From the NCBI GenBank assembly GCA_029907465.1, contig JARYLV010000009.1, positions 1 to 60,194 of the forward strand: a DNA stretch of 60,194 nt, in the 5' to 3' direction. The notes under the pieces are model-generated. The model ran no database searches and was not told the DNA's origin. It saw only the letters and a list, made by a program, of their open reading frames with translations. The translations under genes and the position numbers were made by a program. Shown one piece after another: positions 1-60,194 of this stretch (the stretch's first letter is position 1; every line of letters starts with the position of its first letter). Source of the DNA: Methanomassiliicoccales archaeon. Its GTDB lineage: Archaea; Thermoplasmatota; Thermoplasmata; Methanomassiliicoccales; JACIVX01.

Positions 1-164
1 TAAAATGTGTTAATTTGATCTTGCGAGAAAGGCTGTTTTTCGAACAAAAAAATGATTTCTCGTTCAAGTAAAGGTTTGGTATAATTTTTAGGACCCCTAA
101 GGAATTTCTGTGCTACTTCCTCTGATCGACGACTAGTGATACTCGTTAAGCGTCCGAAATACCG

Positions 165-2375
165 ATGAGCCAGCAATCCAATTACATAAAAGATTTAATT
201 AATCATGATTATAGAGTATTGATTATTTTGCTGATCGAAGCGGGATTCCCTGACGCAAGAGTCATCGAAAAAACAAGTGGTGGTGAGGGAGTTTTATCGA
301 ATATTATCGATAGAATCAAAAAGGAATCCTTTTCTGGTTATGCTAGAATAGGTCTACGGCAACCACAGAGTGAATCAGAAGGTGTGATTCTCTTTGAAGC
401 TGGCGAGCCGATAGGTGCCCTATACGTCGACAGGAGGGGGCAGAATAACGCTGAGAAAATTTACAGGGGCGAGAGGGCACTGGAGTTCATTTTCGAGGAT
501 TCACAGTATTCAAACGCATCGATCTCCCTACATACTGGGTTAGACCCGAGGGATATTTTGAAGAGATTCGAGGGGGCTGAGATCAAGGGTTTCCAAGTCG
601 TACCCTCTTTTTCAACCCCACCACCATCAAAACCCGTCGACCTAAGTGTCCTCGCTGGTAACATGAATGCGGTCGCGAAGAAAATTGAAAGTTGGGCCCG
701 CGAAGGTTTCGTCGTGTCCCGATTGCTGGATATATATCTGGATGATCCGGATAAGGCTTCAAGAATTCTCCCGCATTTTGAGGCGAATGTCGAAAGGGCG
801 AGAGCTCTTATCGAGCGTCTACGTTTTCTGAATAAGGTAGGGATCGAAAGGGAAGTCGAATCAATCCTCCGGAAAGCGATGGATCCTGAACGGATTGAGG
901 AGGCTGAAATTGAATTCGATCTTCTCGCAAAGAGGATAGAGAGATCAGAAAAGGAGAAGCTTGCGGAGAAAGAGATCCGCCTCGATATTGAGAGGAAGAA
1001 ACAGAACGAGCGGATCGATCACGTCTATGACCTCATCCTCCAGTATCATAAGATGAGGGCTCTCGGCACGGAGAAAAGGGCGAGATGTCCGAAATGCGGT
1101 GAGGTCTTAGATCGTGATGGTTTCTGCTCAAAATGCAACGAGTTCGTTACGCAAAAACCTCAATATGGAAGGGCGATTAACCCCCGTTACACTTTTTCAC
1201 AGTTTGTCGTAGGTCACAGCAATAGGTTTGCAGTTGCTGCGGCGAAAGCCGTCGCGAGCAACCCAGGAACCGCATACAATCCTCTTTTCATTTACAGCAG
1301 ATCTGGTCTGGGAAAAACTCACCTCTTGCATGCGATCGGTAACGAGATTCTCGAGAGGCATCAGAATCTATTGGTTATTTACACCTCAATGGAAAAATTC
1401 GAAACAGAGCTCATCGAGGCAATATCGTTGAACAAAGTAGAAGAATTTCGAAAAGCCCACTCGAAAGTTGACGTGCTCTTGATCGATGATGTGCAATTTA
1501 TTGCTGGCAGAGAGCGAACGCAGGAAGAGCTATTCCAGATCTTTAACGATCTCCTTGAGAATGAAAGGCAGATTGTGCTCGCTTCTGACCGGTTGCCGAA
1601 GGAGATCCCATCGTTATCAGAGAGACTTCTGACACGCTTTGAATCCGGACTTATTGCGGATATTCAGCCGCCTGATTACGAAACACGCGTCGCGATCCTA
1701 GAAAAGAAGGTGAGGGAAGAGCGAATCGCTGTGCCGAAAGAGGTACTTGAGTTCATTGCAAATGTCTGCAGGGACAATGTGAGGCAGCTCGAAGGTGGCC
1801 TCAACAGGATCGTTGCGTTCTCTTCGCTCATGCGCACCGACATAGACCTCGCACTCGCGAAAGAGGTCTTGAGTCACGAAGCAGAAGGGATGCGCATCAA
1901 AGAATTCAAATTCGACCTCGCCGGCGGTCAAAGTTATTTAGTCGAAGAGCCGAAACCTGAGGTTGCGCACAGAGCGTTCGTTTCAAAGGTCCAGGAGGGC
2001 TACAAAGGGCTCGCTATCACAAGGGGGCACCCGAGGAACCTTGCCGGTAAGCTGGGACAACTCCAAGCCACAATTTATTGGCTCACAGACCGCGAATCAA
2101 CTGTAGTACAGACCTTACCGCCGTCCCTGGAAAGAATCATGCTCGTGATCGAAGAGTTTATCAGAACGAATGAAAAATGCGTCATTCTTCTTGACGATAT
2201 CCAGTATTTGATCAGCAACACGACCTTTGAGGGAATCGTTAGGTTCATCAGAAGCGTTGTCGATGAGATCTCAGAGACCCCTTCAATTTTTGTCGTCTCG
2301 GTTAATGAGGAGAGCCTTAGCCCACAGGATAGATCGATCCTGGAGAGGGAAATGGAAGTCCTCAAGACCTCCTGA
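165..2375 (+). CDS. DnaA-type AAA+ ATPase with zinc ribbon and C-terminal DUF835 domain
   Basis: The 736-residue protein has four parts. Residues 20-140 resemble the DUF4388/DUF2226 type of small sensory domain. Residues 160-300 are charged and helical. A zinc ribbon has CPKC at 308-311 and CSKC at 321-324. Residues 340-570 are a clear bacterial DnaA ATPase: SGLGKTHLL at 380-388, the Walker B stretch LLIDDVQF, a TQEELF helix, RLLTRF with a box VII-type arginine, and the sensor 2 stretch VRQLEGGLNR. Residues 586-733 match DUF835, known from archaeal signalling proteins. DnaA domain IV, which reads DnaA boxes, is absent. The first Walker A glycine is a serine (SRSGLGKT), so ATP binding may be altered. 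The stop codon abuts the stop of the converging neighbour with no spacer. I infer an ATP-driven regulator or assembly factor rather than a classical initiator. No clear ribosome-binding site marks the start. Confidence 0.85.
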   Translation: MSQQSNYIKDLINHDYRVLIILLIEAGFPDARVIEKTSGGEGVLSNIIDRIKKESFSGYARIGLRQPQSESEGVILFEAGEPIGALYVDRRGQNNAEKIYRGERALEFIFEDSQYSNASISLHTGLDPRDILKRFEGAEIKGFQVVPSFSTPPPSKPVDLSVLAGNMNAVAKKIESWAREGFVVSRLLDIYLDDPDKASRILPHFEANVERARALIERLRFLNKVGIEREVESILRKAMDPERIEEAEIEFDLLAKRIERSEKEKLAEKEIRLDIERKKQNERIDHVYDLILQYHKMRALGTEKRARCPKCGEVLDRDGFCSKCNEFVTQKPQYGRAINPRYTFSQFVVGHSNRFAVAAAKAVASNPGTAYNPLFIYSRSGLGKTHLLHAIGNEILERHQNLLVIYTSMEKFETELIEAISLNKVEEFRKAHSKVDVLLIDDVQFIAGRERTQEELFQIFNDLLENERQIVLASDRLPKEIPSLSERLLTRFESGLIADIQPPDYETRVAILEKKVREERIAVPKEVLEFIANVCRDNVRQLEGGLNRIVAFSSLMRTDIDLALAKEVLSHEAEGMRIKEFKFDLAGGQSYLVEEPKPEVAHRAFVSKVQEGYKGLAITRGHPRNLAGKLGQLQATIYWLTDRESTVVQTLPPSLERIMLVIEEFIRTNEKCVILLDDIQYLISNTTFEGIVRFIRSVVDEISETPSIFVVSVNEESLSPQDRSILEREMEVLKTS

Positions 2376-3473
2376 TCACGAGAGGCGCTTCATTTCGGCC
2401 TTGAACTCGATGAGTCTCTCGAGTGTTTCCTCAACATCGTTTCTCTTAAAGGCGACAGCCCCATCTTTCAGAATCTTGATAAGGGAACTGACATCTTTAC
2501 CTGCAGCCTTCGCATCGAGGAGCGTTTCCTTCGATTTCTTTAACTCTTCTTCTAAGACATCTGGAAGCATTTTTAGCAGCTCTTCCCTCCCTTTCTTTGC
2601 GAGAACGCCCATCATCGTCCAATCGCCGTGCTTCCCTGCATCCCGAGCTTCATTGAGAAGCCTTCTCGCCTCCCTGACATCGACATAGAGATACTCGGAA
2701 TTCTTAATAAGTTTCTCAAGAGCTTCACACATCTCACTCGCTTCTATATAGCGCCCTGTGATCTGCCTGGCGACGCCCTTGGCATTTTCTATTTCGATCA
2801 AGGCACCCCTCAAATCACCGGTGTTTATCTTTGCTTTGATGACCTCTAACGACTGAAGGATCGCCTTTGGATCCGAGCCTATTTGACTTGAGACTTCCGC
2901 GAGCTTTTCGAGATCTTCGATTTCCCTAGCAATCTTTTCCTCAATGGTACTCTTTGCCCGAGCCAGACTTTCCTGTACAAAATTAACTGCAGAAACAACA
3001 TCTCTCTGTTTTCCAGCCCTAACCGCCTTGTCGATGAACCGCTTCGCCTCGTTTACTTCAATATTGAATTCATTTGCCATCGCAAGGAGTGACTTGACCT
3101 CCTCGACGAGGAGGGGGAATTGTTTTCTCAATTCGATCTCCTTTTCTTCGGCTGCCCTTGCCTCAACCCCTACCGGCGGTTCTTCGATCGCCGTTCCCGT
3201 CGCTCCAGCTTCTCCTCCCGCTGATGTCTCGATTTTCTCAGCTCCCTCTTTTGAGATTTCCAACCTTGCATTGCACTTCGGGCACCGTTCGAGTTCGGCT
3301 GGTACAGCCGCTCCGCAATTGGGGCATTCAATTTCGATGATCTCTTCGATTACAAATTCGACGCCACATTTAGGGCATTTTGAGACTTCCCCAACGATAT
3401 GAGTCCCACACTCAGGGCAATCGAACTCGATTTGATCACGACCTTCATTATTTCCAGAGCGGTTGGCTTTCAA
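2376..3473 (-). CDS. Double zinc-ribbon protein with long coiled coil
   Basis: The protein has 365 residues and no enzyme family that I recognise. Two tandem zinc ribbons lie at the N-terminus, with cysteines 19/22/33/36 and 50/53/64/67 in CPxC...CPKC pairs. Residues 100-360 are almost entirely charged helix rich in Glu, Lys and Ala, consistent with coiled coil. The start is a TTG with GGTGG five bases upstream. An AT-rich TATA-like stretch lies near 3510. It converges exactly on the DnaA-like gene, which also has a zinc ribbon and a helical middle, but nothing in the sequence shows that they interact. A structural or scaffold role is only a guess. Confidence 0.7.
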   Translation of the reverse strand: MKANRSGNNEGRDQIEFDCPECGTHIVGEVSKCPKCGVEFVIEEIIEIECPNCGAAVPAELERCPKCNARLEISKEGAEKIETSAGGEAGATGTAIEEPPVGVEARAAEEKEIELRKQFPLLVEEVKSLLAMANEFNIEVNEAKRFIDKAVRAGKQRDVVSAVNFVQESLARAKSTIEEKIAREIEDLEKLAEVSSQIGSDPKAILQSLEVIKAKINTGDLRGALIEIENAKGVARQITGRYIEASEMCEALEKLIKNSEYLYVDVREARRLLNEARDAGKHGDWTMMGVLAKKGREELLKMLPDVLEEELKKSKETLLDAKAAGKDVSSLIKILKDGAVAFKRNDVEETLERLIEFKAEMKRLS

Positions 3474-3615
3474 TAAACCACCAGCGTCAGATATCGATAA
3501 TCTCTGTTGAGATATTTAGTTATAATCATGATCGTCCAATGAGTGGCAAATAACGATCTCGTTCGATACGATTTCGATCATATTCCCCCCCCAGCTGGAT
3601 AGCCATTCCCAGGCC

Positions 3616-4428
3616 CTAATCCTCCAGATTCAATAGTATCTCTTTCATCTTTGCTGCGTCCTTTTCAAGCAATGGCGTCTCGCTGATGACGGTGATGTCG
3701 TAAGACCTCTTCTTGAGACAGGGGGCGAGAAGCGCAAAGTCGGGAGATTTTGCATCGAGGGGCAAGTGTTTTTTCTCGCCGGCACCAGTGAATTCAACGG
3801 AGCTAAAATGGATATGAAGATGCCCATTGTAGATTTCTTCAAAATATCTTATCAGCCTTTCAAAATCTTCTTCTGTCTTGATTCCGCGATCACTCCTCGC
3901 ATGAAGATGCGCAAAATCGATTACTGGGCATGTCCCTTCAATCTCTTCAACGACTTTTGCAATCTCTTGAGGCGTCCCCCAATATCCTTTCTTGCCCATC
4001 GTCTCGAGCCCGATATATACCCCGATACCTTCATCTTCGAGCTTCTTTCGGCAGCTCTTGATACCCCGAATAATATTCTTCGTCGCGACTTCTGGGGACG
4101 CAGTTCCATAGGAGCCAGCATGAACGACAACGATCCATGCGCCCATTGCATCAGCAGCCCTCGCCGATTTCAAAACCCATTCCACGCTTTTCTTAATCGT
4201 TTCTTTGTTTGGCGAGTTAAAATTAATGTAATATGGTGCGTGGACACTCAGCAGAATACCAGAATCCCTTCCTTTTTCGCCGACCAATCGTGCCTTCTCT
4301 TCGGAAATCATGACCTGTCTGACAAACTGCACCTCGAGCGCGTTGAGACCTAGAGCTCTAATCCGTTCAAGGGCATCAAGCGGCCCTTTACTACCCTCTG
4401 GATATCCCGCAGGTCCGAAATAGTACAC
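3616..4428 (-). CDS. Endonuclease IV-like TIM-barrel protein (AP endonuclease family 2)
   Basis: The sequence has the layout of the Nfo/xylose-isomerase-like TIM barrel: an early FGPAGYP, SVHAPYYINF, VVVHAGS, GLETMGKKGYWGT, VIDFAHLHAR, HIHFSS and ISETPLLEKDA. The His, Glu and Asp residues that bind the zinc cluster of endonuclease IV are mostly recognisable. The family cleaves DNA 5' of abasic sites. Archaeal members of this divergent branch are usually unassigned, so base-excision repair is likely but not proven; a sugar isomerase relative is possible. A GTG at 4488 would lengthen the protein to 290 residues. I prefer the GTG at 4428 (270 residues) because a TATA-like box at 4451-4460 lies about 27 bases upstream, which fits a leaderless mRNA. 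Confidence 0.75.
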   Translation of the reverse strand: MYYFGPAGYPEGSKGPLDALERIRALGLNALEVQFVRQVMISEEKARLVGEKGRDSGILLSVHAPYYINFNSPNKETIKKSVEWVLKSARAADAMGAWIVVVHAGSYGTASPEVATKNIIRGIKSCRKKLEDEGIGVYIGLETMGKKGYWGTPQEIAKVVEEIEGTCPVIDFAHLHARSDRGIKTEEDFERLIRYFEEIYNGHLHIHFSSVEFTGAGEKKHLPLDAKSPDFALLAPCLKKRSYDITVISETPLLEKDAAKMKEILLNLED

Positions 4429-4450
4429 AATAGCAGATCGATGAGTAACG

Positions 4451-4460
4451 ATATTAATAA
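4451..4460 (-). promoter_or_regulatory. TATA box of the endonuclease IV-like gene
   Basis: On the minus strand this reads TTATTAATAT. Its centre is about 27 bases from the GTG at 4428, the spacing expected between an archaeal TATA box and its transcription start, so the mRNA is probably leaderless. Confidence 0.5.
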
Positions 4461-4656
4461 TGCCCTTGCACCCTGGCGATTTGCCCACTGGTCTCGAGAG
4501 TATTCAGAAGGATCATGGGGTATCCGATTTTCAGTTTTTCATGACGATACTACTGAACCTCCTTGTGGTCCGCTGGTGCAATACACTTCAGGCCGCATCG
4601 ATCCTGTCTCTAAAGATTTTTATTAATGGAGGTTATGTATATACTGGGATGAAACA

Positions 4657-5139
4657 ATGAAGATCGAATCGGTGCTCATCGAGAAACCTCACGATACGAA
4701 CGTCATTATCGGTCAGTCGCATTTCATCAAGACGGTAGAGGACCTCTATGAGGCACTCATTACTTCTGTACCTGGCATTAAATTTGGGGTCGCGTTTTGC
4801 GAGGCGTCTCAAGACAGACTGGTGAGGGTTGATGGCAATGATGAAGAATTGAAATCCTGTGCAAGCCGCAATGCGATGAGGGTCGGTGCAGGACATTCCT
4901 TCATCATTGTTCTGCGTAACGCATATCCGATCAATGTGATGAAGAACATCAGAGACGTTCCAGAAATCTGTTCGATCTTCTGTGCGACTGCAAATGAGGT
5001 CGAAGTGATTGTCGCAGAATCGCAGCGGGGACGTGGGATCATCGGTGTGATCGATGGCCAGCCACCAATAGGGGTCGAGAGCGATGAGAAAATTAAAGAA
5101 AGGCAGGAGTTCCTCAGAAAGATCGGATACAAGCGATAA
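4657..5139 (+). CDS. Adenosine-specific kinase family protein
   Basis: The 160-residue protein matches the small archaeal and thermophile family named adenosine-specific kinase (PF04008). Typical stretches are the N-terminal GQSHFIKTVEDLYEAL, GIKFGVAFCEASQDRLVR, SFIIVLRNAYPINV, VPEICSIFCATAN, VEVIVAESQRGRGIIGVIDG and PPIGVESDEK. The length is normal for the family. The name comes from structural and ligand work on a Pyrobaculum homologue, and the physiological reaction is less certain. The gene overlaps the following methyltransferase by 56 bases, suggesting one transcript. Confidence 0.85.
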   Translation: MKIESVLIEKPHDTNVIIGQSHFIKTVEDLYEALITSVPGIKFGVAFCEASQDRLVRVDGNDEELKSCASRNAMRVGAGHSFIIVLRNAYPINVMKNIRDVPEICSIFCATANEVEVIVAESQRGRGIIGVIDGQPPIGVESDEKIKERQEFLRKIGYKR

Positions 5140-5914
5140 GGGGGAGTTTGAAACCCTGGATGAGTACGAGGCATCAGCGAAATACTACGATATCTGGACA
5201 GAAGACTTTAGAGACGACATCGACTTCTATGTTCAGCTCATCGAAACGGCGGGACCACCGATTCTCGTCTGCATGTGTGGCACAGGCAGAGTTCTGATCC
5301 CACTCGCCAAAAAGGGTTATGAAGTGACCGGCGTGGATAGAAGCTCAGCGATGCTCGATCGATGCGCCGAGAAGATTGAACTCCTCGATGAAAAGACACA
5401 GGAAAGAATTGATATTATCCAGGGTGATGTGAGGTCATTTAAGACATCGAAACGATTCAAACTAGTGATCCTTCCTTACAACTCATTCATGCATCTCCTC
5501 GACACTGCGGATCAGGAGGAGGCACTAAGGAACATTTCCGCGCATATGGCTGGCGATGGTTTGCTTACAATTGCCATCATTAATCCAAAGTTTTCCAAGG
5601 TTGGCGGAGCACTTTACCATGCTGGCACGAAATTGACGCCCGAGGGTGAAATCATTTCTCGGTTCGAGTCGTGGGACTACGATCTGGCTTCGCAGAGAAT
5701 CATGATTCACTATTTTTATGATATCTCGAGACAGGACAGGCCGTTAAGACGTGTCACGACGACATTCACGCTTCGATACTCCAGTTACAGGGAGATGGTC
5801 GAACTGCTCAAGCGGTGCGATTTTGACGTACTCGATGTTTACGGAGACTACGCGTTCTCGCCGTTCAAAAAAGATAGCGAACTCATGATATTCCTGGCCA
5901 GGAAGATGCGATGA
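5084..5914 (+). CDS. Class I SAM-dependent methyltransferase
   Basis: A Rossmann methyltransferase fold is visible. Motif I is ILVCMCGTGRVLIPLA (usually DLGCGTG), followed by the acidic strand end VTGVDRSSAML, IIQGDVRSF and the motif IV-like VILPYNSFMHLL. The substrate is not predictable. The protein has 276 residues. The only ATG in frame before the conserved region is at 5084, giving an unusual 56-base overlap with the upstream kinase gene. The true start may be a downstream non-standard codon, since the first 25 residues are highly charged and not part of the fold. Its stop overlaps the next start as ATGA, so it is coupled to the DNA glycosylase gene. Confidence 0.8.
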   Translation: MRKLKKGRSSSERSDTSDKGEFETLDEYEASAKYYDIWTEDFRDDIDFYVQLIETAGPPILVCMCGTGRVLIPLAKKGYEVTGVDRSSAMLDRCAEKIELLDEKTQERIDIIQGDVRSFKTSKRFKLVILPYNSFMHLLDTADQEEALRNISAHMAGDGLLTIAIINPKFSKVGGALYHAGTKLTPEGEIISRFESWDYDLASQRIMIHYFYDISRQDRPLRRVTTTFTLRYSSYREMVELLKRCDFDVLDVYGDYAFSPFKKDSELMIFLARKMR

Positions 5915-6765
5915 ATATAAGGCCGATCAATCTGGACTATACGCTCGGTTGTGGACAAGTCTTTCGATGGAGAAGGCATAAGGATTGGTGGGTCGGAGTT
6001 GTTGGCGCGAGGGTTATTGAACTGAAACAGGAAAATGATTTCATCGAAGTACGCGGAGACGCTGATGAATATTTCCTCCGCCAGTATTTCAGAGCGGACG
6101 ATCATGTTGAGCGGATTTACGGCGATATCTCCAAAGACGACTATATCTCAAATCTCGTTAAACGATACAGAGGATTGAGACTGATCAGGCAAGACCCCTG
6201 GGAGTGTTCCGCATCTTTCGTGCTTGCTACCTACGCAAACATTCCGCGCATTGAGAAGATGATTGAAAACCTGTGCATGGCCTTTGGAAAGAGGATCGAC
6301 AGCTACCATTATTCTTTCCCCACACCAGAGAGCATCGTGGGAGATGAGACGGCTGTACATCGTTGCGGTCTCGGTTTTCGTTGCAATAGGTTCGTCCAAT
6401 TTGCCAGGCGTGTCTATGACGGCAGCATCAATTTTGATGAGCTCAGGGAAATGGAATACGAGGATTGCGTCCGAACACTAAAGAAATTTGAGGGGGTCGG
6501 AGACAAGGTCGCAGATTGCATCGCGCTCTTTTCTCTCGATCAACTAGAGGCTTTTCCGATCGATGTCAGGATTGCAAGGGCCGTGAGAAAACACTATGGT
6601 GTTGAAGGAAATTATAAAAAAGTTAGCAAATTCTGCCGATCGTATTTTGGTGTCTACGCTGGTTACGCTCAGGAGTTTATCTATCTCTCAGAGGCGAAAA
6701 GCAATACGGGGTTAACTTTCATTGATGAGAGAGTTAGTCAATCCACGCGGGGGCAGATGCATTGA
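5911..6765 (+). CDS. ogg: 8-oxoguanine DNA glycosylase (OGG1-type, HhH-GPD)
   Basis: This bifunctional glycosylase/AP lyase removes oxidised guanine from DNA. The OGG N-terminal signature TLGCGQVFRW is at residues 11-20. The helix-hairpin-helix segment KKFEGVGDKVADCIALFSLD holds the expected lysine nucleophile (K199), and the following FPIDV supplies the catalytic aspartate (D218). The length of 284 residues fits archaeal OGG1-like proteins. The start overlaps the methyltransferase stop (ATGA). The 3' end overlaps the converging regulator gene by 28 bases. Confidence 0.9.
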   Translation: MNIRPINLDYTLGCGQVFRWRRHKDWWVGVVGARVIELKQENDFIEVRGDADEYFLRQYFRADDHVERIYGDISKDDYISNLVKRYRGLRLIRQDPWECSASFVLATYANIPRIEKMIENLCMAFGKRIDSYHYSFPTPESIVGDETAVHRCGLGFRCNRFVQFARRVYDGSINFDELREMEYEDCVRTLKKFEGVGDKVADCIALFSLDQLEAFPIDVRIARAVRKHYGVEGNYKKVSKFCRSYFGVYAGYAQEFIYLSEAKSNTGLTFIDERVSQSTRGQMH

Positions 6766-7112
6766 GGCGCTCTGACACCCGTATAGCTTTCGTAAATCGA
6801 AACGAGCATACCGCACTTCTTGACCATTTCGCAAATTCTGCAAGTCTCTGTCACAATGTCCGATCCATTTAGGATCCTCATGGCTGCTCGCTCTACCTCT
6901 CTCTTAAATTCCTCGTACTTTTCACTTGTCTCGATCTCCCTGCTCGTACCGCGCTTTGATTTCAAATACTGTGAGATCGCGGCATCGGTTACCCCGAAAC
7001 GGCGGGCGACCTCGGCTTGCGTCATCCCGTGCTTTTCGACGAGTTCCCTTGCCAGTTCTCTGCGTATCGAAGGCAGCACATACCAAACAATCAGCTCACA
7101 TGGGATCTTCAT
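6738..7112 (-). CDS. XRE-type HTH regulator with C-terminal cysteine cluster
   Basis: The 124-residue protein has a Cro/XRE helix-turn-helix, GMTQAEVARRFGVTDAAISQYLKSKRG. A C-terminal segment holds CRICEMVKKC and, near the end, CICP. This resembles the archaeal COG2522 family of small regulators. The five clustered cysteines could hold an iron-sulfur cluster or zinc, suggesting redox or metal sensing, but this is inference. An upstream in-frame start at 7202 exists. I chose the ATG at 7112 because a TATA-like box at 7135-7142 sits 26-27 bases upstream and conserved residues start just after it. It is divergent from the Thi4 gene, whose regulation is an obvious but untested target. Confidence 0.8.
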   Translation of the reverse strand: MKIPCELIVWYVLPSIRRELARELVEKHGMTQAEVARRFGVTDAAISQYLKSKRGTSREIETSEKYEEFKREVERAAMRILNGSDIVTETCRICEMVKKCGMLVSIYESYTGVRAPQCICPRVD

Positions 7113-7518
7113 ATAGGCCCGTGATATTTTAACGATATTAAAGATTTTATAATTTCCCTTTCGACTCTCTCGAAAGATAGACAGAAGGTTAGCTGGGCGC
7201 AAGCCTTATGATCTGGGATTTAGTAAGTTGATTCTCCACCAGCGTCTATGGATTGAAACATGGTCCAAAAGGCTGATTTGGGAGCAGATCACGAGCCCGA
7301 ATTCGGCTTACTCAACGAAAAATCATTGATTGTACGCAATTCTGTGCTCTGATGTTACCAGCGGGTATGCGGTGATTTTCATGGCCGAGAGGCTCTCAGA
7401 TTTGTGTAAGTGGACAGTATGGCCTCCAGTTTCCGAAGTTGTTCTTATTTCAAACAACAAATTCATAAAGGAAGATTGTTGTTTCATGAACAACTCTAAA
7501 TCGGACGGGTGTCGTCTC
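7113..7518. other. Intergenic region between the HTH regulator and the Thi4 gene
   Basis: About 400 bases with no convincing gene. It holds the regulator's TATA box (7135-7142, minus strand), a 10-bp palindrome CCGAATTCGG at 7297-7306, and a weak TATA-like TTCATAAA at 7462-7469 that could serve the Thi4 gene. I looked for a TPP riboswitch here and did not see its conserved segments. Confidence 0.5.
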
Positions 7519-8292
7519 ATGCCAATTGACGAGGTTATAATTACGAGAAATATCGTCGAACGGTTTTCGAGAGAGTTTATCGAAAACCTCGATGTGGACG
7601 TTGTTATTGCGGGTGCTGGTCCGTCGTCCCTCACTGCGGCGAGATACCTAGCAAGGGGAGGAAAACGGGTTGTTATTTTCGAAAGGCGTCTCTCGCCCGG
7701 TGGTGGCATGTGGGGGGGCGGAATGACTTTCCCGGTCATCGTCGTGCAGGAGGAATCGAAGTTCCTTCTCGAGGAGATAGGAGTCAGGCTAAGAAACGAA
7801 GGTAACGGCTACTACACAGCGGATTCAGTCGAATCATCAGCCAAAATGATTGCTGCAGCAATCGATGCAGGTGCTCGACTCTTTAACGCGATTACAGTCG
7901 AGGACGTAATGATCAGGGACTCTAAGGTGACTGGAGTTGTCATAAACTGGAGTGCTGTGGATATTGCGAACCTTCATGTCGACCCAGTAAGCGTGAGGGC
8001 AAAATACGTGATCGACGCGACAGGTCATGCGGCGGAGATCTGTAAGATTGTGCAACAAAAAGCAGGAAAACTGCGCACGCCATCAGGCAGGATCGAGGGC
8101 GAGAAGAGTATGTGGGCAGAGGTCGGCGAAAAGATGACCGTCGAGAACACCGTCGAGGTATTCCCGAACCTTTACGTCACTGGTATGGCGTGCAACGCTG
8201 TAATGGGTGCGCCTAGGATGGGCCCGATCTTCGGCGGTATGCTCCTGTCAGGAAAGAAAGTTGCCGAACTCATCTTGAGCAGAAAGGAATGA
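7519..8292 (+). CDS. thi4: Thiamine thiazole synthase / Thi4 family flavoprotein-like enzyme
   Basis: The protein (257 residues) builds the thiazole part of thiamine from NAD and glycine; archaeal relatives have also been annotated as ribose-1,5-bisphosphate isomerases. The dinucleotide-binding loop IAGAGPSSLTAARYLA, the FERRLSPGGGMWGGGMTFP signature, and the C-terminal GMACNAVMGAPRMGPIFGGM are all present. The position of the suicidal cysteine of yeast Thi4 is a histidine here (NLHVDP), as in the methanogen enzymes that use free sulfide catalytically. In-frame starts exist at 7330 and 7486. I prefer 7519 because MPIDEV aligns with archaeal N-termini and GGTG lies 8 bases upstream. Confidence 0.87.
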   Translation: MPIDEVIITRNIVERFSREFIENLDVDVVIAGAGPSSLTAARYLARGGKRVVIFERRLSPGGGMWGGGMTFPVIVVQEESKFLLEEIGVRLRNEGNGYYTADSVESSAKMIAAAIDAGARLFNAITVEDVMIRDSKVTGVVINWSAVDIANLHVDPVSVRAKYVIDATGHAAEICKIVQQKAGKLRTPSGRIEGEKSMWAEVGEKMTVENTVEVFPNLYVTGMACNAVMGAPRMGPIFGGMLLSGKKVAELILSRKE

Positions 8293-8293
8293 A

Positions 8294-11200
8294 TTAGACT
8301 TCACCTGGATGGGTTTTCTCGTAAAACTCCTGGACTTCCCAGTCAGGGATCTTTTCCTCCCTGCTCTTCCTAAGCGTGAAGTTATTGATCCGCAAATGGG
8401 CGTTGAGTATCCTCTTCGCCTCCTGACCACCATGGAATTCATCGAGGTAAAGATCGGTGCCAAGGCGATGGGCTTTGAAACTGCCGATCAAACGAGGCCC
8501 TTTAAAGATCGCTTCAGCGCGCTGCCCAGCCTCTTTCTTCAACCAAGGCTGTAGATAGAAGTAGAGGTTGTCGTCGGTCGTGAGGACAAACCCGTCCTCA
8601 TATTCGATCTCTTTCAATGGTAGATCATTATTCAATATCCAATAAAGTGTTTCATCGTCGCTGATGAAATATCCCTTGGCGAGGAGACCTTCTCTCTCAA
8701 GGTTTGCAAGCAGCCTTCTCAAATCCCTCATAGGCATGATGAAGTCGAGCATCCTCGCGAGGTTTTCTGCGCTGAAGATGCCGTAGTTCTCAAAGAGATG
8801 TTCAACGAGTCTAGTGCGCGCTTCGTCCACAGTGAGGTCGATGTCTGGCACGACCGATATCCGCCTCTTCCCGTCAAAATATACTGCTGAGATCTCCACG
8901 AGTTTCTTGAGCGCCGCGTGCGTCCTCCCATAGCCTAGCGGTGACGCCGTAAATAACTCCTCTCTTGAAATCGAATAATAATCGCTGATGACACGGAGGA
9001 GGAGTTTCATGTCGTCCGTTATTTCGCCGTTCCTTGCCTTTCGGCAAAGTGAGGCGAATTCAACGGTCGTGTAGGTCATGAAAGAGGGGATCACTTGTGC
9101 TCGAACAAGCATCCCTTGTTCAAGGAGTTTTTTTAATGGGACCCTCACCTTACTCCTGAGATACGCGGGCGGATCGGCCCTGAACCCACCTGTCTTCTTC
9201 ACCGCCACGAGTACGTTCTCAAAGTTATTTTGCGGATAAATCGACTGCCTCGAGAAGATGTATTGGAGAACCTGTTCCCATGCGTAGACTTGCGGAACAA
9301 AGTTTCCCTTGATGAGGGACCTTCCTATCCGGTGGTATCCAGCATCGTGGAACTTCGCGATGAGCTCATCGGAAAGTTCTTCAACTTGTGCGCCAAGTGC
9401 TTCTTTTACCCTTACAATATCGTAGCCCAATTGCCGGTAAAAGACCATCATGTCATCGATCGCGTTCAAAACCTCATCGAGTACGCCATGGTCATCAAGA
9501 TCGATCGCCCTAATTTCAATGCACCCGCTCATTCTCCACTCTTCGACCGCTCCGATCAAGGTGCCATCGCGCATCACTGGATAGACCCACTTATCGCCGT
9601 ACCTCGAAGCGATCTCGGTCCAAAGAGGTTGAACCACAGGATCGTGGAGTGATCTTATACGAGTCTCTTTCACGGAGCCAGTGAAGCATTCGAGCTTATC
9701 GAGCTCGTCGGCGAAGATGAACATCTCCACCTGCGATTCGCCCACATTAATCCTCGCTATTTCCTCCCTATCAAGGATCGCCTCGATTTCTCCTGGCGAA
9801 AAGCCAGTATAACCCAGGACTGCTTGCAACGAAACCGGGCCATAGGCTCTGACGAATCGCCTAACAATTTCCTCCTTCGCATCACCTTCGTATGGTGGAA
9901 CATTGAGGCAGCCGTAAAAGTTCTCCCTCGAAAGATTTTCGTTTTCGTCGTAGAGCCTAATGATCAAAAGATTCCTGTCGAGCCTCTCGAGAACCGTTCT
10001 CAGCTGCTCTTTCGTCATGTTCACGAGGGAGGCAAGTTGCCTGAAACTGAGGCTGCCGTGGCGCCTGATGAGATCAAGTATCTCGATTTCCCACCGCCCG
10101 ATCGCGGATGTGCTGTAAGCAGACACATAGAGCGGCGCATCATCCGATAAAACATACCTCACGCGCCCCCTATGGAAACGCCCGAGGAGTATCCTACCAG
10201 ACTTTCTTAAGCACTCCCATTCTTCCATCGTAAACCCTGGCACACGATAGAAGACATCGAGGGGGTCACCTACCCCTCCGAGGAAGCGGAGGCATTCTTC
10301 GATCGAATTGAAGGGGCCATCGAGCTTCCACCTGCGATAGGATTCGACCGTCCTCGAATCAAAAGCCACAAGGCTTTCGCTCCGCAACCTAAGATAGTCG
10401 ACACGAAGCATGTACTGTGGCTTCTCCGAGACGATGAATTTACCCTTGACGAGGACACCCTCGTTGACGAGTGATTCGACTGAGTCTAGAACCTTTTCCT
10501 CCGCTTGCATCAATGCATATGCAATCTCTTCGACCGTCGCTGGACCGTTTGAGGCAAGGAATTTGCGTACGGCGATCTGCAGGGAATCATCGTACGGTCT
10601 CTTTGTGATGTCCCGGCGCTTAAAGAACCACTGGCCGCCCCTATGCGCAACTCTTCCGACGAGTTGGGTTGATTCCAGAACATGGATGACCCTGCTCACC
10701 TTTTCAAGGTCAATTCCGATGGTTTGCGCAATCTGTGCCTGCGTTTTTTCTTCACCGAGCGCGTCAAGAACTCTTCGCTCGAGATCGCCGAGCGATCGTT
10801 CTTTGCTGAACACAGTCGCGAATGTATTGAGATCATCACTTGCGACGAAGTAAAAGTCATCAATGAAGACCGATGCAATCTTCATCTCTTCGAGAAGCTC
10901 CTCTGCCCACTTCTCAACGGTCTTTCTGTCTTTCGAAGCGTAGGGATAGATACTCCGCGCTCGCTCTTTGAAAATTCTCATCGGCCCTGCGAGCCTGAGC
11001 AAATTAAGGATATCCTCCTTTTTCTCGATCGTTCCGAGCTTCTTTCTAAAGTAGGCAGCGACTCGTTCCGAATCGAACTCAAATTCTGATAGCTCAGCGA
11101 CGAGAACTTTAGAGAGAATCTTGCGATGGAGTTCCTTCAGCAGGGAGCTACGGTCCTCCATCAACACGATGTCAGAGATACCAGCAAGGATTACGCCGTG

Positions 11201-13666
11201 GGCAAACGGCGAGGGGGTTGAGGAGTAGTCAATTGCCTTGACGGCGATCTCCCCTTTTTCAATCAAGGACAATACGAGCTTTGCATTTTGGAGGTCCATG
11301 ACATCGTTGAGGATTTCCCTATAAGTCTCCTCAATGATCGGCATCTTCTCTATATTACCAAGTGCGTCAAGGAGATAGCCCGAGCGAAGCTGTTGCCTAT
11401 TGACGGAGACTTCTCTCCCCTTATAATTCCTGAGAATCATGAAGCTCCTTGCGGCCGTGTGGCGAAACCGCTGTTTGAATATCTCAGAGTCCCTGACGGC
11501 GCGCCGGAGAATATTTTCAAGGTCGTTACTCGACACAATCTTCTCAATCCCGTCAAGATCGACTCGCTTTGGCATGTTCAATAAGAATGCATCGTCTGTT
11601 ACAGACACGCTGACATTGCAGTTGAGAGACTTCGTAAGTTGGAACGCGTATGCGCGGGAAAGAGCGTCGTTAACGCGCCTGCCAAAGGGGAAGTGGAAGA
11701 CGATACTGTAGTTGCCAGCCATGTCCCTGTAACCTTCGACCACGAGCACGCGATCATTCGGTATTATGCCACAGGCTGCCTGTTGCTCTTTGAAGTAACT
11801 GATGATCGATCTGGCAGACCCGTAATCGATATTGAAATCAGCGACAAGCCACCTGATCGTTTTTTCCTCGTCTTCTTTGAGCTTCGCCGCCATCTCCCTG
11901 CGGAAGCGTGCAATCTCGATGGAGAGGTCGAAGCTCCTTGGTAACATCTCACCTGTCCACGAAGGAACTGTCGGTTTCCTTCCCGTCGCCGTCTTGACAA
12001 AAACCCTCATGCCCTTTGTCCTGACATACTCATAGGTTCTTCCGCCGAGCACGAAGATGTCCTTCGGCGTGAGACGTTCGACGAACTTTTCAGATACGTC
12101 GCCCACTTGTCCTCCTTTTTCTGTATAAACGGTATAATTCGCTTCCTCCGGGATCGTCCCAAGATTGAGCGAGTAGATCATCCTCGCTCCCCGCTTCCTG
12201 CCAAAGCGCCCTTCCACCTCGTCGTACCAAATCTTGGAGTAAACACCCTCAAACTCATCCTTGCTCCCGAGGTAGCGGAGTACGTCGTAAAACTGCTCCT
12301 CCTTTAGATTTCTGTAGCAGTATGAGCGACGAATGATCCCCAGCGCATCCTTTACATCCCATCGCTTCTCGATCGACATACCAACAATCGTCTGTGCCAG
12401 CACATCGAGACAGTTCTCAGGAATGCTCACCCTGTCGATCTGATTCCTCTTAACAGCCCTCGAGAGCACGGCACATTCAACGAGATCATCGTTGTCGAAG
12501 ACGATGAGCCGGCCCTTTGAGGTCTGCCTATAGCCGTGACCGCTTCTCCCTATTCGCTGGAGCGCTTTCGCCACCGACTTGGGCGAGCCGATCTGGCAAA
12601 CGAGATCAATCGACCCGATGTCAATACCTAGCTCAAGGGACGTCGATGAGACGACGCATCTCAATTCGCCCTTCTTCAGCCGCTCCTCGACATCGAGTCT
12701 TGTCTCCTTGCTCAGACTCCCGTGGTGTGCCTCGATTGCCTCAACGCCCCTCTCTTTCAGCTTGTACACGACGTTTTCCGTTCCAGATCTTGTGTTGGTG
12801 AAAATGAGTGTCGTCGTGTGCTTCTCTATGAGATCCTTCAGCATGTCGTACATTTTCGAATTGACGATTTCGTAGGGTAAGGCAGTCATGTCCTCTGTTG
12901 GGCAGAGGACCTTCAAGTCAAGGTTCTTCTGGCTTCGTACCTCAACAATCTTGATTGGCCTCTGCTTCCCATCCTCAAAACCTGCAAGGAATGCAGCGAT
13001 CTCCTCGATTGGGGCGAGGGTTGCCGACAGACCGATTCTCACGAATCGCCTTTCGCAATACGCCTGGAGCCTTTCGAGCGTTAGGGAGAGCATCACGCCC
13101 CTCTTCGAGTCGCAGAGCTCGTGAACCTCGTCTACGATCACATATTCCACTTCCGAAAACCGCTCCCGAAACTTCGGGGCTGCTAGAACCAGTGCAAGCG
13201 ACTCTGGAGTAGTGATGAAGATGTGCGGCGGCCTTCTCAGCATTCTCTGCCTCTCATAGGACGAGGTGTCACCGGACCGCACGCCAACCCTGATATCTGG
13301 GAATTCCAGGCCCTTTTTCTCTGCGAGAGCTTTCATCTCCCTCAGCGGTTCCTCGAGATTTCTGTTGATGTCGTTCGCGAGGGCTTTCAATGGGGATACA
13401 TAGACCGCATATACCCTGTCTTCCAGCTTTCCCTTTTTTGAGTAGCTGACCAGCTCATTAATGATTGCCAGAAAGGCGGTCAGTGTTTTCCCTGAGCCCG
13501 TTGGTGAGGATACAAGAACGTTCTCCCTCCGGTGAATGAGGGGGATCGCATAAGATTGCGGCTCAGTCAGATCCTCAAATTTACCGTTGAACCATTCCGC
13601 GATCAGCGGATCCATGAGAGCGAGTACTTCCTCTTTCGTGTAGCACCGCGTAACTCGTTCGATCAT
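8294..13666 (-). CDS. lhr: Very large Lhr-type superfamily 2 helicase
   Basis: The 1790-residue helicase starts with a complete SF2 core: SSPTGSGKT (P-loop), VIVDEVHEL (DEVH box), GLSATLAP, IFTNTRSGTE, SSTSLELGIDIG and QRIGRSGH. The Lhr winged-helix/beta-sheet domain follows, ending around residue 850. The remaining 900 residues are repeated winged-helix-like units such as GPATVEEIAYALM, GPVSLQAVLGYTGFSPGEIEAIL and SAENLARMLDFIMPMRDLRRLL, comparable with the C-terminal extension of full-length bacterial Lhr. Lhr proteins unwind DNA and DNA-RNA hybrids in repair. At 1790 residues it exceeds E. coli Lhr (about 1540). A TTG at 13693 is in frame. I prefer the ATG at 13666, which has GGAG about ten bases upstream. 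It ends one base from the Thi4 stop. Confidence 0.88.
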   Translation of the reverse strand: MIERVTRCYTKEEVLALMDPLIAEWFNGKFEDLTEPQSYAIPLIHRRENVLVSSPTGSGKTLTAFLAIINELVSYSKKGKLEDRVYAVYVSPLKALANDINRNLEEPLREMKALAEKKGLEFPDIRVGVRSGDTSSYERQRMLRRPPHIFITTPESLALVLAAPKFRERFSEVEYVIVDEVHELCDSKRGVMLSLTLERLQAYCERRFVRIGLSATLAPIEEIAAFLAGFEDGKQRPIKIVEVRSQKNLDLKVLCPTEDMTALPYEIVNSKMYDMLKDLIEKHTTTLIFTNTRSGTENVVYKLKERGVEAIEAHHGSLSKETRLDVEERLKKGELRCVVSSTSLELGIDIGSIDLVCQIGSPKSVAKALQRIGRSGHGYRQTSKGRLIVFDNDDLVECAVLSRAVKRNQIDRVSIPENCLDVLAQTIVGMSIEKRWDVKDALGIIRRSYCYRNLKEEQFYDVLRYLGSKDEFEGVYSKIWYDEVEGRFGRKRGARMIYSLNLGTIPEEANYTVYTEKGGQVGDVSEKFVERLTPKDIFVLGGRTYEYVRTKGMRVFVKTATGRKPTVPSWTGEMLPRSFDLSIEIARFRREMAAKLKEDEEKTIRWLVADFNIDYGSARSIISYFKEQQAACGIIPNDRVLVVEGYRDMAGNYSIVFHFPFGRRVNDALSRAYAFQLTKSLNCNVSVSVTDDAFLLNMPKRVDLDGIEKIVSSNDLENILRRAVRDSEIFKQRFRHTAARSFMILRNYKGREVSVNRQQLRSGYLLDALGNIEKMPIIEETYREILNDVMDLQNAKLVLSLIEKGEIAVKAIDYSSTPSPFAHGVILAGISDIVLMEDRSSLLKELHRKILSKVLVAELSEFEFDSERVAAYFRKKLGTIEKKEDILNLLRLAGPMRIFKERARSIYPYASKDRKTVEKWAEELLEEMKIASVFIDDFYFVASDDLNTFATVFSKERSLGDLERRVLDALGEEKTQAQIAQTIGIDLEKVSRVIHVLESTQLVGRVAHRGGQWFFKRRDITKRPYDDSLQIAVRKFLASNGPATVEEIAYALMQAEEKVLDSVESLVNEGVLVKGKFIVSEKPQYMLRVDYLRLRSESLVAFDSRTVESYRRWKLDGPFNSIEECLRFLGGVGDPLDVFYRVPGFTMEEWECLRKSGRILLGRFHRGRVRYVLSDDAPLYVSAYSTSAIGRWEIEILDLIRRHGSLSFRQLASLVNMTKEQLRTVLERLDRNLLIIRLYDENENLSRENFYGCLNVPPYEGDAKEEIVRRFVRAYGPVSLQAVLGYTGFSPGEIEAILDREEIARINVGESQVEMFIFADELDKLECFTGSVKETRIRSLHDPVVQPLWTEIASRYGDKWVYPVMRDGTLIGAVEEWRMSGCIEIRAIDLDDHGVLDEVLNAIDDMMVFYRQLGYDIVRVKEALGAQVEELSDELIAKFHDAGYHRIGRSLIKGNFVPQVYAWEQVLQYIFSRQSIYPQNNFENVLVAVKKTGGFRADPPAYLRSKVRVPLKKLLEQGMLVRAQVIPSFMTYTTVEFASLCRKARNGEITDDMKLLLRVISDYYSISREELFTASPLGYGRTHAALKKLVEISAVYFDGKRRISVVPDIDLTVDEARTRLVEHLFENYGIFSAENLARMLDFIMPMRDLRRLLANLEREGLLAKGYFISDDETLYWILNNDLPLKEIEYEDGFVLTTDDNLYFYLQPWLKKEAGQRAEAIFKGPRLIGSFKAHRLGTDLYLDEFHGGQEAKRILNAHLRINNFTLRKSREEKIPDWEVQEFYEKTHPGEV

Positions 13667-13806
13667 CAACCTATCTCTCCGAACTGAAATCAAAATTCAT
13701 TGATCGTTCTCATATTACTAATTTACGAAGAGGGGTTCCATAGGGAAGAGGACACATTCCCTCAGGGATCACCACAAATTATCCAACGAATTTCATGTTT
13801 CGCAAT

Positions 13807-13815
13807 TAATTTATT
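13807..13815 (+). promoter_or_regulatory. TATA box of the surface-protein gene
   Basis: An AATTTATT-type box lies 26-30 bases before the ATG at 13841, which fits a leaderless or almost leaderless mRNA and supports that start over the upstream GTG at 13700. Confidence 0.45.
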
Positions 13816-13840
13816 CTCAGCAGTCTATAGTACGCCTGAC

Positions 13841-14890
13841 ATGAGAACCTTTTCTGCCTTTCTACTCATCGCTGCCATGACTTCCATTCTCTTGCTACCT
13901 GCCTCTATCAGTTCTCTCGCGCAAGAGGATAATTACCACATCAGAGGGTTTGTTTTCGACGATACGGGCTCGCCACTTGCGGGGGTCAACGTCACCGCGG
14001 TCAACACGACGACAAACTCCGTGTTCTTTTCCATTTCTAACACCTCTGGCGAATACAACCTATCGCTTCCTTCTGGCACGTACAACATCACAGCCTCCTT
14101 AACGAACTACACAGCGAATATCACCTATCACAACGTCATCGTCGATCCCTCACACATTCCAGTTCTCAATTTTACGATGTCTGAAATCCTCGGAACGCTG
14201 ACGGGCCACGTCACAAATGGTACAGCGCCGGTACAGGGAGCTACTATTCATCTGAAGAGTTCAAAAAACAACTATTCGGCTGTGTCTATGGGCCCGCTTG
14301 GCGAATACACTATTAACAGGGTTGCACCGGGGATCTATGTCGCCTATGCAGAAAAGCAAGGATACTGGACTTCATATTACAATGAGCCTGTCGTCATTCT
14401 TCGGGGAAAAAAGACCGTTCTCAATTTCACACTACTCGAGCAACCCGCGAAGCTCTACGGTCGAGTCTATTTTGGGGAAGGACCAGTTGCTGGCGTACAA
14501 GTCATCCTGCAATCGCAGAGTTATTCGGCTTCTACGACAACAGATGCAAATGGCAATTACACATTTTCAAACGTTCCATCTGGAACATACTCCCTTATAT
14601 TCAGAAAACAGGGATACCAAGAGAGGACGGTTCAGATCACCCTCTCGCCGTTTGAAGAAAAGCGCTACGATCTTTCCCTTGAGAAAGAGCTACCCCAGGG
14701 AAACGGTGGATTCATTCCGGGGTTCGATCTCCCGCATTCCCTGATGGTCGTCGCCCTTTCCGTCGCGATCGTCCTGCTGATCATATCCCTTTTCATCCGC
14801 TTCAAGACTATCGAGAACCCTGAACTGCTGGCGCGCGGAGAGCCGGAAGTCGAAGAGCAAGAAGAAAAGAAGACTGATGAAGGGAAATAG
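13841..14890 (+). CDS. Membrane-anchored surface protein with three carboxypeptidase-regulatory-like repeats
   Basis: The 349-residue protein has a signal peptide at residues 1-29 (AFLLIAAMTSILLLPASISS). Three beta-sandwich repeats of the CarboxypepD_reg type begin at IRGFVFDDTGSPLAGVNV, LTGHVTNGTAPVQGATI and LYGRVYFGEGPVAGVQV, each ending with a YxxSxxPSGTY-like turn. A transmembrane helix near residue 300 (SLMVVALSVAIVLLIISLFI) and an acidic cytoplasmic tail follow. Many NxS/T sequons in the outer part fit N-glycosylation. The topology is typical of archaeal cell-surface proteins. The ligand is unknown. It is transcribed divergently from the Lhr helicase gene. Confidence 0.8.
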   Translation: MRTFSAFLLIAAMTSILLLPASISSLAQEDNYHIRGFVFDDTGSPLAGVNVTAVNTTTNSVFFSISNTSGEYNLSLPSGTYNITASLTNYTANITYHNVIVDPSHIPVLNFTMSEILGTLTGHVTNGTAPVQGATIHLKSSKNNYSAVSMGPLGEYTINRVAPGIYVAYAEKQGYWTSYYNEPVVILRGKKTVLNFTLLEQPAKLYGRVYFGEGPVAGVQVILQSQSYSASTTTDANGNYTFSNVPSGTYSLIFRKQGYQERTVQITLSPFEEKRYDLSLEKELPQGNGGFIPGFDLPHSLMVVALSVAIVLLIISLFIRFKTIENPELLARGEPEVEEQEEKKTDEGK

Positions 14891-14942
14891 TGAACCCAGG
14901 ATCATCACTCAAAATTTCATGAAAAAACCGACTGACACCCCG

Positions 14943-15539
14943 TCACTTCTTCAAGCCTAAGCTTTGCCGCACCGCGGGAAGATTTTCTTTCACCCGCCTA
15001 TCCACCTCATCATAAAGGCTCTCGCCATTTGCATCGATTCCGACGATGAGCGGACCGAAATCCTTTACTTCGAATACCCAAAGTGCCTCAGGCATTCCCA
15101 AATCAAGCCATTCGACACCGACAACTCTATCGATTCTCTTCGCTGCTATAACAGCAGCACCGCCAGTGAAAGCGAGGTAAACACATCCATAACGCCTCAT
15201 CGCTTCTGCGGTTTGCCTTGACATCCCGCCCTTCCCAATGATCGCTCTCACACCGAAGACCTCGATGAACTTGGGTTCGAGTCCATTCATCCTTGCACTT
15301 GTCGTCGGGCCGGCGGCCAGCACCTTCCAATCGTTTCCCTCCTTCTTCACGATCGGCCCGCAGTGGAACACTGCTGCATCTCTCAAATCAACAGGGAGCG
15401 TTTCCCCGCGTTCGTGCATTTCGAGTGCCCGACGATGCATCTCGTCTCTGCCCGTGTAAATGATGCCGCTGAGCCTAACCGTGTCACCAGCCCTGAGCGA
15501 CCTGATGACTTTTTCTGAGAGAGGGGTTGTGAGGATCAT
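14943..15539 (-). CDS. fumB: Fumarate hydratase, class I, beta subunit
   Basis: The 198-residue protein matches the C-terminal half of class I fumarases: TTPLSEKVIRSLRAGD, LSGIIYTGRDEMHRR, FHCGPIV, AAGPTTSARMNG, VRAIIGKGGM and LAFTGGAAVIAAKRI. With the alpha subunit it forms the iron-sulfur enzyme that interconverts fumarate and malate. The start overlaps the alpha stop as ATGA, so the two are coupled. L(+)-tartrate dehydratase is a close paralogue and cannot be fully excluded by eye. Confidence 0.88.
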   Translation of the reverse strand: MILTTPLSEKVIRSLRAGDTVRLSGIIYTGRDEMHRRALEMHERGETLPVDLRDAAVFHCGPIVKKEGNDWKVLAAGPTTSARMNGLEPKFIEVFGVRAIIGKGGMSRQTAEAMRRYGCVYLAFTGGAAVIAAKRIDRVVGVEWLDLGMPEALWVFEVKDFGPLIVGIDANGESLYDEVDRRVKENLPAVRQSLGLKK

Positions 15540-16408
15540 TGTGACCCCCCAGGCAGGTAAATGACTGTCCCGTCCTCAAAGACTCTCGCCGTTGCCCTTC
15601 GCGCCGCCCAGCATTGCAGATTAATCGCAACTGGTAGACTCGCTGTGTGGCAGTACGCCGTTTTAATCTTGACACCGAGGACTGTCGTTCGTCCACCGAG
15701 CCCCATCGGCCCTATACCCGTCTGGTTGAGCGCTGAATGAATCTCCCGTTCCAGCGCAGAGAGATCGGGGTCAGGATTCTCTTCTTCGAGGGAAACAAGA
15801 AGTGCTTCCTTTGCCAACGTCATAGCAATATCAGAAGACCCGCCGATGCCGACGCCCACAATAACAGGCGGGCACGGCTTCCCGCCGGCGCCAACAATCG
15901 TTTCCAGAATGAATGCCTTGATCCCCTCCAGACCGTCTGAGGGGTTGAGCATTTTCAGCGCGCTCATGTTCTCAGATCCGGCTCCCTTCGGCATAACCGT
16001 GATTTCGAAGTAATCTTCCTCCCCTGGTGAGAAATGGACGTAGGGCATCCGTTCGCCGATATTATTTCCAGGATTCTTTCGTGTGATCGGGTGGACGACG
16101 TTTGGCCGTAGCGGGATCTCTTCCGTTGCCCTCCTCACTCCGGCTTTGATCCCTTCCATCACCTCCGGGGTACACTCACCTCTGACAAAGAAGAGGGGGA
16201 TCCCAGTATCCTGGCACAAAGGAATCGAACATGCCGACGCCGTTTTGACGTTCTCGAGGATCGTCTGTAACTGGACCCTCGCAACATCAGAGACCTCAGA
16301 TTCAATTGAGTTCTCTAGCGCGCGGAGGACGTCACTGGGAATCGTCATTGAGGCCCTTCGCAAAAGATCCACAACAACTTCTTCAATCAGATGGGAGGAG
16401 ATCATCAT
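15536..16408 (-). CDS. fumA: Fumarate hydratase, class I, alpha subunit
   Basis: This is the cluster-bearing N-terminal half of class I fumarase, with [68 protein letters not shown] and [21 protein letters not shown]. Cysteines in PLCQDTG, GKPCPP and AYCHTA fit the three [4Fe-4S] ligands. Several in-frame starts exist (16462, 16432, 16408, 16405). I chose 16408 because family members begin close to [17 protein letters not shown]. Its promoter is shared with or adjacent to that of the divergent ABC operon, with an AT-rich element at 16461-16474. Confidence 0.87.
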
Positions 16409-16520
16409 ACCACACAAAATGTATTGGGGCATTTGGAAATAATGTTTTGTCTGCGCTACCAAAAATTTAATATCGTAACTCCTTCGTTCAACGGTTCACT
16501 CAAATCAGTAGGTCATTCAT

Positions 16521-17456
16521 ATGGATGCGCCCATTGTAATTGAAAACTTGACGAAGGAATTTAATGGCTTCAAAGCAGTTGATACGCTGAACCTCACGGT
16601 CAAGAAGAAATCGTTCCTTGGCTTCCTCGGCCCTAACGGTGCCGGGAAGACGACGACGATCAAAATTCTGACAAGCATGCTTTCAGCCACATCAGGCCGT
16701 GCCTTTCTCAACGGGATCGATGTGACGAAGGACCCAAAGAAGGCGCTCGCTGGTGTCGGTGCTGTCGTCGAGACACCTGAGTTCTATCCCTACCTAACGC
16801 CTATTGAGACCTTGAGTTACCTCGGCACCCTGAGAGGGATGTCCAAGAACGAGATTGAGAGGAGAAGCAAGGAGGTCCTCGAAGTCGTCAAGCTCTCGGA
16901 ATGGGCGAATAAAAGGATCGGTAAGTTTTCAAAAGGAATGAAACAGCGCCTCGCGATCGCGCAGGCACTCCTGCACGAGCCCACTGTCCTTATCCTCGAT
17001 GAGCCGACGTCGGGACTCGACCCTAGAGGAATGGTTGAGGTCAGGAATATCCTCAAGGAGCTGAAGAAGGGCGACTACACGATCTTCATGAGTTCACACC
17101 TCCTCAACGAAGTCCAAGAGGTGTGCGAAAGCGTTGCCCTTATCGACCGGGGGAAACTCTTGCTACATGATACCGTCGACTCGCTGACACGCAAGACGCG
17201 CGTGAAGGACCTCGAAGTGCGGGTACTACAGCCATTGGATGGCTACATGGTCGACCGTATCTCTCACTTTGATGGTGTCATTTCGGCAGATCCTCAGGGA
17301 GACCGACAGCTCAAAATCACCTTCGACGGTGATGAGCAGATGCAGGCAAAGCTGTTGACCGACATCCAGGCATTAGGCCTCAGGGTCGTGAGCTTTAGGG
17401 AGATAGGGGTCGCACTGGAGTCACTTTATATGTCGTTGATCAAGGATTCGAGGTGA
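16521..17456 (+). CDS. ABC transporter ATP-binding protein
   Basis: A 311-residue ABC ATPase of the ABC-2 exporter (CcmA/DrrA-like) group. Walker A is LGPNGAGKTT, the Q-loop region is VVETPEFYPYLT, the signature is KFSKGMKQRLAIAQALL, Walker B is VLILDEPTSGLDPRG, and the switch histidine lies in MSSHLLNEV. A C-terminal domain of about 100 residues follows. It energises the permease encoded four bases downstream. The substrate is unknown; this class exports drugs, lipids or bacteriocin-like compounds. Confidence 0.88.
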   Translation: MDAPIVIENLTKEFNGFKAVDTLNLTVKKKSFLGFLGPNGAGKTTTIKILTSMLSATSGRAFLNGIDVTKDPKKALAGVGAVVETPEFYPYLTPIETLSYLGTLRGMSKNEIERRSKEVLEVVKLSEWANKRIGKFSKGMKQRLAIAQALLHEPTVLILDEPTSGLDPRGMVEVRNILKELKKGDYTIFMSSHLLNEVQEVCESVALIDRGKLLLHDTVDSLTRKTRVKDLEVRVLQPLDGYMVDRISHFDGVISADPQGDRQLKITFDGDEQMQAKLLTDIQALGLRVVSFREIGVALESLYMSLIKDSR

Positions 17457-17460
17457 GGAG

Positions 17461-18294
17461 ATGACCGTCGATAGCAATATCCCATCAGACTTCAGCCAGA
17501 TGATGACTGTCACCCGGTACGAATTCCTCAAGTATCTAAGGAGCAGGCGCCTCCTTGGAATTTTTGTTCTTGAATTCCTCATGATCGCACTCATCATGGT
17601 CGTCCCTCCTGCACTAGGAAGGGATTATCCCGATGACCCCGCGGAATTCTCACAGCTCTTTGTTCAATGGGTCTGGTTTTTGATCATCGTCGGGACGACA
17701 TTGCTGGCAAGCGATTCCCTCGTGTCAGAATTCCAGAACAGAACGGGGTACCTCATCTTCCCCAACCCCGTGAAAAGAAGTGTCCTCTTTGCAGGGAAGT
17801 TCCTCGCGTCTGTTGGCATCATTTCCGCGGCATTAGGGATTTTTTACGGCGTTTCCTCTGTTCTTGTATTCGCGGTCAGAGGTAGCCTTTCTGAACTAAC
17901 AGCGTCATCATTCGGCCTCGCGATTCTCTTCGCGATTGCGGCCGTCTCAGTCGCATACCTCATCAGCGCTGTCATGAAGGGTTCGACTGGAGCGCTCGTT
18001 CTCACCTTCGCCCTCTTCTTCCCGATCCTCCTCATCGCAGACGGGATTCTGACGTTCGCAAAGGTCAAGCCAGACTTTTCCATAAGTTTTGCTTCTGGCG
18101 TGATCAACTACATTATGGAGACGCCCTATCCAAAGGACTTCGTTCAAACGATAAACTTGCCTGGTGGCGGCGTCTTTGAAATCGCGAACTATTACCCTGA
18201 GGTGACGACAGCGATTCTCGTTGCGATTGCGTACAGCGTCATTTCATTACTCCTCGCGTTCATAATTTTCTCTAGGAGAGAAATGGCAGCGTGA
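17461..18294 (+). CDS. ABC-2 type transporter permease
   Basis: The 277-residue integral membrane protein has about six hydrophobic helices, starting with LLGIFVLEFLMIALIMVV and ending with AILVAIAYSVISLLLAFIIF. The SLVSEFQNRTGYLIFPNPV stretch is the motif that follows helix two in ABC-2 (ABC2_membrane) permeases. An AGGTGAGGAG ribosome-binding sequence directly precedes the ATG. It pairs with the ATPase gene upstream to make a simple exporter. Confidence 0.85.
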   Translation: MTVDSNIPSDFSQMMTVTRYEFLKYLRSRRLLGIFVLEFLMIALIMVVPPALGRDYPDDPAEFSQLFVQWVWFLIIVGTTLLASDSLVSEFQNRTGYLIFPNPVKRSVLFAGKFLASVGIISAALGIFYGVSSVLVFAVRGSLSELTASSFGLAILFAIAAVSVAYLISAVMKGSTGALVLTFALFFPILLIADGILTFAKVKPDFSISFASGVINYIMETPYPKDFVQTINLPGGGVFEIANYYPEVTTAILVAIAYSVISLLLAFIIFSRREMAA

Positions 18295-18307
18295 CGGAGG
18301 AGATCGG

Positions 18308-19060
18308 ATGAAAATCGAGATCATTCACATCGGCGATGAGCTTCTCACCGGGGAAATAAATCCCTATCCAACACAGATGATACAGCTCGTCAGGGAGAAG
18401 AATGCTTCGATCAATATGATCACGATCCTCAGGGACGATAAACAAGAAATCACGGATGTACTACGATTTGCCGAGCGGAGGGGTGTTGACTTAGTCATTA
18501 TGACAGGTGGCCTCGGCCCGACACTCGATGACGTGACGCGGTACGCCCTCGCCGATTTCCTCGGCGTTGACCTTGAGATCCACCAGGAAGCTGTCGGTTG
18601 GCTGAGCGAAGCAGTCGAAAGAATGTACGGAAAAAAGCCAGTTCTGACCGACGAGGCGCTGAGAATGGCCACGATTCCCAAGGGCACGATTGCGCTTAAG
18701 AACATCACTGGGGCGGCATGCGGGATCGAGGCGAAAAAGGGGAAAATGACAATATTCTGTTTGCCAGGATTCCCGAGAGAAATGATCCCGATGTTTGAAA
18801 CATATATCCTCTCGAGAATTGAGGGCGAGAACCTCTACACAATGGAGATCAGGGCATGGAGGGGCGAAACGACGATGGAGCCCCTCTTCAACCAGATCGT
18901 CAAGAAATACAGGGTGAAAATAGCCTCACTACCTGATGAGCAGTGGCGAGAGAGGGGGAATAGGGTGATAGTTAAGGGGGAGAAGGAGGAAGTAGAGAAG
19001 GCTGTAGAGGAGCTGAAAGCCCTCATTGAGAAATCCAAGGATGCCTTCATTGAGGAATGA
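18308..19060 (+). CDS. CinA-like / molybdopterin-binding domain protein
   Basis: A 250-residue protein of the MoCF_biosynth fold. It opens with IIHIGDELLTGEINPY and contains MTGGLGPTLDDVTRYALADFLG, TDEALRMATIPKGTIALKN and FCLPGFPREMIPMFE, all typical of CinA N-terminal domains. The nicotinamide-nucleotide amidase domain of full-length CinA is missing. Archaeal stand-alone versions lack a firm function; the nearest characterised activity is pyrophosphohydrolysis of ADP-ribose-like nucleotides. GGAGGAG lies just upstream of the ATG. It follows the ABC permease by 13 bases and may share its transcript. Confidence 0.85.
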   Translation: MKIEIIHIGDELLTGEINPYPTQMIQLVREKNASINMITILRDDKQEITDVLRFAERRGVDLVIMTGGLGPTLDDVTRYALADFLGVDLEIHQEAVGWLSEAVERMYGKKPVLTDEALRMATIPKGTIALKNITGAACGIEAKKGKMTIFCLPGFPREMIPMFETYILSRIEGENLYTMEIRAWRGETTMEPLFNQIVKKYRVKIASLPDEQWRERGNRVIVKGEKEEVEKAVEELKALIEKSKDAFIEE

Positions 19061-19071
19061 GACTCGATCCT

Positions 19072-20124
19072 TCATTCTCCACGTGATCTTTCATGCACAT
19101 GCGGAATTAGAAAGACCTGGTTTTCATGGACGACGACTTTCACTTTCCTTTCTTTTACGGTATAAGAATGCGGTTTCTTGACGACGACGGGCTTCATCGT
19201 TGTGGGGTCGAGGACCTCGATTTCCTTCTTCTCTTCCCTCAACACGACCGTCTCCGAAATCTCCTCGCGACCTACGACCACTGGTGCAGATTCCAATTCG
19301 CCACTACCGAACATCATCGGTTCATGAGTCTCGAGGTCGACCAATCTCGCTCCATGCACGCCGATCCCTTCGACATAGTACATCCTGCCGTTGTAACGAA
19401 TGACATCACCGATTCGATATGAAGGGAGCCGGACGAGGTAGGTCACCCGCTTAATATTCTTTCCATCTTTCTGGCCGACGAGCTTAGCGGACTCTTTGAA
19501 CTCTGCCCCGTGTAGTCTCGAGATTTCCCTTGAGACGGATTTGCCGAGGGATGATGAGGACAAGTAAACATCAAAGCCGCCCTGTTCCTCTTTGACCTTC
19601 GAAATAAATGCGTCCCTGCTTTTCCTCGAAGCTGTTTCGACGAGCGCTTCGATCTCAGATAGCAACGATTCCTTTTCTTTCGGGGGGAATGCCCGGCCCC
19701 TTGTCCTGATCTGGATGATCGATTCATAATATGATCCTTTAATCCTGCTGCAGCGCTGGCACAACCCCTTCTTGACGCGCACTGTCGTCTCCAGCCGTTC
19801 ATTCTTGACGAGGTTTTCGAATCTGATAGTAAGATCAATCGCCAAATTGTAATTCCTCTCGTCTCTCTGACTGATGGTGACAGCGGCATCTTCAACCCAA
19901 GCGCCCTTGCGAAGATTAATCGATTGGAGCGCAATTGCTTCAGCGGCGTCTTCGATCGAGGCGTAGTCCTTCCAGTTCCTATCGAACAAAAATTCACCGC
20001 AGAGTGCACATTGTACTAAATCGACGTGATCTGGGATATCCGAGAAGCGCGTCTTGGCGATGAAGCATGAGGCGCATAGATTTTCGTATGTAGGGCCTTC
20101 ACGGCCGCACTTGACGCAGAACAT
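19072..20124 (-). CDS. nmd3: NMD3 family ribosome-biogenesis protein
   Basis: A 350-residue archaeal NMD3 homologue. Zinc-binding pairs are visible at the N-terminus (CVKCGREGP...CASC), in CALCGEF and in CQRCSRIKG. The RIKGSYYESIIQIR stretch, the VYLSSSSLGKSVSREISRLHGAEFKESAKLVGQ region and the IGDVIRYNG beta-rich domain follow family order. Eukaryotic NMD3 exports the 60S subunit; archaeal forms presumably act in late large-subunit assembly. It is the last gene of the MCM-DUF424-NMD3 operon, one base after DUF424. Confidence 0.87.
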   Translation of the reverse strand: MFCVKCGREGPTYENLCASCFIAKTRFSDIPDHVDLVQCALCGEFLFDRNWKDYASIEDAAEAIALQSINLRKGAWVEDAAVTISQRDERNYNLAIDLTIRFENLVKNERLETTVRVKKGLCQRCSRIKGSYYESIIQIRTRGRAFPPKEKESLLSEIEALVETASRKSRDAFISKVKEEQGGFDVYLSSSSLGKSVSREISRLHGAEFKESAKLVGQKDGKNIKRVTYLVRLPSYRIGDVIRYNGRMYYVEGIGVHGARLVDLETHEPMMFGSGELESAPVVVGREEISETVVLREEKKEIEVLDPTTMKPVVVKKPHSYTVKERKVKVVVHENQVFLIPHVHERSRGE

Positions 20125-20125
20125 T

Positions 20126-20419
20126 CTAGATTCTCACCATCTGTGCGTGTGGGACGCCGGCAATCCTTAGCACGCACTCTTCATTGATAAAGTTATGCCT
20201 GATTGCGATCCCCACCGTCAACTCCCCGACGAGATTGGCGATCGTCGCGATTGAAAGCCTATTGACCAGCGTCTCCTCGTCTACATCTTCGCCTTCGTAG
20301 AAGTCCTTGACTACCTCAATGTGCAGTTCCCCCTCTCTGAACATTTTTCCGAGGAGGTCTTTATCACATGCTGCGACGACGATTTCCTCTCCCCTCCGGT
20401 AGACGCGCGCTGTGATCAA
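20126..20419 (-). CDS. DUF424 family protein
   Basis: A 97-residue conserved archaeal protein with VYRRGEEIVVAACDKDLLGK, GELHIEVVKDFYEG, LSIATIANLVGE and IAIRHNFINEECVLRI. DUF424 has no established biochemical function, but it is often encoded near translation or replication genes, as here between mcm and nmd3. The start is TTG, preceded by GGAGG seven bases upstream and separated from the mcm stop by one base. The motif HAQM at the C-terminus is also family-typical. Confidence 0.85.
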   Translation of the reverse strand: MITARVYRRGEEIVVAACDKDLLGKMFREGELHIEVVKDFYEGEDVDEETLVNRLSIATIANLVGELTVGIAIRHNFINEECVLRIAGVPHAQMVRI

Positions 20420-20420
20420 C

Positions 20421-23051
20421 TCATTCCTCCGACGCCAGCTTATAGTAGCCTGGTGAAGGCGAATAGATCTCGCCAGCCGTGCTCAATCGTTTCAAAAGGA
20501 GTCTCACCCTGTCCTCGGGTATCCCCTCCCTATCCGCGGCCTCGACGAGCGTTTCAACAGGGACTCCTTTTCTCGGATCCGAGAGATCGGAAATCAGCTT
20601 CCTCAGCACACCGATCTGCTCGCGCTGCGACTTGCTCGTGCCCGTCGTGATTATATCAATGTCCAGTCTCCCCGCTTCTCCGGCAATCTTTCTTAAGTAG
20701 TACTCAACGATCCTCACAGCGCGGTGTGCATCCTCCGCAGTGACGAGGGGGCTCAGCCTCGCGCGCGCACTCGCCTCGGAAAGGCGGATGAAGGCCTCGA
20801 GCTGTCTCGCGGTGATAGGGACTGAGGCACCCTCGCCCTCCCCCTGCTTCCTGATCTGGAGGTAGTAGTCGTGGATGATTTTCATAGCCTCATCCGTCAG
20901 CACTGGTACGAAGCGCTTCGAGTACGCGATGTACTTCCTGAAGAAATCCCTCGAAAAGACTGGCGTGAGCTCCTGGCTATCAGCCATGATCTGATTGATC
21001 TTAATCTCTTTAATCTCGCTCAGGTCTTTATATTTCCTGATCTCACCCCACCGGTGCGCTTTCAGTATGTGATTGGCAATCTTCGCATCGAGGTCTGCAT
21101 CTGGCTTATCGGTCATCGCGAAAATGAGATCAAACCTCGACAAAAGAGCAGGCGGGAGGTTAATCTGGTCGGCAATGTAATTGTGCTCCTCAAATCGGCC
21201 GTATTTTGGGTTAGCTGCGCCGAGAATTGCGCATCGGCACTGCAACCTCGCCGTGATCCCCGCCTTTGCGACCGTCACCGTTTGACTTTCCATTGCCTCG
21301 TGCATCGCACTCCGGTCATGCTCTTCCATCTTATCGAGCTCATCGATCGCCGCAATTCCTTTGTCAGCGAGGACGAGGGCTCCAGCCTCCAAAGTCCAAC
21401 GGCCCTCGCCGAATTCGTCCTTGACTGCTGCAGCTGTCAACCCGGCTGCAGACGACCCCTTTCCCGACGCGTAAATACCCCGGGGGGCGAGCTCGGACAT
21501 GTAGCGCAGCAACTGGCTGTTATGCGAAATGATGCCGTTCGCAATGAAGTTGTGCGTCCCCTCGACCTCAATATCATAGACCCATTCGTCCTCAGCCTTG
21601 ATCTTTTCAATAGACACAATTTGATCCCAAGAAAGCCCCCTCGCATAGCCAATTGATTCATCAGGTCCTATTTTCCCCCGCCCCTCTGCAACTGCGATGT
21701 ACCTCCCGACATCAAGTTTTATGATGCTACGTGGCTGCACCCGCGGGCCGTTCTGTACGAAGAGTGGGTGGGTTGGGGTCGCGGTTAACGTCTTGCCGCT
21801 AGCGGTCGTCACACGAAGGAGGTAATCTGGCGACTGCCGCTTCCATACTCTGACTGCCTTTCCTTCCTCGATGACCCCGCGATGCGAAAATGTGAGAACC
21901 GCCAAATCTGTCTCAGCGTAGACCCCATCATCGATTTCCACTGGATTCGTTCTTGCTAGTACTTCCTCTACGACATCCCCGATCTTTCTCCTCGTCCCAT
22001 CGCTCAATGTAATTTCAGTCTCATAGGTCACGCACTTCGCAACACCAGGATCGCCGACGAGGAGGATGTGGATATCGCCCCTGACCCTCGTGCCGTCCTC
22101 GAGTTGTTTCGGCACACCGCCAAAAAGCTGGAGGGCGATCGCCTCCTTCTCAATTTCATAGCCATAGATCGCTGGTGAGATCGATTTAACGATCTTCTCA
22201 AAAATATCGGGGCTCCTCGCCTGCCGTATAATTTCTTGCTCGTCCTCCTCGCTAATCGTGATCTCCTCGTATTCGTGTTGCTGAAATTCCACGGAGTTAA
22301 TGTCAAGATTGATGTCGAAGAGCGTAGACTTGATCTGAGCGCCTTTTTGCACGGATCGCAACACGCCGTTGAGAATGACCCTGTCGCCTGGAGATATTTT
22401 GCCAGCGATGTCGTCTTCGAGATAGCCGATGAGCCTTTCCGGCTGAGCGCCCCCCCTCAGACCTTCTGGACTCTCCTGTATCTCAATCTTCTGGGTGTCA
22501 ACATAATGCGACTCTTCCGTCAACAACTTGAACTTTGTTGTGCTCGCGGTCCGACCGCATCCTCCCTGTTCCTTATAGCATTCGAGCGGTTCCTTAAAAT
22601 AAAGACCTTCTTGCGGTTCCCTAATAACCTGATTACAGCGCATGCATTGGAAAAGTGCACTCGTGATTTTAGGGCGGACTTCTGTCGCCTTCCTTACGAG
22701 ACCTTCGACAGAAATGAGCTTCCCGAGGTGCTTGCTGCGGAGCTTCCTGATCTCGATCCTGCTGTCCCTCGGAAGACCGATGATCCTCAGATGAATATCA
22801 ACGCCCTCCCTGCCAGGTGGGGTCATCTTTTTAATAGCCTGTTCTCCAGTCCAGAGCGTTTTGTGCGGGTGTTGGAGCAAATAGTCAGCGATGTCAGGAT
22901 CGAACTGGTCAATGTCAGAATATGAGACGAGGACGCTTCTCAACTCAGGGTACATGTCCGAGACTTCTTTGACCTTCAGTCTGTACTCTGTCGTCTCGAA
23001 GAATTCCTCCCACCTGGCGATAAGATCTTCATTCGTGTACTCGACCGGCAA
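20421..23051 (-). CDS. mcm: Replicative DNA helicase MCM, interrupted by an intein
   Basis: The 876-residue precursor contains a 704-residue MCM after removal of a 172-residue intein (residues 340-511). The N-terminal domain has a zinc finger with cysteines 136, 139, 158 and 165. The AAA+ core shows GDPGVAK joined after splicing to SQLLRYM (Walker A), GIAAIDELDKM (Walker B), AANPKYGRF (sensor 1) and LLSRFDLIF (arginine finger). A C-terminal winged helix ends in PSPGYYKL. MCM is the hexameric replication-fork helicase. The start is TTG with GGGAGGGA a few bases upstream. It leads an operon with the DUF424 and NMD3 genes and lies about 26 kb from the putative origin. Confidence 0.93.
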   Translation of the reverse strand: MPVEYTNEDLIARWEEFFETTEYRLKVKEVSDMYPELRSVLVSYSDIDQFDPDIADYLLQHPHKTLWTGEQAIKKMTPPGREGVDIHLRIIGLPRDSRIEIRKLRSKHLGKLISVEGLVRKATEVRPKITSALFQCMRCNQVIREPQEGLYFKEPLECYKEQGGCGRTASTTKFKLLTEESHYVDTQKIEIQESPEGLRGGAQPERLIGYLEDDIAGKISPGDRVILNGVLRSVQKGAQIKSTLFDINLDINSVEFQQHEYEEITISEEDEQEIIRQARSPDIFEKIVKSISPAIYGYEIEKEAIALQLFGGVPKQLEDGTRVRGDIHILLVGDPGVAKCVTYETEITLSDGTRRKIGDVVEEVLARTNPVEIDDGVYAETDLAVLTFSHRGVIEEGKAVRVWKRQSPDYLLRVTTASGKTLTATPTHPLFVQNGPRVQPRSIIKLDVGRYIAVAEGRGKIGPDESIGYARGLSWDQIVSIEKIKAEDEWVYDIEVEGTHNFIANGIISHNSQLLRYMSELAPRGIYASGKGSSAAGLTAAAVKDEFGEGRWTLEAGALVLADKGIAAIDELDKMEEHDRSAMHEAMESQTVTVAKAGITARLQCRCAILGAANPKYGRFEEHNYIADQINLPPALLSRFDLIFAMTDKPDADLDAKIANHILKAHRWGEIRKYKDLSEIKEIKINQIMADSQELTPVFSRDFFRKYIAYSKRFVPVLTDEAMKIIHDYYLQIRKQGEGEGASVPITARQLEAFIRLSEASARARLSPLVTAEDAHRAVRIVEYYLRKIAGEAGRLDIDIITTGTSKSQREQIGVLRKLISDLSDPRKGVPVETLVEAADREGIPEDRVRLLLKRLSTAGEIYSPSPGYYKLASEE
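21519..22034 (-). other. Mini-intein inside the MCM P-loop
   Basis: The inserted segment starts with cysteine (CVTYETEITLSDG, block A). It has a block B TATPTHPLF with the conserved T-x-x-H, a block F VYDIEVEGTHNFIANG, and ends IISHN followed by serine as the +1 residue. All residues needed for protein splicing are present. At 172 residues it has no room for a LAGLIDADG homing endonuclease, so it is a minimal, probably immobile intein. It splits Walker A between Lys and Ser, so the helicase cannot bind ATP until splicing occurs. Confidence 0.92.
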
Positions 23052-23226
23052 AAAATCCCTCCCTTGGGCGGACGGATCGGCTGTGCAGTCCTTGCGAAGA
23101 GCGAAGGGATATAAGAGCTTTCTAAATAAACAAGTTTAGTCAACAACCAAAGTTGAATAATAAGATGAAATGAGTAAGTGAATCAACATCTCTCAAGATA
23201 ATAAGGAGGAAAACTCTGGCATTTTG

Positions 23227-23739
23227 CTATTCCTTTTCACAATATTCCTTCTGGATGTCAACAACTTCGGCACTGCTACTCGCGCGAGCGTAGCGTTCAA
23301 GAGGCTCTCGGTTGAGCGCGAGGAAATTATCACCCCAGGAAAACTTGGAGAGTACTTTTTTTGCCTCATCAGGGAACCCCAGTATAAAAAGCGCTGCGGC
23401 GACTGCCTCCACACTGCTCAATTTCGTCGGCTTCCCCCAGTTGACTGGATTGGCTGCAAGGAGATAGGGGAGTGCACGGTGTTCGACGTCCTTCCTGATC
23501 TTCGGGAATAGGTCGATGTGTTCCCAGGAGATATCCATGACGACGATGCCCTTCTTAAGCGCTCTCTCTCTATCCTCCACAGACAAAGCTTTCTCTGCCA
23601 ATGGGTTGAGGACGATGCTACCAGGGGGTATTTCGCGAATTGTCTTGATCGTTTTTGCCAAATGCATCCTCGACATTTTTCGCGCGGTGCACTTCTTGGG
23701 ATCGCACTGGCCAGCGTCGTAGACGTAGACTGGGATCAT
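23227..23739 (-). CDS. tsr3: Tsr3-type rRNA aminocarboxypropyltransferase
   Basis: A 170-residue DUF367/RLI-like protein of the Tsr3 family, which transfers the aminocarboxypropyl group from SAM to a pseudouridine of small-subunit rRNA. Typical features are the opening YVYDAGQCDPKKCTARKM, GSIVLNPLAEKALS, VVMDISWEH, RALPYLLAANPVNWGKP, LSSVEAVAAALFILG and FSWGDNFLALN. Its length is normal for archaea. Its promoter region borders the CRISPR leader, on the other strand. Confidence 0.88.
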   Translation of the reverse strand: MIPVYVYDAGQCDPKKCTARKMSRMHLAKTIKTIREIPPGSIVLNPLAEKALSVEDRERALKKGIVVMDISWEHIDLFPKIRKDVEHRALPYLLAANPVNWGKPTKLSSVEAVAAALFILGFPDEAKKVLSKFSWGDNFLALNREPLERYARASSSAEVVDIQKEYCEKE

Positions 23740-24080
23740 GTAACTCCATGAATTAATCGCCTCATCCCGATAAAGATTTGCGTGCCTCTACACTAAAGAT
23801 TTGCAGTTTACTAGCCCTAAATCCATCCAGTTTAGCTAGGTCTGTTGCGACTACAAAATTAGGAATTATTAATTCTTAGACAAGACTCAAAAAATGTACG
23901 AGTCGGAATGTGAAGGTCTCATTTCCGGTGGAGGATTTATAAAGACCTTCACAAAACCGATCAAAAGAGCCCCTTTTTTAACAGCTAATTTTAGGAAGCA
24001 ACTTGTATCTCTATTCGAATTTCTCTCTTAAACAACGAAAAAGAAATCTAATCGTTATGATATTTCGTAAAATAAAGCCG
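23740..24080 (+). promoter_or_regulatory. CRISPR leader with TATA box and 9-bp inverted repeat
   Basis: An AT-rich, gene-free 341-base stretch precedes the first repeat. The repeats end in ATTGAAAG, the usual crRNA 5' handle, so transcription should run rightward and this side is the leader. A TTTATAAA box at 23936-23943 puts a start near 23965, giving a leader RNA of about 115 bases. The box lies between the perfect arms TGAAGGTCT (23911-23919) and AGACCTTCA (23943-23951), the second arm overlapping its final base. The arms could be an operator for a dimeric regulator. Confidence 0.6.
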
Positions 24081-25217
24081 GTTTCAATATAGAACCTCAG
24101 AAAACGAGGATTGAAAGAATGAAATTTCGGAATTTATAATTCACCGCTGGGTTGTTTCAATATAGAACCTCAGAAAACGAGGATTGAAAGTGCCTGATAG
24201 AACATCATCGTATCCCTGCGTTTTTTTGTTTCAATATAGAACCTCAGAAAACGAGGATTGAAAGCCTTATTTAACTCGTTGTCCAATTGGTTGTGTCAAG
24301 TTTCAATATAGAACCTCAGAAAACGAGGATTGAAAGAATATACTCGTTCATTATCGGTACATACAGCGTATTCGTTTCAATATAGAACCTCAGAAAACGA
24401 GGATTGAAAGCACGCTAGAGGGGGTGACGGCGGAATGACCCCGCACCGTTTCAATATAGAACCTCAGAAAACGAGGATTGAAAGGTTACCAGCTGGAGTA
24501 AAGTATGATAATAAAGGGTACGTTTCAATATAGAACCTCAGAAAACGAGGATTGAAAGATAGTAATATTGCGGTGTGTCTTATGCAAATAGGGTTTCAAT
24601 ATAGAACCTCAGAAAACGAGGATTGAAAGGTCCGAATACCAATTTTGATAGAATTTATCAAGTTCGGTTTCAATATAGAACCTCAGAAAACGAGGATTGA
24701 AAGGCGAACCTCTGAAGACCTCCACACGGATCTCTTTGGTTTCAATATAGAACCTCAGAAAACGAGGATTGAAAGATACCCAGCTTGATAAGGAAAGGAG
24801 CGGCCATAGCGAGGTTTCAATATAGAACCTCAGAAAACGAGGATTGAAAGTCCTCCTCTAAACCGAAACGTGACACTATAAGAAGGAGTTTCAATATAGA
24901 ACCTCAGAAAACGAGGATTGAAAGCCCAGCAACTCTTGGCGTATGTACGGCGGGTTAGCGGTTTCAATATAGAACCTCAGAAAACGAGGATTGAAAGCTT
25001 CAGCCTTCAACAATGCTTCATGCTCATCCTGACTGTTTCAATATAGAACCTCAGAAAACGAGGATTGAAAGCTGGTAAAGAAAACTTCCCGCAGGCGTTG
25101 TTGGTACGTTTCAATATAGAACCTCAGAAAACGAGGATTGAAAGACACCCGTCGCATATGCAACATCAGGTACATCGCTAGTTTCAATATAGAACCTCAG
25201 AAAACGAGGATTGAAAG
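24081..25217 (+). CRISPR. CRISPR array, 16 repeats of 37 nt and 15 spacers
   Basis: Sixteen copies of a 37-base repeat start at 24081, 24154, 24228, 24300, 24374, 24448, 24522, 24593, 24667, 24739, 24814, 24888, 24961, 25035, 25108 and 25181. All copies look identical, including the last. The repeat begins GTTTCAAT and ends ATTGAAAG, with an inner CCTC/GAGG pair able to form a small hairpin. Spacers are 34-38 bases, mostly 36-37. The ATTGAAAG handle is typical of archaeal type I-A/I-B and type III systems. No cas gene lies in this window, so the array depends on a distant locus or is an orphan. Confidence 0.97.
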
Positions 25218-25331
25218 ACGATTTGCATAGGGGTTTCCATATCAAGGAAATTTGCAAAGTATCGCTTCGTTTGCTACGAATGGCGCATGCGAAGATCGAA
25301 TTCTGGTACACACAATATTACCGCAATAATC

Positions 25332-26267
25332 TCAAATCGAAATGAGGAAATCCGAGAGATACCCTGTCAATATCGCGATGCACAGTATCACAACGATGAA
25401 AGCGGCAAGCAATTTCTTTTTGAAAATCGCAGCGAGCATCGTAAGCTCCGGAATGCTTGCCCCCGCGCCTCCAATGATTAAGGCGATCGCCGTACCGACG
25501 CTCATACCCTTTTCGACGAGCACGAACCCGATCGGGATGATCGTCTCTGCTCGAATGTACATAGGGATGCCAATCGCAGCTGCTACAGGGATCGCAAACG
25601 GGTTGCCAGGCCCAGCATATTGAACGATGATATCTTGCGGGACGAATCCATAAATAAACGCGCCGATCCCAGCGCCTATTAGAAGATACGGGAACATGTG
25701 AAGGAAGAGAGACCATGCAAAAGTGCCAGCCCTCTTCAATCGCGGCGCATGTCTTTTCCAGAAATCATCATTCGCCTGTACTAGAACCTCCTCTCTTTCC
25801 TCTTTACCAACGACCTCGACTGATTTCAAATAGCGCTCGAATCCCATTGCATCGAGAACAAGACCAATGACGACTGCCGAGACAAACGCGATTATCGCAT
25901 AAAGGATCGTGATACTCGAACCGAGAAGTAAGAGCAACAACCCAATGATGACAGGATTTAGCAGCGGAGATGCGATGAGGAAAGACATCGCGATCGCGAA
26001 CGGAACGCCAGCGTCTACGAGACCGATGAATATCGGAATAGTCGAACACGAACAAAATGGCGTCAGAGAGCCAAACGTAGCCCCGATCACGCATCCAAGA
26101 GCCTTTCTCCTGTCGCTCCCGAGGGCCCTTTTTATCTTTTCCTCCGAAACATACTCCTGAATGATCCCAACAAGAAACGTGATCCCGATGAAAAGGATCG
26201 TCAGTTCGATCATGATGACCGCGAAGAACTCGCCAGCTTGCGCTAAGCTGTTGATTGTTTCACTCAT
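25332..26267 (-). CDS. ArsP/UPF0718-like membrane permease
   Basis: A 311-residue permease of the DUF318/ArsP family with about eight transmembrane helices and a cytoplasmic loop near residues 150-190. The hallmark TPFCSCSTIPIFIGL is present, as are FLIASPLLNPVIIG and the second-half counterpart IGIPMYIRAETIIPIG. ArsP proteins export trivalent organoarsenicals; other family members may move different metals or thiols. It is the last gene of a PadR regulator / Cys-Cys small protein / permease set, which supports metalloid or metal efflux. Confidence 0.82.
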   Translation of the reverse strand: MSETINSLAQAGEFFAVIMIELTILFIGITFLVGIIQEYVSEEKIKRALGSDRRKALGCVIGATFGSLTPFCSCSTIPIFIGLVDAGVPFAIAMSFLIASPLLNPVIIGLLLLLLGSSITILYAIIAFVSAVVIGLVLDAMGFERYLKSVEVVGKEEREEVLVQANDDFWKRHAPRLKRAGTFAWSLFLHMFPYLLIGAGIGAFIYGFVPQDIIVQYAGPGNPFAIPVAAAIGIPMYIRAETIIPIGFVLVEKGMSVGTAIALIIGGAGASIPELTMLAAIFKKKLLAAFIVVILCIAILTGYLSDFLISI

Positions 26268-26317
26268 CTTTTCACCTCACCGAGAGGCGCTAGTTTCACG
26301 CCATGAGAAGTGGGACT

Positions 26318-26428
26318 TCACTTTTTCGAGCCTTTCTCCGCTTCCTCCTTTGGCACGATCTTAACGCCGCAGCACCCCTTTTTCGGCTTCGCTAGCCGTT
26401 CCTTGAGACTTTTCTTCTCTTCTGACAC
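26318..26428 (-). CDS. 36-residue Cys-Cys small protein
   Basis: A short frame starting with GTG is preceded by GGAGGGGTGAAAA, one of the strongest ribosome-binding sequences in the window. The product starts MSEEKKSLKERLAKPKKG, then has CCGVKIVP and a charged end. It overlaps the 3' end of the padR gene by 37 bases in another frame and lies 50 bases upstream of the permease start. The adjacent cysteines suggest binding of a thiophilic metal or metalloid, perhaps as a carrier to the permease. Function is inferred from context only. Confidence 0.65.
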   Translation of the reverse strand: MSEEKKSLKERLAKPKKGCCGVKIVPKEEAEKGSKK

Positions 26429-26829
26429 TTTTCACCCCTCCCTTGATTTTGATCTGGATTTTCACCATGAAGTGACGAGGTGTCCTCTAATTCATCAACC
26501 GCTTTCTGGAGATAAGGGATAACTTCTCTCCACGTCGAAAGCGCGCATTCGTAAGCGTTCTTTCCCTTCTCCGTTAGACTGTAAATCTTCCGTTTTCTGC
26601 CGTTGACGGTCTTACTTTCAACAGTCGCGTACCCATCTGAAACAAAATCCCTCAGGATCGGATAGATCGCTCCGAAGGTCGGTGTGCAACAACCGCTTGT
26701 GAACTCCGTGAGTTTTTCTAGAATGGCATATCCATGGGATGACTGATGATAGAGCGTTCTGAGTATGAGGAACTTCGTGAGTGCCATATTGATCATCGAT
26801 TTCCAGTACTCCTCATCCTCGAGTTTCAC
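26392..26829 (-). CDS. PadR family transcriptional regulator with Cys-Cys motif
   Basis: A 145-residue PadR winged-helix repressor: ALTKFLILRTLYHQSSHGYAI, TPTFGAIYPILRDFVSDGYA, and the wing RKRKIYSLTEKGKNAYE. An extra GCC sits right before TPTFGAIYP in the recognition region, which could let the DNA-binding helix sense a metalloid directly. A C-terminal helix for dimerisation follows. It is upstream of the Cys-Cys protein and the ArsP-like permease and probably controls them and itself. Confidence 0.85.
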   Translation of the reverse strand: MKLEDEEYWKSMINMALTKFLILRTLYHQSSHGYAILEKLTEFTSGCCTPTFGAIYPILRDFVSDGYATVESKTVNGRKRKIYSLTEKGKNAYECALSTWREVIPYLQKAVDELEDTSSLHGENPDQNQGRGEKCQKRRKVSRNG

Positions 26830-26852
26830 CGTCGTCCTCCTTCTCTTGATTG

Positions 26853-26894
26853 ATATATAGAGGGTCTATGTATATATGAAGATCGTCTATATAT
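26853..26894 (-). promoter_or_regulatory. Candidate PadR operator/promoter with inverted repeat
   Basis: Just upstream of padR lie the perfect 9-bp arms ATATATAGA (26853-26861) and TCTATATAT (26886-26894) with 24 bases between them. The arms contain TATA-like sequence. An inner TCTATGTATATATGA gives a further partial dyad. This is a good candidate for autorepression, in which PadR binding would block TBP. Confidence 0.5.
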
Positions 26895-26944
26895 TTTTTC
26901 TCGGAGACCTCACGGAACAAAATCAATTTCTGGATTTCACTGGA

Positions 26945-28141
26945 TTAAGTTTTGCGAAGTGGCGTCTTTCTCATGAGGTAAAGAAGCGGAATGGAAACGA
27001 TCTGAGCAATGACCGCGAAGAGGACAAGCCAGGAAATCGAAATCTCGTATAGGAGGCCCATGACCGTGCCGCCGATGAGCCAAGATGCACCATATGCAGT
27101 GTTAAAGATTCCGTAAGCGACGCCCCTCCGCTGCACAGGGGACATGTCAGCGATTGCCGCCCTCATAATCGTCTCGTGAATCCCCATGACCGCGCCCCAG
27201 AGGACGACACCGAGTAAAATGAGGGGATAAGAAGTGGCGAACGCGAGGACAGGAATTGGGATTGTGAGTAATGGGATAAGCGTTAGCGAACGCATACCAG
27301 CTCTGTCATAAAACTTTCCGATAATGAGGGCTACGAGACCATCGACGCCCATCGCCAGCGCGTAGAATAATGGTAGCTCCGCGTCCGAAACGATCGAGGA
27401 AGTCTTCAGATGATATGAGATGAGCTGAAAATTCGCGAATCCCGCAACCGCAAGTATGATGAACGCAGTGTAGATCCAGAAGATCCGCGGGAGTCTTTTT
27501 TCACCGTTCGATTTTTCAACGTCCTCGCTTTCGAGTTTTGCTGGAGAAGGTACCTTCCTTTTCGCGAGGAAAAGAATCGCGATCATGAAAACGACGGGGA
27601 TGAGCATTAAGGCGAAGCCGTTCTCGTAACCGCCGTTAAAGAGGAAAACGAGGGTAAAGAGCAGCGGCCCGATGATCGCTCCCATTTGATCCAACGCTTC
27701 GTGGATTGCGAAGCCCCAGCCCCGCCCGACCTGCTTGGTCGCGTGCGAGAGAATCGCGTCCCTCGAGGGCGATCTAATCGCCTTTCCCATTCTCTCCGAG
27801 ATTAAAAGAATCGCAGCGATTTCCCAACGACCGGCGAAAGCGAGCATCGGGATTGAAATGAGGAGGCCGTAACCGATGAATGTCATCATCCAGTAGCGTT
27901 CGGTCTTGTCCGCTAGGTAACCTGATACGAGTCTCAGCGCGTACCCGATAAATTCCCCGAAGCCCGAGACGAAGCCGACCACCGCCGCGCTTGCACCGAG
28001 AAGCGCGAGATAGGGGCCTGTAACGCTCCTTGCGCCTTCGTAAACAACATCGCCGAGGAGGCTCACGAATCCAAGGAGCACAATGATCTGCATCGCAAAT
28101 GTGCGTTTTTTCACCTCCCCTCCATTTTCGCCAGAAGGCAT
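26945..28141 (-). CDS. Major facilitator superfamily transporter
   Basis: A 398-residue protein with 12 predicted transmembrane helices and the MFS loop motif YLADKTERYW after helix two. A second-half counterpart is KFYDRAGMRS. The stretch RMGKAIRSPSRDAILSHATKQVGRGWGFA is typical of one archaeal/bacterial MFS branch without known substrate. It sits upstream of the padR group in the same direction, separated by 115 bases that contain the padR promoter. A GTG at 28114 with GGAGG upstream is an alternative start. Confidence 0.85.
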   Translation of the reverse strand: MPSGENGGEVKKRTFAMQIIVLLGFVSLLGDVVYEGARSVTGPYLALLGASAAVVGFVSGFGEFIGYALRLVSGYLADKTERYWMMTFIGYGLLISIPMLAFAGRWEIAAILLISERMGKAIRSPSRDAILSHATKQVGRGWGFAIHEALDQMGAIIGPLLFTLVFLFNGGYENGFALMLIPVVFMIAILFLAKRKVPSPAKLESEDVEKSNGEKRLPRIFWIYTAFIILAVAGFANFQLISYHLKTSSIVSDAELPLFYALAMGVDGLVALIIGKFYDRAGMRSLTLIPLLTIPIPVLAFATSYPLILLGVVLWGAVMGIHETIMRAAIADMSPVQRRGVAYGIFNTAYGASWLIGGTVMGLLYEISISWLVLFAVIAQIVSIPLLYLMRKTPLRKT

Positions 28142-28482
28142 GCGAGCACGAGCCTCTCTCTTCTGAGAACGACGAGAGAAATGTCAATCGAGGCGTTAAA
28201 TTTAATTGACGATCTTGGTTTACAATAAAATGCCACGATGATGATAAACCCAGCGCAGAAATGTGAAGAGAGACGGGCGAGCTGAGTGGCATCCAGGTTT
28301 TTATTGATGATGTCGATTCACTCTTTGAAAAATTGATTTGATCCCTTTGCGCATGGTATTTGTGCTAAGTCAAATCCCCGCATTTCGCTTCCTTTGCAAA
28401 GCAAATCCGCCCACACAGAACTTTTTGATCCAGGCAAAAATATATAACGACATTCGGACAATATGCATTACCGGTGGATGGG
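28142..28482. other. Intergenic region between the MFS and RDD genes
   Basis: About 340 bases between divergent genes. A TATA-like ATTAAATTTA for the MFS gene lies near 28200 on the minus strand. A TATATAAC box lies at 28441-28448 for the RDD gene. I see no gene or RNA in the remainder. Confidence 0.45.
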
Positions 28483-29001
28483 ATGCCAACGGGATATGAT
28501 ATTTTAGAGCACAGCAGTGCTTTGAGGTGGCACTGGTTGAGGAGGATTGCTGCGGCGATTATCGATGCGTTCATCATCTTCATTCCGATCAGAGTCCTTT
28601 TATTTTTCATCAATTCTCCGTATCAGGACATCATCGCTGGTGTTGCGGCAGGAGTCGCGTGGTTTTTATATAGCTCTATTCTCGAAGGAATCTATGGAAA
28701 AACGATCGGGAAGAGCCTGCTTAACTTAAAAGTCATTTGTGTGAGAGAAAATGAGCATTTATCGATGCATAAAACCTTTATTAGAAGCGTGCCGAAGATC
28801 TTCTGGTATATTTTTCTGCCACTTGATGTTCTGGTCGGGCTTGCCATTGATGGGGATCCGAGGCAGCGATGGAGTGACACGATTGCTGGGACTTCGGTCA
28901 TCATGTACACACCGGAATTAAAGCGTGTCGCGAAGATTGCGAGGCGATCGAGAAAAAGAGAAGTTGAGAATTCGACGATGAGCCCGCAGGAAGTTCATTG
29001 A
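28483..29001 (+). CDS. RDD family membrane protein
   Basis: A 172-residue RDD protein: RWHWLRRIAAAIIDAFIIFIPI carries the Arg...Asp positions of helix one, and further parts are GIYGKTIGKSLLNLKV and RQRWSDTIAGTSVI (Asp before the last strand). Three transmembrane helices are expected. The function of RDD proteins is mostly unknown; some are sodium/proton antiporters. A GTG at 28474 is also in frame. A TATATAAC box at 28441-28448 predicts transcription from about 28470. It sits at the edge of an AT-rich gap. Confidence 0.78.
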   Translation: MPTGYDILEHSSALRWHWLRRIAAAIIDAFIIFIPIRVLLFFINSPYQDIIAGVAAGVAWFLYSSILEGIYGKTIGKSLLNLKVICVRENEHLSMHKTFIRSVPKIFWYIFLPLDVLVGLAIDGDPRQRWSDTIAGTSVIMYTPELKRVAKIARRSRKREVENSTMSPQEVH

Positions 29002-29380
29002 CGCTAGATCATCATGAATGATGGTATGAAATCGTTTATCCCGAAGAGAGTACACTACTCAGAATTCCCTTAGTAAATCTAAATGGTATAATCGCTAATT
29101 GCTCGAAAGTTAGCGACGTTGCATAGTAATCTTCTCTATCGGACATTTTTTTTCTTTGCGGAGTTCAAATTAATAATTTCTATAGCAATTAAGTGAGATT
29201 ACAAAAATGAACAACGCACATTAAGTAAATATATCTATCTATATATTTATTAATTTAAAAAAAATGATAAGAGGTTCAGAATTAAATACGTTTATGTAAT
29301 CTTAATTCAAATCATGGTTCTTATTTAGAATTATACTTTTGCACATTTCAATTGACCAAATGATAGCGCATCTGGATTTA

Positions 29381-29486
29381 TAGGAGAAAGACCGTGAGAA
29401 AACAAATTATCAGCAAGATTATAGTTCTCCTAATTTCAGGTGAGAGTAAATTAGGGATTGCTTCGCTGTCGGTGGTAATCCCCTAA
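29381..29486. ncRNA. Candidate structured RNA with three mutually exclusive stems
   Basis: Three inverted repeats overlap in series. Stem A pairs TAGGAGAA (29381-29388) with TTCTCCTA (29425-29432). Stem B pairs CCTAATTT (29429-29436) with AAATTAGG (29448-29455). Stem C pairs TTAGGGATT (29451-29459) with AATCCCCTAA (29477-29486), with one bulged C. A and B share CCTA, and B and C share TTAGG, so they compete as in attenuators and riboswitches. No known RNA family was recognised and the strand is unknown. A plus-strand TATA-like TTATTTAG lies near 29320 and a minus-strand one near 29615. Confidence 0.35.
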
Positions 29487-29607
29487 CAAACACCACAATA
29501 AAACGTGAGAGCACTCTCCTTAAGAAAGAGATTGACTTGCTGAAAATTGCCACATGATACAATTTTTGGATTCAGAAGTGAAAATCTATTGAATTTCATT
29601 CCAGAAA

Positions 29608-29630
29608 ATTTTAAATATAAATAAAAAAAG
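29608..29630 (-). terminator. T-rich terminator after the pilin gene
   Basis: Downstream of the pilin stop on the minus strand, a run of seven T (29623-29629) and further T-rich sequence fit an archaeal intrinsic terminator. Confidence 0.45.
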
Positions 29631-29640
29631 GTTTTTGTTC

Positions 29641-30153
29641 CTATTGCCATGTGAACGATATGTCATCAATCACAGCACCGGTTGCGATGTACACCATTGA
29701 TACTTTGAACTCGTAAGGCGCCGACCCTCCTTGAGAAGAGAATGTAATTGTCAGATAGTCTCCGCTACTTATTTTGCCATCGCCTGCTAAATCAGCGTAT
29801 GATATCCCCGATATCCAGTCTATATTCTGACTGGCAGGTGGTGTCAGACTAGTCCCGCTTGTAGGGAATGTCCATGTATCACTTTGGCCAGCAGTTACAT
29901 TTTCTACCACGATTTTTATTTCGGTCCATGTAGTTTCTGGTGTAATTACACCAAACCTCACCTTTTCGGTTGTTGACACTTTTTCTACGGAAGAAAATGA
30001 GCCGGTTGGTGTCTGGGTTGTCGGCCCTCCGAACCCCATGACCATGACGTACAGCACCGACGCCAAGACGACGGTGATGGCGACCATGAGGATGGTGGCG
30101 ATGACCGGGGAAACCGCTTCAGAATCCCTTCTTATCTTCCATATCTTCTTCAT
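29641..30153 (-). CDS. Type IV pilin-like protein (archaeal Pilin_N)
   Basis: A 170-residue class III-type pilin: a short basic leader (KKIWKIRRDSEA), then the Pilin_N hydrophobic segment VSPVIATILMVAITVVLASVLYVMV. A prepilin peptidase would cut just before or within SEAVSPV. The rest is a beta-rich, Ser/Thr-rich head with no cysteines, containing a Ca-site-like DLAGDGKISSGDYL. No assembly ATPase or prepilin peptidase is adjacent. GGAGG lies nine bases before the ATG, and the same leader has a TAGGC/GCCTA hairpin at 30173-30185. It is isolated in an AT-rich stretch, suggesting accessory gain. Confidence 0.82.
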   Translation of the reverse strand: MKKIWKIRRDSEAVSPVIATILMVAITVVLASVLYVMVMGFGGPTTQTPTGSFSSVEKVSTTEKVRFGVITPETTWTEIKIVVENVTAGQSDTWTFPTSGTSLTPPASQNIDWISGISYADLAGDGKISSGDYLTITFSSQGGSAPYEFKVSMVYIATGAVIDDISFTWQ

Positions 30154-30580
30154 TATTCTGTCCTCCTAATATAGGCTACGCCTACGCTGGAAGTAATTTA
30201 TGTGTCTATGATTATAAAGCTTTCTATTTAGATATCAAGTCAGATTCTGACAATACGACAAAGACCGAATTTATTTCATAAAAAATTCGATTATTGACGA
30301 ATAGAAAGAGGATTATCAAGTTGAATGATTTTTAACTCGAAAAAGAATCTGAAGAGAATGGGAGCAAATCGGATTAAAAATTAATGAATAAATAAAGTTG
30401 TGAAAAATTGTTGAGTCGTTAAAGGAGAAGAATCCTGATCATTTCGTGTAAGAAATTACAACTCCAGAAATTACAACTCGCGCTGAAGCATTCCCCGATC
30501 CGATGATTTTCACAAATGTTTCAACTGATCCTTTTTTTTCAGAACTGAAGGTTTTGATTTACGAAGAATTATGATATGTA
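30154..30580. other. AT-rich intergenic region upstream of the pilin gene
   Basis: This 427-base gap holds the pilin leader and promoter (minus-strand TATA-like sequence near 30199-30214). It also holds a tandem pair of AGAAATTACAACTC at 30451-30464 and 30466-30479, spaced 15 bases apart. I see no gene in it. Confidence 0.45.
30451..30479. repeat. Two tandem copies of a 14-nt sequence
   Basis: AGAAATTACAACTC occurs twice with one base between the copies. The pair lies about 300 bases upstream of the pilin gene and just beyond the 3' end of the KaiC-like pair, so it could be a protein-binding site or a chance duplication. Confidence 0.5.
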
Positions 30581-31147
30581 TCACGAAAGACTGATGACCT
30601 GATCGCTCACGAGCGCCAGCATCTCTTTGACCTCAGGCTTCGTCTGACTTGAAATTGAAATAACTGCCGCGTAATCCCCCCTTGATCGCACAGCGTTGAG
30701 GAGGATTTGGAAGAACTCGAAAAGGATCCGCATGTCGTTGTATACGGCGAACGCATTCGCCGAGTCAACGACGACGAGCAGGTTCCCTCCCCCTTTTCTT
30801 AAGAAATACTTGACTTTAAGAACGATGTTCTCGAGCATCGTCGGGCTCTCAACATAGGAAATATTGTCGGACGATGGTGCACTCCCGAAGATCGCCTTCG
30901 AAACGCAGTCGACGAAGTGGACGTTTGAGAGATCAATGCCGAGTACTTCGAGCGCTTTGATGAGTGTTGAAGAAGGAATTGAAGAGGTAACATAGACACA
31001 TTTCATTTTCTTCGCGCTCACGAACGACTCGAGCACCTCGCTGATGAAATCAAAATACTTTTCTACATCGACTTCAAAAGCGAGTGCCGAGCTGGGACCT
31101 GCCTCCTCGAGCTTCGCCGCTGCCTTTCCCTGTAGTGCGTGATTCAT
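30581..31147 (-). CDS. Degenerate KaiC/RecA-like protein
   Basis: A 188-residue protein resembling the partner proteins of archaeal KaiC-like ATPases: KKMKCVYVTSSIPSSTLIKALE, LSNVHFVDCVSK, GGGNLLVVVDSANAFAVYND and the end DQVISLS. It keeps a Walker B-like LLVVVDS strand but has no P-loop, so it should not hydrolyse ATP. The start ATG overlaps the stop of the KaiC-like gene (ATGA), so the two are translationally coupled and likely form a complex. An upstream start at 31189 is possible but would sit inside that gene. Confidence 0.7.
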   Translation of the reverse strand: MNHALQGKAAAKLEEAGPSSALAFEVDVEKYFDFISEVLESFVSAKKMKCVYVTSSIPSSTLIKALEVLGIDLSNVHFVDCVSKAIFGSAPSSDNISYVESPTMLENIVLKVKYFLRKGGGNLLVVVDSANAFAVYNDMRILFEFFQILLNAVRSRGDYAAVISISSQTKPEVKEMLALVSDQVISLS

Positions 31148-31860
31148 ACCGCGCCTCCCCTGAGGAGCGGCGATGCGAGCATGCCGCACGTCGTGAAATC
31201 AACGACATACTTCGATCGGGAGTGGTCGGTACCTTTCATCTTGATGACTTGCATGATCCTCAACAGATCCCCTCGCCTTTCATAATTACTCAGCAAAATA
31301 ATTCCGTCGGCGATGGCTCCCTCCCTTCCATCCATTCCTTCTAAGACGACCATCGCGGTGCATTCCTTTTCATACAAAAGAGAGCTGAGCTTTCTCAGCA
31401 CTTTTCCTCTGATAAGAGGATCGTCATTGAAAAGGCTGCTGAAGGAATCGATGACCATGCGTTTGATATTGCTTTTCTCAACTATCTCCCCAATGGATTC
31501 GAGAAGCCTCAGTCCCTTCTCATACATATCGATCTCGAGTGCCCCTCCAACGACCTTCTCAAGGTCCTCCAGCTGCACGATTTGAATCCTCCCATCGACG
31601 ATCATCTTCTCCTCGAAGAAGTCAAACCGTAGGATGTTCGAAAGCATCTTCTCTGGCGGCTCAGCGGTCAGCACAAGAAGACCTTTCTCACCGACCAAAG
31701 CCCCGCGGACGAGAAATTCAAACGCCAACGTTGTCTTTCCAGTCCCATAGCTGCCAGCAACCACAACCATGTTCCCGACAGGTATCCCGCCGTTAAGGAT
31801 TTTGTCGAGATCCTCGATGCCCGTCACGCACCTTCTGCTGTCCTGCCGGATTCCCTGCAT
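31144..31860 (-). CDS. KaiC-like RecA-family ATPase
   Basis: A 238-residue single-domain KaiC homologue: TGIEDLDKILNGGIPVGN, Walker A GSYGTGKTT (residues 36-44), LLVLTAEPPEKML and the Walker B strand KRMVIDSFSSLF. Archaeal KaiC-like proteins act in signal transduction and in archaellum control (FlaH) rather than circadian timing. The nearby pilin makes a link to surface structures conceivable. A CCATATAAAAAGG promoter at 31883-31895 sits just upstream, so the leader is only a few bases. Confidence 0.82.
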   Translation of the reverse strand: MQGIRQDSRRCVTGIEDLDKILNGGIPVGNMVVVAGSYGTGKTTLAFEFLVRGALVGEKGLLVLTAEPPEKMLSNILRFDFFEEKMIVDGRIQIVQLEDLEKVVGGALEIDMYEKGLRLLESIGEIVEKSNIKRMVIDSFSSLFNDDPLIRGKVLRKLSSLLYEKECTAMVVLEGMDGREGAIADGIILLSNYERRGDLLRIMQVIKMKGTDHSRSKYVVDFTTCGMLASPLLRGGAV

Positions 31861-31883
31861 TTGCTGGACACTATCACATTGCC

Positions 31884-31894
31884 TTTTTATATGG
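31884..31894 (-). promoter_or_regulatory. TATA box of the KaiC-like operon
   Basis: The minus strand reads CATATAAAAAG, centred about 29 bases from the ATG at 31860. The mRNA should have a leader of only a few bases. Confidence 0.5.
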
Positions 31895-31983
31895 TTTTCC
31901 TAAAAATACAATTCTCGAGAGAGGATCGCATCTATTTCTCATTCAAAAGAATTTATTAGAAGAGAGGCTCTTCATCGAGGTCG

Positions 31984-33279
31984 ATGAAACCCGTTTTGCA
32001 GGTCGCCCTTGACCTGATGCACCTCAAGAGAGCGATTGAAATTGGGAAAGAAGCGGTCGAAGGTGGAGCGGACTGGATCGAGGCGGGGACGCCTTTGATC
32101 AAAAGCGAGGGTGCCGAGTGCCTGAGAGCACTCAAGCGTGAATTTCCTGGTCGCGTGCTCGTCGCGGACATGAAGACGATGGACGTCGGGGGATTCGAGG
32201 TTGAAATAGCGGCAAAGGCAGGCGCTGATGTCGTGACAGTCATGGGACTCTCTGACGACGGGACGATTTCCGAGGCGGTCCTCACTGGTCGCAAGTATGG
32301 GACGAAGATCATGGTCGACCTCATGAATGTCGAGGACAAAGTGAAAAGGGCGAAGGAGGTGGAGTCACTCGGCGCCTCTTTCGTATGCCTCCACGTCGGC
32401 ATCGACGAACAGATGCGCGGCGGAAAGTCGCCCCTCGAGATGGTCCGGGCGGTGTCGGAGGCAACGAACATTCCAGTTGCCGTCGCTGGCGGGATCACTT
32501 CCGAGACAGCCGCCTCATTCCTGAAAGCCGGCGCTTCGATCATCATCGTCGGCGGGGGGATTATCAAGGCGGAGGACGTGAGGGCGGCCGCGAAAAGAAT
32601 TAAGGAGGCGATCGAGAAGGGCGAGTCGATCGCCTCTGACCTCTCAAGAAAATACACGGCCGAGGAACTCTTCGAAGCGTTTTCACGCGTCTCGACGCCG
32701 AATATCGCCGACGCAGCGCACAAGAGGGGGGTCATGAAGGGCATTGTCCCGAGAATAAGACACGGCACCAAGATGGTCGGTCGGGCGCTGACCGTCCAGA
32801 CATCGAAGGGGGACTGGGCTAAGCCCGTGGAGGCGATCGACCGCGCGCAAAAGGGCGATGTCATCGTCGTCGATGCTGGCGGAAGCGACATCGCGGTCTG
32901 GGGGGAGCTCGCCTCCTGGAGCTGTAAAGTCAAGGGGATTGCTGGTATTGTCGTCGACGGTGCCGTCAGGGATATCGACACGATTATCGAGATCGGTTTT
33001 CCCTGTTTCTCGAGGTATGTGACACCGGAAGCCGGCGAGGCAAAAGGATTTGGGGGGATCGGACTCGAGATTGTCTGCGGTGGACAGGTCGTCCGCACAG
33101 GCGACTGGATAATTGGGGACGAAAGTGGCGTCATCGTCGTACCACAGGAACACGCGGTCGAGATCGCGAATCGCGCTATCGATGTACTAGAAAGGGAGAA
33201 TAGAATCAGAGAGGAGATCAAAAGGGGGAGAACACTTTCAAGCGTGCAGGAGTTGGAGAAGTGGGAAAAGGTACAGTGA
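31984..33279 (+). CDS. Fused 3-hexulose-6-phosphate synthase and RraA-like protein
   Basis: Residues 1-215 are a hexulose-6-phosphate synthase barrel: LQVALDLMHLKRAIEIGKEAV, GADWIEAGTPLIKSEG, VADMKTMDVGGFE and AVAGGIT. Residues 225-431 are an RraA/MenG-like domain: STPNIADAAHKRG, GRALTVQTSKGDW, GDVIVVDAGG, GIAGIVVDGAVRD and WIIGDESGVIVVP. HPS condenses formaldehyde with ribulose-5-phosphate; in archaea the reverse reaction makes ribulose-5-phosphate from hexulose phosphate. The RraA-like half is more like metal-dependent aldolases than an RNase inhibitor. The fusion is known in other archaea. A TATA-like AATTTATTA lies about 30 bases upstream. It overlaps the PHP gene. Confidence 0.88.
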   Translation: MKPVLQVALDLMHLKRAIEIGKEAVEGGADWIEAGTPLIKSEGAECLRALKREFPGRVLVADMKTMDVGGFEVEIAAKAGADVVTVMGLSDDGTISEAVLTGRKYGTKIMVDLMNVEDKVKRAKEVESLGASFVCLHVGIDEQMRGGKSPLEMVRAVSEATNIPVAVAGGITSETAASFLKAGASIIIVGGGIIKAEDVRAAAKRIKEAIEKGESIASDLSRKYTAEELFEAFSRVSTPNIADAAHKRGVMKGIVPRIRHGTKMVGRALTVQTSKGDWAKPVEAIDRAQKGDVIVVDAGGSDIAVWGELASWSCKVKGIAGIVVDGAVRDIDTIIEIGFPCFSRYVTPEAGEAKGFGGIGLEIVCGGQVVRTGDWIIGDESGVIVVPQEHAVEIANRAIDVLERENRIREEIKRGRTLSSVQELEKWEKVQ

Positions 33280-33953
33280 TCAATCTACACGCACACACCA
33301 CTTTTTCCGATGGGTCCTTTGACATCGAGACGATTGTCAGGGAGGCAGCGAGGAACGGATTAACACATATCGCAATCACCGATCATTTCGAAACGGCCAA
33401 AGTCCGCTCGCTCAGCAGGCGTGATTTCAAGCGCTATCTCGCGACGATTGAAAGTGTCAAGGAAAAATACGAAGGGACAATCACTGTCCTAGCTGGAGTG
33501 GAGATTGACGCGAATCCGGACCGGTGCGATCTCAATAAAATACCAGTAGAGATGCTCAATTCCCTCGATCTCGTTCTGTTCGAGCACGTCAACGATATTT
33601 TCAACGGTGGTGCAGACATTGAAACAATCGGAAACTTTGCTTCAAAACTCTCCGTCCCCTGTGGACTCGCGCATCCTGATTTCGAAGTGGCGTTCTCTGA
33701 CATCCAGCCAACTGATCTCGCTGAGACGCTTTCTAAATATAACCTTTTCATCGAAATCAACACGGCGAAGCCGTACAGAAGGAACGGGATGGCGTTTTAT
33801 GAAAGGGCGGAAGACCTCATCGCGAAGCTCAAAGGAAAAGTCGGATTTTCGATCGGGACTGATGTCCATAGGACGCTTTCAGAAGTTTACAATGTCACGC
33901 CTGCCTACAACTTCGCGAGAAAGATTGGCATAGAAGAGGACCTTCTCTTCTGA
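33276..33953 (+). CDS. PHP domain phosphoesterase
   Basis: A 225-residue PHP metal-dependent hydrolase: INLHAHTTFSDGS, IAITDHFE, LAGVEIDANP, GLAHPDFEVAF, LFIEINTAKPYRRNG and FSIGTDVHR supply the His/Asp/Glu metal ligands. It is related to histidinol phosphatase and PolX PHP domains; the substrate is unknown. GTG at 33276 overlaps the stop of the upstream gene (GTGA). GTG at 33261 would add five residues. Coupling to the HPS-RraA gene hints at sugar-phosphate metabolism. Confidence 0.82.
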   Translation: MINLHAHTTFSDGSFDIETIVREAARNGLTHIAITDHFETAKVRSLSRRDFKRYLATIESVKEKYEGTITVLAGVEIDANPDRCDLNKIPVEMLNSLDLVLFEHVNDIFNGGADIETIGNFASKLSVPCGLAHPDFEVAFSDIQPTDLAETLSKYNLFIEINTAKPYRRNGMAFYERAEDLIAKLKGKVGFSIGTDVHRTLSEVYNVTPAYNFARKIGIEEDLLF

Positions 33954-34138
33954 ATTGAGTTTGGAACAAGTCGGAGACTTCGATTCCTCACTAAAGCGAT
34001 TGCGTCGAAGGCAATCTTACGAAATCTCATAGAATATCGAAAAACGTCAGCCAGATTGTTTCGAACCAGATACAAAACCCAATTGACCTCGCTCTAATTT
34101 CCGACCATGATGGGAAGGGAAAATATGGATATGGAAAG

Positions 34139-34158
34139 ACAAAAAAAGTTTAAAAAAA
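34139..34158 (-). terminator. T-rich terminator of htpX
   Basis: On the minus strand, two T-runs of seven (34141-34147 and 34151-34157, allowing for a few flanking bases) follow directly after the htpX stop. Archaeal RNA polymerase stops at such runs without a hairpin. Confidence 0.5.
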
Positions 34159-34166
34159 TGTAAAGG

Positions 34167-35078
34167 TCAGAACTGCCCCATCTTGCTCGCCATCTGCTTG
34201 AGGCGCTTGATCCTCTCGGCGATCGGCGGGTGCGTGGAGAAGAGGTGAACGAACCCGCTTGAACCAAATGGATTGACGATCCATATTGATGAGGAGGCGG
34301 GGTTTCCGAACCTGATGGGGTTGCGCTTGTTCGCTGCTTCAAGCTTCTCAAGCGCCCTTGCCAGGCTCATCGGTCTCCCGATGATCATCGCGCCCTCCTG
34401 ATCAGCCAAATATTCCCTACTCCTCGAGATTGCCAGTTGAATGAGCAATGCGGCAATCGGCGCGGTGATCGCGACGATAAGTGCGATAAATGCCGTCGAT
34501 GAGTCCCTGCGGCCCCCGCCACCGAAGAGGACGCTGTACCAGAAGGATCTCGCAGCAAAGGAGATCGCCCCAGCGAGCGTCGCAGCGATGCTCATGACAA
34601 GAATATCCCTGTCCTTTATGTGCGCAAACTCATGGGCGATGACGCCTTCAAGCTCTTCATCGTTGAGCGTCTTGAGGATGCCCTCAGTTGCCGCCACGAC
34701 CGCGTTTTTTGGATTGCGCCCCGTTGCAAACGCATTCGGCGTTTCGCTCGGGACAATCGCGACCTGCGGCATCGGCATATTTGCTTTGAAAGCGACGAGC
34801 TTGACGATCTTGTGAAGCCTCGGCGCTTCCTTTTCACTCACAATCTTCGCACGATACGACCAGAGCACAATCTTTGAAGAATAGAAGTATGCGATGAGAT
34901 TGAAAACTGCCGCAATCGCGAGGAAGAAGACCGCTCCCACGATCCAGTTACCAATGAATAGGCTCCCAATAGCCCAGCCTATAAGGATAAAGAGGCCGAA
35001 CATGAACGCAAATAGCAAGGCCGTGCGCGCAACTGCTCCCAACGCTCTCACCTTGATCGCATCAATCTTGAAACCCAT
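34167..35078 (-). CDS. htpX: HtpX-like zinc metalloprotease (M48)
   Basis: A 303-residue membrane protease. Two N-terminal transmembrane helices (about 18-60) precede the catalytic domain with HEFAH at 149-153 and a further Glu ligand in SREYLADQEGA. Two more hydrophobic segments follow the active site. The C-terminal STHPPIAERIKRLKQM is characteristic. HtpX degrades damaged membrane proteins. The surrounding genes do not suggest a dedicated partner. Confidence 0.92.
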   Translation of the reverse strand: MGFKIDAIKVRALGAVARTALLFAFMFGLFILIGWAIGSLFIGNWIVGAVFFLAIAAVFNLIAYFYSSKIVLWSYRAKIVSEKEAPRLHKIVKLVAFKANMPMPQVAIVPSETPNAFATGRNPKNAVVAATEGILKTLNDEELEGVIAHEFAHIKDRDILVMSIAATLAGAISFAARSFWYSVLFGGGGRRDSSTAFIALIVAITAPIAALLIQLAISRSREYLADQEGAMIIGRPMSLARALEKLEAANKRNPIRFGNPASSSIWIVNPFGSSGFVHLFSTHPPIAERIKRLKQMASKMGQF

Positions 35079-35228
35079 ATTTAGCTTTATTTATTTTCCA
35101 AATGGCGGTCTGGGATTTATGAATTCGGGCAAACTAGTTAGATCCTTTAGGTGAGGATTTGGGAGAAACAAACGCTGATGGAAAATATGACTCTCCCTGA
35201 AAAGTCCATAATACTTAGGTCACAAAGA

Positions 35229-35840
35229 CTACGAGGCGATATAAACGACCCTGCGTCCCCTCTGCTCCGCTCTGATCTTGCCTTTTTCAACAAGTTCGTC
35301 GATCATCTGTGAGAGCACGTCCTCGTCAATGCCGATGATTTTCAACAGCTCCTGGAATGTCTGTCCACCCTCAACCCTCGCGCTCTCGACGATCATGTTC
35401 TTTGCCCGCTCAATCAGTTCCCTTTCCCGGATCTCTCTCAACTCCTTCTCTTTTTCCAGGGCGACGCGGTCAACCTCTGCCTTGAAAAGTTCCATCGCCC
35501 TCGCTTTGAACTTCTCGACATCATATTCGAGGAGATCAACGAGCTCATCAGCATTAATCCCGAGAACCTTCCAGAGATCCAACCGCTCCCTATAGTTCGC
35601 AGACCTCGGGGGCTGTGCTTCAGTCGGTCGCGCAATCGAGGGAATATATATAATTCCTGTATTCTTGAGCAAATGGTGTAATCTTTCGATTTTCTCAGTC
35701 AGTTGACCTTCTTCTTCCACCTCGGTTTCAAAAACTGGAGCCCCAGCAATTTTCTTGAATCCAGCCTCATTGAAGATACGTTCGATTTCCGCAGGCGACT
35801 TGCCCTCACTACTATATTCCACTTTGACAAAGGCCTTCAT
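35229..35840 (-). CDS. Conserved archaeal protein with C-terminal winged helix
   Basis: The 203-residue product begins MKAFVKVEYSSEG, has a middle helical, charged part and ends in a winged-helix-like segment QTFQELLKIIGIDEDVLSQMIDELVEKGKIRAEQRGRRVVYI. I do not recognise the family with certainty. The first 70 residues look like a small alpha-beta domain. A TATA-like TATTTAATA at 35871-35879 points to transcription from about 35849, so the ATG at 35840 is preferred over the one at 35858. Confidence 0.65.
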   Translation of the reverse strand: MKAFVKVEYSSEGKSPAEIERIFNEAGFKKIAGAPVFETEVEEEGQLTEKIERLHHLLKNTGIIYIPSIARPTEAQPPRSANYRERLDLWKVLGINADELVDLLEYDVEKFKARAMELFKAEVDRVALEKEKELREIRERELIERAKNMIVESARVEGGQTFQELLKIIGIDEDVLSQMIDELVEKGKIRAEQRGRRVVYIAS

Positions 35841-36057
35841 CCGTATCCAAAAAGGCATATCTTTCTGCGGTATTAAATATTGATCTTCTCGCTTTTATCT
35901 TTACATGGCACTGCGGTGACATTGGAGATTTGGTCCTCTACTGCTTGGACGGATTCCTAAAATGCATCCATTGGGCCGTGAGGAGGAACTTCGTTAAACA
36001 AAGCAATATCATCTGGCACCCGCCAGGGCAAACCATATTAGTAAAGGAGTGTCTAAT

Positions 36058-37299
36058 GTGTGTAGCGATCCGATGGCCGATGGCACAAGGACGATTTCAA
36101 GGGAAACTGAATTCATCATCAATTGGTTTAGAAAACATTATGAGAGGTCGCCACCCCCTCCGCCTGAGCGTTTCGGAAGGCGCGAATTTGGCTTCATGTT
36201 CTTCGACAGGGACTTCGTCCAGCGGCACGTCGCTTTCACGAGGGTGAATGAACTGGCCTCCTTCCTTGTCTCACAGGTACCAGCGCATGTCTATTATTCT
36301 TCTGCGTATTATGAAGTTCCATCAGCCCCTACCATGGAGGAGAAGGGGTGGTTGGGCGCTGACCTCATCTTCGATCTCGACGCAGACCACATCAAAGGCG
36401 CGGAATCGATGAGCTATCCCGAAATGCTCTCCAATGTTAAAAAGGAGATCATACGTCTTCTTGATGAGTTTCTCATGGGTGACCTGGGGTTCGGATCGCG
36501 GGACATCAAGGTCGTTTTCTCAGGCGGAAGAGGATATCACGTCCATGTGAGCGATGACCGCGTGACATCACTCAGAAGCCACGAACGCAGGGAAATCGTA
36601 GATTTTATTACTGGCACGGGCCTCGACATCGACTGGCTTTTTCCGATGGGGCCCTTTGAAAAAAGGCAATTCAAGCATGTGACGAAAATCGGCATTTCGA
36701 GAAGGTTCCCCTCTGCGCGATCAGCTGCGTGGCGCCGTCGACTTCGCAAGGGTACTGAGATGCTGTTGGATGAGATCACTGGCCTGTCTATAGATGCGAT
36801 CAAAGAGCGCTATCCCTCGCTGAAAGACGCATCAGACCATCTCATCGAGAAGATGCTTGACGATCTCTTCTCAAAGAGGGGAGAAATTAGGGGAAAGGAG
36901 AACCTCTTCGAGAAAAACACGCTTGAGATCTTCTCTTCGGACAAGGTGAGAGACCTTTTTCTCAAGTTTGTCTTTGAAGAGGTGAAGTCGAGAGTGGCTG
37001 GGCAAGTGGATGAGCCGGTGACGAGCGATATTAAGAGGTTGATTCGTTTGCCCTTTACCCTCCACGGGAAGACGGGGCTTCTCGTCGTCAAGATGAGCAG
37101 AGATGAACTCGACGAATTTGATCCTCTGAGGGATGCGGTGCCAGACACCTTTACCGATGATCCAGTCAAGCTCATCACTAATCGTAAGATCGATATAAAA
37201 CTGAGGGGTGAGCGCTTCGCCCTTGAGGGCGAGGTCGAAGTCCCTCTTTTCGCGGCGATCTTCCTCCTCTGCAGGAAGGAAGCAAAGCTCGCCGTATGA
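36058..37299 (+). CDS. priS: DNA primase small (catalytic) subunit
   Basis: A 413-residue PriS of the archaeal-eukaryotic primase superfamily. The catalytic aspartates are in LIFDLDADHI (D106, D108), the nucleotide-binding stretch is VVFSGGRGYHVHV, and IDWLFPMGPFEK and SDIKRLIRLPFTLHGKTGL follow as expected. It synthesises primers for both strands together with PriL, which is not in the window. Starts at 36049 (GTG), 36058 (GTG) and 36073 (ATG) are in frame. I chose 36058 because GGAG lies eight bases upstream. Confidence 0.92.
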   Translation: MCSDPMADGTRTISRETEFIINWFRKHYERSPPPPPERFGRREFGFMFFDRDFVQRHVAFTRVNELASFLVSQVPAHVYYSSAYYEVPSAPTMEEKGWLGADLIFDLDADHIKGAESMSYPEMLSNVKKEIIRLLDEFLMGDLGFGSRDIKVVFSGGRGYHVHVSDDRVTSLRSHERREIVDFITGTGLDIDWLFPMGPFEKRQFKHVTKIGISRRFPSARSAAWRRRLRKGTEMLLDEITGLSIDAIKERYPSLKDASDHLIEKMLDDLFSKRGEIRGKENLFEKNTLEIFSSDKVRDLFLKFVFEEVKSRVAGQVDEPVTSDIKRLIRLPFTLHGKTGLLVVKMSRDELDEFDPLRDAVPDTFTDDPVKLITNRKIDIKLRGERFALEGEVEVPLFAAIFLLCRKEAKLAV

Positions 37300-37481
37300 T
37301 TTTTGTGGCCAAGTTGATCTGGCAGCATGAATGATCCAGCCTTCGAGCAATTCAAATTCGATGTCGATTCTTGAGTTGTTGGGTCTCCTGAAAAATGGAT
37401 TAGAGAAGTGAAGTTATCCAGATCGATAAACCACAACGAAAAATATATATTCATTCCAGGTCATGCTTCGTAACGAGCCTG

Positions 37482-38324
37482 ATGGAGGGCGGAAAGGAGG
37501 CGCTTGAGGGCGGATGGCGATTGACGCGCATCCGTCGTATTAAATTCTATTTATACCTAATCCAAGTCATTTTCACGATTGCCACGGTCATCGTTCTCAT
37601 CTTCTCTGAAAAGGCATTTTCGCTCAAGCCATTCTATCTGCCAATCAACTCTTTTATCTATTTTCTACTCCTCATGGGCGTCATCATCGGGGCTGAGAGC
37701 TTTTATTTCAGAGCGCTTGAGATAAGACTTGCACGTTCGATGAGCTCGAAGTCTTTTATGGCAAAGCGGTTCATCAGGAGGAGCATAATCATCATTGCCA
37801 TTTGCGCCGCTGTCATCATCATTTTGAAAGTACCGTTCATCTACAACGCGTTCGAAGAGGCCATGAGTACAAGCGGAACGGTATCGAGCGTCGTCGAATT
37901 CAACAATAAAGATCACCTCGGCATCGTTTCAGTGAACCGGATCACGATCGAAAGTGATGGGAATGCAGCAAACGTTTACGTCGTCAGTTCGGACTATTAC
38001 CCAGCAAACAATCCAACATACATGATCGACCCAGAGATGCTAAAACTGCACAGGATCAATTATCTTGATTACACCGTCAACGCGAGCGACCCGACGATCA
38101 GCTTCGACTTTCCTGACGCGAAATACGGCACATTCTATATCGTCGTCGAGCATTTAGATGATGACCTTTCACCACTCTCTTACACGCTGCACAAGAACAT
38201 CTCACCGATTTTCCTAGACTATGTCCCTCTCTTTGCCCTCATCTTCATCATTGTCTACGCGACCGCGATCATATACTTTTCAGCTCTTAGAAGGAAATAC
38301 GCTGGTGAGTCGATTTATCGGTAA
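37482..38324 (+). CDS. Membrane protein with a central extracytoplasmic domain
   Basis: A 280-residue protein with three transmembrane helices near residues 22-42, 53-75 and 100-120. An outside domain of about 130 residues follows (NAANVYVVSSDYYPANNPTYM...), and a last helix lies at 247-268 (VPLFALIFIIVYATAIIYF). I recognise no family. An AATATATATT promoter element at 37441-37450 sits about 30-35 bases upstream of the ATG. The 3' end overlaps the converging radical SAM gene by ten bases. Confidence 0.65.
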   Translation: MEGGKEALEGGWRLTRIRRIKFYLYLIQVIFTIATVIVLIFSEKAFSLKPFYLPINSFIYFLLLMGVIIGAESFYFRALEIRLARSMSSKSFMAKRFIRRSIIIIAICAAVIIILKVPFIYNAFEEAMSTSGTVSSVVEFNNKDHLGIVSVNRITIESDGNAANVYVVSSDYYPANNPTYMIDPEMLKLHRINYLDYTVNASDPTISFDFPDAKYGTFYIVVEHLDDDLSPLSYTLHKNISPIFLDYVPLFALIFIIVYATAIIYFSALRRKYAGESIYR

Positions 38325-39154
38325 AGGGCACAGCAGCATTTCTGCGTTTCAACTCTGTAACCCTCTTCTCTCAGGCTTGTGACTGTTCTCCTTGACGGTA
38401 GCGCGATACCAGTAACTCCGAGTTTGGCGCATTCGATTTCGAGCTCCCAGTTTCCCCTTGGCCTCATGCAACCGATGAGAACTGGGCAGTGGAGAGATTC
38501 AACAGCACGCCCCACAAAATTGAGGACACGGGAATCATCAGGCGGTCGCCGGTTGAATAGCGGAGTGCCTGGTGTCGGCCGGAAGATGATAACGACGAAC
38601 GCGGATATCGGAAGTCCCGACAGGAGGTCGATCACCTCGCATTCTTTATCAGAGTCATCAGAAAGGCCGACACAGTAGTGCGGGACAACCTTTTTTACAC
38701 CGTTATCAAAGAGCAATCTTATTGAGTTCAAATAGTCTGCTGGTGATGCTTCAATGTGAAAGATGTTCTTAATGACTCTCTCGTCCCCAACAACATCGAC
38801 CGAAAAGCAATCTGGGGCGGCCTCCGCCAAAAGAGGGATTGTGTCAGATCTAATGAGACCTGTGTGGACATTGACCTTCAGCCCCATTCTTTTAATTTCT
38901 TTGATCGCTGGTGCGAATCGATCGAGTTCAACCATTCCCCTCGAGTTCGAGCCTCCGCTCAGCAGAATGCCTTCAGCTCCCTGCTTGATGACCGAAGATA
39001 CAACGCATAACAGCTCTTCAGGCGATGTCGCAGGGATCATGTCACGGAGGTAGATTCCACGGCAGTGATCGCACATCAGAGTGCAGCGTGGCCCCGTGAT
39101 CGAGATAGCTGGAAAATTTCTGCCCGGGTAAAATGCGGTGATCGTTTCACTCAT
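38315..39154 (-). CDS. Radical SAM protein of the biotin-synthase-like COG1856 type
   Basis: A 279-residue radical SAM protein. CTLMCDHC supplies the CxxxCxxC cluster ligands right after FPAISITGPR. Further typical parts are GILLSGGSNSRGMVEL, KVNVHTGLI, DVVGDE, KVVPHYCVGL, IIFRPTPGTP, LIGCMRPRG and GIALPSRRTV. The C-terminal QKCCCALY adds cysteines that could hold an auxiliary cluster. This matches the archaeal group listed as uncharacterised homologues of biotin synthase. One possibility, from memory and weak, is relation to the archaeal LipS-type lipoate synthases, but no LipS partner is adjacent. The ATG at 39154 is preferred because the TATA box at 39187-39199 places the start of transcription after the GTG at 39178. 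Confidence 0.8.
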   Translation of the reverse strand: MSETITAFYPGRNFPAISITGPRCTLMCDHCRGIYLRDMIPATSPEELLCVVSSVIKQGAEGILLSGGSNSRGMVELDRFAPAIKEIKRMGLKVNVHTGLIRSDTIPLLAEAAPDCFSVDVVGDERVIKNIFHIEASPADYLNSIRLLFDNGVKKVVPHYCVGLSDDSDKECEVIDLLSGLPISAFVVIIFRPTPGTPLFNRRPPDDSRVLNFVGRAVESLHCPVLIGCMRPRGNWELEIECAKLGVTGIALPSRRTVTSLREEGYRVETQKCCCALYR

Positions 39155-39230
39155 GACTCCTTCCAATCTAAAACGCACTCTTCACCAAAATATTTATTCG
39201 ATTGAGACACTTCCACGAAGCGGAGATGAT

Positions 39231-39464
39231 ATGAGAGCGTTCAGGGTGGAAGGCACGTTCAAGATCAATCCTCGAAAGAAACAGAAGTTTAGCATTGAGA
39301 TCGCAGCGACCGACGAGAAGGACGCGATTCACAGGATACTCTCGAACCTCGGGAGCAGGCATAAGGTTCCTCGCAAGCAGATCCAGTTGAATGAGGTCAA
39401 GGAGATCAGCATTGAAGAGGCCACTGACCCAGTCGTTAGATATCTCGCAGGAGGGGCGCGATGA
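39231..39464 (+). CDS. rplX: Large-subunit ribosomal protein LX (L18Ae family)
   Basis: A 77-residue archaeal LX/L18a protein: MRAFRVEGTF, KQKFSIEIAATDEKDAIHRILSNLGSRHKVPRKQI and VKEISIEEA. GGAGATGAT lies just before the ATG. It starts the conserved archaeal gene order LX, prefoldin alpha, FtsY, with an ATGA overlap into the prefoldin gene. Confidence 0.9.
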   Translation: MRAFRVEGTFKINPRKKQKFSIEIAATDEKDAIHRILSNLGSRHKVPRKQIQLNEVKEISIEEATDPVVRYLAGGAR

Positions 39465-39883
39465 GCGAAAAAGAGTTGCAGGAGTCGCTCGCCCTTCTTG
39501 ATCTTTACAGGGCGCAGATCGAGAGCCTCGCCGAGCAGCAACAGATTGTCCAGGCATCAATTGAAGAGCATATGAGGGCGAAGTCAACGCTCGCGAGCAT
39601 CTCTGAATCCGAAGAAGGTACGGAGGTCCTCGTGCCAGTTGGTGGAAATTCATTCGTCTTTGCGAAGGTGGCTTCGAACAGGAAGGCGATCGTCGGGATC
39701 GGCAGCGGAGTTTCAGTCGAAAAACCCATGGATGAGGCGGTCAAAACGATCGAATCAAGGTTACAGGAACTTATCGACACCTTCAACAAACTCGGTGAGA
39801 GAAGATCGGCGCTCGAGGCACAGAGTTCCCAGCTGACGAGAAAAATCCAGGAAACCTATCAGAAAGTGCAGCAGAAGATTTAG
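39461..39883 (+). CDS. pfdA: Prefoldin subunit alpha
   Basis: A 140-residue prefoldin alpha. Two long coiled-coil helices flank a beta hairpin (VLVPVGGNSFVFAKVASNRKAIVGIGSGVSVEK), as in the known jellyfish structure. Prefoldin holds unfolded proteins and hands them to the thermosome. The start overlaps the LX stop (ATGA) and the next gene starts five bases after its stop, so it lies in one operon. Confidence 0.92.
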   Translation: MSEKELQESLALLDLYRAQIESLAEQQQIVQASIEEHMRAKSTLASISESEEGTEVLVPVGGNSFVFAKVASNRKAIVGIGSGVSVEKPMDEAVKTIESRLQELIDTFNKLGERRSALEAQSSQLTRKIQETYQKVQQKI

Positions 39884-39888
39884 GACTG

Positions 39889-40845
39889 GTGGCCAAGTTG
39901 TTCGAGTCGCTGAAGCAAAAACTCTTTGGATGGAAGAAGAAGGCGACCGAACTTCCAGAGTCGCCGGAGACGATTATCGGCGACAGCGGACGAAAGATTT
40001 CTGAAAATGTGCTGGACGAGATACTCTGGGATCTCGAGATTGATTTGCTCGAGTCAGACGTTGCCCTTCCAGTTGTGGAAGAGATCAAGAAGGGCGTTCG
40101 TGATAACTTGGTAGGTAAGAAGATAGAAAGGGGGTATGCCCCCGAGGACGCCATCGAGCTCGCACTCAAGAGTTCTATTGAGAAAGTCCTTAAGAGGAGT
40201 GAGTTCGACTTTGACCAATTCATAGCGACCCGGCAAAAACCTGTCGTCCTCATGTTCGTCGGCATTAATGGGACGGGCAAGACGACTGCCATCGCGAAAA
40301 TCGCCCACCGCCTTCAAAAGAACGGGATGAGCTGCGTGCTCGCAGCTTCCGACACTTTCAGGGCGGGCGCGATCGAACAACTGGGTGTTCATGCGGAAAG
40401 GCTAAACTGCAAGATTGTCAAACACAAACCCGGGAGTGATCCAGCCGCCGTAGCCTTTGACGCGGTCGAGCATGCCAAAGCGAGGAAGAAAGACGTCGTC
40501 CTCATCGACACGGCTGGGAGAATGCAAACGAATGTGAACCTGATGGATGAAATGAAAAAGATCAAACGGGTTGTCAAACCAGATCTCGTGATTTTCGTTG
40601 GCGATGCCCTTGCAGGCAACGACGCAATTGAGCAGGCTGCGACGTTCGATAAAGAGGTTGGGATCGACGCCGTCATACTCACGAAGATTGATGCGGACGC
40701 GAAGGGGGGTGCTGCCCTCTCTATCGCACACGCAGTCAACAAACCGATCGCCTTCCTTTCGACGGGTCAGGGATACGATGACCTCATCAAGTTCGATAGC
40801 AAGTGGATGGTCGAAAGGCTGTTCGCAAAGGAGCCTGCCAGCTAA
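39889..40845 (+). CDS. ftsY: Signal recognition particle receptor FtsY
   Basis: A 318-residue SRP GTPase: G1 FVGINGTGKTTAIAKIAHRL, DTFRAGAIEQLGVHAERL, DVVLIDTAGRMQTN, TKIDADAKGGAALS and the end AFLSTGQGYDDLIKF. The acidic A domain found in bacteria is very short, as usual in archaea. It receives SRP-ribosome complexes at the membrane. It starts with GTG. Confidence 0.93.
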   Translation: MAKLFESLKQKLFGWKKKATELPESPETIIGDSGRKISENVLDEILWDLEIDLLESDVALPVVEEIKKGVRDNLVGKKIERGYAPEDAIELALKSSIEKVLKRSEFDFDQFIATRQKPVVLMFVGINGTGKTTAIAKIAHRLQKNGMSCVLAASDTFRAGAIEQLGVHAERLNCKIVKHKPGSDPAAVAFDAVEHAKARKKDVVLIDTAGRMQTNVNLMDEMKKIKRVVKPDLVIFVGDALAGNDAIEQAATFDKEVGIDAVILTKIDADAKGGAALSIAHAVNKPIAFLSTGQGYDDLIKFDSKWMVERLFAKEPAS

Positions 40846-40895
40846 AAGTGTTATCTTTTAATAAAGGCGCAGAAGATCAATCGCTCGACTGCAGA

Positions 40896-42146
40896 TCAGC
40901 GCTCGAACTGATCTGGATAACAAATCGTCGCAAGCATGACCGCAAAGACCTTTGCGTCGTTGATAAGGTTGTCCACCTTCGAATATTCATTGACCGCGTG
41001 CGCCACCCCATCAACCGTTTGCCACACGTATGCCTCGAACCCTGCCTGTCTGAAGAGATTGGCACATGTGCCGCCACCGATACCCCTTGCCACAGGTTCA
41101 ATCCCTTTCACCCTCTTGATCGCTGATACAAGCGCGTTTATCGCGTCAGTGTTTGTTGATGAGGGGGGACCTGCCTTAGTCAACTGCTCTGTTTCAATCC
41201 TAATTCGCGCGCCTGTCCTCTCTTCAAACAACACAGCAATCGTCTCAACGGTTTTCCTGACCTCTTCGATCTCATACTCTGGCAATACGCGGAAGTCGAG
41301 ATAGAAAACGTCCTCCGCCGGGATCGTGTTGATGTTACCTACTGTCTGCAACCGCTTCGTCGGCTCAAATGTAGAATTTGGCGGGATGAAGAGGTCATTC
41401 AACTTACCGTATTTTTCCGTCAGGTGATCGAGCAGGAAAGACATGAATTTCGATCCGACCTTCATCGCATTGATCCCCTTTCCAGGGGAAGAGGCGTGTG
41501 CCTGAATGCCTTCAACGGTGATCTTAAGCCAGAGGAGTGATTTTTCGGCGACCTCGATGACAGACCCGTCCGGCACACCATAGTCTGGCACATAGATCAT
41601 GTCACCGGACCGGAACACACCTTCCCTAATGAGGAATTTGATCCCTTTTTCATTCCCGCACTCCTCATCAGCCACAAGCGCCAGACCCATTGTCTTTTCG
41701 CCAATCAATCCGAAACTGTTGATCGCCTTGGCGGCAAAGAGCGATGCGATAAGCGCCTGACCATTGTCCTCAGCGCCGAGACCATAGAGCTTGCCATCAA
41801 CAACCCGAGGGGAAAACGGAGGATAGCTCCAACCGTCAAGATCTCCAGGCGGCACCGTGTCCATATGTGTGACTATCCACGCAGTTTGATCAGAAGAGCC
41901 CCTCTTCTTAGCAACGATATTTGGTCTCAAACGGAGGCGTACCCTTTCGTCGAGGGCATCGAACAATTCAATCTCTTCGAACCCGCAGCGTTCGGCGAGT
42001 TCTTTCAGATATCTCGCCCTCTCAAACTCCCCATCACCCCCATTCTCAGGGCCAATTGCGGGAATTCTGATGAGTTCCTTCAACGCTTCGACCATTTCGT
42101 CTTTATAATCATCTATGACAGCAAGCAGTTCATCAACGGATGGCAT
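40896..42146 (-). CDS. M20 family metallopeptidase
   Basis: A 416-residue M20 (ArgE/DapE/CPG2) hydrolase. Metal ligands appear in THMDTVPPG, GAEDNGQ, VADEECGNEKG and the C-terminal VAHAVNEYSK, and the dimerisation domain lies around 190-310. The alternating GIGGGTCANLF segment is typical. The substrate could be a succinylated or acetylated amino acid or a dipeptide. It is a single gene converging on ftsY. Confidence 0.85.
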   Translation of the reverse strand: MPSVDELLAVIDDYKDEMVEALKELIRIPAIGPENGGDGEFERARYLKELAERCGFEEIELFDALDERVRLRLRPNIVAKKRGSSDQTAWIVTHMDTVPPGDLDGWSYPPFSPRVVDGKLYGLGAEDNGQALIASLFAAKAINSFGLIGEKTMGLALVADEECGNEKGIKFLIREGVFRSGDMIYVPDYGVPDGSVIEVAEKSLLWLKITVEGIQAHASSPGKGINAMKVGSKFMSFLLDHLTEKYGKLNDLFIPPNSTFEPTKRLQTVGNINTIPAEDVFYLDFRVLPEYEIEEVRKTVETIAVLFEERTGARIRIETEQLTKAGPPSSTNTDAINALVSAIKRVKGIEPVARGIGGGTCANLFRQAGFEAYVWQTVDGVAHAVNEYSKVDNLINDAKVFAVMLATICYPDQFER

Positions 42147-42295
42147 CAGATCACTCTAAATGAGAAGAGACTTATTTCCTTATAAATCATTATGGCCACG
42201 ATTTCTTGTCCATGAAAACACCCACTGATCGATCATCCGCATGATCTTGAGTCAAAGACCCACGATTGATGTCCAGCCTGTTATTTTCTAGTTTG

Positions 42296-43159
42296 TCACT
42301 CGTATTTATGGAACCCCCAGCCAGTCTTTCTCCCGAGGCGACCTGCTTGAACCAATCTTCGGAGCAAGGGGCATGGCCGGTATTTCGGATCTCCATACTC
42401 ACTGTAGAGCACTTCCATGATATTGAGGCAAACATCTAGGCCGATGAGATCGGCCAGCTCGAGGGGTCCCATCGGATGATTTGCACCGAGCTTCATGACC
42501 TGATCGATCGCCTCAGCCGATGCAACACCTTCCATCAAACAGTATGCGGCCTCGTTGATCATCGGCACGAGAATTCTATTCGTACAGAATCCTGGGAAAT
42601 CGTTGACCTCGACGGGTACTTTGCCCATTCTAACGGCGAGCGCCTTAACCAGTTCCTTCGTATCATCGGCGGTCTGTACTGCCCGAATGACTTCTACGAG
42701 TTTCATGACCGGGGCGGGGTTAAAGAAATGCATACCGACGACCTTATCAGGCCGCTTCGTTGCCGATGCGAGTTCTGTGATTGGGATCGAGGACGTATTC
42801 GATGCAAGAATCGTATCTGGCTTGCAGATAGAGTCGAGGGATGCAAACACCTGCTTTTTTGCGGCCCGGTCCTCGAGGATCGCCTCGATAACAACATCCG
42901 AATCCGCTAGGTCTTCGAGTCTAACCGAGCCCCTGATTCTCGACATTATACTCTCCTTGTCTTCCTTTGTCATCTTCCCCTTTTCAATCGCCTTACTCAG
43001 GCCCTTCTCAATTTTCGCAATTCCGCTCTGAATGAATGAATCACTGATATCGTTCAGGATGACTTCATACCCACTCTGCGCAGCGACCTGCGCGATACCG
43101 CTCCCCATCGTCCCTGCGCCGACAATGCCGATCTTCCTCACATCATCAATCTTCTTCAT
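42296..43159 (-). CDS. hbd: 3-hydroxybutyryl-CoA dehydrogenase
   Basis: A 287-residue NAD(P)-dependent dehydrogenase: the Rossmann start [61 protein letters not shown] with the catalytic His, and [17 protein letters not shown]. The length fits short-chain hydroxyacyl-CoA dehydrogenases of the Clostridium Hbd type. It is cotranscribed behind the thiolase, so the pair can interconvert acetyl-CoA, acetoacetyl-CoA and 3-hydroxybutyryl-CoA. Confidence 0.9.
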
Positions 43160-43188
43160 CTCATTCCCCCCAAGACCCTCATTGTTCT

Positions 43189-44364
43189 TTATTTCCTAAC
43201 AATCATGGCGACAGCGTTTCCACCACCAAGGCACAGCGTTGCCAGACCGGTTTCCTTATTCCTGTCGTGCATCGCGTAGAGGAGTGTTGTCAGGACTCTG
43301 GCACCACTGCACCCAATTGGGTGACCGAGTGCAACTGCGCCACCATTTACATTGAAGATCTCCTCGGGAACATTGAGCTCTCTCTTGACAGCGACAGAGG
43401 CCGTCGCGAAGGCCTCGTTGTGTTCGAAGAGGTCGATGCGGTCGATACTCATGTTGTTCCTTTTGAGGAGCGCCCTGACCGTTGGGATCGGCGCTTCCAT
43501 TATGTATTCTGGTTTAACCCCACCAGTGTTGTAATCGATGATCGTCGCCATCGGTTTAATCCCCCTCTCCTCCGCGAATTCCCGCGAGGCGACGACGACC
43601 GCTGCGGCTCCATCACTGATCTGTGATGAGTTTCCCGCTGTGACGATACCGTCTTTTTTGAAAACCGGTTTCAGTTTTGCCAGTGACTCCATAGAGACAT
43701 CTGGGCGGACGCCCTCATCAACCTTAAACTCGATATCTCCTTTCTTCGTGCTAATTTTGTATGGGACGATTTCCTTCTCAAACCGTCCAGATCGAATTGC
43801 CTCGAGTGCCTTGGTGTGGCTCTGATACGCGAGGAGGTCTGCGTCTTCCCTCGTCACCCCATACTTCTCCGCCACAATCTCACCAGTCATCCCCATCAAC
43901 ATGCCCGCATTCGAATCGAAAAGGCCATCGAAAATCATATGGTCGACGACTTTACCGTCATTCATCCGATAGCCCCACCGGGCCTGCGGGAGCAAATACG
44001 GTGCCGCACTCATGTTTTCCATTCCTCCGGCAACGATCACATCGTACTCCCCAGCCTTGATCGCATTCGCAGCGAGCATAACTGCCTTCAGGCCGGATCC
44101 GCACATCTTGCTGATGTTGAGCGCACCGATCTCGTACGGAAGACCGGCCCTGATAGCCGCCATCCTCGCTGGGTTCTGCCCGACGCCAGCTGGAAGACAA
44201 ATGCCCATGATACATTCCTGAATGTCGGTAGGCTCCAGCTGGGCCCTCGATACGCTTTCTTTTATCACGTGCGCCCCGAGGTCATAAACTGGGATGTCCT
44301 TAAGTGCTCCACCAAATTTTCCAACAGCTGTTCGAACAGCGCTGAGTATTACAACTTCTTTCAT
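43189..44364 (-). CDS. atoB: Acetyl-CoA acetyltransferase (bacterial-type thiolase)
   Basis: A 391-residue thiolase with all active-site parts: [15 protein letters not shown] (nucleophilic Cys), [30 protein letters not shown] (second Cys) and [10 protein letters not shown]. It resembles bacterial degradative/biosynthetic thiolases rather than the archaeal mevalonate-pathway type that pairs with a DUF35 protein. GAGGAG lies nine bases before the ATG. With the downstream dehydrogenase it points to fatty-acid or butyryl-CoA metabolism, possibly acquired from bacteria. Confidence 0.9.
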
Positions 44365-44427
44365 CAAGTACCACTCCTCGTTCACTAAATGATAGTCGGA
44401 CTTCGCTGCGTGACTAACAGTTGGTGA

Positions 44428-45783
44428 TTATTTTAAAATTGCCTGAGTTTCTGTCGGCGATCGACAAAATCGTAATGGCTTTTGCAGAACTCTCTTTAGC
44501 GGCTTGCTCAGGTGTCTGCGGGAACAAACTGGAGGTTCGTACCACCCGATCTGGATTGGCCGCGGGACAATGCGGTAATCAGCATCTGCTTCGGATGCCT
44601 TACTTCCGCATCGGCGACACCGATAGCCAGCGCTTCTTCCAATCGATTTCATGCGCTTCCCGCAGGAAGGGCAAACTGGATTCCCAGTCTTTTCCCTCGA
44701 TTCTACTAAATCAAGGACTCTCAATTTTTCGATGTTAAGGGTTCTGGGTTCGTCCCTCAACTCCCCGTAAACGACGATCCGATCGCCGGGATTCAGCGCT
44801 CTAATTACATCCCTGAAACTTTTTGAAGGTTCATACGCCGTACAATCAATCGGCATTCGATACTGGTCTGGTAGCATCTTGAACACTACATGCCCTCCCT
44901 TGATCGTAGTAGGTCCTCCGAGTACAACGCCTTTAACAGCATAAGACCTGCACGGAGTTAATTCCCTCCAATCTGTAATGATGTGGTCGTCCGTACCCTG
45001 ATTGGTGAGGTAAATGAGCCATCGTTCTGCAGGTTCGCCCTTAATCGATTGCATCGCAGGGACGAGTTCATTCACATCGTCACCCCTGATGCCAAAAAGG
45101 ATGGGACATGGCGAATGTGGCGCGATCGCGATTCTCTCCTGCCCAAGATCATAATTGTTAAACGTCGATGGAAATGTTGAGTCCAATGACTTCACGGTGC
45201 TCTCATCGATTTCACGTTCTGTCCCCCACTTATTCTCGAAGCGGTAAGTAATGATTTCATAGGTCCGATCTTTTGGCCGCCAGGCGGCTGCGGCTGTCGC
45301 ACCAATGATTCCCCTTCCACCGGAGAGTTCGAATTTAATCGCACCGATTCTTTTCAGTTCCTCCTCTACAAGTCCCCTTTCCACGATACTGCGTACAGCG
45401 TTCCAGTAGAAAGATTCCCGTGGTTTCGTCCTCGTGACGACGAGGCCAGGGCTCGCTCCCTCCTCCGTCCTCGCCCACCGCTTGAGGACTTCGCCACAGC
45501 GTTGGGCGACTTCCTCAAGCTTCACGTCGCTCTCTCCCCGCTCATACGAATAAACTGGTGACCCAGAGATCATACCAATTTGGGTCTTCTTCCCCCGCCC
45601 ATGTCCAAAACGCATGGCAATCGCCCCATTCCCGCGCGTCTTCCATGGTACAGCGGGATTGAGGCGGACGAGGCGAGGGAATCCGATAAGATCGTAGCTT
45701 TCAAGCTCCTCGATGATCTTGGTCGCGAGAAAAGTTGTGCACATACCCTCTGTCGAATCGGTATCGTCGAACGCAACGATCAT
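44428..45783 (-). CDS. tiaS: tRNA(Ile2) 2-agmatinylcytidine synthetase TiaS
   Basis: A 451-residue TiaS, the archaeal enzyme that attaches agmatine to C34 of tRNA-Ile so that it reads AUA. The N-terminal IVAFDDTDSTEGMCTTFLA, AVPWKTRGNGAIAM, SPGLVVT, GGRGIIGATAAAAW, PCPILFGIRGD and CRSYAVKGVV are diagnostic. An OB-fold (GDRIVVYGEL) and a zinc ribbon (CPSCGKRM...YRCRRCG) end the protein. It is followed by the thiolase gene 63 bases downstream in the same direction. Confidence 0.93.
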   Translation of the reverse strand: MIVAFDDTDSTEGMCTTFLATKIIEELESYDLIGFPRLVRLNPAVPWKTRGNGAIAMRFGHGRGKKTQIGMISGSPVYSYERGESDVKLEEVAQRCGEVLKRWARTEEGASPGLVVTRTKPRESFYWNAVRSIVERGLVEEELKRIGAIKFELSGGRGIIGATAAAAWRPKDRTYEIITYRFENKWGTEREIDESTVKSLDSTFPSTFNNYDLGQERIAIAPHSPCPILFGIRGDDVNELVPAMQSIKGEPAERWLIYLTNQGTDDHIITDWRELTPCRSYAVKGVVLGGPTTIKGGHVVFKMLPDQYRMPIDCTAYEPSKSFRDVIRALNPGDRIVVYGELRDEPRTLNIEKLRVLDLVESREKTGNPVCPSCGKRMKSIGRSAGYRCRRCGSKASEADADYRIVPRPIQIGWYEPPVCSRRHLSKPLKRVLQKPLRFCRSPTETQAILK

Positions 45784-45889
45784 TTCGTTTCACTCTGACC
45801 TGGGAGACACGGGCAGAAATTGTTCTTTAATTTTTCGCAAACACCGCGAGGACAAACGAGTCAGTAGAATGACCCAAATGATATCTTGT

Positions 45890-46282
45890 TCAACAATGGT
45901 GCAAAAGAGAGGTCGGCGAATTCACCATATCGAGATCGTAGGGCTCGATCGATTTGATGAAAACGAAATCTCCGCTCTCCCCGACATCCGCAATCACTTC
46001 CACCACTGGTTGAAGATCTAATCCTTCTTCTTCCACCAACGAGAATTCGCAGAAGGCACGAATTTCGTGGCCGAACAAATCGGAGAGTTGGAGGATCCAA
46101 CCATTCTCACTCTTCCGGATACTTTCGATCGAGCAGATCAGATGGACGCGTTGGCCTTTCTCATTAGGAAGTTCTTCAAAATTTGCAATCGTGTGGACAC
46201 TGAAGTCCGTAATGAGGAGGAGCACACTGATGTTCACCGCCGCCAATACACAGAGGACTACGACCTTACGGTCTAGTGTCAT
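45890..46282 (-). CDS. Small membrane-anchored protein with OB-fold-like domain
   Basis: A 130-residue protein with one N-terminal transmembrane helix (VVVLCVLAAVNISVLLLI). A beta-rich outside domain follows (GQRVHLICSIESIRKSENGWILQLSD, FVFIKSIEPYD) whose strand pattern looks like the OB fold of tRNA_anti-like exported proteins. No family is firmly recognised. It lies between tiaS and a divergent membrane protein gene. Confidence 0.6.
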   Translation of the reverse strand: MTLDRKVVVLCVLAAVNISVLLLITDFSVHTIANFEELPNEKGQRVHLICSIESIRKSENGWILQLSDLFGHEIRAFCEFSLVEEEGLDLQPVVEVIADVGESGDFVFIKSIEPYDLDMVNSPTSLLHHC

Positions 46283-46401
46283 CAGTCGTGCATATTTTCA
46301 ACAAAAGAGGTGGAGCTTGCGGTTACAATCAAACTTATCCCCGTCACATACAGAATTCATTTTTATCGTTTGTCATTGACTCTGGGGCTAATGAATAAGG
46401 G

Positions 46402-46800
46402 TTGTTGAACGCCAGAAAATTGAAGAGCCGCCTCGCCCATGCGTTGACTATGGGGAAACCGATACATGTTGAGTTGGCACCCGTGTTTTCTATATGTCTC
46501 TCACTGCTCGGCCTTGCCCTCCTAGGAATCGCTTTGATGTCCCTTTTCATGGGTGTCCTTTTTGTTACGACTGGATGGGCTTATTGGTTGCTTCTAGTTG
46601 GATTAATTTTTGCCCTTTTAGGGGGCGCTTGGCTTTGGAAGTTCTTATCGATCCTCACGAAATATAGAAAATTACTCGCCACGAGAAGTAAGTCCGAATT
46701 CATTACGAATCTTGACGAAATTGAGTATATGGCCTGGAAACTCCCATCGAAATATCAAAGAGAACTTGACTTGAAGCGGAATGAACTGAAAATAAAATAA
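46402..46800 (+). CDS. Two-helix membrane protein of unknown function
   Basis: A 132-residue protein with two transmembrane helices (about 26-52 and 56-78: PVFSICLSLLGLALLGIALM, WAYWLLLVGLIFALLGGAWL) and a charged cytoplasmic tail with NLDEIEYMAWKLPSKYQ. It is reminiscent of small Thermoplasmata membrane families such as DUF3198, but I cannot confirm this. The start is uncertain: TTG at 46402 or 46405, or ATG at 46450 just before the first helix. It ends next to the putative origin. Confidence 0.6.
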   Translation: MLNARKLKSRLAHALTMGKPIHVELAPVFSICLSLLGLALLGIALMSLFMGVLFVTTGWAYWLLLVGLIFALLGGAWLWKFLSILTKYRKLLATRSKSEFITNLDEIEYMAWKLPSKYQRELDLKRNELKIK

Positions 46801-47048
46801 AAGAATCTTATATAAAATAGATTTTGTAATAAATCGGACGATCGTTCTTATAAGGGGGAGACCCCTTTATTTCCACTGGAAATATGTCTCCCACGGCGTA
46901 CACCACGTGCAACTCCACGAGTTTTAACTTTTGAACGACTAGGTTTAATATCGTCGAGTGTTAAGCCCCTGGCAACTTTTCGCAATATGTAGAGACATTA
47001 ACAGTGCCATCGTAAATAATAGCATTGACTGTTATTTCTCGAGCTGAG
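46801..47048. other. Putative origin left arm: AT-rich stretch plus ORB-like element
   Basis: The first 35 bases are strongly AT-rich (TTATATAAAATAG type). They are followed by an ORB-like element at 46861-46883 whose G-run end points toward the AT-rich part. The left part could be a duplex-unwinding element. An imperfect hairpin ATAAGGGG-GAGA-CCCCTTTAT straddles the element's G-run. Confidence 0.45.
46861..46883 (-). promoter_or_regulatory. ORB-like origin recognition box 1
   Basis: Read on the minus strand, the site has the dyad TTTCCAGTGGAAAT, then AAA and GGGGT. This is the layout of the archaeal ORB (dyad TTCCAGTGGAAAC, short spacer, GGGGT). I know the consensus from Pyrococcus, Sulfolobus and haloarchaeal origins; the match here is nearly complete. 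Confidence 0.75.
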
Positions 47049-48167
47049 TCAAGAGGCCAGATAGCTTGTTTCTGTGACGTGCCGAATATCTGATTTTAAA
47101 TGATCAAAAGCTTCAAAGTAGCCCTTGATTCTCTCAATAAGGGATTCGATTCCAGCTTTTGTTGAAGCGGAGACGGCAACGATATTATTTGATTGGATTC
47201 TATTTGAAACAAACCTCATCCTTTCCTCAACCTCTAGAGAGTCTAACTTGTCGATTTTATTCAGAACGACAACCACTTTTCTAAAGTCTACATCGGGTAG
47301 CAGGATTTTCATCGATGCATTGAGTTTTCTTTCTATCTCAGAAATTGGATCTGAGATATCTAAAACAAGTAACACAAGGTCAGCAGCGAAAATCTCATCA
47401 ATCGTGTTTCTAAAAGATTCGATAAGAAAAACAGGAAGATTATCCAGAAAACCAATTGTATCTATTAAAATAAGATCCTCCTTGATATTCGCAATACGCC
47501 CTCTCAGCGGTTTCAATGTGGAGAACATTTTCGGCTCAACTATAGTATCTTTTTTAGTAAGGCTAATGAATAGGCTCGACTTGCCTGCGTTCGTATAACC
47601 AGCTAAAGAGACGACTGGCGGCCTAATTTTCTTTTTGAATCCTATATAGAGATTGTTTTCTCTCAGTTTTTTCAGCTCATCATCAATTTTTCTTATCCTC
47701 TTCTTAATAAGATCGTAGTAAACCGCCGCTTCGTAGTCGCCGCTAGAAAAATGACCTGCCCTCTCCCCTTTTTTCGTCCGGTGGATCCAATCCCTAATGA
47801 ATGGAATTTCATACTTAAGTCTGGCCTTCTCGACCTGTAACTTTGCTTCTTTGCTATTGGCACGACTTGCAAAGATCTCGAGAACTAAGCTCACTCGATC
47901 TATGCATTTGATATTCAACATCCTTTCGAGATTGTATTGTTGTGACGGTTTTAGATCCCCATTAACTATGATCGTATCTACGGCCCTGCATCGAAGAACG
48001 GTCCTGACCTCGTCGATCTTTCCTTTTCCTATGAACGTCGACGAATCGGGGATATTCCTACGTTGAATAATCTCATAAATCACTTCATATCCCGCAGATG
48101 CTGCAAGTTCTTCAAGTTCTGCGACTTTTTCATTAGTTGTAATGATCGCTGCCGTTTGCCAACTCAT
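47049..48167 (-). CDS. hflX: GTPase HflX
   Basis: A 372-residue ribosome-associated GTPase. The N-terminal HflX domain has STFIGKGKIDEV and the glycine-rich linker region is reduced. Then come the helical stretch QVEKARLKYEIPFIRDWIHRTKKGERAG and the G domain with GYTNAGKSSLF (G1), LIDTIGFLDNLP (G3) and VLNKIDKLD (G4). HflX splits or rescues stalled ribosomes. The ATG at 48167 is preferred over the TTG at 48173: AATATT near 48198 predicts transcription from about 48172. It lies between the two ORB-like sites. Confidence 0.9.
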   Translation of the reverse strand: MSWQTAAIITTNEKVAELEELAASAGYEVIYEIIQRRNIPDSSTFIGKGKIDEVRTVLRCRAVDTIIVNGDLKPSQQYNLERMLNIKCIDRVSLVLEIFASRANSKEAKLQVEKARLKYEIPFIRDWIHRTKKGERAGHFSSGDYEAAVYYDLIKKRIRKIDDELKKLRENNLYIGFKKKIRPPVVSLAGYTNAGKSSLFISLTKKDTIVEPKMFSTLKPLRGRIANIKEDLILIDTIGFLDNLPVFLIESFRNTIDEIFAADLVLLVLDISDPISEIERKLNASMKILLPDVDFRKVVVVLNKIDKLDSLEVEERMRFVSNRIQSNNIVAVSASTKAGIESLIERIKGYFEAFDHLKSDIRHVTETSYLAS

Positions 48168-48282
48168 ATTCAAATCTCTTAGCTTTTTTAGGAAATATTA
48201 ATCAATATCGTTATTTGAAGTTATTTGATTGAAGTGGGGTAGCTAAAGCCCGCACAAAGCCTGGAAATATCCAATGTTCTAA

Positions 48283-48765
48283 TCACATCTCTTCACTACA
48301 CTTTATGTCCAGTTCAAAGTATCCTGTCTTCGGATTTAAACGCCGTCCTAGTTCTATCTTTGTAAACTTTCTGATCAATACTTCATTAAGTACGTTAACC
48401 GTCCCCTTAAAAAGATGTCCCCCAAATGCTTCGAATTGATCGCTAGAGACAGAACAGTGAAGATGTATTGGTACCTCTGTACCAATTGTTATTGAACCCG
48501 ATAGGGACAATAATTCATGTGGTTTTTCAAAATATTTTTTGATGTATTCTTTTCCTGTGAAGTAGCCAAGGGTGAACTCCCTTAGTATACCCACCCCGCC
48601 AAGAACCCAACCGTTCTTTACATCATATCTCTTTGACACTTCAATTAGGCTTGAATGCACATCCTCGCCGTCCTCAAGCTTAACAATAATAATATCTTCT
48701 TCGTGGCTGCAAATCAAAATTTCCCCTCCTATTTTTAAATCTAATAACAGATTTTTAGTATTCAT
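48283..48765 (-). CDS. PPC/DUF296 domain protein
   Basis: A 160-residue PPC (plants and prokaryotes conserved, DUF296) domain protein: ILICSHEEDIIIVKLEDGEDVHSSL, NGWVLGGVGILREFTLGYF, LLSLSGSIT, IHLHCSVSSDQFEAFGGHLFKG. In plants the domain is linked to AT-hook DNA binding; prokaryotic single-domain forms are trimers of unknown role. Histidines in HLHC and GGHL fit the metal site seen in this fold. No AT hook is present. Its place inside the origin region is notable but proves no function. Confidence 0.85.
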   Translation of the reverse strand: MNTKNLLLDLKIGGEILICSHEEDIIIVKLEDGEDVHSSLIEVSKRYDVKNGWVLGGVGILREFTLGYFTGKEYIKKYFEKPHELLSLSGSITIGTEVPIHLHCSVSSDQFEAFGGHLFKGTVNVLNEVLIRKFTKIELGRRLNPKTGYFELDIKCSEEM

Positions 48766-48908
48766 AATTTCGTGGCATCAACCTTCTGCATCCAAATCCT
48801 ACACATGAAGTTGGTAATTCCGATTCTCCGTTAAGCAGTCATGCATTAATTTATGTTGCCAGATGAGAAAAAACCCTATACGAATTGTCGGGATCGGCCG
48901 AGGCTAAA

Positions 48909-48930
48909 CTTCCACAGGAAACGAAGGGGT
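48909..48930 (+). promoter_or_regulatory. ORB-like origin recognition box 2
   Basis: Plus-strand dyad TTCCACAGGAAAC is followed by GAA and GGGGT, matching the archaeal ORB pattern except for the dyad centre (CA instead of GT) and one missing spacer base. It lies about 190 bases upstream of orc1/cdc6 and is oriented opposite to box 1, both G-runs facing outward. Confidence 0.75.
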
Positions 48931-49089
48931 TGGGCCGAACAAGATCAACAGCCAGCAACAACATTTTATTGAACCAGTGTTCCGGTCATTTGTGTGTGCA
49001 AAATAAAAATAAAGTTCTTGTAATCAACCAACCTATTCATTCCGGTAATCGGATCTCGATATGATCTCCAATCGAAATGAAGGGGTGGG

Positions 49090-49097
49090 ATATTTTT
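49090..49097 (+). promoter_or_regulatory. TATA box of orc1/cdc6
   Basis: ATATTTTT is centred about 25 bases before the ATG at 49118, suggesting a leaderless mRNA and supporting that start over the ATG at 49061, which would lie upstream of the promoter. Confidence 0.45.
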
Positions 49098-49117
49098 GTT
49101 CCCGCACCTTCAGCCAT

Positions 49118-50368
49118 ATGGGGGGAGTGCCCTTGGATGAGAACATCTTTCAACCGTATCTCAAGTCAAAGTCATTATTTAAAAGAAATCGAGAGATCTT
49201 ACGACCATCGTATATACCAGATGAACTTCCTCATAGACAGCAACAGATCAGCCAATTGGCAGCAGTTCTCGCTACAGCTTTGCGGGGCGATAGGCCTTCG
49301 AACGTGTTAATCTTTGGGAAAACGGGAACGGGAAAAACAGCATGCGTGAAGTATCTGGGAAATGAGATTAGGAAGGCCGACGCCACATCAAACCGCGTTA
49401 ACTTTTTCTATATGAATTGCGAAGTCGTTGACACTCAATACGGAGTACTCCAGAACATCGGGAACAGATTGATCAGCGATTTCGGTGAGAGAATTCCGTT
49501 TACTGGTTGGAGCACAGAAAGACTCTATAACATTTTTCGGGAGAGAATCGAAGAGGAGGGGAAAGTCAACATCATTGTTTTGGACGAAATCGATAAATTG
49601 GTTTACAAAAGCGGTGACGATATTCTCTATCACTTGTCAAAGATAAACGATGACCTCGTGAAAGCCAAGGTATCGCTAATCGGCATCTCTAACGACCTCA
49701 CTTTCACTGAATTCCTCGACCCCCGCGTCAAAAGCCGTCTTGGCGAAGAAAAAATGGTCTTTCCACCGTATAACGCTGAGCAACTACAAGACATACTCAA
49801 GCAGAGGGCCGCACTTGCGTTCGAAGAGGGGGTCTTGGAGTCAAGTGTTATCCCGCTTTGCGCAGCCCTAGCGGCACAGGAACACGGTGATGCGCGGCGT
49901 GCACTCGATCTATTGAGGGTTGCAGCAGAGATCGCAGAACGCAACCGCGATGATAAGATCACAGAAGCGCATGTATACAAAGCAAAAAACAAAATCGAGC
50001 TCGATTGTGTTACAGAGGCGATTAGGACGTTGCCAACGCAGTCGAAACTCGTGCTCATGAGTATTGTAGTAAACGAAGAGAAAGGTCGGGAAAGGCTTAC
50101 GACAGGGGACGTTTACGAGGTTTATAGAGAGTTGTGTAGGGCCGTTGGTGTAAGTGTGCTGACGCAGAGGAGGATCACTGACCTTATCTCGGAACTAGAC
50201 ATGCTCGGTATCATCCATGCCCGCGTCAAATCGTTCGGTAGAGGTGGTCGGACCAAAGAAATTGAGCTGAGTGTTCCGCCTCATGACGCAAAGAAAATAC
50301 TGGAGGAGGACGAGATGCTCCAGGGCCTCAAGAACTTTAAACCCAAGACTCAAACTACGTTGATTTAA
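49118..50368 (+). CDS. cdc6: Replication initiator Orc1/Cdc6
   Basis: A 416-residue AAA+ initiator: YIPDELPHRQQQISQLA, Walker A LIFGKTGTGKTACVKYL, Walker B NIIVLDEIDKLVYKSGDDILYHL, sensor 1 LIGISNDLTFTE, the arginine stretch DPRVKSRLGEE, sensor 2 HGDARRALDLLRVA, and a C-terminal winged helix with LTQRRITDLISELDMLGII. It binds ORB elements, opens the origin and recruits MCM. Two ORB-like boxes lie upstream. The ATG at 49118 fits a leaderless mRNA. Confidence 0.94.
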   Translation: MGGVPLDENIFQPYLKSKSLFKRNREILRPSYIPDELPHRQQQISQLAAVLATALRGDRPSNVLIFGKTGTGKTACVKYLGNEIRKADATSNRVNFFYMNCEVVDTQYGVLQNIGNRLISDFGERIPFTGWSTERLYNIFRERIEEEGKVNIIVLDEIDKLVYKSGDDILYHLSKINDDLVKAKVSLIGISNDLTFTEFLDPRVKSRLGEEKMVFPPYNAEQLQDILKQRAALAFEEGVLESSVIPLCAALAAQEHGDARRALDLLRVAAEIAERNRDDKITEAHVYKAKNKIELDCVTEAIRTLPTQSKLVLMSIVVNEEKGRERLTTGDVYEVYRELCRAVGVSVLTQRRITDLISELDMLGIIHARVKSFGRGGRTKEIELSVPPHDAKKILEEDEMLQGLKNFKPKTQTTLI

Positions 50369-50405
50369 TTATACATCTCTCAGTGCGGGACTAGTTAAGT
50401 ACGAT

Positions 50406-51476
50406 TCATTCTCGTCTCGATCCGCCTTTTCCCCTATCTTTCCCTTTTTCTTGTTGTGCCATTTTTTTATCAATTTTCGGAGGCCCCTTCCCCCCTTCCC
50501 TGTTTTTATTAGTCTTGGTCGCTGCACGCTTCTCGTCCATGTCATGGTCTTTTATTCTCGGTAACTCATTATCTCCCTTTCTTTTAGAGGGGTGTCTGAG
50601 GCTGAATTTCTTGGTCCAGCCAAAGATTTCCATTCCCCTTCTTTTTAGAACAACATTGAGGATGTCGATCCCGATCGGTACGATAATAACGACGGCGATT
50701 GTGATGAATAAGTTTGTTTTACTGTTCTCGGGGATGTTTTGAGGCGCAGTCCCGCTGACCCATAGCTTGAGCAACCCAAACCACGGTATCTCCCCTCGCG
50801 CCTTTCCGATAACCCATTCATCCTTTACAGGCTCGCGAAAAATCGAGATTTGATCATAGTATCCGTAGAGGACGCCACCCTCGCTGAAAACATTGTGATC
50901 GCCCATCGTGATATAGCCACCGTGAGGTGTCATATCTCGCGACTCAAAGTACTGGAGTATGCTGCGGAGGTCGAGTCGAAGCGTTACATTCAGATATCCA
51001 ATTCCATAAATCTCGACGGCAGTCCGAAGATTCCACCATGTATGATCCCCTGTTGGTAGAACTTTCCATTGCCAATCTGGAAGTGATGCAAGTGAGGGAA
51101 TATCGAAACCGCCACCGGTGGCATTGTAAATGATCTTGCAAATCGCCCTGTGAATGACCGGCGTAGAAGGAGAATTATCACCCTTCCTATATACAATGAC
51201 ATCGCCATATTCACCGTATGTTATGTGGCCTCTTTCAATCCCATCGATATAGGTTATGATGTTATCGCCACGCGCTTTTTTCACAATCACGATGTCTCCC
51301 GTATCGATGACACCGATGGAACTCCTCGAGTCGCTGTGTTGCATGCTGCTCGACTCGACAACGACGAGCGGGGGCCAGACTGAACTATAGGCGAAAAGCA
51401 CCAAGAGAATAATCATAATCGTAGCTGCAGCGATTCCGATATTAACTAGCACCCTCCGTATCGCCTTAACGACCAT
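50406..51476 (-). CDS. Archaeal signal peptidase I (S26B) with basic cytoplasmic tail
   Basis: A 356-residue Sec11-type protease. The N-terminal transmembrane helix spans 11-30. Catalytic Ser44 sits in ESSSMQH, His109 in TPVIHRAI replaces the bacterial lysine, and Asp193 is in TMGDHN. A second helix (NLFITIAVVIIVPIGIDIL) is followed by a tail of about 80 residues packed with Lys, Arg, Gly and Glu. The tail is longer than in typical archaeal signal peptidases and may bind the ribosome or translocon, which is inference. A TTATAAATAATT promoter lies at 51513-51524. The ATG at 51506 is probably upstream of the transcription start, so 51476 is chosen. Confidence 0.83.
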   Translation of the reverse strand: MVVKAIRRVLVNIGIAAATIMIILLVLFAYSSVWPPLVVVESSSMQHSDSRSSIGVIDTGDIVIVKKARGDNIITYIDGIERGHITYGEYGDVIVYRKGDNSPSTPVIHRAICKIIYNATGGGFDIPSLASLPDWQWKVLPTGDHTWWNLRTAVEIYGIGYLNVTLRLDLRSILQYFESRDMTPHGGYITMGDHNVFSEGGVLYGYYDQISIFREPVKDEWVIGKARGEIPWFGLLKLWVSGTAPQNIPENSKTNLFITIAVVIIVPIGIDILNVVLKRRGMEIFGWTKKFSLRHPSKRKGDNELPRIKDHDMDEKRAATKTNKNREGGKGPPKIDKKMAQQEKGKDRGKGGSRRE

Positions 51477-51584
51477 TGTGTCACTGACCAAGTTGCTGAT
51501 CAGCATCTCTTATTATAAATAATTGGGCTTCTCGTGGGGCCTAATGATTCGGTGTTTGCGCCGTCTTTCGAGATGCAAAAATTG

Positions 51585-51590
51585 GATATA
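51585..51590 (+). promoter_or_regulatory. TATA-like box of the dCMP deaminase gene
   Basis: GATATA is centred about 28 bases before the ATG at 51616, which fits a leaderless mRNA and supports ATG 51616 over GTG 51610. Confidence 0.4.
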
Positions 51591-51615
51591 GGAATCGACA
51601 ATACGCCTTGTGACA

Positions 51616-52062
51616 ATGACGAGACCCGATAACGATACGTACTTCATGAAAATGGCGGAGCTTGTAGCCACACGGTCGACCTGTCTTCGTAGGCAGGTTG
51701 GTGCCGTGATCGTAAAAGAGAAAAGGGTGCTTACGACAGGCTACAACGGTGCACCTCGTGGTCTAAAGCACTGTGGGGAAGTCGGTTGCGTAAGGGCGCA
51801 AAACCACATCGAGTCGGGAACGAGACACGAACTATGCCGTGGGGTACACGCTGAACAGAACGCGGTCATCCAGGCGGCATATTTTGGCGTGAGTATTAAG
51901 GGTGCCACGATTTACACGACGAATTTTCCGTGCGTCCTGTGTGCGAAGATCCTCGTCAACGCTGGGATCGAAGAAGTCGTTTACAAAGATGAATACATCG
52001 ACGAACTCTCTAAGAAAATCCTAAGCGAAAGCAACGTCCGTGTTCGCAAATTTGAGGGATAA
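51616..52062 (+). CDS. dCMP/cytidine deaminase family protein
   Basis: A 148-residue zinc deaminase of the ComEB/dCMP deaminase type. HAEQNAV (zinc His and catalytic Glu) and PCVLCAK (two zinc cysteines) are present, as are STCLRRQVGAVIVKEKRVLTTGYNGAPRG and GCVRAQN. The enzyme makes dUMP for thymidylate synthesis. It is followed by a 16-bp palindrome and the ATP synthase promoter. Confidence 0.9.
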   Translation: MTRPDNDTYFMKMAELVATRSTCLRRQVGAVIVKEKRVLTTGYNGAPRGLKHCGEVGCVRAQNHIESGTRHELCRGVHAEQNAVIQAAYFGVSIKGATIYTTNFPCVLCAKILVNAGIEEVVYKDEYIDELSKKILSESNVRVRKFEG

Positions 52063-52064
52063 TG

Positions 52065-52080
52065 TTCGGCGAACGCCGAA
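52065..52080. promoter_or_regulatory. Perfect palindrome between the deaminase and ATP synthase genes
   Basis: TTCGGCG, two A, then CGCCGAA form a GC-rich inverted repeat three bases after the deaminase stop. No T-run follows, so a factor-independent terminator is unlikely; an operator or RNA-stabilising hairpin is possible. Confidence 0.45.
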
Positions 52081-52160
52081 GTGCCTGCGGAACCAACCGT
52101 CCAAATATCTGGCTATAAATAAAGTTATTTTCGACTGCTCGACGATCAAATAACTAAACG

Positions 52161-52168
52161 TATAAATA
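52161..52168 (+). promoter_or_regulatory. TATA box of the A1AO ATP synthase operon
   Basis: TATAAATA is centred at about 52165 and predicts transcription from about 52190, downstream of the ATG at 52177. This decides the ahaH start in favour of the GTG at 52210. Confidence 0.6.
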
Positions 52169-52209
52169 CGACAAGGATGTTCAACTCGCAGCTATCCGGG
52201 GAGAGTCTG

Positions 52210-52554
52210 GTGACACGAGCTGAAACGCTTCTCGAAATCAAGAAAGCGGAAGAAGAGGCAGAACAAATCGTCCGGGAGGCTCAGGAAAGGAGAAAAATAA
52301 TTGTCGCCACCGCCCGGCGGGAAGCCGCGGAAAGAATGAGAGAGAGCGAGGAGAAGCTCAAGGCCGAGTTTGAATTAGCTGTTTCCAGGGAAAGAAGCCG
52401 CATCGCATCTCAAAAAGAAGAAATCCTCAAACGGGGGCGGGAGGAGGCTGAGAAGATCAAGAAACTGGCCGATGAGCGCATCCCAGAGATCAGACTTTAT
52501 CTAAAGAACGCTTTTGAGAGGGCGATCGATGCTGCTACCAGAACAAATGGTTAG
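52210..52554 (+). CDS. ahaH: A1AO ATP synthase subunit H
   Basis: A 114-residue, almost wholly helical, Glu/Lys/Arg-rich protein (AEEEAEQIVREAQERRK...). It forms the peripheral stalk with subunit E. GGGGAG lies seven bases before the GTG at 52210, and the TATA box supports this start. It is the first gene of the operon H-I-K-E-C-F-A-B-D and overlaps subunit I by 26 bases. Confidence 0.85.
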   Translation: MTRAETLLEIKKAEEEAEQIVREAQERRKIIVATARREAAERMRESEEKLKAEFELAVSRERSRIASQKEEILKRGREEAEKIKKLADERIPEIRLYLKNAFERAIDAATRTNG

Positions 52555-54523
52555 AGTTCTCGTCGTCGGTTCTAAGGACCTCTTAGAAAAAACGGTCGAC
52601 CTGCTGTACCAAATGGAATGCGTGCATCTGATCGACTTTCCATCGGATGAAAAAGGGTTCACACTCGGCTCACCGCTACCAGCTGCATCTGATGCATCCC
52701 AGAAACTGCTGAAATTGAGGGCGATGCAGAAAGACCTTGGCATTGAGGAAGTGAAGGAGATCGAGCGCATCAGAACAGATGTGCTCGCAAGAGAACTCGA
52801 CCAGATGATTGAAACGCTTCATCAGGAAATTTCAGATATTGTCGAGTCGAAGAAGAAAATCGAGGTCCGGTTGAGCGAATTAGAGCAGGAGAGAAAGAAT
52901 ATTGAGCCTTTTGTCGCTTTGCCTCTAGAGTTCGATCTCTATAGGGGTTACAAGTCTCTAGTCGTCTTTACTGGTTACATAAAATTTGATCCGGAAGGGG
53001 TCATCAGGGAGTCTATTGAGAAGTTTGAATTGTTCAAGAGCAAAGATGGGAGATTTATTGCGTTGTTTGTAGCGAGAGATGAGGCCGAGGAAGCTCAGCG
53101 CATCCTCGTTCAACATGGGTTTTCTGAACTTCCTGTACCACCAAGAAGTGGAAGACCAGAGGAGATCCTGAGGTCCATTGTTGTGGAGGAGGAAACTTTA
53201 CGGAAAAGTATCGCTGACTTATCAGAAAAACTCGGGAAATTGAGGGAAAAGCACGCTGCATTTGCGCTCGCGGCAGAAGAACATCTCAGTATCATCGTGC
53301 AGAAAGCCGAAACGCCTTTGAGGGTCGGGGCGAGTGCCCACTCCTTTATCATCGAGGCATGGATACCAGAAAAGAATTTAGAACAACTCAAGAAAACATT
53401 TGCTGACAGCCTCGGCGAGAGAATTTACGTAGAAATACTCGAAAAGAGGGAAAGGAGAGTAGCTGAAGGGCATGAGGATGAGAGGGATGAAGCGCCTGTT
53501 AAGGTCGAAAATCCGAGGCCATTCAATCTTTTCGAATACCTCGTTGAGCTGATCTCGACGCCAAGATATAACGAGCTCGATCCAACCCCCCTGATCTCAA
53601 TTTTCTTCCCGATCTTCTTTGGTCTGATGGTCGGGGATGTTGGGTACGGGATTCCATTCGTCATCCTTGGCTATCTAGGGTTGAAAAAATGCACGAGCAA
53701 TGAGTGGCGGACGATCGCGACAATGCTCTTCTTCGGCGGTATATTCACAATAATATTCGGTCTATTCATGTTTGGGGAAGCTTTTGGTCTGCACTTTGCA
53801 CCGAGTCCTCATGGTGAAATCACCTGGTCAAGCTTACTCGGCATTGAAATCCCGCATCATATCGAGGTCGGAGCTTTATCGATCCCACTGGGCCTCTTTA
53901 GCAAGCTCCATGATGTAAAAATGCTTTTGTACATAAGCGTCTGGATCGGTATCATTCATCTCTTCGTCGGGTATGCACTTGGGTTCATCAACGTCACAAT
54001 TCGACATGGCCTGAGACATGCGGTTCTTGAGAAACTCTGTTGGCTTCTTATTTTAGTCGGCGCTGTAATGCTCGGGTTAGTCCTGCTGGACGGGCTGGTT
54101 CTTTCGAAACCTTTGGTCATGACTGACGCGAGGATGATTGGTGGTCTTACCACATTAATCCTCGGAATCATCATCGGGTTCAAGGGAGAAGGTGCGAGTG
54201 TTATTTTAGAACTGCCTGGATTGGTCAGCAATATCATGTCGTATTCAAGGTTGGCGGCAATCGGGATGTCGAAGGCAGGCATGGCCCTTGCCTTTAACAT
54301 GATCGCGATAGAGATGATCGCCCCCGGTGGCGGTGTGATGGTCGCTATCGCTTTCGCTGTCTTCGCCGTCGGACACATGATGATCTTTATCCTTGCGGTG
54401 ATCTCCGCGGGGTTGCATGGGATCAGGTTACAATATGTTGAATTCTTTACGAAGTTCTATGAGGGTGGAGGTCTTAAGTTCAATCCACTGAGAATCCGAA
54501 GAAAGTATACAACGGAGGTGTGA
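52529..54523 (+). CDS. ahaI: A1AO ATP synthase subunit I (a-type, membrane)
   Basis: A 664-residue V-ATPase 116-kDa/AhaI homologue. The cytoplasmic N-terminal half has long coiled coils and ends at NPRPFNLFEYLVELISTPRYNELDPTPL. The membrane half has about seven helices, including FFGLMVGDVGYG and the conserved SYSRLAAIGMSKAGMALAFN, where the arginine facing the rotor lies. It forms the ion half-channels against the K ring. The ATG at 52529 (MLLPEQM) matches archaeal family starts. Confidence 0.92.
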   Translation: MLLPEQMVRVLVVGSKDLLEKTVDLLYQMECVHLIDFPSDEKGFTLGSPLPAASDASQKLLKLRAMQKDLGIEEVKEIERIRTDVLARELDQMIETLHQEISDIVESKKKIEVRLSELEQERKNIEPFVALPLEFDLYRGYKSLVVFTGYIKFDPEGVIRESIEKFELFKSKDGRFIALFVARDEAEEAQRILVQHGFSELPVPPRSGRPEEILRSIVVEEETLRKSIADLSEKLGKLREKHAAFALAAEEHLSIIVQKAETPLRVGASAHSFIIEAWIPEKNLEQLKKTFADSLGERIYVEILEKRERRVAEGHEDERDEAPVKVENPRPFNLFEYLVELISTPRYNELDPTPLISIFFPIFFGLMVGDVGYGIPFVILGYLGLKKCTSNEWRTIATMLFFGGIFTIIFGLFMFGEAFGLHFAPSPHGEITWSSLLGIEIPHHIEVGALSIPLGLFSKLHDVKMLLYISVWIGIIHLFVGYALGFINVTIRHGLRHAVLEKLCWLLILVGAVMLGLVLLDGLVLSKPLVMTDARMIGGLTTLILGIIIGFKGEGASVILELPGLVSNIMSYSRLAAIGMSKAGMALAFNMIAIEMIAPGGGVMVAIAFAVFAVGHMMIFILAVISAGLHGIRLQYVEFFTKFYEGGGLKFNPLRIRRKYTTEV

Positions 54524-54528
54524 AAGAA

Positions 54529-54753
54529 ATGGCAATAGAAGCGGGTTTGATCGCATTGGGTGCAGGTCTCGCGGTCGGTCTTGCTGGGCTCGGCGCGGGG
54601 CTTGCTGAGAAGGACGTCGGTACTGCAGCCGTCGGTGCCATGGCAGAGAACGAGAAGCTCTTTGGGAAGGGCCTTGTATTGATGGTCATTCCAGAGACGA
54701 TCATCATTTTCGGGCTCGTCATGGCGATTCTGCTGTGGACCAAGATGGTATAA
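54529..54753 (+). CDS. ahaK: A1AO ATP synthase subunit K (proteolipid c ring)
   Basis: A 74-residue two-helix proteolipid: helix one GLIALGAGLAVGLAGLGAGL, polar loop AMAENEKLFGKG, helix two LVLMVIPETIIIFGLVMAIL with the ion-binding Glu56. The single hairpin is the standard archaeal form, not one of the multi-hairpin variants. GGAGGTG precedes the ATG. Proton or sodium specificity cannot be decided by eye. Confidence 0.92.
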   Translation: MAIEAGLIALGAGLAVGLAGLGAGLAEKDVGTAAVGAMAENEKLFGKGLVLMVIPETIIIFGLVMAILLWTKMV

Positions 54754-54783
54754 GGGTAGCAATTCGCAACAGGGAGCCTGATC

Positions 54784-55341
54784 ATGGCGCTCGATACTGT
54801 AATCAGGGATATCCTAGAGAAAGCTAAAACAGAGGCAGATAAGATAATTGCAGAGGCGCAAAGGGAGCGAGATTCGATATCGAAGGAGTGCGAGGAATCG
54901 ATCGCAAAGAAAAAGCGAGCGCAGGAGAAACAGCTCGAGGAACTTACTCGACGTCTCGCCCAGCAAGAGATCTCGAGTGCCGAGTTGGAAGCGAAGAAGA
55001 TCGTTCTGAACGCGAAAAAGGAGATGCTCGATCGCGCGTTTAGTGAAGCCCTTCGTGAAATCTATGGAATGGATCGCGAGAGCAGGGCGAGGGTTTACAA
55101 CAAGATCGTCGAAGGTGCGAAGACGATTATTCCAAGGCCGAGGATTGTTTGCCCGAAGGGTGACGCCTCGCTAGTCCAGAAAGACGCTACCGTTCTTGCC
55201 GTCGTCGAAGATGACATGGAACCTGGATTGATCATCGAAAGTGAAGACGGTTTAATGCGGCTGGACTTCAGATTCCGGACGATGCTCGAGGATATCTGGG
55301 AAAGGGAAATGAAGAAGATCTCGACGATACTGTTCGGGTGA
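54784..55341 (+). CDS. ahaE: A1AO ATP synthase subunit E
   Basis: A 185-residue peripheral-stalk subunit. The helical N-terminal half (IIAEAQRERDSISKECEESIAKK) pairs with subunit H. The C-terminal domain has GLIIESEDGLMRLDFRFRTMLEDIWE, the conserved part that binds the A/B head. It has normal length and position. Confidence 0.9.
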   Translation: MALDTVIRDILEKAKTEADKIIAEAQRERDSISKECEESIAKKKRAQEKQLEELTRRLAQQEISSAELEAKKIVLNAKKEMLDRAFSEALREIYGMDRESRARVYNKIVEGAKTIIPRPRIVCPKGDASLVQKDATVLAVVEDDMEPGLIIESEDGLMRLDFRFRTMLEDIWEREMKKISTILFG

Positions 55342-55345
55342 ACCT

Positions 55346-56407
55346 ATGCAGCGATTCTGGGGGAAGAAGGGAAATTACGCATATGTCTGCGCAAGGATCA
55401 AAGCAAAGAAGAGCCTTCTTCTCACAAAGGATGTCTATCCAAAGCTGCTCATGATGGACCTGAACGAAATCGGTCGGTTCCTCGGAGAGACACAGTACCA
55501 CGTGGAGATGACGGAGCTTGCCTCGAGGTATTCAGGCGTCGATCTAATTGAATTGGGAACAAGCCGCAATCTCGCGAGGATTTACAGCCAAATCATCGGG
55601 TTCAGTAGAGGTGAGCTGCGGGAAATGATCTGTGGCTATCTCGGACGGTGGGACGAGTGGAACATCAAGACAATCCTCAGGGGGAAGTATTCCGGTGCGA
55701 GCATAGAGGAGATACAGGAGGATCTCGTCCCAGCTGGAAGACTTGGTGAAGACACGCTAAACACCCTCCTCGCACTCGAAACCGTGGAAGAAGTCCTCGA
55801 AGCGCTGAGGACAAAGGAGGGCATCACGATCCCCGAGGAGGTTATCGCAGCTTACCGCGAAAGTGGAACGCTCGAGCCACTCGAGGAATATTTCGACAAG
55901 GTCTACTATTCTCGCCTTCTCGCCTCTATCAGAACAAATACAAAACCAGGGAAGCTTTTTCTCGCATTCGTTCAGAAAGAAATCGATGTGACAAACCTAA
56001 AGACGCTCCTCAAGCTGAAGCGCGAGAATGTCCCACCTGAAAGGTGCAAGGGATATTTTATTGATGGCGGCAGTGAGCTTACGATAAAGGAGTTACTGCG
56101 CCTCGCAAGTGTCGAGAACTTCGACCGTCTGGTCGAGGAGCTCGCCAAGTTCTCCTTCTACGAGGACATTAAAGAAGGGCTGCTCATTGCGAAGGAAAAG
56201 GGATCGCTGATCGAGGTGACGCTGGCACTGCAGAAATACCTCGTGAAGCAATCTGAGACATTCTCACACATTTATCCACTCTCGATCCTACCAGTACTCG
56301 ATTATATTATAAGAAAAAAGATTGAGGTCGATAATATTAGGATCATCGCCCGCGGAAAGGAAAGCGGGCTCGATATCGAAGTAATAAAGAATTTATTGGT
56401 GGTTTGA
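55346..56407 (+). CDS. ahaC: A1AO ATP synthase subunit C
   Basis: A 353-residue homologue of V-ATPase subunit d, the funnel that links the central rotor to the K ring. It opens with GNYAYVCARIKAKKSLLL and contains LMMDLNEIGRFLGETQY, IKTILRGKYSG, IDVTNLKTLLKLKREN and IRIIARGKESGLD. Its TGA stop shares one base with the ATG of ahaF (TGATG). Confidence 0.9.
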   Translation: MQRFWGKKGNYAYVCARIKAKKSLLLTKDVYPKLLMMDLNEIGRFLGETQYHVEMTELASRYSGVDLIELGTSRNLARIYSQIIGFSRGELREMICGYLGRWDEWNIKTILRGKYSGASIEEIQEDLVPAGRLGEDTLNTLLALETVEEVLEALRTKEGITIPEEVIAAYRESGTLEPLEEYFDKVYYSRLLASIRTNTKPGKLFLAFVQKEIDVTNLKTLLKLKRENVPPERCKGYFIDGGSELTIKELLRLASVENFDRLVEELAKFSFYEDIKEGLLIAKEKGSLIEVTLALQKYLVKQSETFSHIYPLSILPVLDYIIRKKIEVDNIRIIARGKESGLDIEVIKNLLVV

Positions 56408-56715
56408 TGGAGATCGCCGTACTTGGCAACGAGGAATTCATACTCGGGTTTCGGCTCGCAGGTGTTACGCGTGTTTATAGAGCCGAAGGGGTCAAGGAAT
56501 TTGAAGAAAAATTGCTAGAGCTGCTACAGGACACATCAATCGGCGTATTGGCGATCGACTCATCTATCCTTGAAAAATTAAGTGCAAGCACGCGGAAAAA
56601 AGTGCTCGAGAACATTGCGCCGGTCGTCGTTCCAGTGGGCCGTGAGGAAGGCGACCTGAGAGACAAGGTCAAACGGGCTATCGGTGTCGATTTGTATAAA
56701 ACGCAGAGGGATTGA
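56407..56715 (+). CDS. ahaF: A1AO ATP synthase subunit F
   Basis: A 102-residue central-stalk subunit: [40 protein letters not shown] and the end [25 protein letters not shown]. It sits on the rotor with D. The ATG at 56407 overlaps the ahaC stop, and ahaA starts one base after its own stop. Confidence 0.9.
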
Positions 56716-56716
56716 T

Positions 56717-58450
56717 ATGGCAAAGGTTGGCGAAATCTACAGGGTGGCCGGGCCGGTCGTTACGGCGACTGGAATTTCACCGAGGATGTATGACGTCGCC
56801 CTGGTCGGCGAAGAAAAGTTGATGGGCGAAGTCATCAAAATCTATGGAGACAAGACGGTCATCCAGGTGTATGAGGATACTTCTGGGTTGCGGCCGGGAG
56901 AAAAGGTGTTGGACACTGGGCAACCGCTCCTTGCAGAATTAGGTCCAGGGCTTCTAGGTAGCGTGTATGATGGAGTCCAGCGACCTCTGCCGGTTCTCAT
57001 GAGCGCTATGGGCGACTTCATCAAGCGGGGGGTCACAGCGCCAGGACTAGATAGGAAGAAGCGGTGGAATTTTGTGCCTGTTGTGAAGAAAGGTGACGAG
57101 GTCAAACCAGGCGCTATTATTGGCAGTGTCAAGGAAGGCCATATGGATCACAAGATCATGGTTCCTCCAGATGTTTCTGGTACAGTTGAATGGATTAAAG
57201 AGGGTCAGTTCACTGTCGAGGAGCCAGTATGTTCCGTTTCGGGAAAAGAAGTGACGATGATGCAGAAATGGCCTGTGAGGACAGCGAGGCCGATCGCTCG
57301 TAAATCGATGCCCGATATTCCACTTGTAACTGGACAGAGGATTCTGGATACACTCTTCCCCCTCTCAAAAGGCGGTACTGGTGCAATCCCCGGTGGTTTT
57401 GGCACGGGTAAGACAGTGACGCAGCAGCAGCTTGCAAAGTGGAGCGACGCGGATGTTGTCGTGTACATAGGTTGCGGTGAGAGAGGCAACGAGATGACCG
57501 AAGTTCTCGTAACATTCCCGAAGCTGGAAGACCCCAAAACAGGAAAACCACTGATGGAGAGGACCGTCCTCATCGCCAATACATCGAACATGCCGGTTGC
57601 TGCCAGAGAAGCATCAGTCTATACAGGCATGACGATTGCTGAGTACTACCGTGATATGGGATACGATGTCTCTTTGATGGCAGATTCAACGTCGAGATGG
57701 GCAGAGGCGATGAGAGAGATTTCATCAAGACTCGAGGAGATGCCTGGTGAGGAGGGATTCCCAGCGTATCTCGCAGCACGTCTCTCCGACTTTTACGAGA
57801 GGGCTGGCAAAGTGGAGACCTTATCTGGTTTGAATGGATCGGTTACTGTTGTCGGTGCTGTCTCTCCGCCTGGCGGAGACCTTAGTGAACCTGTAACGCA
57901 AAACACACTCAGAATCGTTAGAGTCTTTTGGGCGCTCGATTCGAAGCTCAGGGAACGAAGACACTTCCCTGCTATAAACTGGCTGACCTCGTATTCATTA
58001 TACACTTCGAACCTGGATGCATGGTTCCGGAAGAATGTTGCCGAGGACTTCCCCGAGCTCAGAGCCTGGGCTATGGAAGTCCTTCAGAGGGAGGCTGAAC
58101 TGCAGGAGATCGTCCAGCTCGTTGGTTCTGATGCGTTGCCTGAAGAACAGAAATTAACCCTGGAAATCGCAAGAATGATCAGGGAGATTTTCCTCCAGCA
58201 GAACGCGTATCACCCCGTCGATACCTACACGCCTCTCAAAAGGCAGTACGTTTTCATGAAGACGATCAAGCGCTTCAGCGAGCTTGCTAGACGGGCGGTA
58301 GAATCCGACGTACCAGTTGAGGCAATCACGGAACTACCTGTCAGAATTAGATTCACAAAATCGAAGTTCGAGCCGAACGTCGATGAAGAGCTCGAGGCGA
58401 TCAACAAGGAAATGGAATCTCAATTTGAAGGTCTTGGGGGGAGGGCATGA
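56717..58450 (+). CDS. ahaA: A1AO ATP synthase subunit A (catalytic)
   Basis: A 577-residue catalytic subunit: [15 protein letters not shown], the non-homologous region typical of A/V-type subunits (about 120-190), and the P-loop [57 protein letters not shown] and [17 protein letters not shown] follow. The usual loop reads GPFGSGKT, so GGFGTGKT is a mild variant. No intein interrupts it. Its stop overlaps the ahaB start (ATGA). Confidence 0.95.
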
Positions 58451-59832
58451 TCTCAAAAGAATACCGTACAATCTCTCAGATCGCAGGCCCGCTTGTCTTT
58501 GTCGAAAAGACAGAACCTGTGGGGTACGGGGAGCTCGCTGCCGTCTCACTACCTGATGGGACGGTGAAGCGGGGGCAGGTTCTTGACACATCGCACGACT
58601 TCGTTGTTATCCAGGTCTTTGAAGGGACTGCCGGCATCGAGAAATCGTCGGGGGTGCGCTTTCTCGGCGAGACGATGAAGATGCCCGTGTCTCAGGACAT
58701 GCTCGGGCGTATTCTCTCCGGGTCAGGGGAACCACTCGACGGAGGGCCGCCTATCGTGCCAGAGGAACGTCTTGATATCGTTGGTTCGGCGATTAATCCC
58801 TGGGCGAGAGACGAGCCAAAGGAATTCATTCAAACAGGGATCTCAGCAATCGACGGGATGAACACCCTTGTCAGGGGACAGAAGCTCCCGATTTTCTCGG
58901 GAAGTGGCCTGCCACACAACGATATCGCACTTCAGATTGCGAGGCAGGCAAAGGTCCGTGGAAAGGAAGAGGAATTCGCTGTCGTCTTCGCAGCTATGGG
59001 AATTACAAACGAAGAAGCGCAGTACTTCATGGCGGATTTTGAAAGGACTGGCGCACTCAAGAGGGCCGTTGTCTTCATGAATCTCGCGGATGACCCCGCG
59101 ATCGAAAGGATCATCACACCAAGGCTGGCACTCACGACGGCTGAATATCTCGCGTTCGAGCTGAACATGCATGTTCTCGTTATCCTCACTGATATTACGA
59201 ACTACTGTGAGGCGTTACGTCAGATCGGTGCTGCTAGAGAGGAGGTACCAGGAAGAAGGGGTTATCCAGGTTACATGTACACAGATCTCGCTACGCTATA
59301 CGAACGCGCTGGCAGAATCAAAGGAAAGAAAGGGTCGATCACGCAGATCCCGATTCTCTCGATGCCCGGTGATGATATCACTCACCCGATCGCCGACCTG
59401 ACGGGTTATATCACTGAGGGCCAAATCGTGGCTGCGAGGGACCTGCACAGAGCCGGCATATACCCGCCGATCAACGTCGGTGCATCGCTTTCGAGGTTGA
59501 TGAACGCTGGTATTGGCCCAGGATTGACAAGGGAGGATCACAAGGCAGTCTCAGACCAGTGCTACGCCGCATATGCGGAGGGTAGGGACCTCCGGGGGCT
59601 AGTCGCTATCGTCGGTAAGGACTCGCTTTCTGAGAGGGACAAGAAGTTCCTCGAGTTTGCCGACCTCTTCGAACGCCGCTTCGTCAGGCAGGGCAGAGAA
59701 GAGGACAGGGACATCGAGACGACACTCGAGATCGCGTGGGAGCTGCTTGCAACTCTACCGGAGTCCCAGCTAACTCGAATCGATAGGAAGTACATCGAGA
59801 AGTATCACCCCGCGCATCGAAAGAGTGAGTGA
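58447..59832 (+). CDS. ahaB: A1AO ATP synthase subunit B (regulatory)
   Basis: A 461-residue subunit [66 protein letters not shown] in place of a P-loop, [36 protein letters not shown] and [19 protein letters not shown]. It alternates with A in the hexameric head and has no catalytic nucleotide site. Confidence 0.95.
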
Positions 59833-59834
59833 CG

Positions 59835-60194
59835 ATGGTTAAGCGTGAACTTAACCCGACGAGGTCCGAGCTCCTCGAGATCAAGAAGAAGATCAAGTTG
59901 ACCGAGGCTGGATATAAGATTCTCAAAATGAAACGCGACGGCCTCATCCTCGAGTTCTTCAAGATCCTCGAGGAGGCGAAGGACGTGAGGGCGAAGATCG
60001 TGCGGGACTACGAAAGGGCGACGCAGAAGATCGCAATTGCAAAGGCGGTTGATGGAGTCATTGCTGTCAAGTCAGCTGCATTCGCCCTCAGGGCCCATCC
60101 AGAGGTAAAGTTGCGTAGCAAGAACATCATGGGCCTCGTTGTGCCAGAGATTGAGACGACGAGCATCAGGACGACGGCCGAGAAGAGGGGGTAT
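59835..60194 (+). CDS. ahaD: A1AO ATP synthase subunit D, 3' end outside the window
   Basis: The frame from ATG 59835 is open to the window edge (120 codons, no stop). It starts MVKRELNPTRSELLEIKKKI and continues as the long helical pair of the central rotor shaft (KLTEAGYKILKMKRDGLILEFF). It is the last A1AO gene seen and follows ahaB by two bases. About 85 more residues are expected. Confidence 0.9.
   Translation, partial: MVKRELNPTRSELLEIKKKIKLTEAGYKILKMKRDGLILEFFKILEEAKDVRAKIVRDYERATQKIAIAKAVDGVIAVKSAAFALRAHPEVKLRSKNIMGLVVPEIETTSIRTTAEKRGY

Follow-up and report, generated by a model that had tools for sequence, protein, structure and literature searches.

We describe a gene from a Methanomassiliicoccales archaeon (phylum Thermoplasmatota) that encodes a genuine DnaA-type AAA+ domain III, an assignment supported by profiles, a structure model, synteny and trees. 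The analysis suggests that archaea have put a bacterial replication motor to a different use. The presence of DnaA is read as a sign of bacterial replication initiation, and archaea are regarded as having none. An archaeal family that is widespread and has the motor of DnaA without its initiator domains implies that this motor is portable, and makes the action of the DnaA core apart from origins testable. Open-literature searches on archaeal DnaA, DnaA with DUF835, Thermoplasmatota and DUF2226 returned no description of such proteins, most subscription journals being outside their scope, and a Methanomassiliicoccales genome paper contains no occurrence of DnaA (PMC4153887); this archaeal variant of the DnaA family is apparently undescribed in the open literature searched.

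The gene lies in a stretch of 60,194 nucleotides (the window). Its open reading frame starts with ATG and translates to 736 residues, and its features, with those of the gene that follows, are as follows.

165..2375, + strand: whole gene, encoding N-domain, helical linker, zinc ribbon, DnaA domain III and DUF835 (open reading frame, Pfam, structure model)
216..614, + strand: N-terminal domain, DUF2226-like, alpha/beta, residues 18-150 (modelled with confidence, pLDDT 86.6)
642..1064, + strand: helical linker, residues 160-300 (modelled helices 169-180, 195-220 and 241-299)
1086..1136, + strand: zinc ribbon CPKC...CSKC, residues 308-324 (motif search)
1173..1880, + strand: DnaA domain III, AAA+ core and lid, residues 337-572 (Pfam, structure matches, alignment, model)
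1296..1319, + strand: Walker A, SRSGLGKT, residues 378-385 (alignment)
1476..1490, + strand: Walker B, LLIDD, residues 438-442 (alignment)
1623..1637, + strand: box VII, RLLTR, with R487 and R491 (alignment)
1782..1784, + strand: sensor 2, Arg540 (alignment)
1926..2372, + strand: DUF835, inactivated-KaiC type, residues 588-736, where DnaA has domain IV (Pfam, model; PMC5847659)
2376..3473, - strand: convergent neighbour with abutting stop codon, double zinc ribbon and coiled coil (domain search, synteny)

Profile searches assign the ATPase to DnaA rather than to another AAA+ clade, in agreement with an earlier note that recognized the core from the sequence and named such searches as a way to refute it. 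Pfam Bac_DnaA (PF00308) matches residues 339-498 with an E-value of 4.1e-64, far above its cut-off and over nearly all 162 profile positions. The closest solved structure is B. subtilis DnaA domain III (8bv3, E 8e-80), followed by T. maritima and A. aeolicus DnaA. In the structure library, sequence matches to Hda (1e-12) and DnaI/DnaC (1e-5) were far weaker, so no other AAA+ clade competes; Hda models also scored far under cut-off against the 736-residue protein, and these profile and structure scores rule out membership of the Hda, DnaC/DnaI or Orc/Cdc6 clades. In an AlphaFold2 model made with 40 sequences (mean pLDDT 84.9), the core superposes on 8bv3 with a TM score of 0.95 and an rmsd of 1.4 A, at 56% identity. 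The window protein has Walker A, Walker B and sensor 1, the two arginines of box VII and the arginine of sensor 2. We take R487 and R491 to correspond to E. coli DnaA R281 and R285, the intersubunit arginine finger, and Arg540 to correspond to R334 of sensor 2. The first Walker A glycine is indeed Ser, as the earlier note had read it. Gly and Ser alternate across the family, ruling out the idea that Ser inactivates Walker A; it is a common variant rather than a mark of inactivation.

In alignments, the Walker A Lys, Walker B, box VII and sensor 2 are retained in nearly all archaeal members, and the residues predicted to make oligomer contacts are retained in the window protein. The positions that contact single-stranded DNA (ISM) are poorly kept, and most DUF835-type members do not retain them. 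Retention of the ATP and intersubunit residues alongside poor retention of the single-stranded DNA contacts argues that ATP-driven oligomerization, not origin melting, is under selection. Among Methanomassiliicoccus-type genomes, sensor 2 Arg is missing in four of seven and the second box VII Arg in one of seven; both are missing from the copy of genome G028 (loci L068 and L018). At L101 (8442-9899, - strand), the DnaA core that is fused to DUF835 is very degenerate (138 bits) and has lost the sensor 2 Arg, an instance of motor decay in family f8.

Domain IV, which the earlier note proposed to have been replaced by DUF835, is absent, and DUF835 (PF05763) matches residues 602-730 at the C-terminus (1.6e-22; 80.2 bits against a curated cut-off of 33.1). 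No Pfam match to Bac_DnaA_C was found in the protein. Custom models of domains I and IV were made from ten bacterial DnaAs, with held-out bacterial DnaAs as controls. Both models recovered the controls, the domain IV model at 88 to 124 bits, and neither gave a credible match in any of the 77 collected archaeal DnaA-domain proteins, so a hidden domain I or IV is ruled out. At the front, the zinc ribbon reported in the earlier note is present, as the only CxxC...CxxC ribbon of the protein (at residue 308), and the "sensory-like" domain is better described as DUF2226-like, a match below cut-off (PF09987, 17.4 bits against 22; best E-value 0.0033). The DUF2226 profile reached E<=0.1 in the N-domains of 10 of 38 family members, with every score below the cut-off, and a fold search of the N-domain against the PDB gave no confident match (best E-value 0.02, TM 0.36). 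The window protein has no PCNA-binding (PIP) or beta-clamp motif, and DnaA boxes are not in excess in the window (5 sites against 3.2 expected by chance, without an origin-type cluster). Of the marks of a bacterial initiator, the protein has the domain III motifs and does not have domain I, domain IV or a DnaA-box cluster, and it does not show the combination that marks Hda, a clamp-binding motif with an AAA+ domain only. The NCBI equivalog model for DnaA (TIGR00362) nevertheless scores it at 351 bits against a cut-off of 343.9, while covering only profile positions 47-339 of 437. This above-cut-off match of a protein without the initiator domains is a mis-annotation trap, and a caution for annotators.

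A DnaA domain was found at E<=1e-20 in 40 of 390 sampled Thermoplasmatota genomes. One of these (G362, locus L050) has a true bacterial DnaA, as judged by its domain IV, leaving about 39. The earlier note considered a clade limited to one archaeal phylum. However, in the phylum of an Altiarchaeota-titled locus, 2 of 29 genomes have DnaA-domain proteins, one of them on a 1.39-Mb contig, without domain IV and without DUF835, so that the distribution is wider than one phylum. The domain order of the window protein does recur: N-domain, DnaA and DUF835 form the commonest architecture, in 58 of 77 archaeal proteins, some of which are cut by locus ends. It is accompanied by several others, namely a stand-alone coiled coil with DnaA, Fn3/TM with DnaA, and a giant coiled coil with DnaA and a double zinc ribbon. 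At L084 (7805-10423, - strand), a separate DUF835 gene directly follows a DnaA-domain gene, and the fusion seems to have been split. When 15 bacterial DnaAs are included in a careful tree, the DUF835-type cores of archaea group together (support 59/72), and two changes are needed with respect to a single archaeal clade of DnaA cores. Constraining all archaeal cores to one clade was not rejected under this narrow bacterial sampling (p-AU 0.63 and 0.82), and the constrained tree beat the free quick tree. The highest bacterial identity is to Bacillota, up to 58% with Clostridioides DnaA, which, with bacterial sampling this narrow, need not mark the donor lineage. No relative turned up when viral contigs were scanned, and phage and plasmid matches were annotated DnaA or unannotated DnaA-like sequences of less than 60% identity; on these searches a viral source was rejected.

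The archaeal protein resembles several known systems in part. It shares with bacterial DnaA (TIGR00362/PF00308) the domain III core and lid and all ATP-binding and intersubunit motifs, with 56% core identity to B. subtilis, but it lacks domains I and IV, has a DUF2226-like domain, a zinc ribbon and DUF835, and coexists with Orc1/Cdc6. Hda, a DnaA regulatory inactivator, likewise is a DnaA-like AAA+ protein without domain IV, but is much more distant (21-23% identity), and the archaeal protein differs in its fused domains and in having no clamp-binding motif. The helicase loaders DnaC and DnaI belong to the same broad AAA+ clade and act on a RecA-fold ring, as we propose for the archaeal protein, whereas their sequence match is weak (E ~1e-5) and their N-terminal domain is not found in it. 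Archaeal DUF835 signalling proteins have a C-terminal output domain of the same Pfam family, although their listed architectures are REC/PAS-DUF835, without an AAA+ motor (PMC5847659).

Gene context points to candidate partners. The convergent zinc-ribbon coiled-coil gene stays adjacent in families where all other neighbours differ. Among 61 Methanomassiliicoccales genomes, it occurs in 33 of the 34 with the gene and 3 of the 27 without, and a gene for a KaiC-like ATPase occurs in 31 and 3, respectively; gyrB is present in 59 of the 61 irrespective of the gene. The P-values for co-occurrence, 1e-12 for the zinc-ribbon neighbour and 1e-10 for the KaiC-like gene, overstate independence because the genomes are related, and three genomes retain both partners without the gene. 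In Methanomassiliicoccales the KaiC-like gene (at 38339-39037 of contig C14 in G000) is not adjacent, with gyrBA and thiC lying between, and in other families it is two genes from the DnaA-DUF835 gene (L085-L087, L095, L100). In other classes of the phylum, the DnaA-DUF835 gene abuts a Rad51/RecA-fold ATPase gene (L093), and an operon-like row has Fn3/TM-DnaA abutting genes for a KaiC-like ATPase and a HisKA_7TM-DUF835 sensor (L097, 6455-9954, - strand). Ras-like GTPase genes lie next door at L088, and at L210 DUF2226 is an adjacent same-strand gene (27.1 bits, above cut-off), the domain being fused, and weakly recognized, in Thermoplasmatota. The suggestion in the earlier note that the motor was rewired for signalling or assembly would fit these putative partners (KaiC-like ATPase, DUF835, DUF2226-like domain, Ras-like GTPase, 7TM-DUF835), as far as gene context indicates. 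DUF835 is an output domain of response regulators that has been termed inactivated KaiC (PMC5847659); its kinship with KaiC rests on that literature, since comparing our profiles of DUF835 and of the KaiC-like neighbour family gave a probability of 1%. At L085 (5157-13169, + strand), L086 and L100, a conserved row of KaiC-like ATPase and zinc-ribbon coiled-coil genes lies beside the DnaA-DUF835 gene, joined at L085 and L086 by a very large CARDB-repeat protein with zinc ribbons, and may represent one cell-surface or cytoskeletal system.

We tentatively propose, at slightly less than even confidence, that the protein is a non-initiator DnaA AAA+ switch that works with KaiC-like RecA-fold ATPases, the partner and the activity being inferred. 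Archaea would have acquired the DnaA core, without its domains I and IV, and placed it in a regulatory protein between an archaeal DUF2226-like input end and a DUF835 (dead KaiC-like) output end. On ATP binding, the cores may assemble into a stacked DnaA-type oligomer by way of the box VII arginines, aligning the DUF835 domains so that they could dock on the KaiC-like RecA-fold ATPase, whose own gene lies nearby throughout the class. The docked domains would then promote, cap or reset the KaiC-like ring until hydrolysis or the input domain ended the state, with the convergent zinc-ribbon coiled-coil protein as a likely scaffold of the same complex. Oligomerization, docking on a KaiC-like protein and the direction of control are predicted steps. 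A broader and more doubtful proposal is that archaea of at least two phyla have an old DnaA domain-III family of single origin that never initiates replication and acts on KaiC-like RecA-fold rings as an ATP switch or a loader. If this is true, handling of KaiC rings would mirror the action of DnaA and DnaC AAA+ proteins on the RecA-fold helicase DnaB.

The same locus also occurs without the motor, providing a natural experiment. The gene order gyrA-gyrB-thiC-[gene]-zinc-ribbon neighbour-AP endonuclease-type gene is common to genomes with long and short forms of the protein, the short form keeping the N-domain and DUF835 and lacking the zinc ribbon and AAA+ core. Because short forms are one clade (support 100) and every outgroup is long, a single, clean loss of the DnaA module from a gene that was otherwise kept is the simplest account of these sequences. 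That one sub-clade dropped the core and kept both ends indicates that the ends can work without the motor. One interpretation of this loss is that the captured ATPase is mainly a structural, oligomerizing or ATP-binding spacer that is slowly decaying, with function residing in the two ends. The arginine losses in Methanomassiliicoccus-type genomes and the degenerate copy at L101 are consistent with such a spacer, and in those genomes it is possible. For the family as a whole we think it rather unlikely: in many other families of the class the residues for catalysis and intersubunit contact hardly vary, and this constancy speaks for selection on an ATP-dependent function.

Alternatively, the protein could be a replication-linked regulator, similar to Hda or DnaC, whose targets near the archaeal origin would be Orc1/Cdc6, MCM or gyrase. 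The window does encode a normal Orc1/Cdc6 (49061-50368, + strand) and a normal MCM (20421-23051, - strand), as the earlier note had stated; the MCM carries an intein. Two ORB-like motifs (0.01 expected) lie at 46860-48931; together with Orc1/Cdc6 and a cumulative GC-skew minimum, these motifs put the likely chromosomal origin at about 47-51 kb of the same window. In the six Methanomassiliicoccales genomes that have the gene and the main orc1/cdc6 on a single contig (G000, G016, G018, G025, G027, G028), about 46-51 kb separate the two. In addition, gyrB and gyrA adjoin thiC beside the gene, Hda similarly lacks domain IV, and the zinc ribbon could bind nucleic acid. (In G028, two cdc6 genes lie about 68 kb apart on contig 21.) However, the gene is unlinked from gyrase in several other families of the class (L085-L087, L095, L100), a clade with the same synteny lost the DnaA core, and of the 61 genomes from the order 27 lack the gene, each of these having gyrB. 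The absence of clamp-binding motifs, of excess DnaA boxes and of domains I and IV, and the poor retention of ISM residues, likewise speak against a role in replication, which we judge unlikely. Bacterial contamination or a chimeric assembly might be suspected from the identity to Clostridioides DnaA and from the one genuine bacterial contaminant in the sample (L050), but has a negligible probability. The same locus with its neighbours recurs in more than ten independent genomes, the core is fused to archaeal DUF835 and is without domains I and IV, and archaeal MCM and Cdc6 are on the same contig; synteny across genomes and the fusions rule contamination out. The switch acting with KaiC-like ATPases is the reading that we prefer.

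Several minor observations concern other genes. GyrA of a relative (G002) also has an intein (L062, 14776-18513, + strand), and the GyrB frames of several relatives, at 817-1120 residues, are long enough for inserts. In the window, the gene at 31984-33279 (+ strand) fuses an OMP decarboxylase-type domain to an RraA-like domain.
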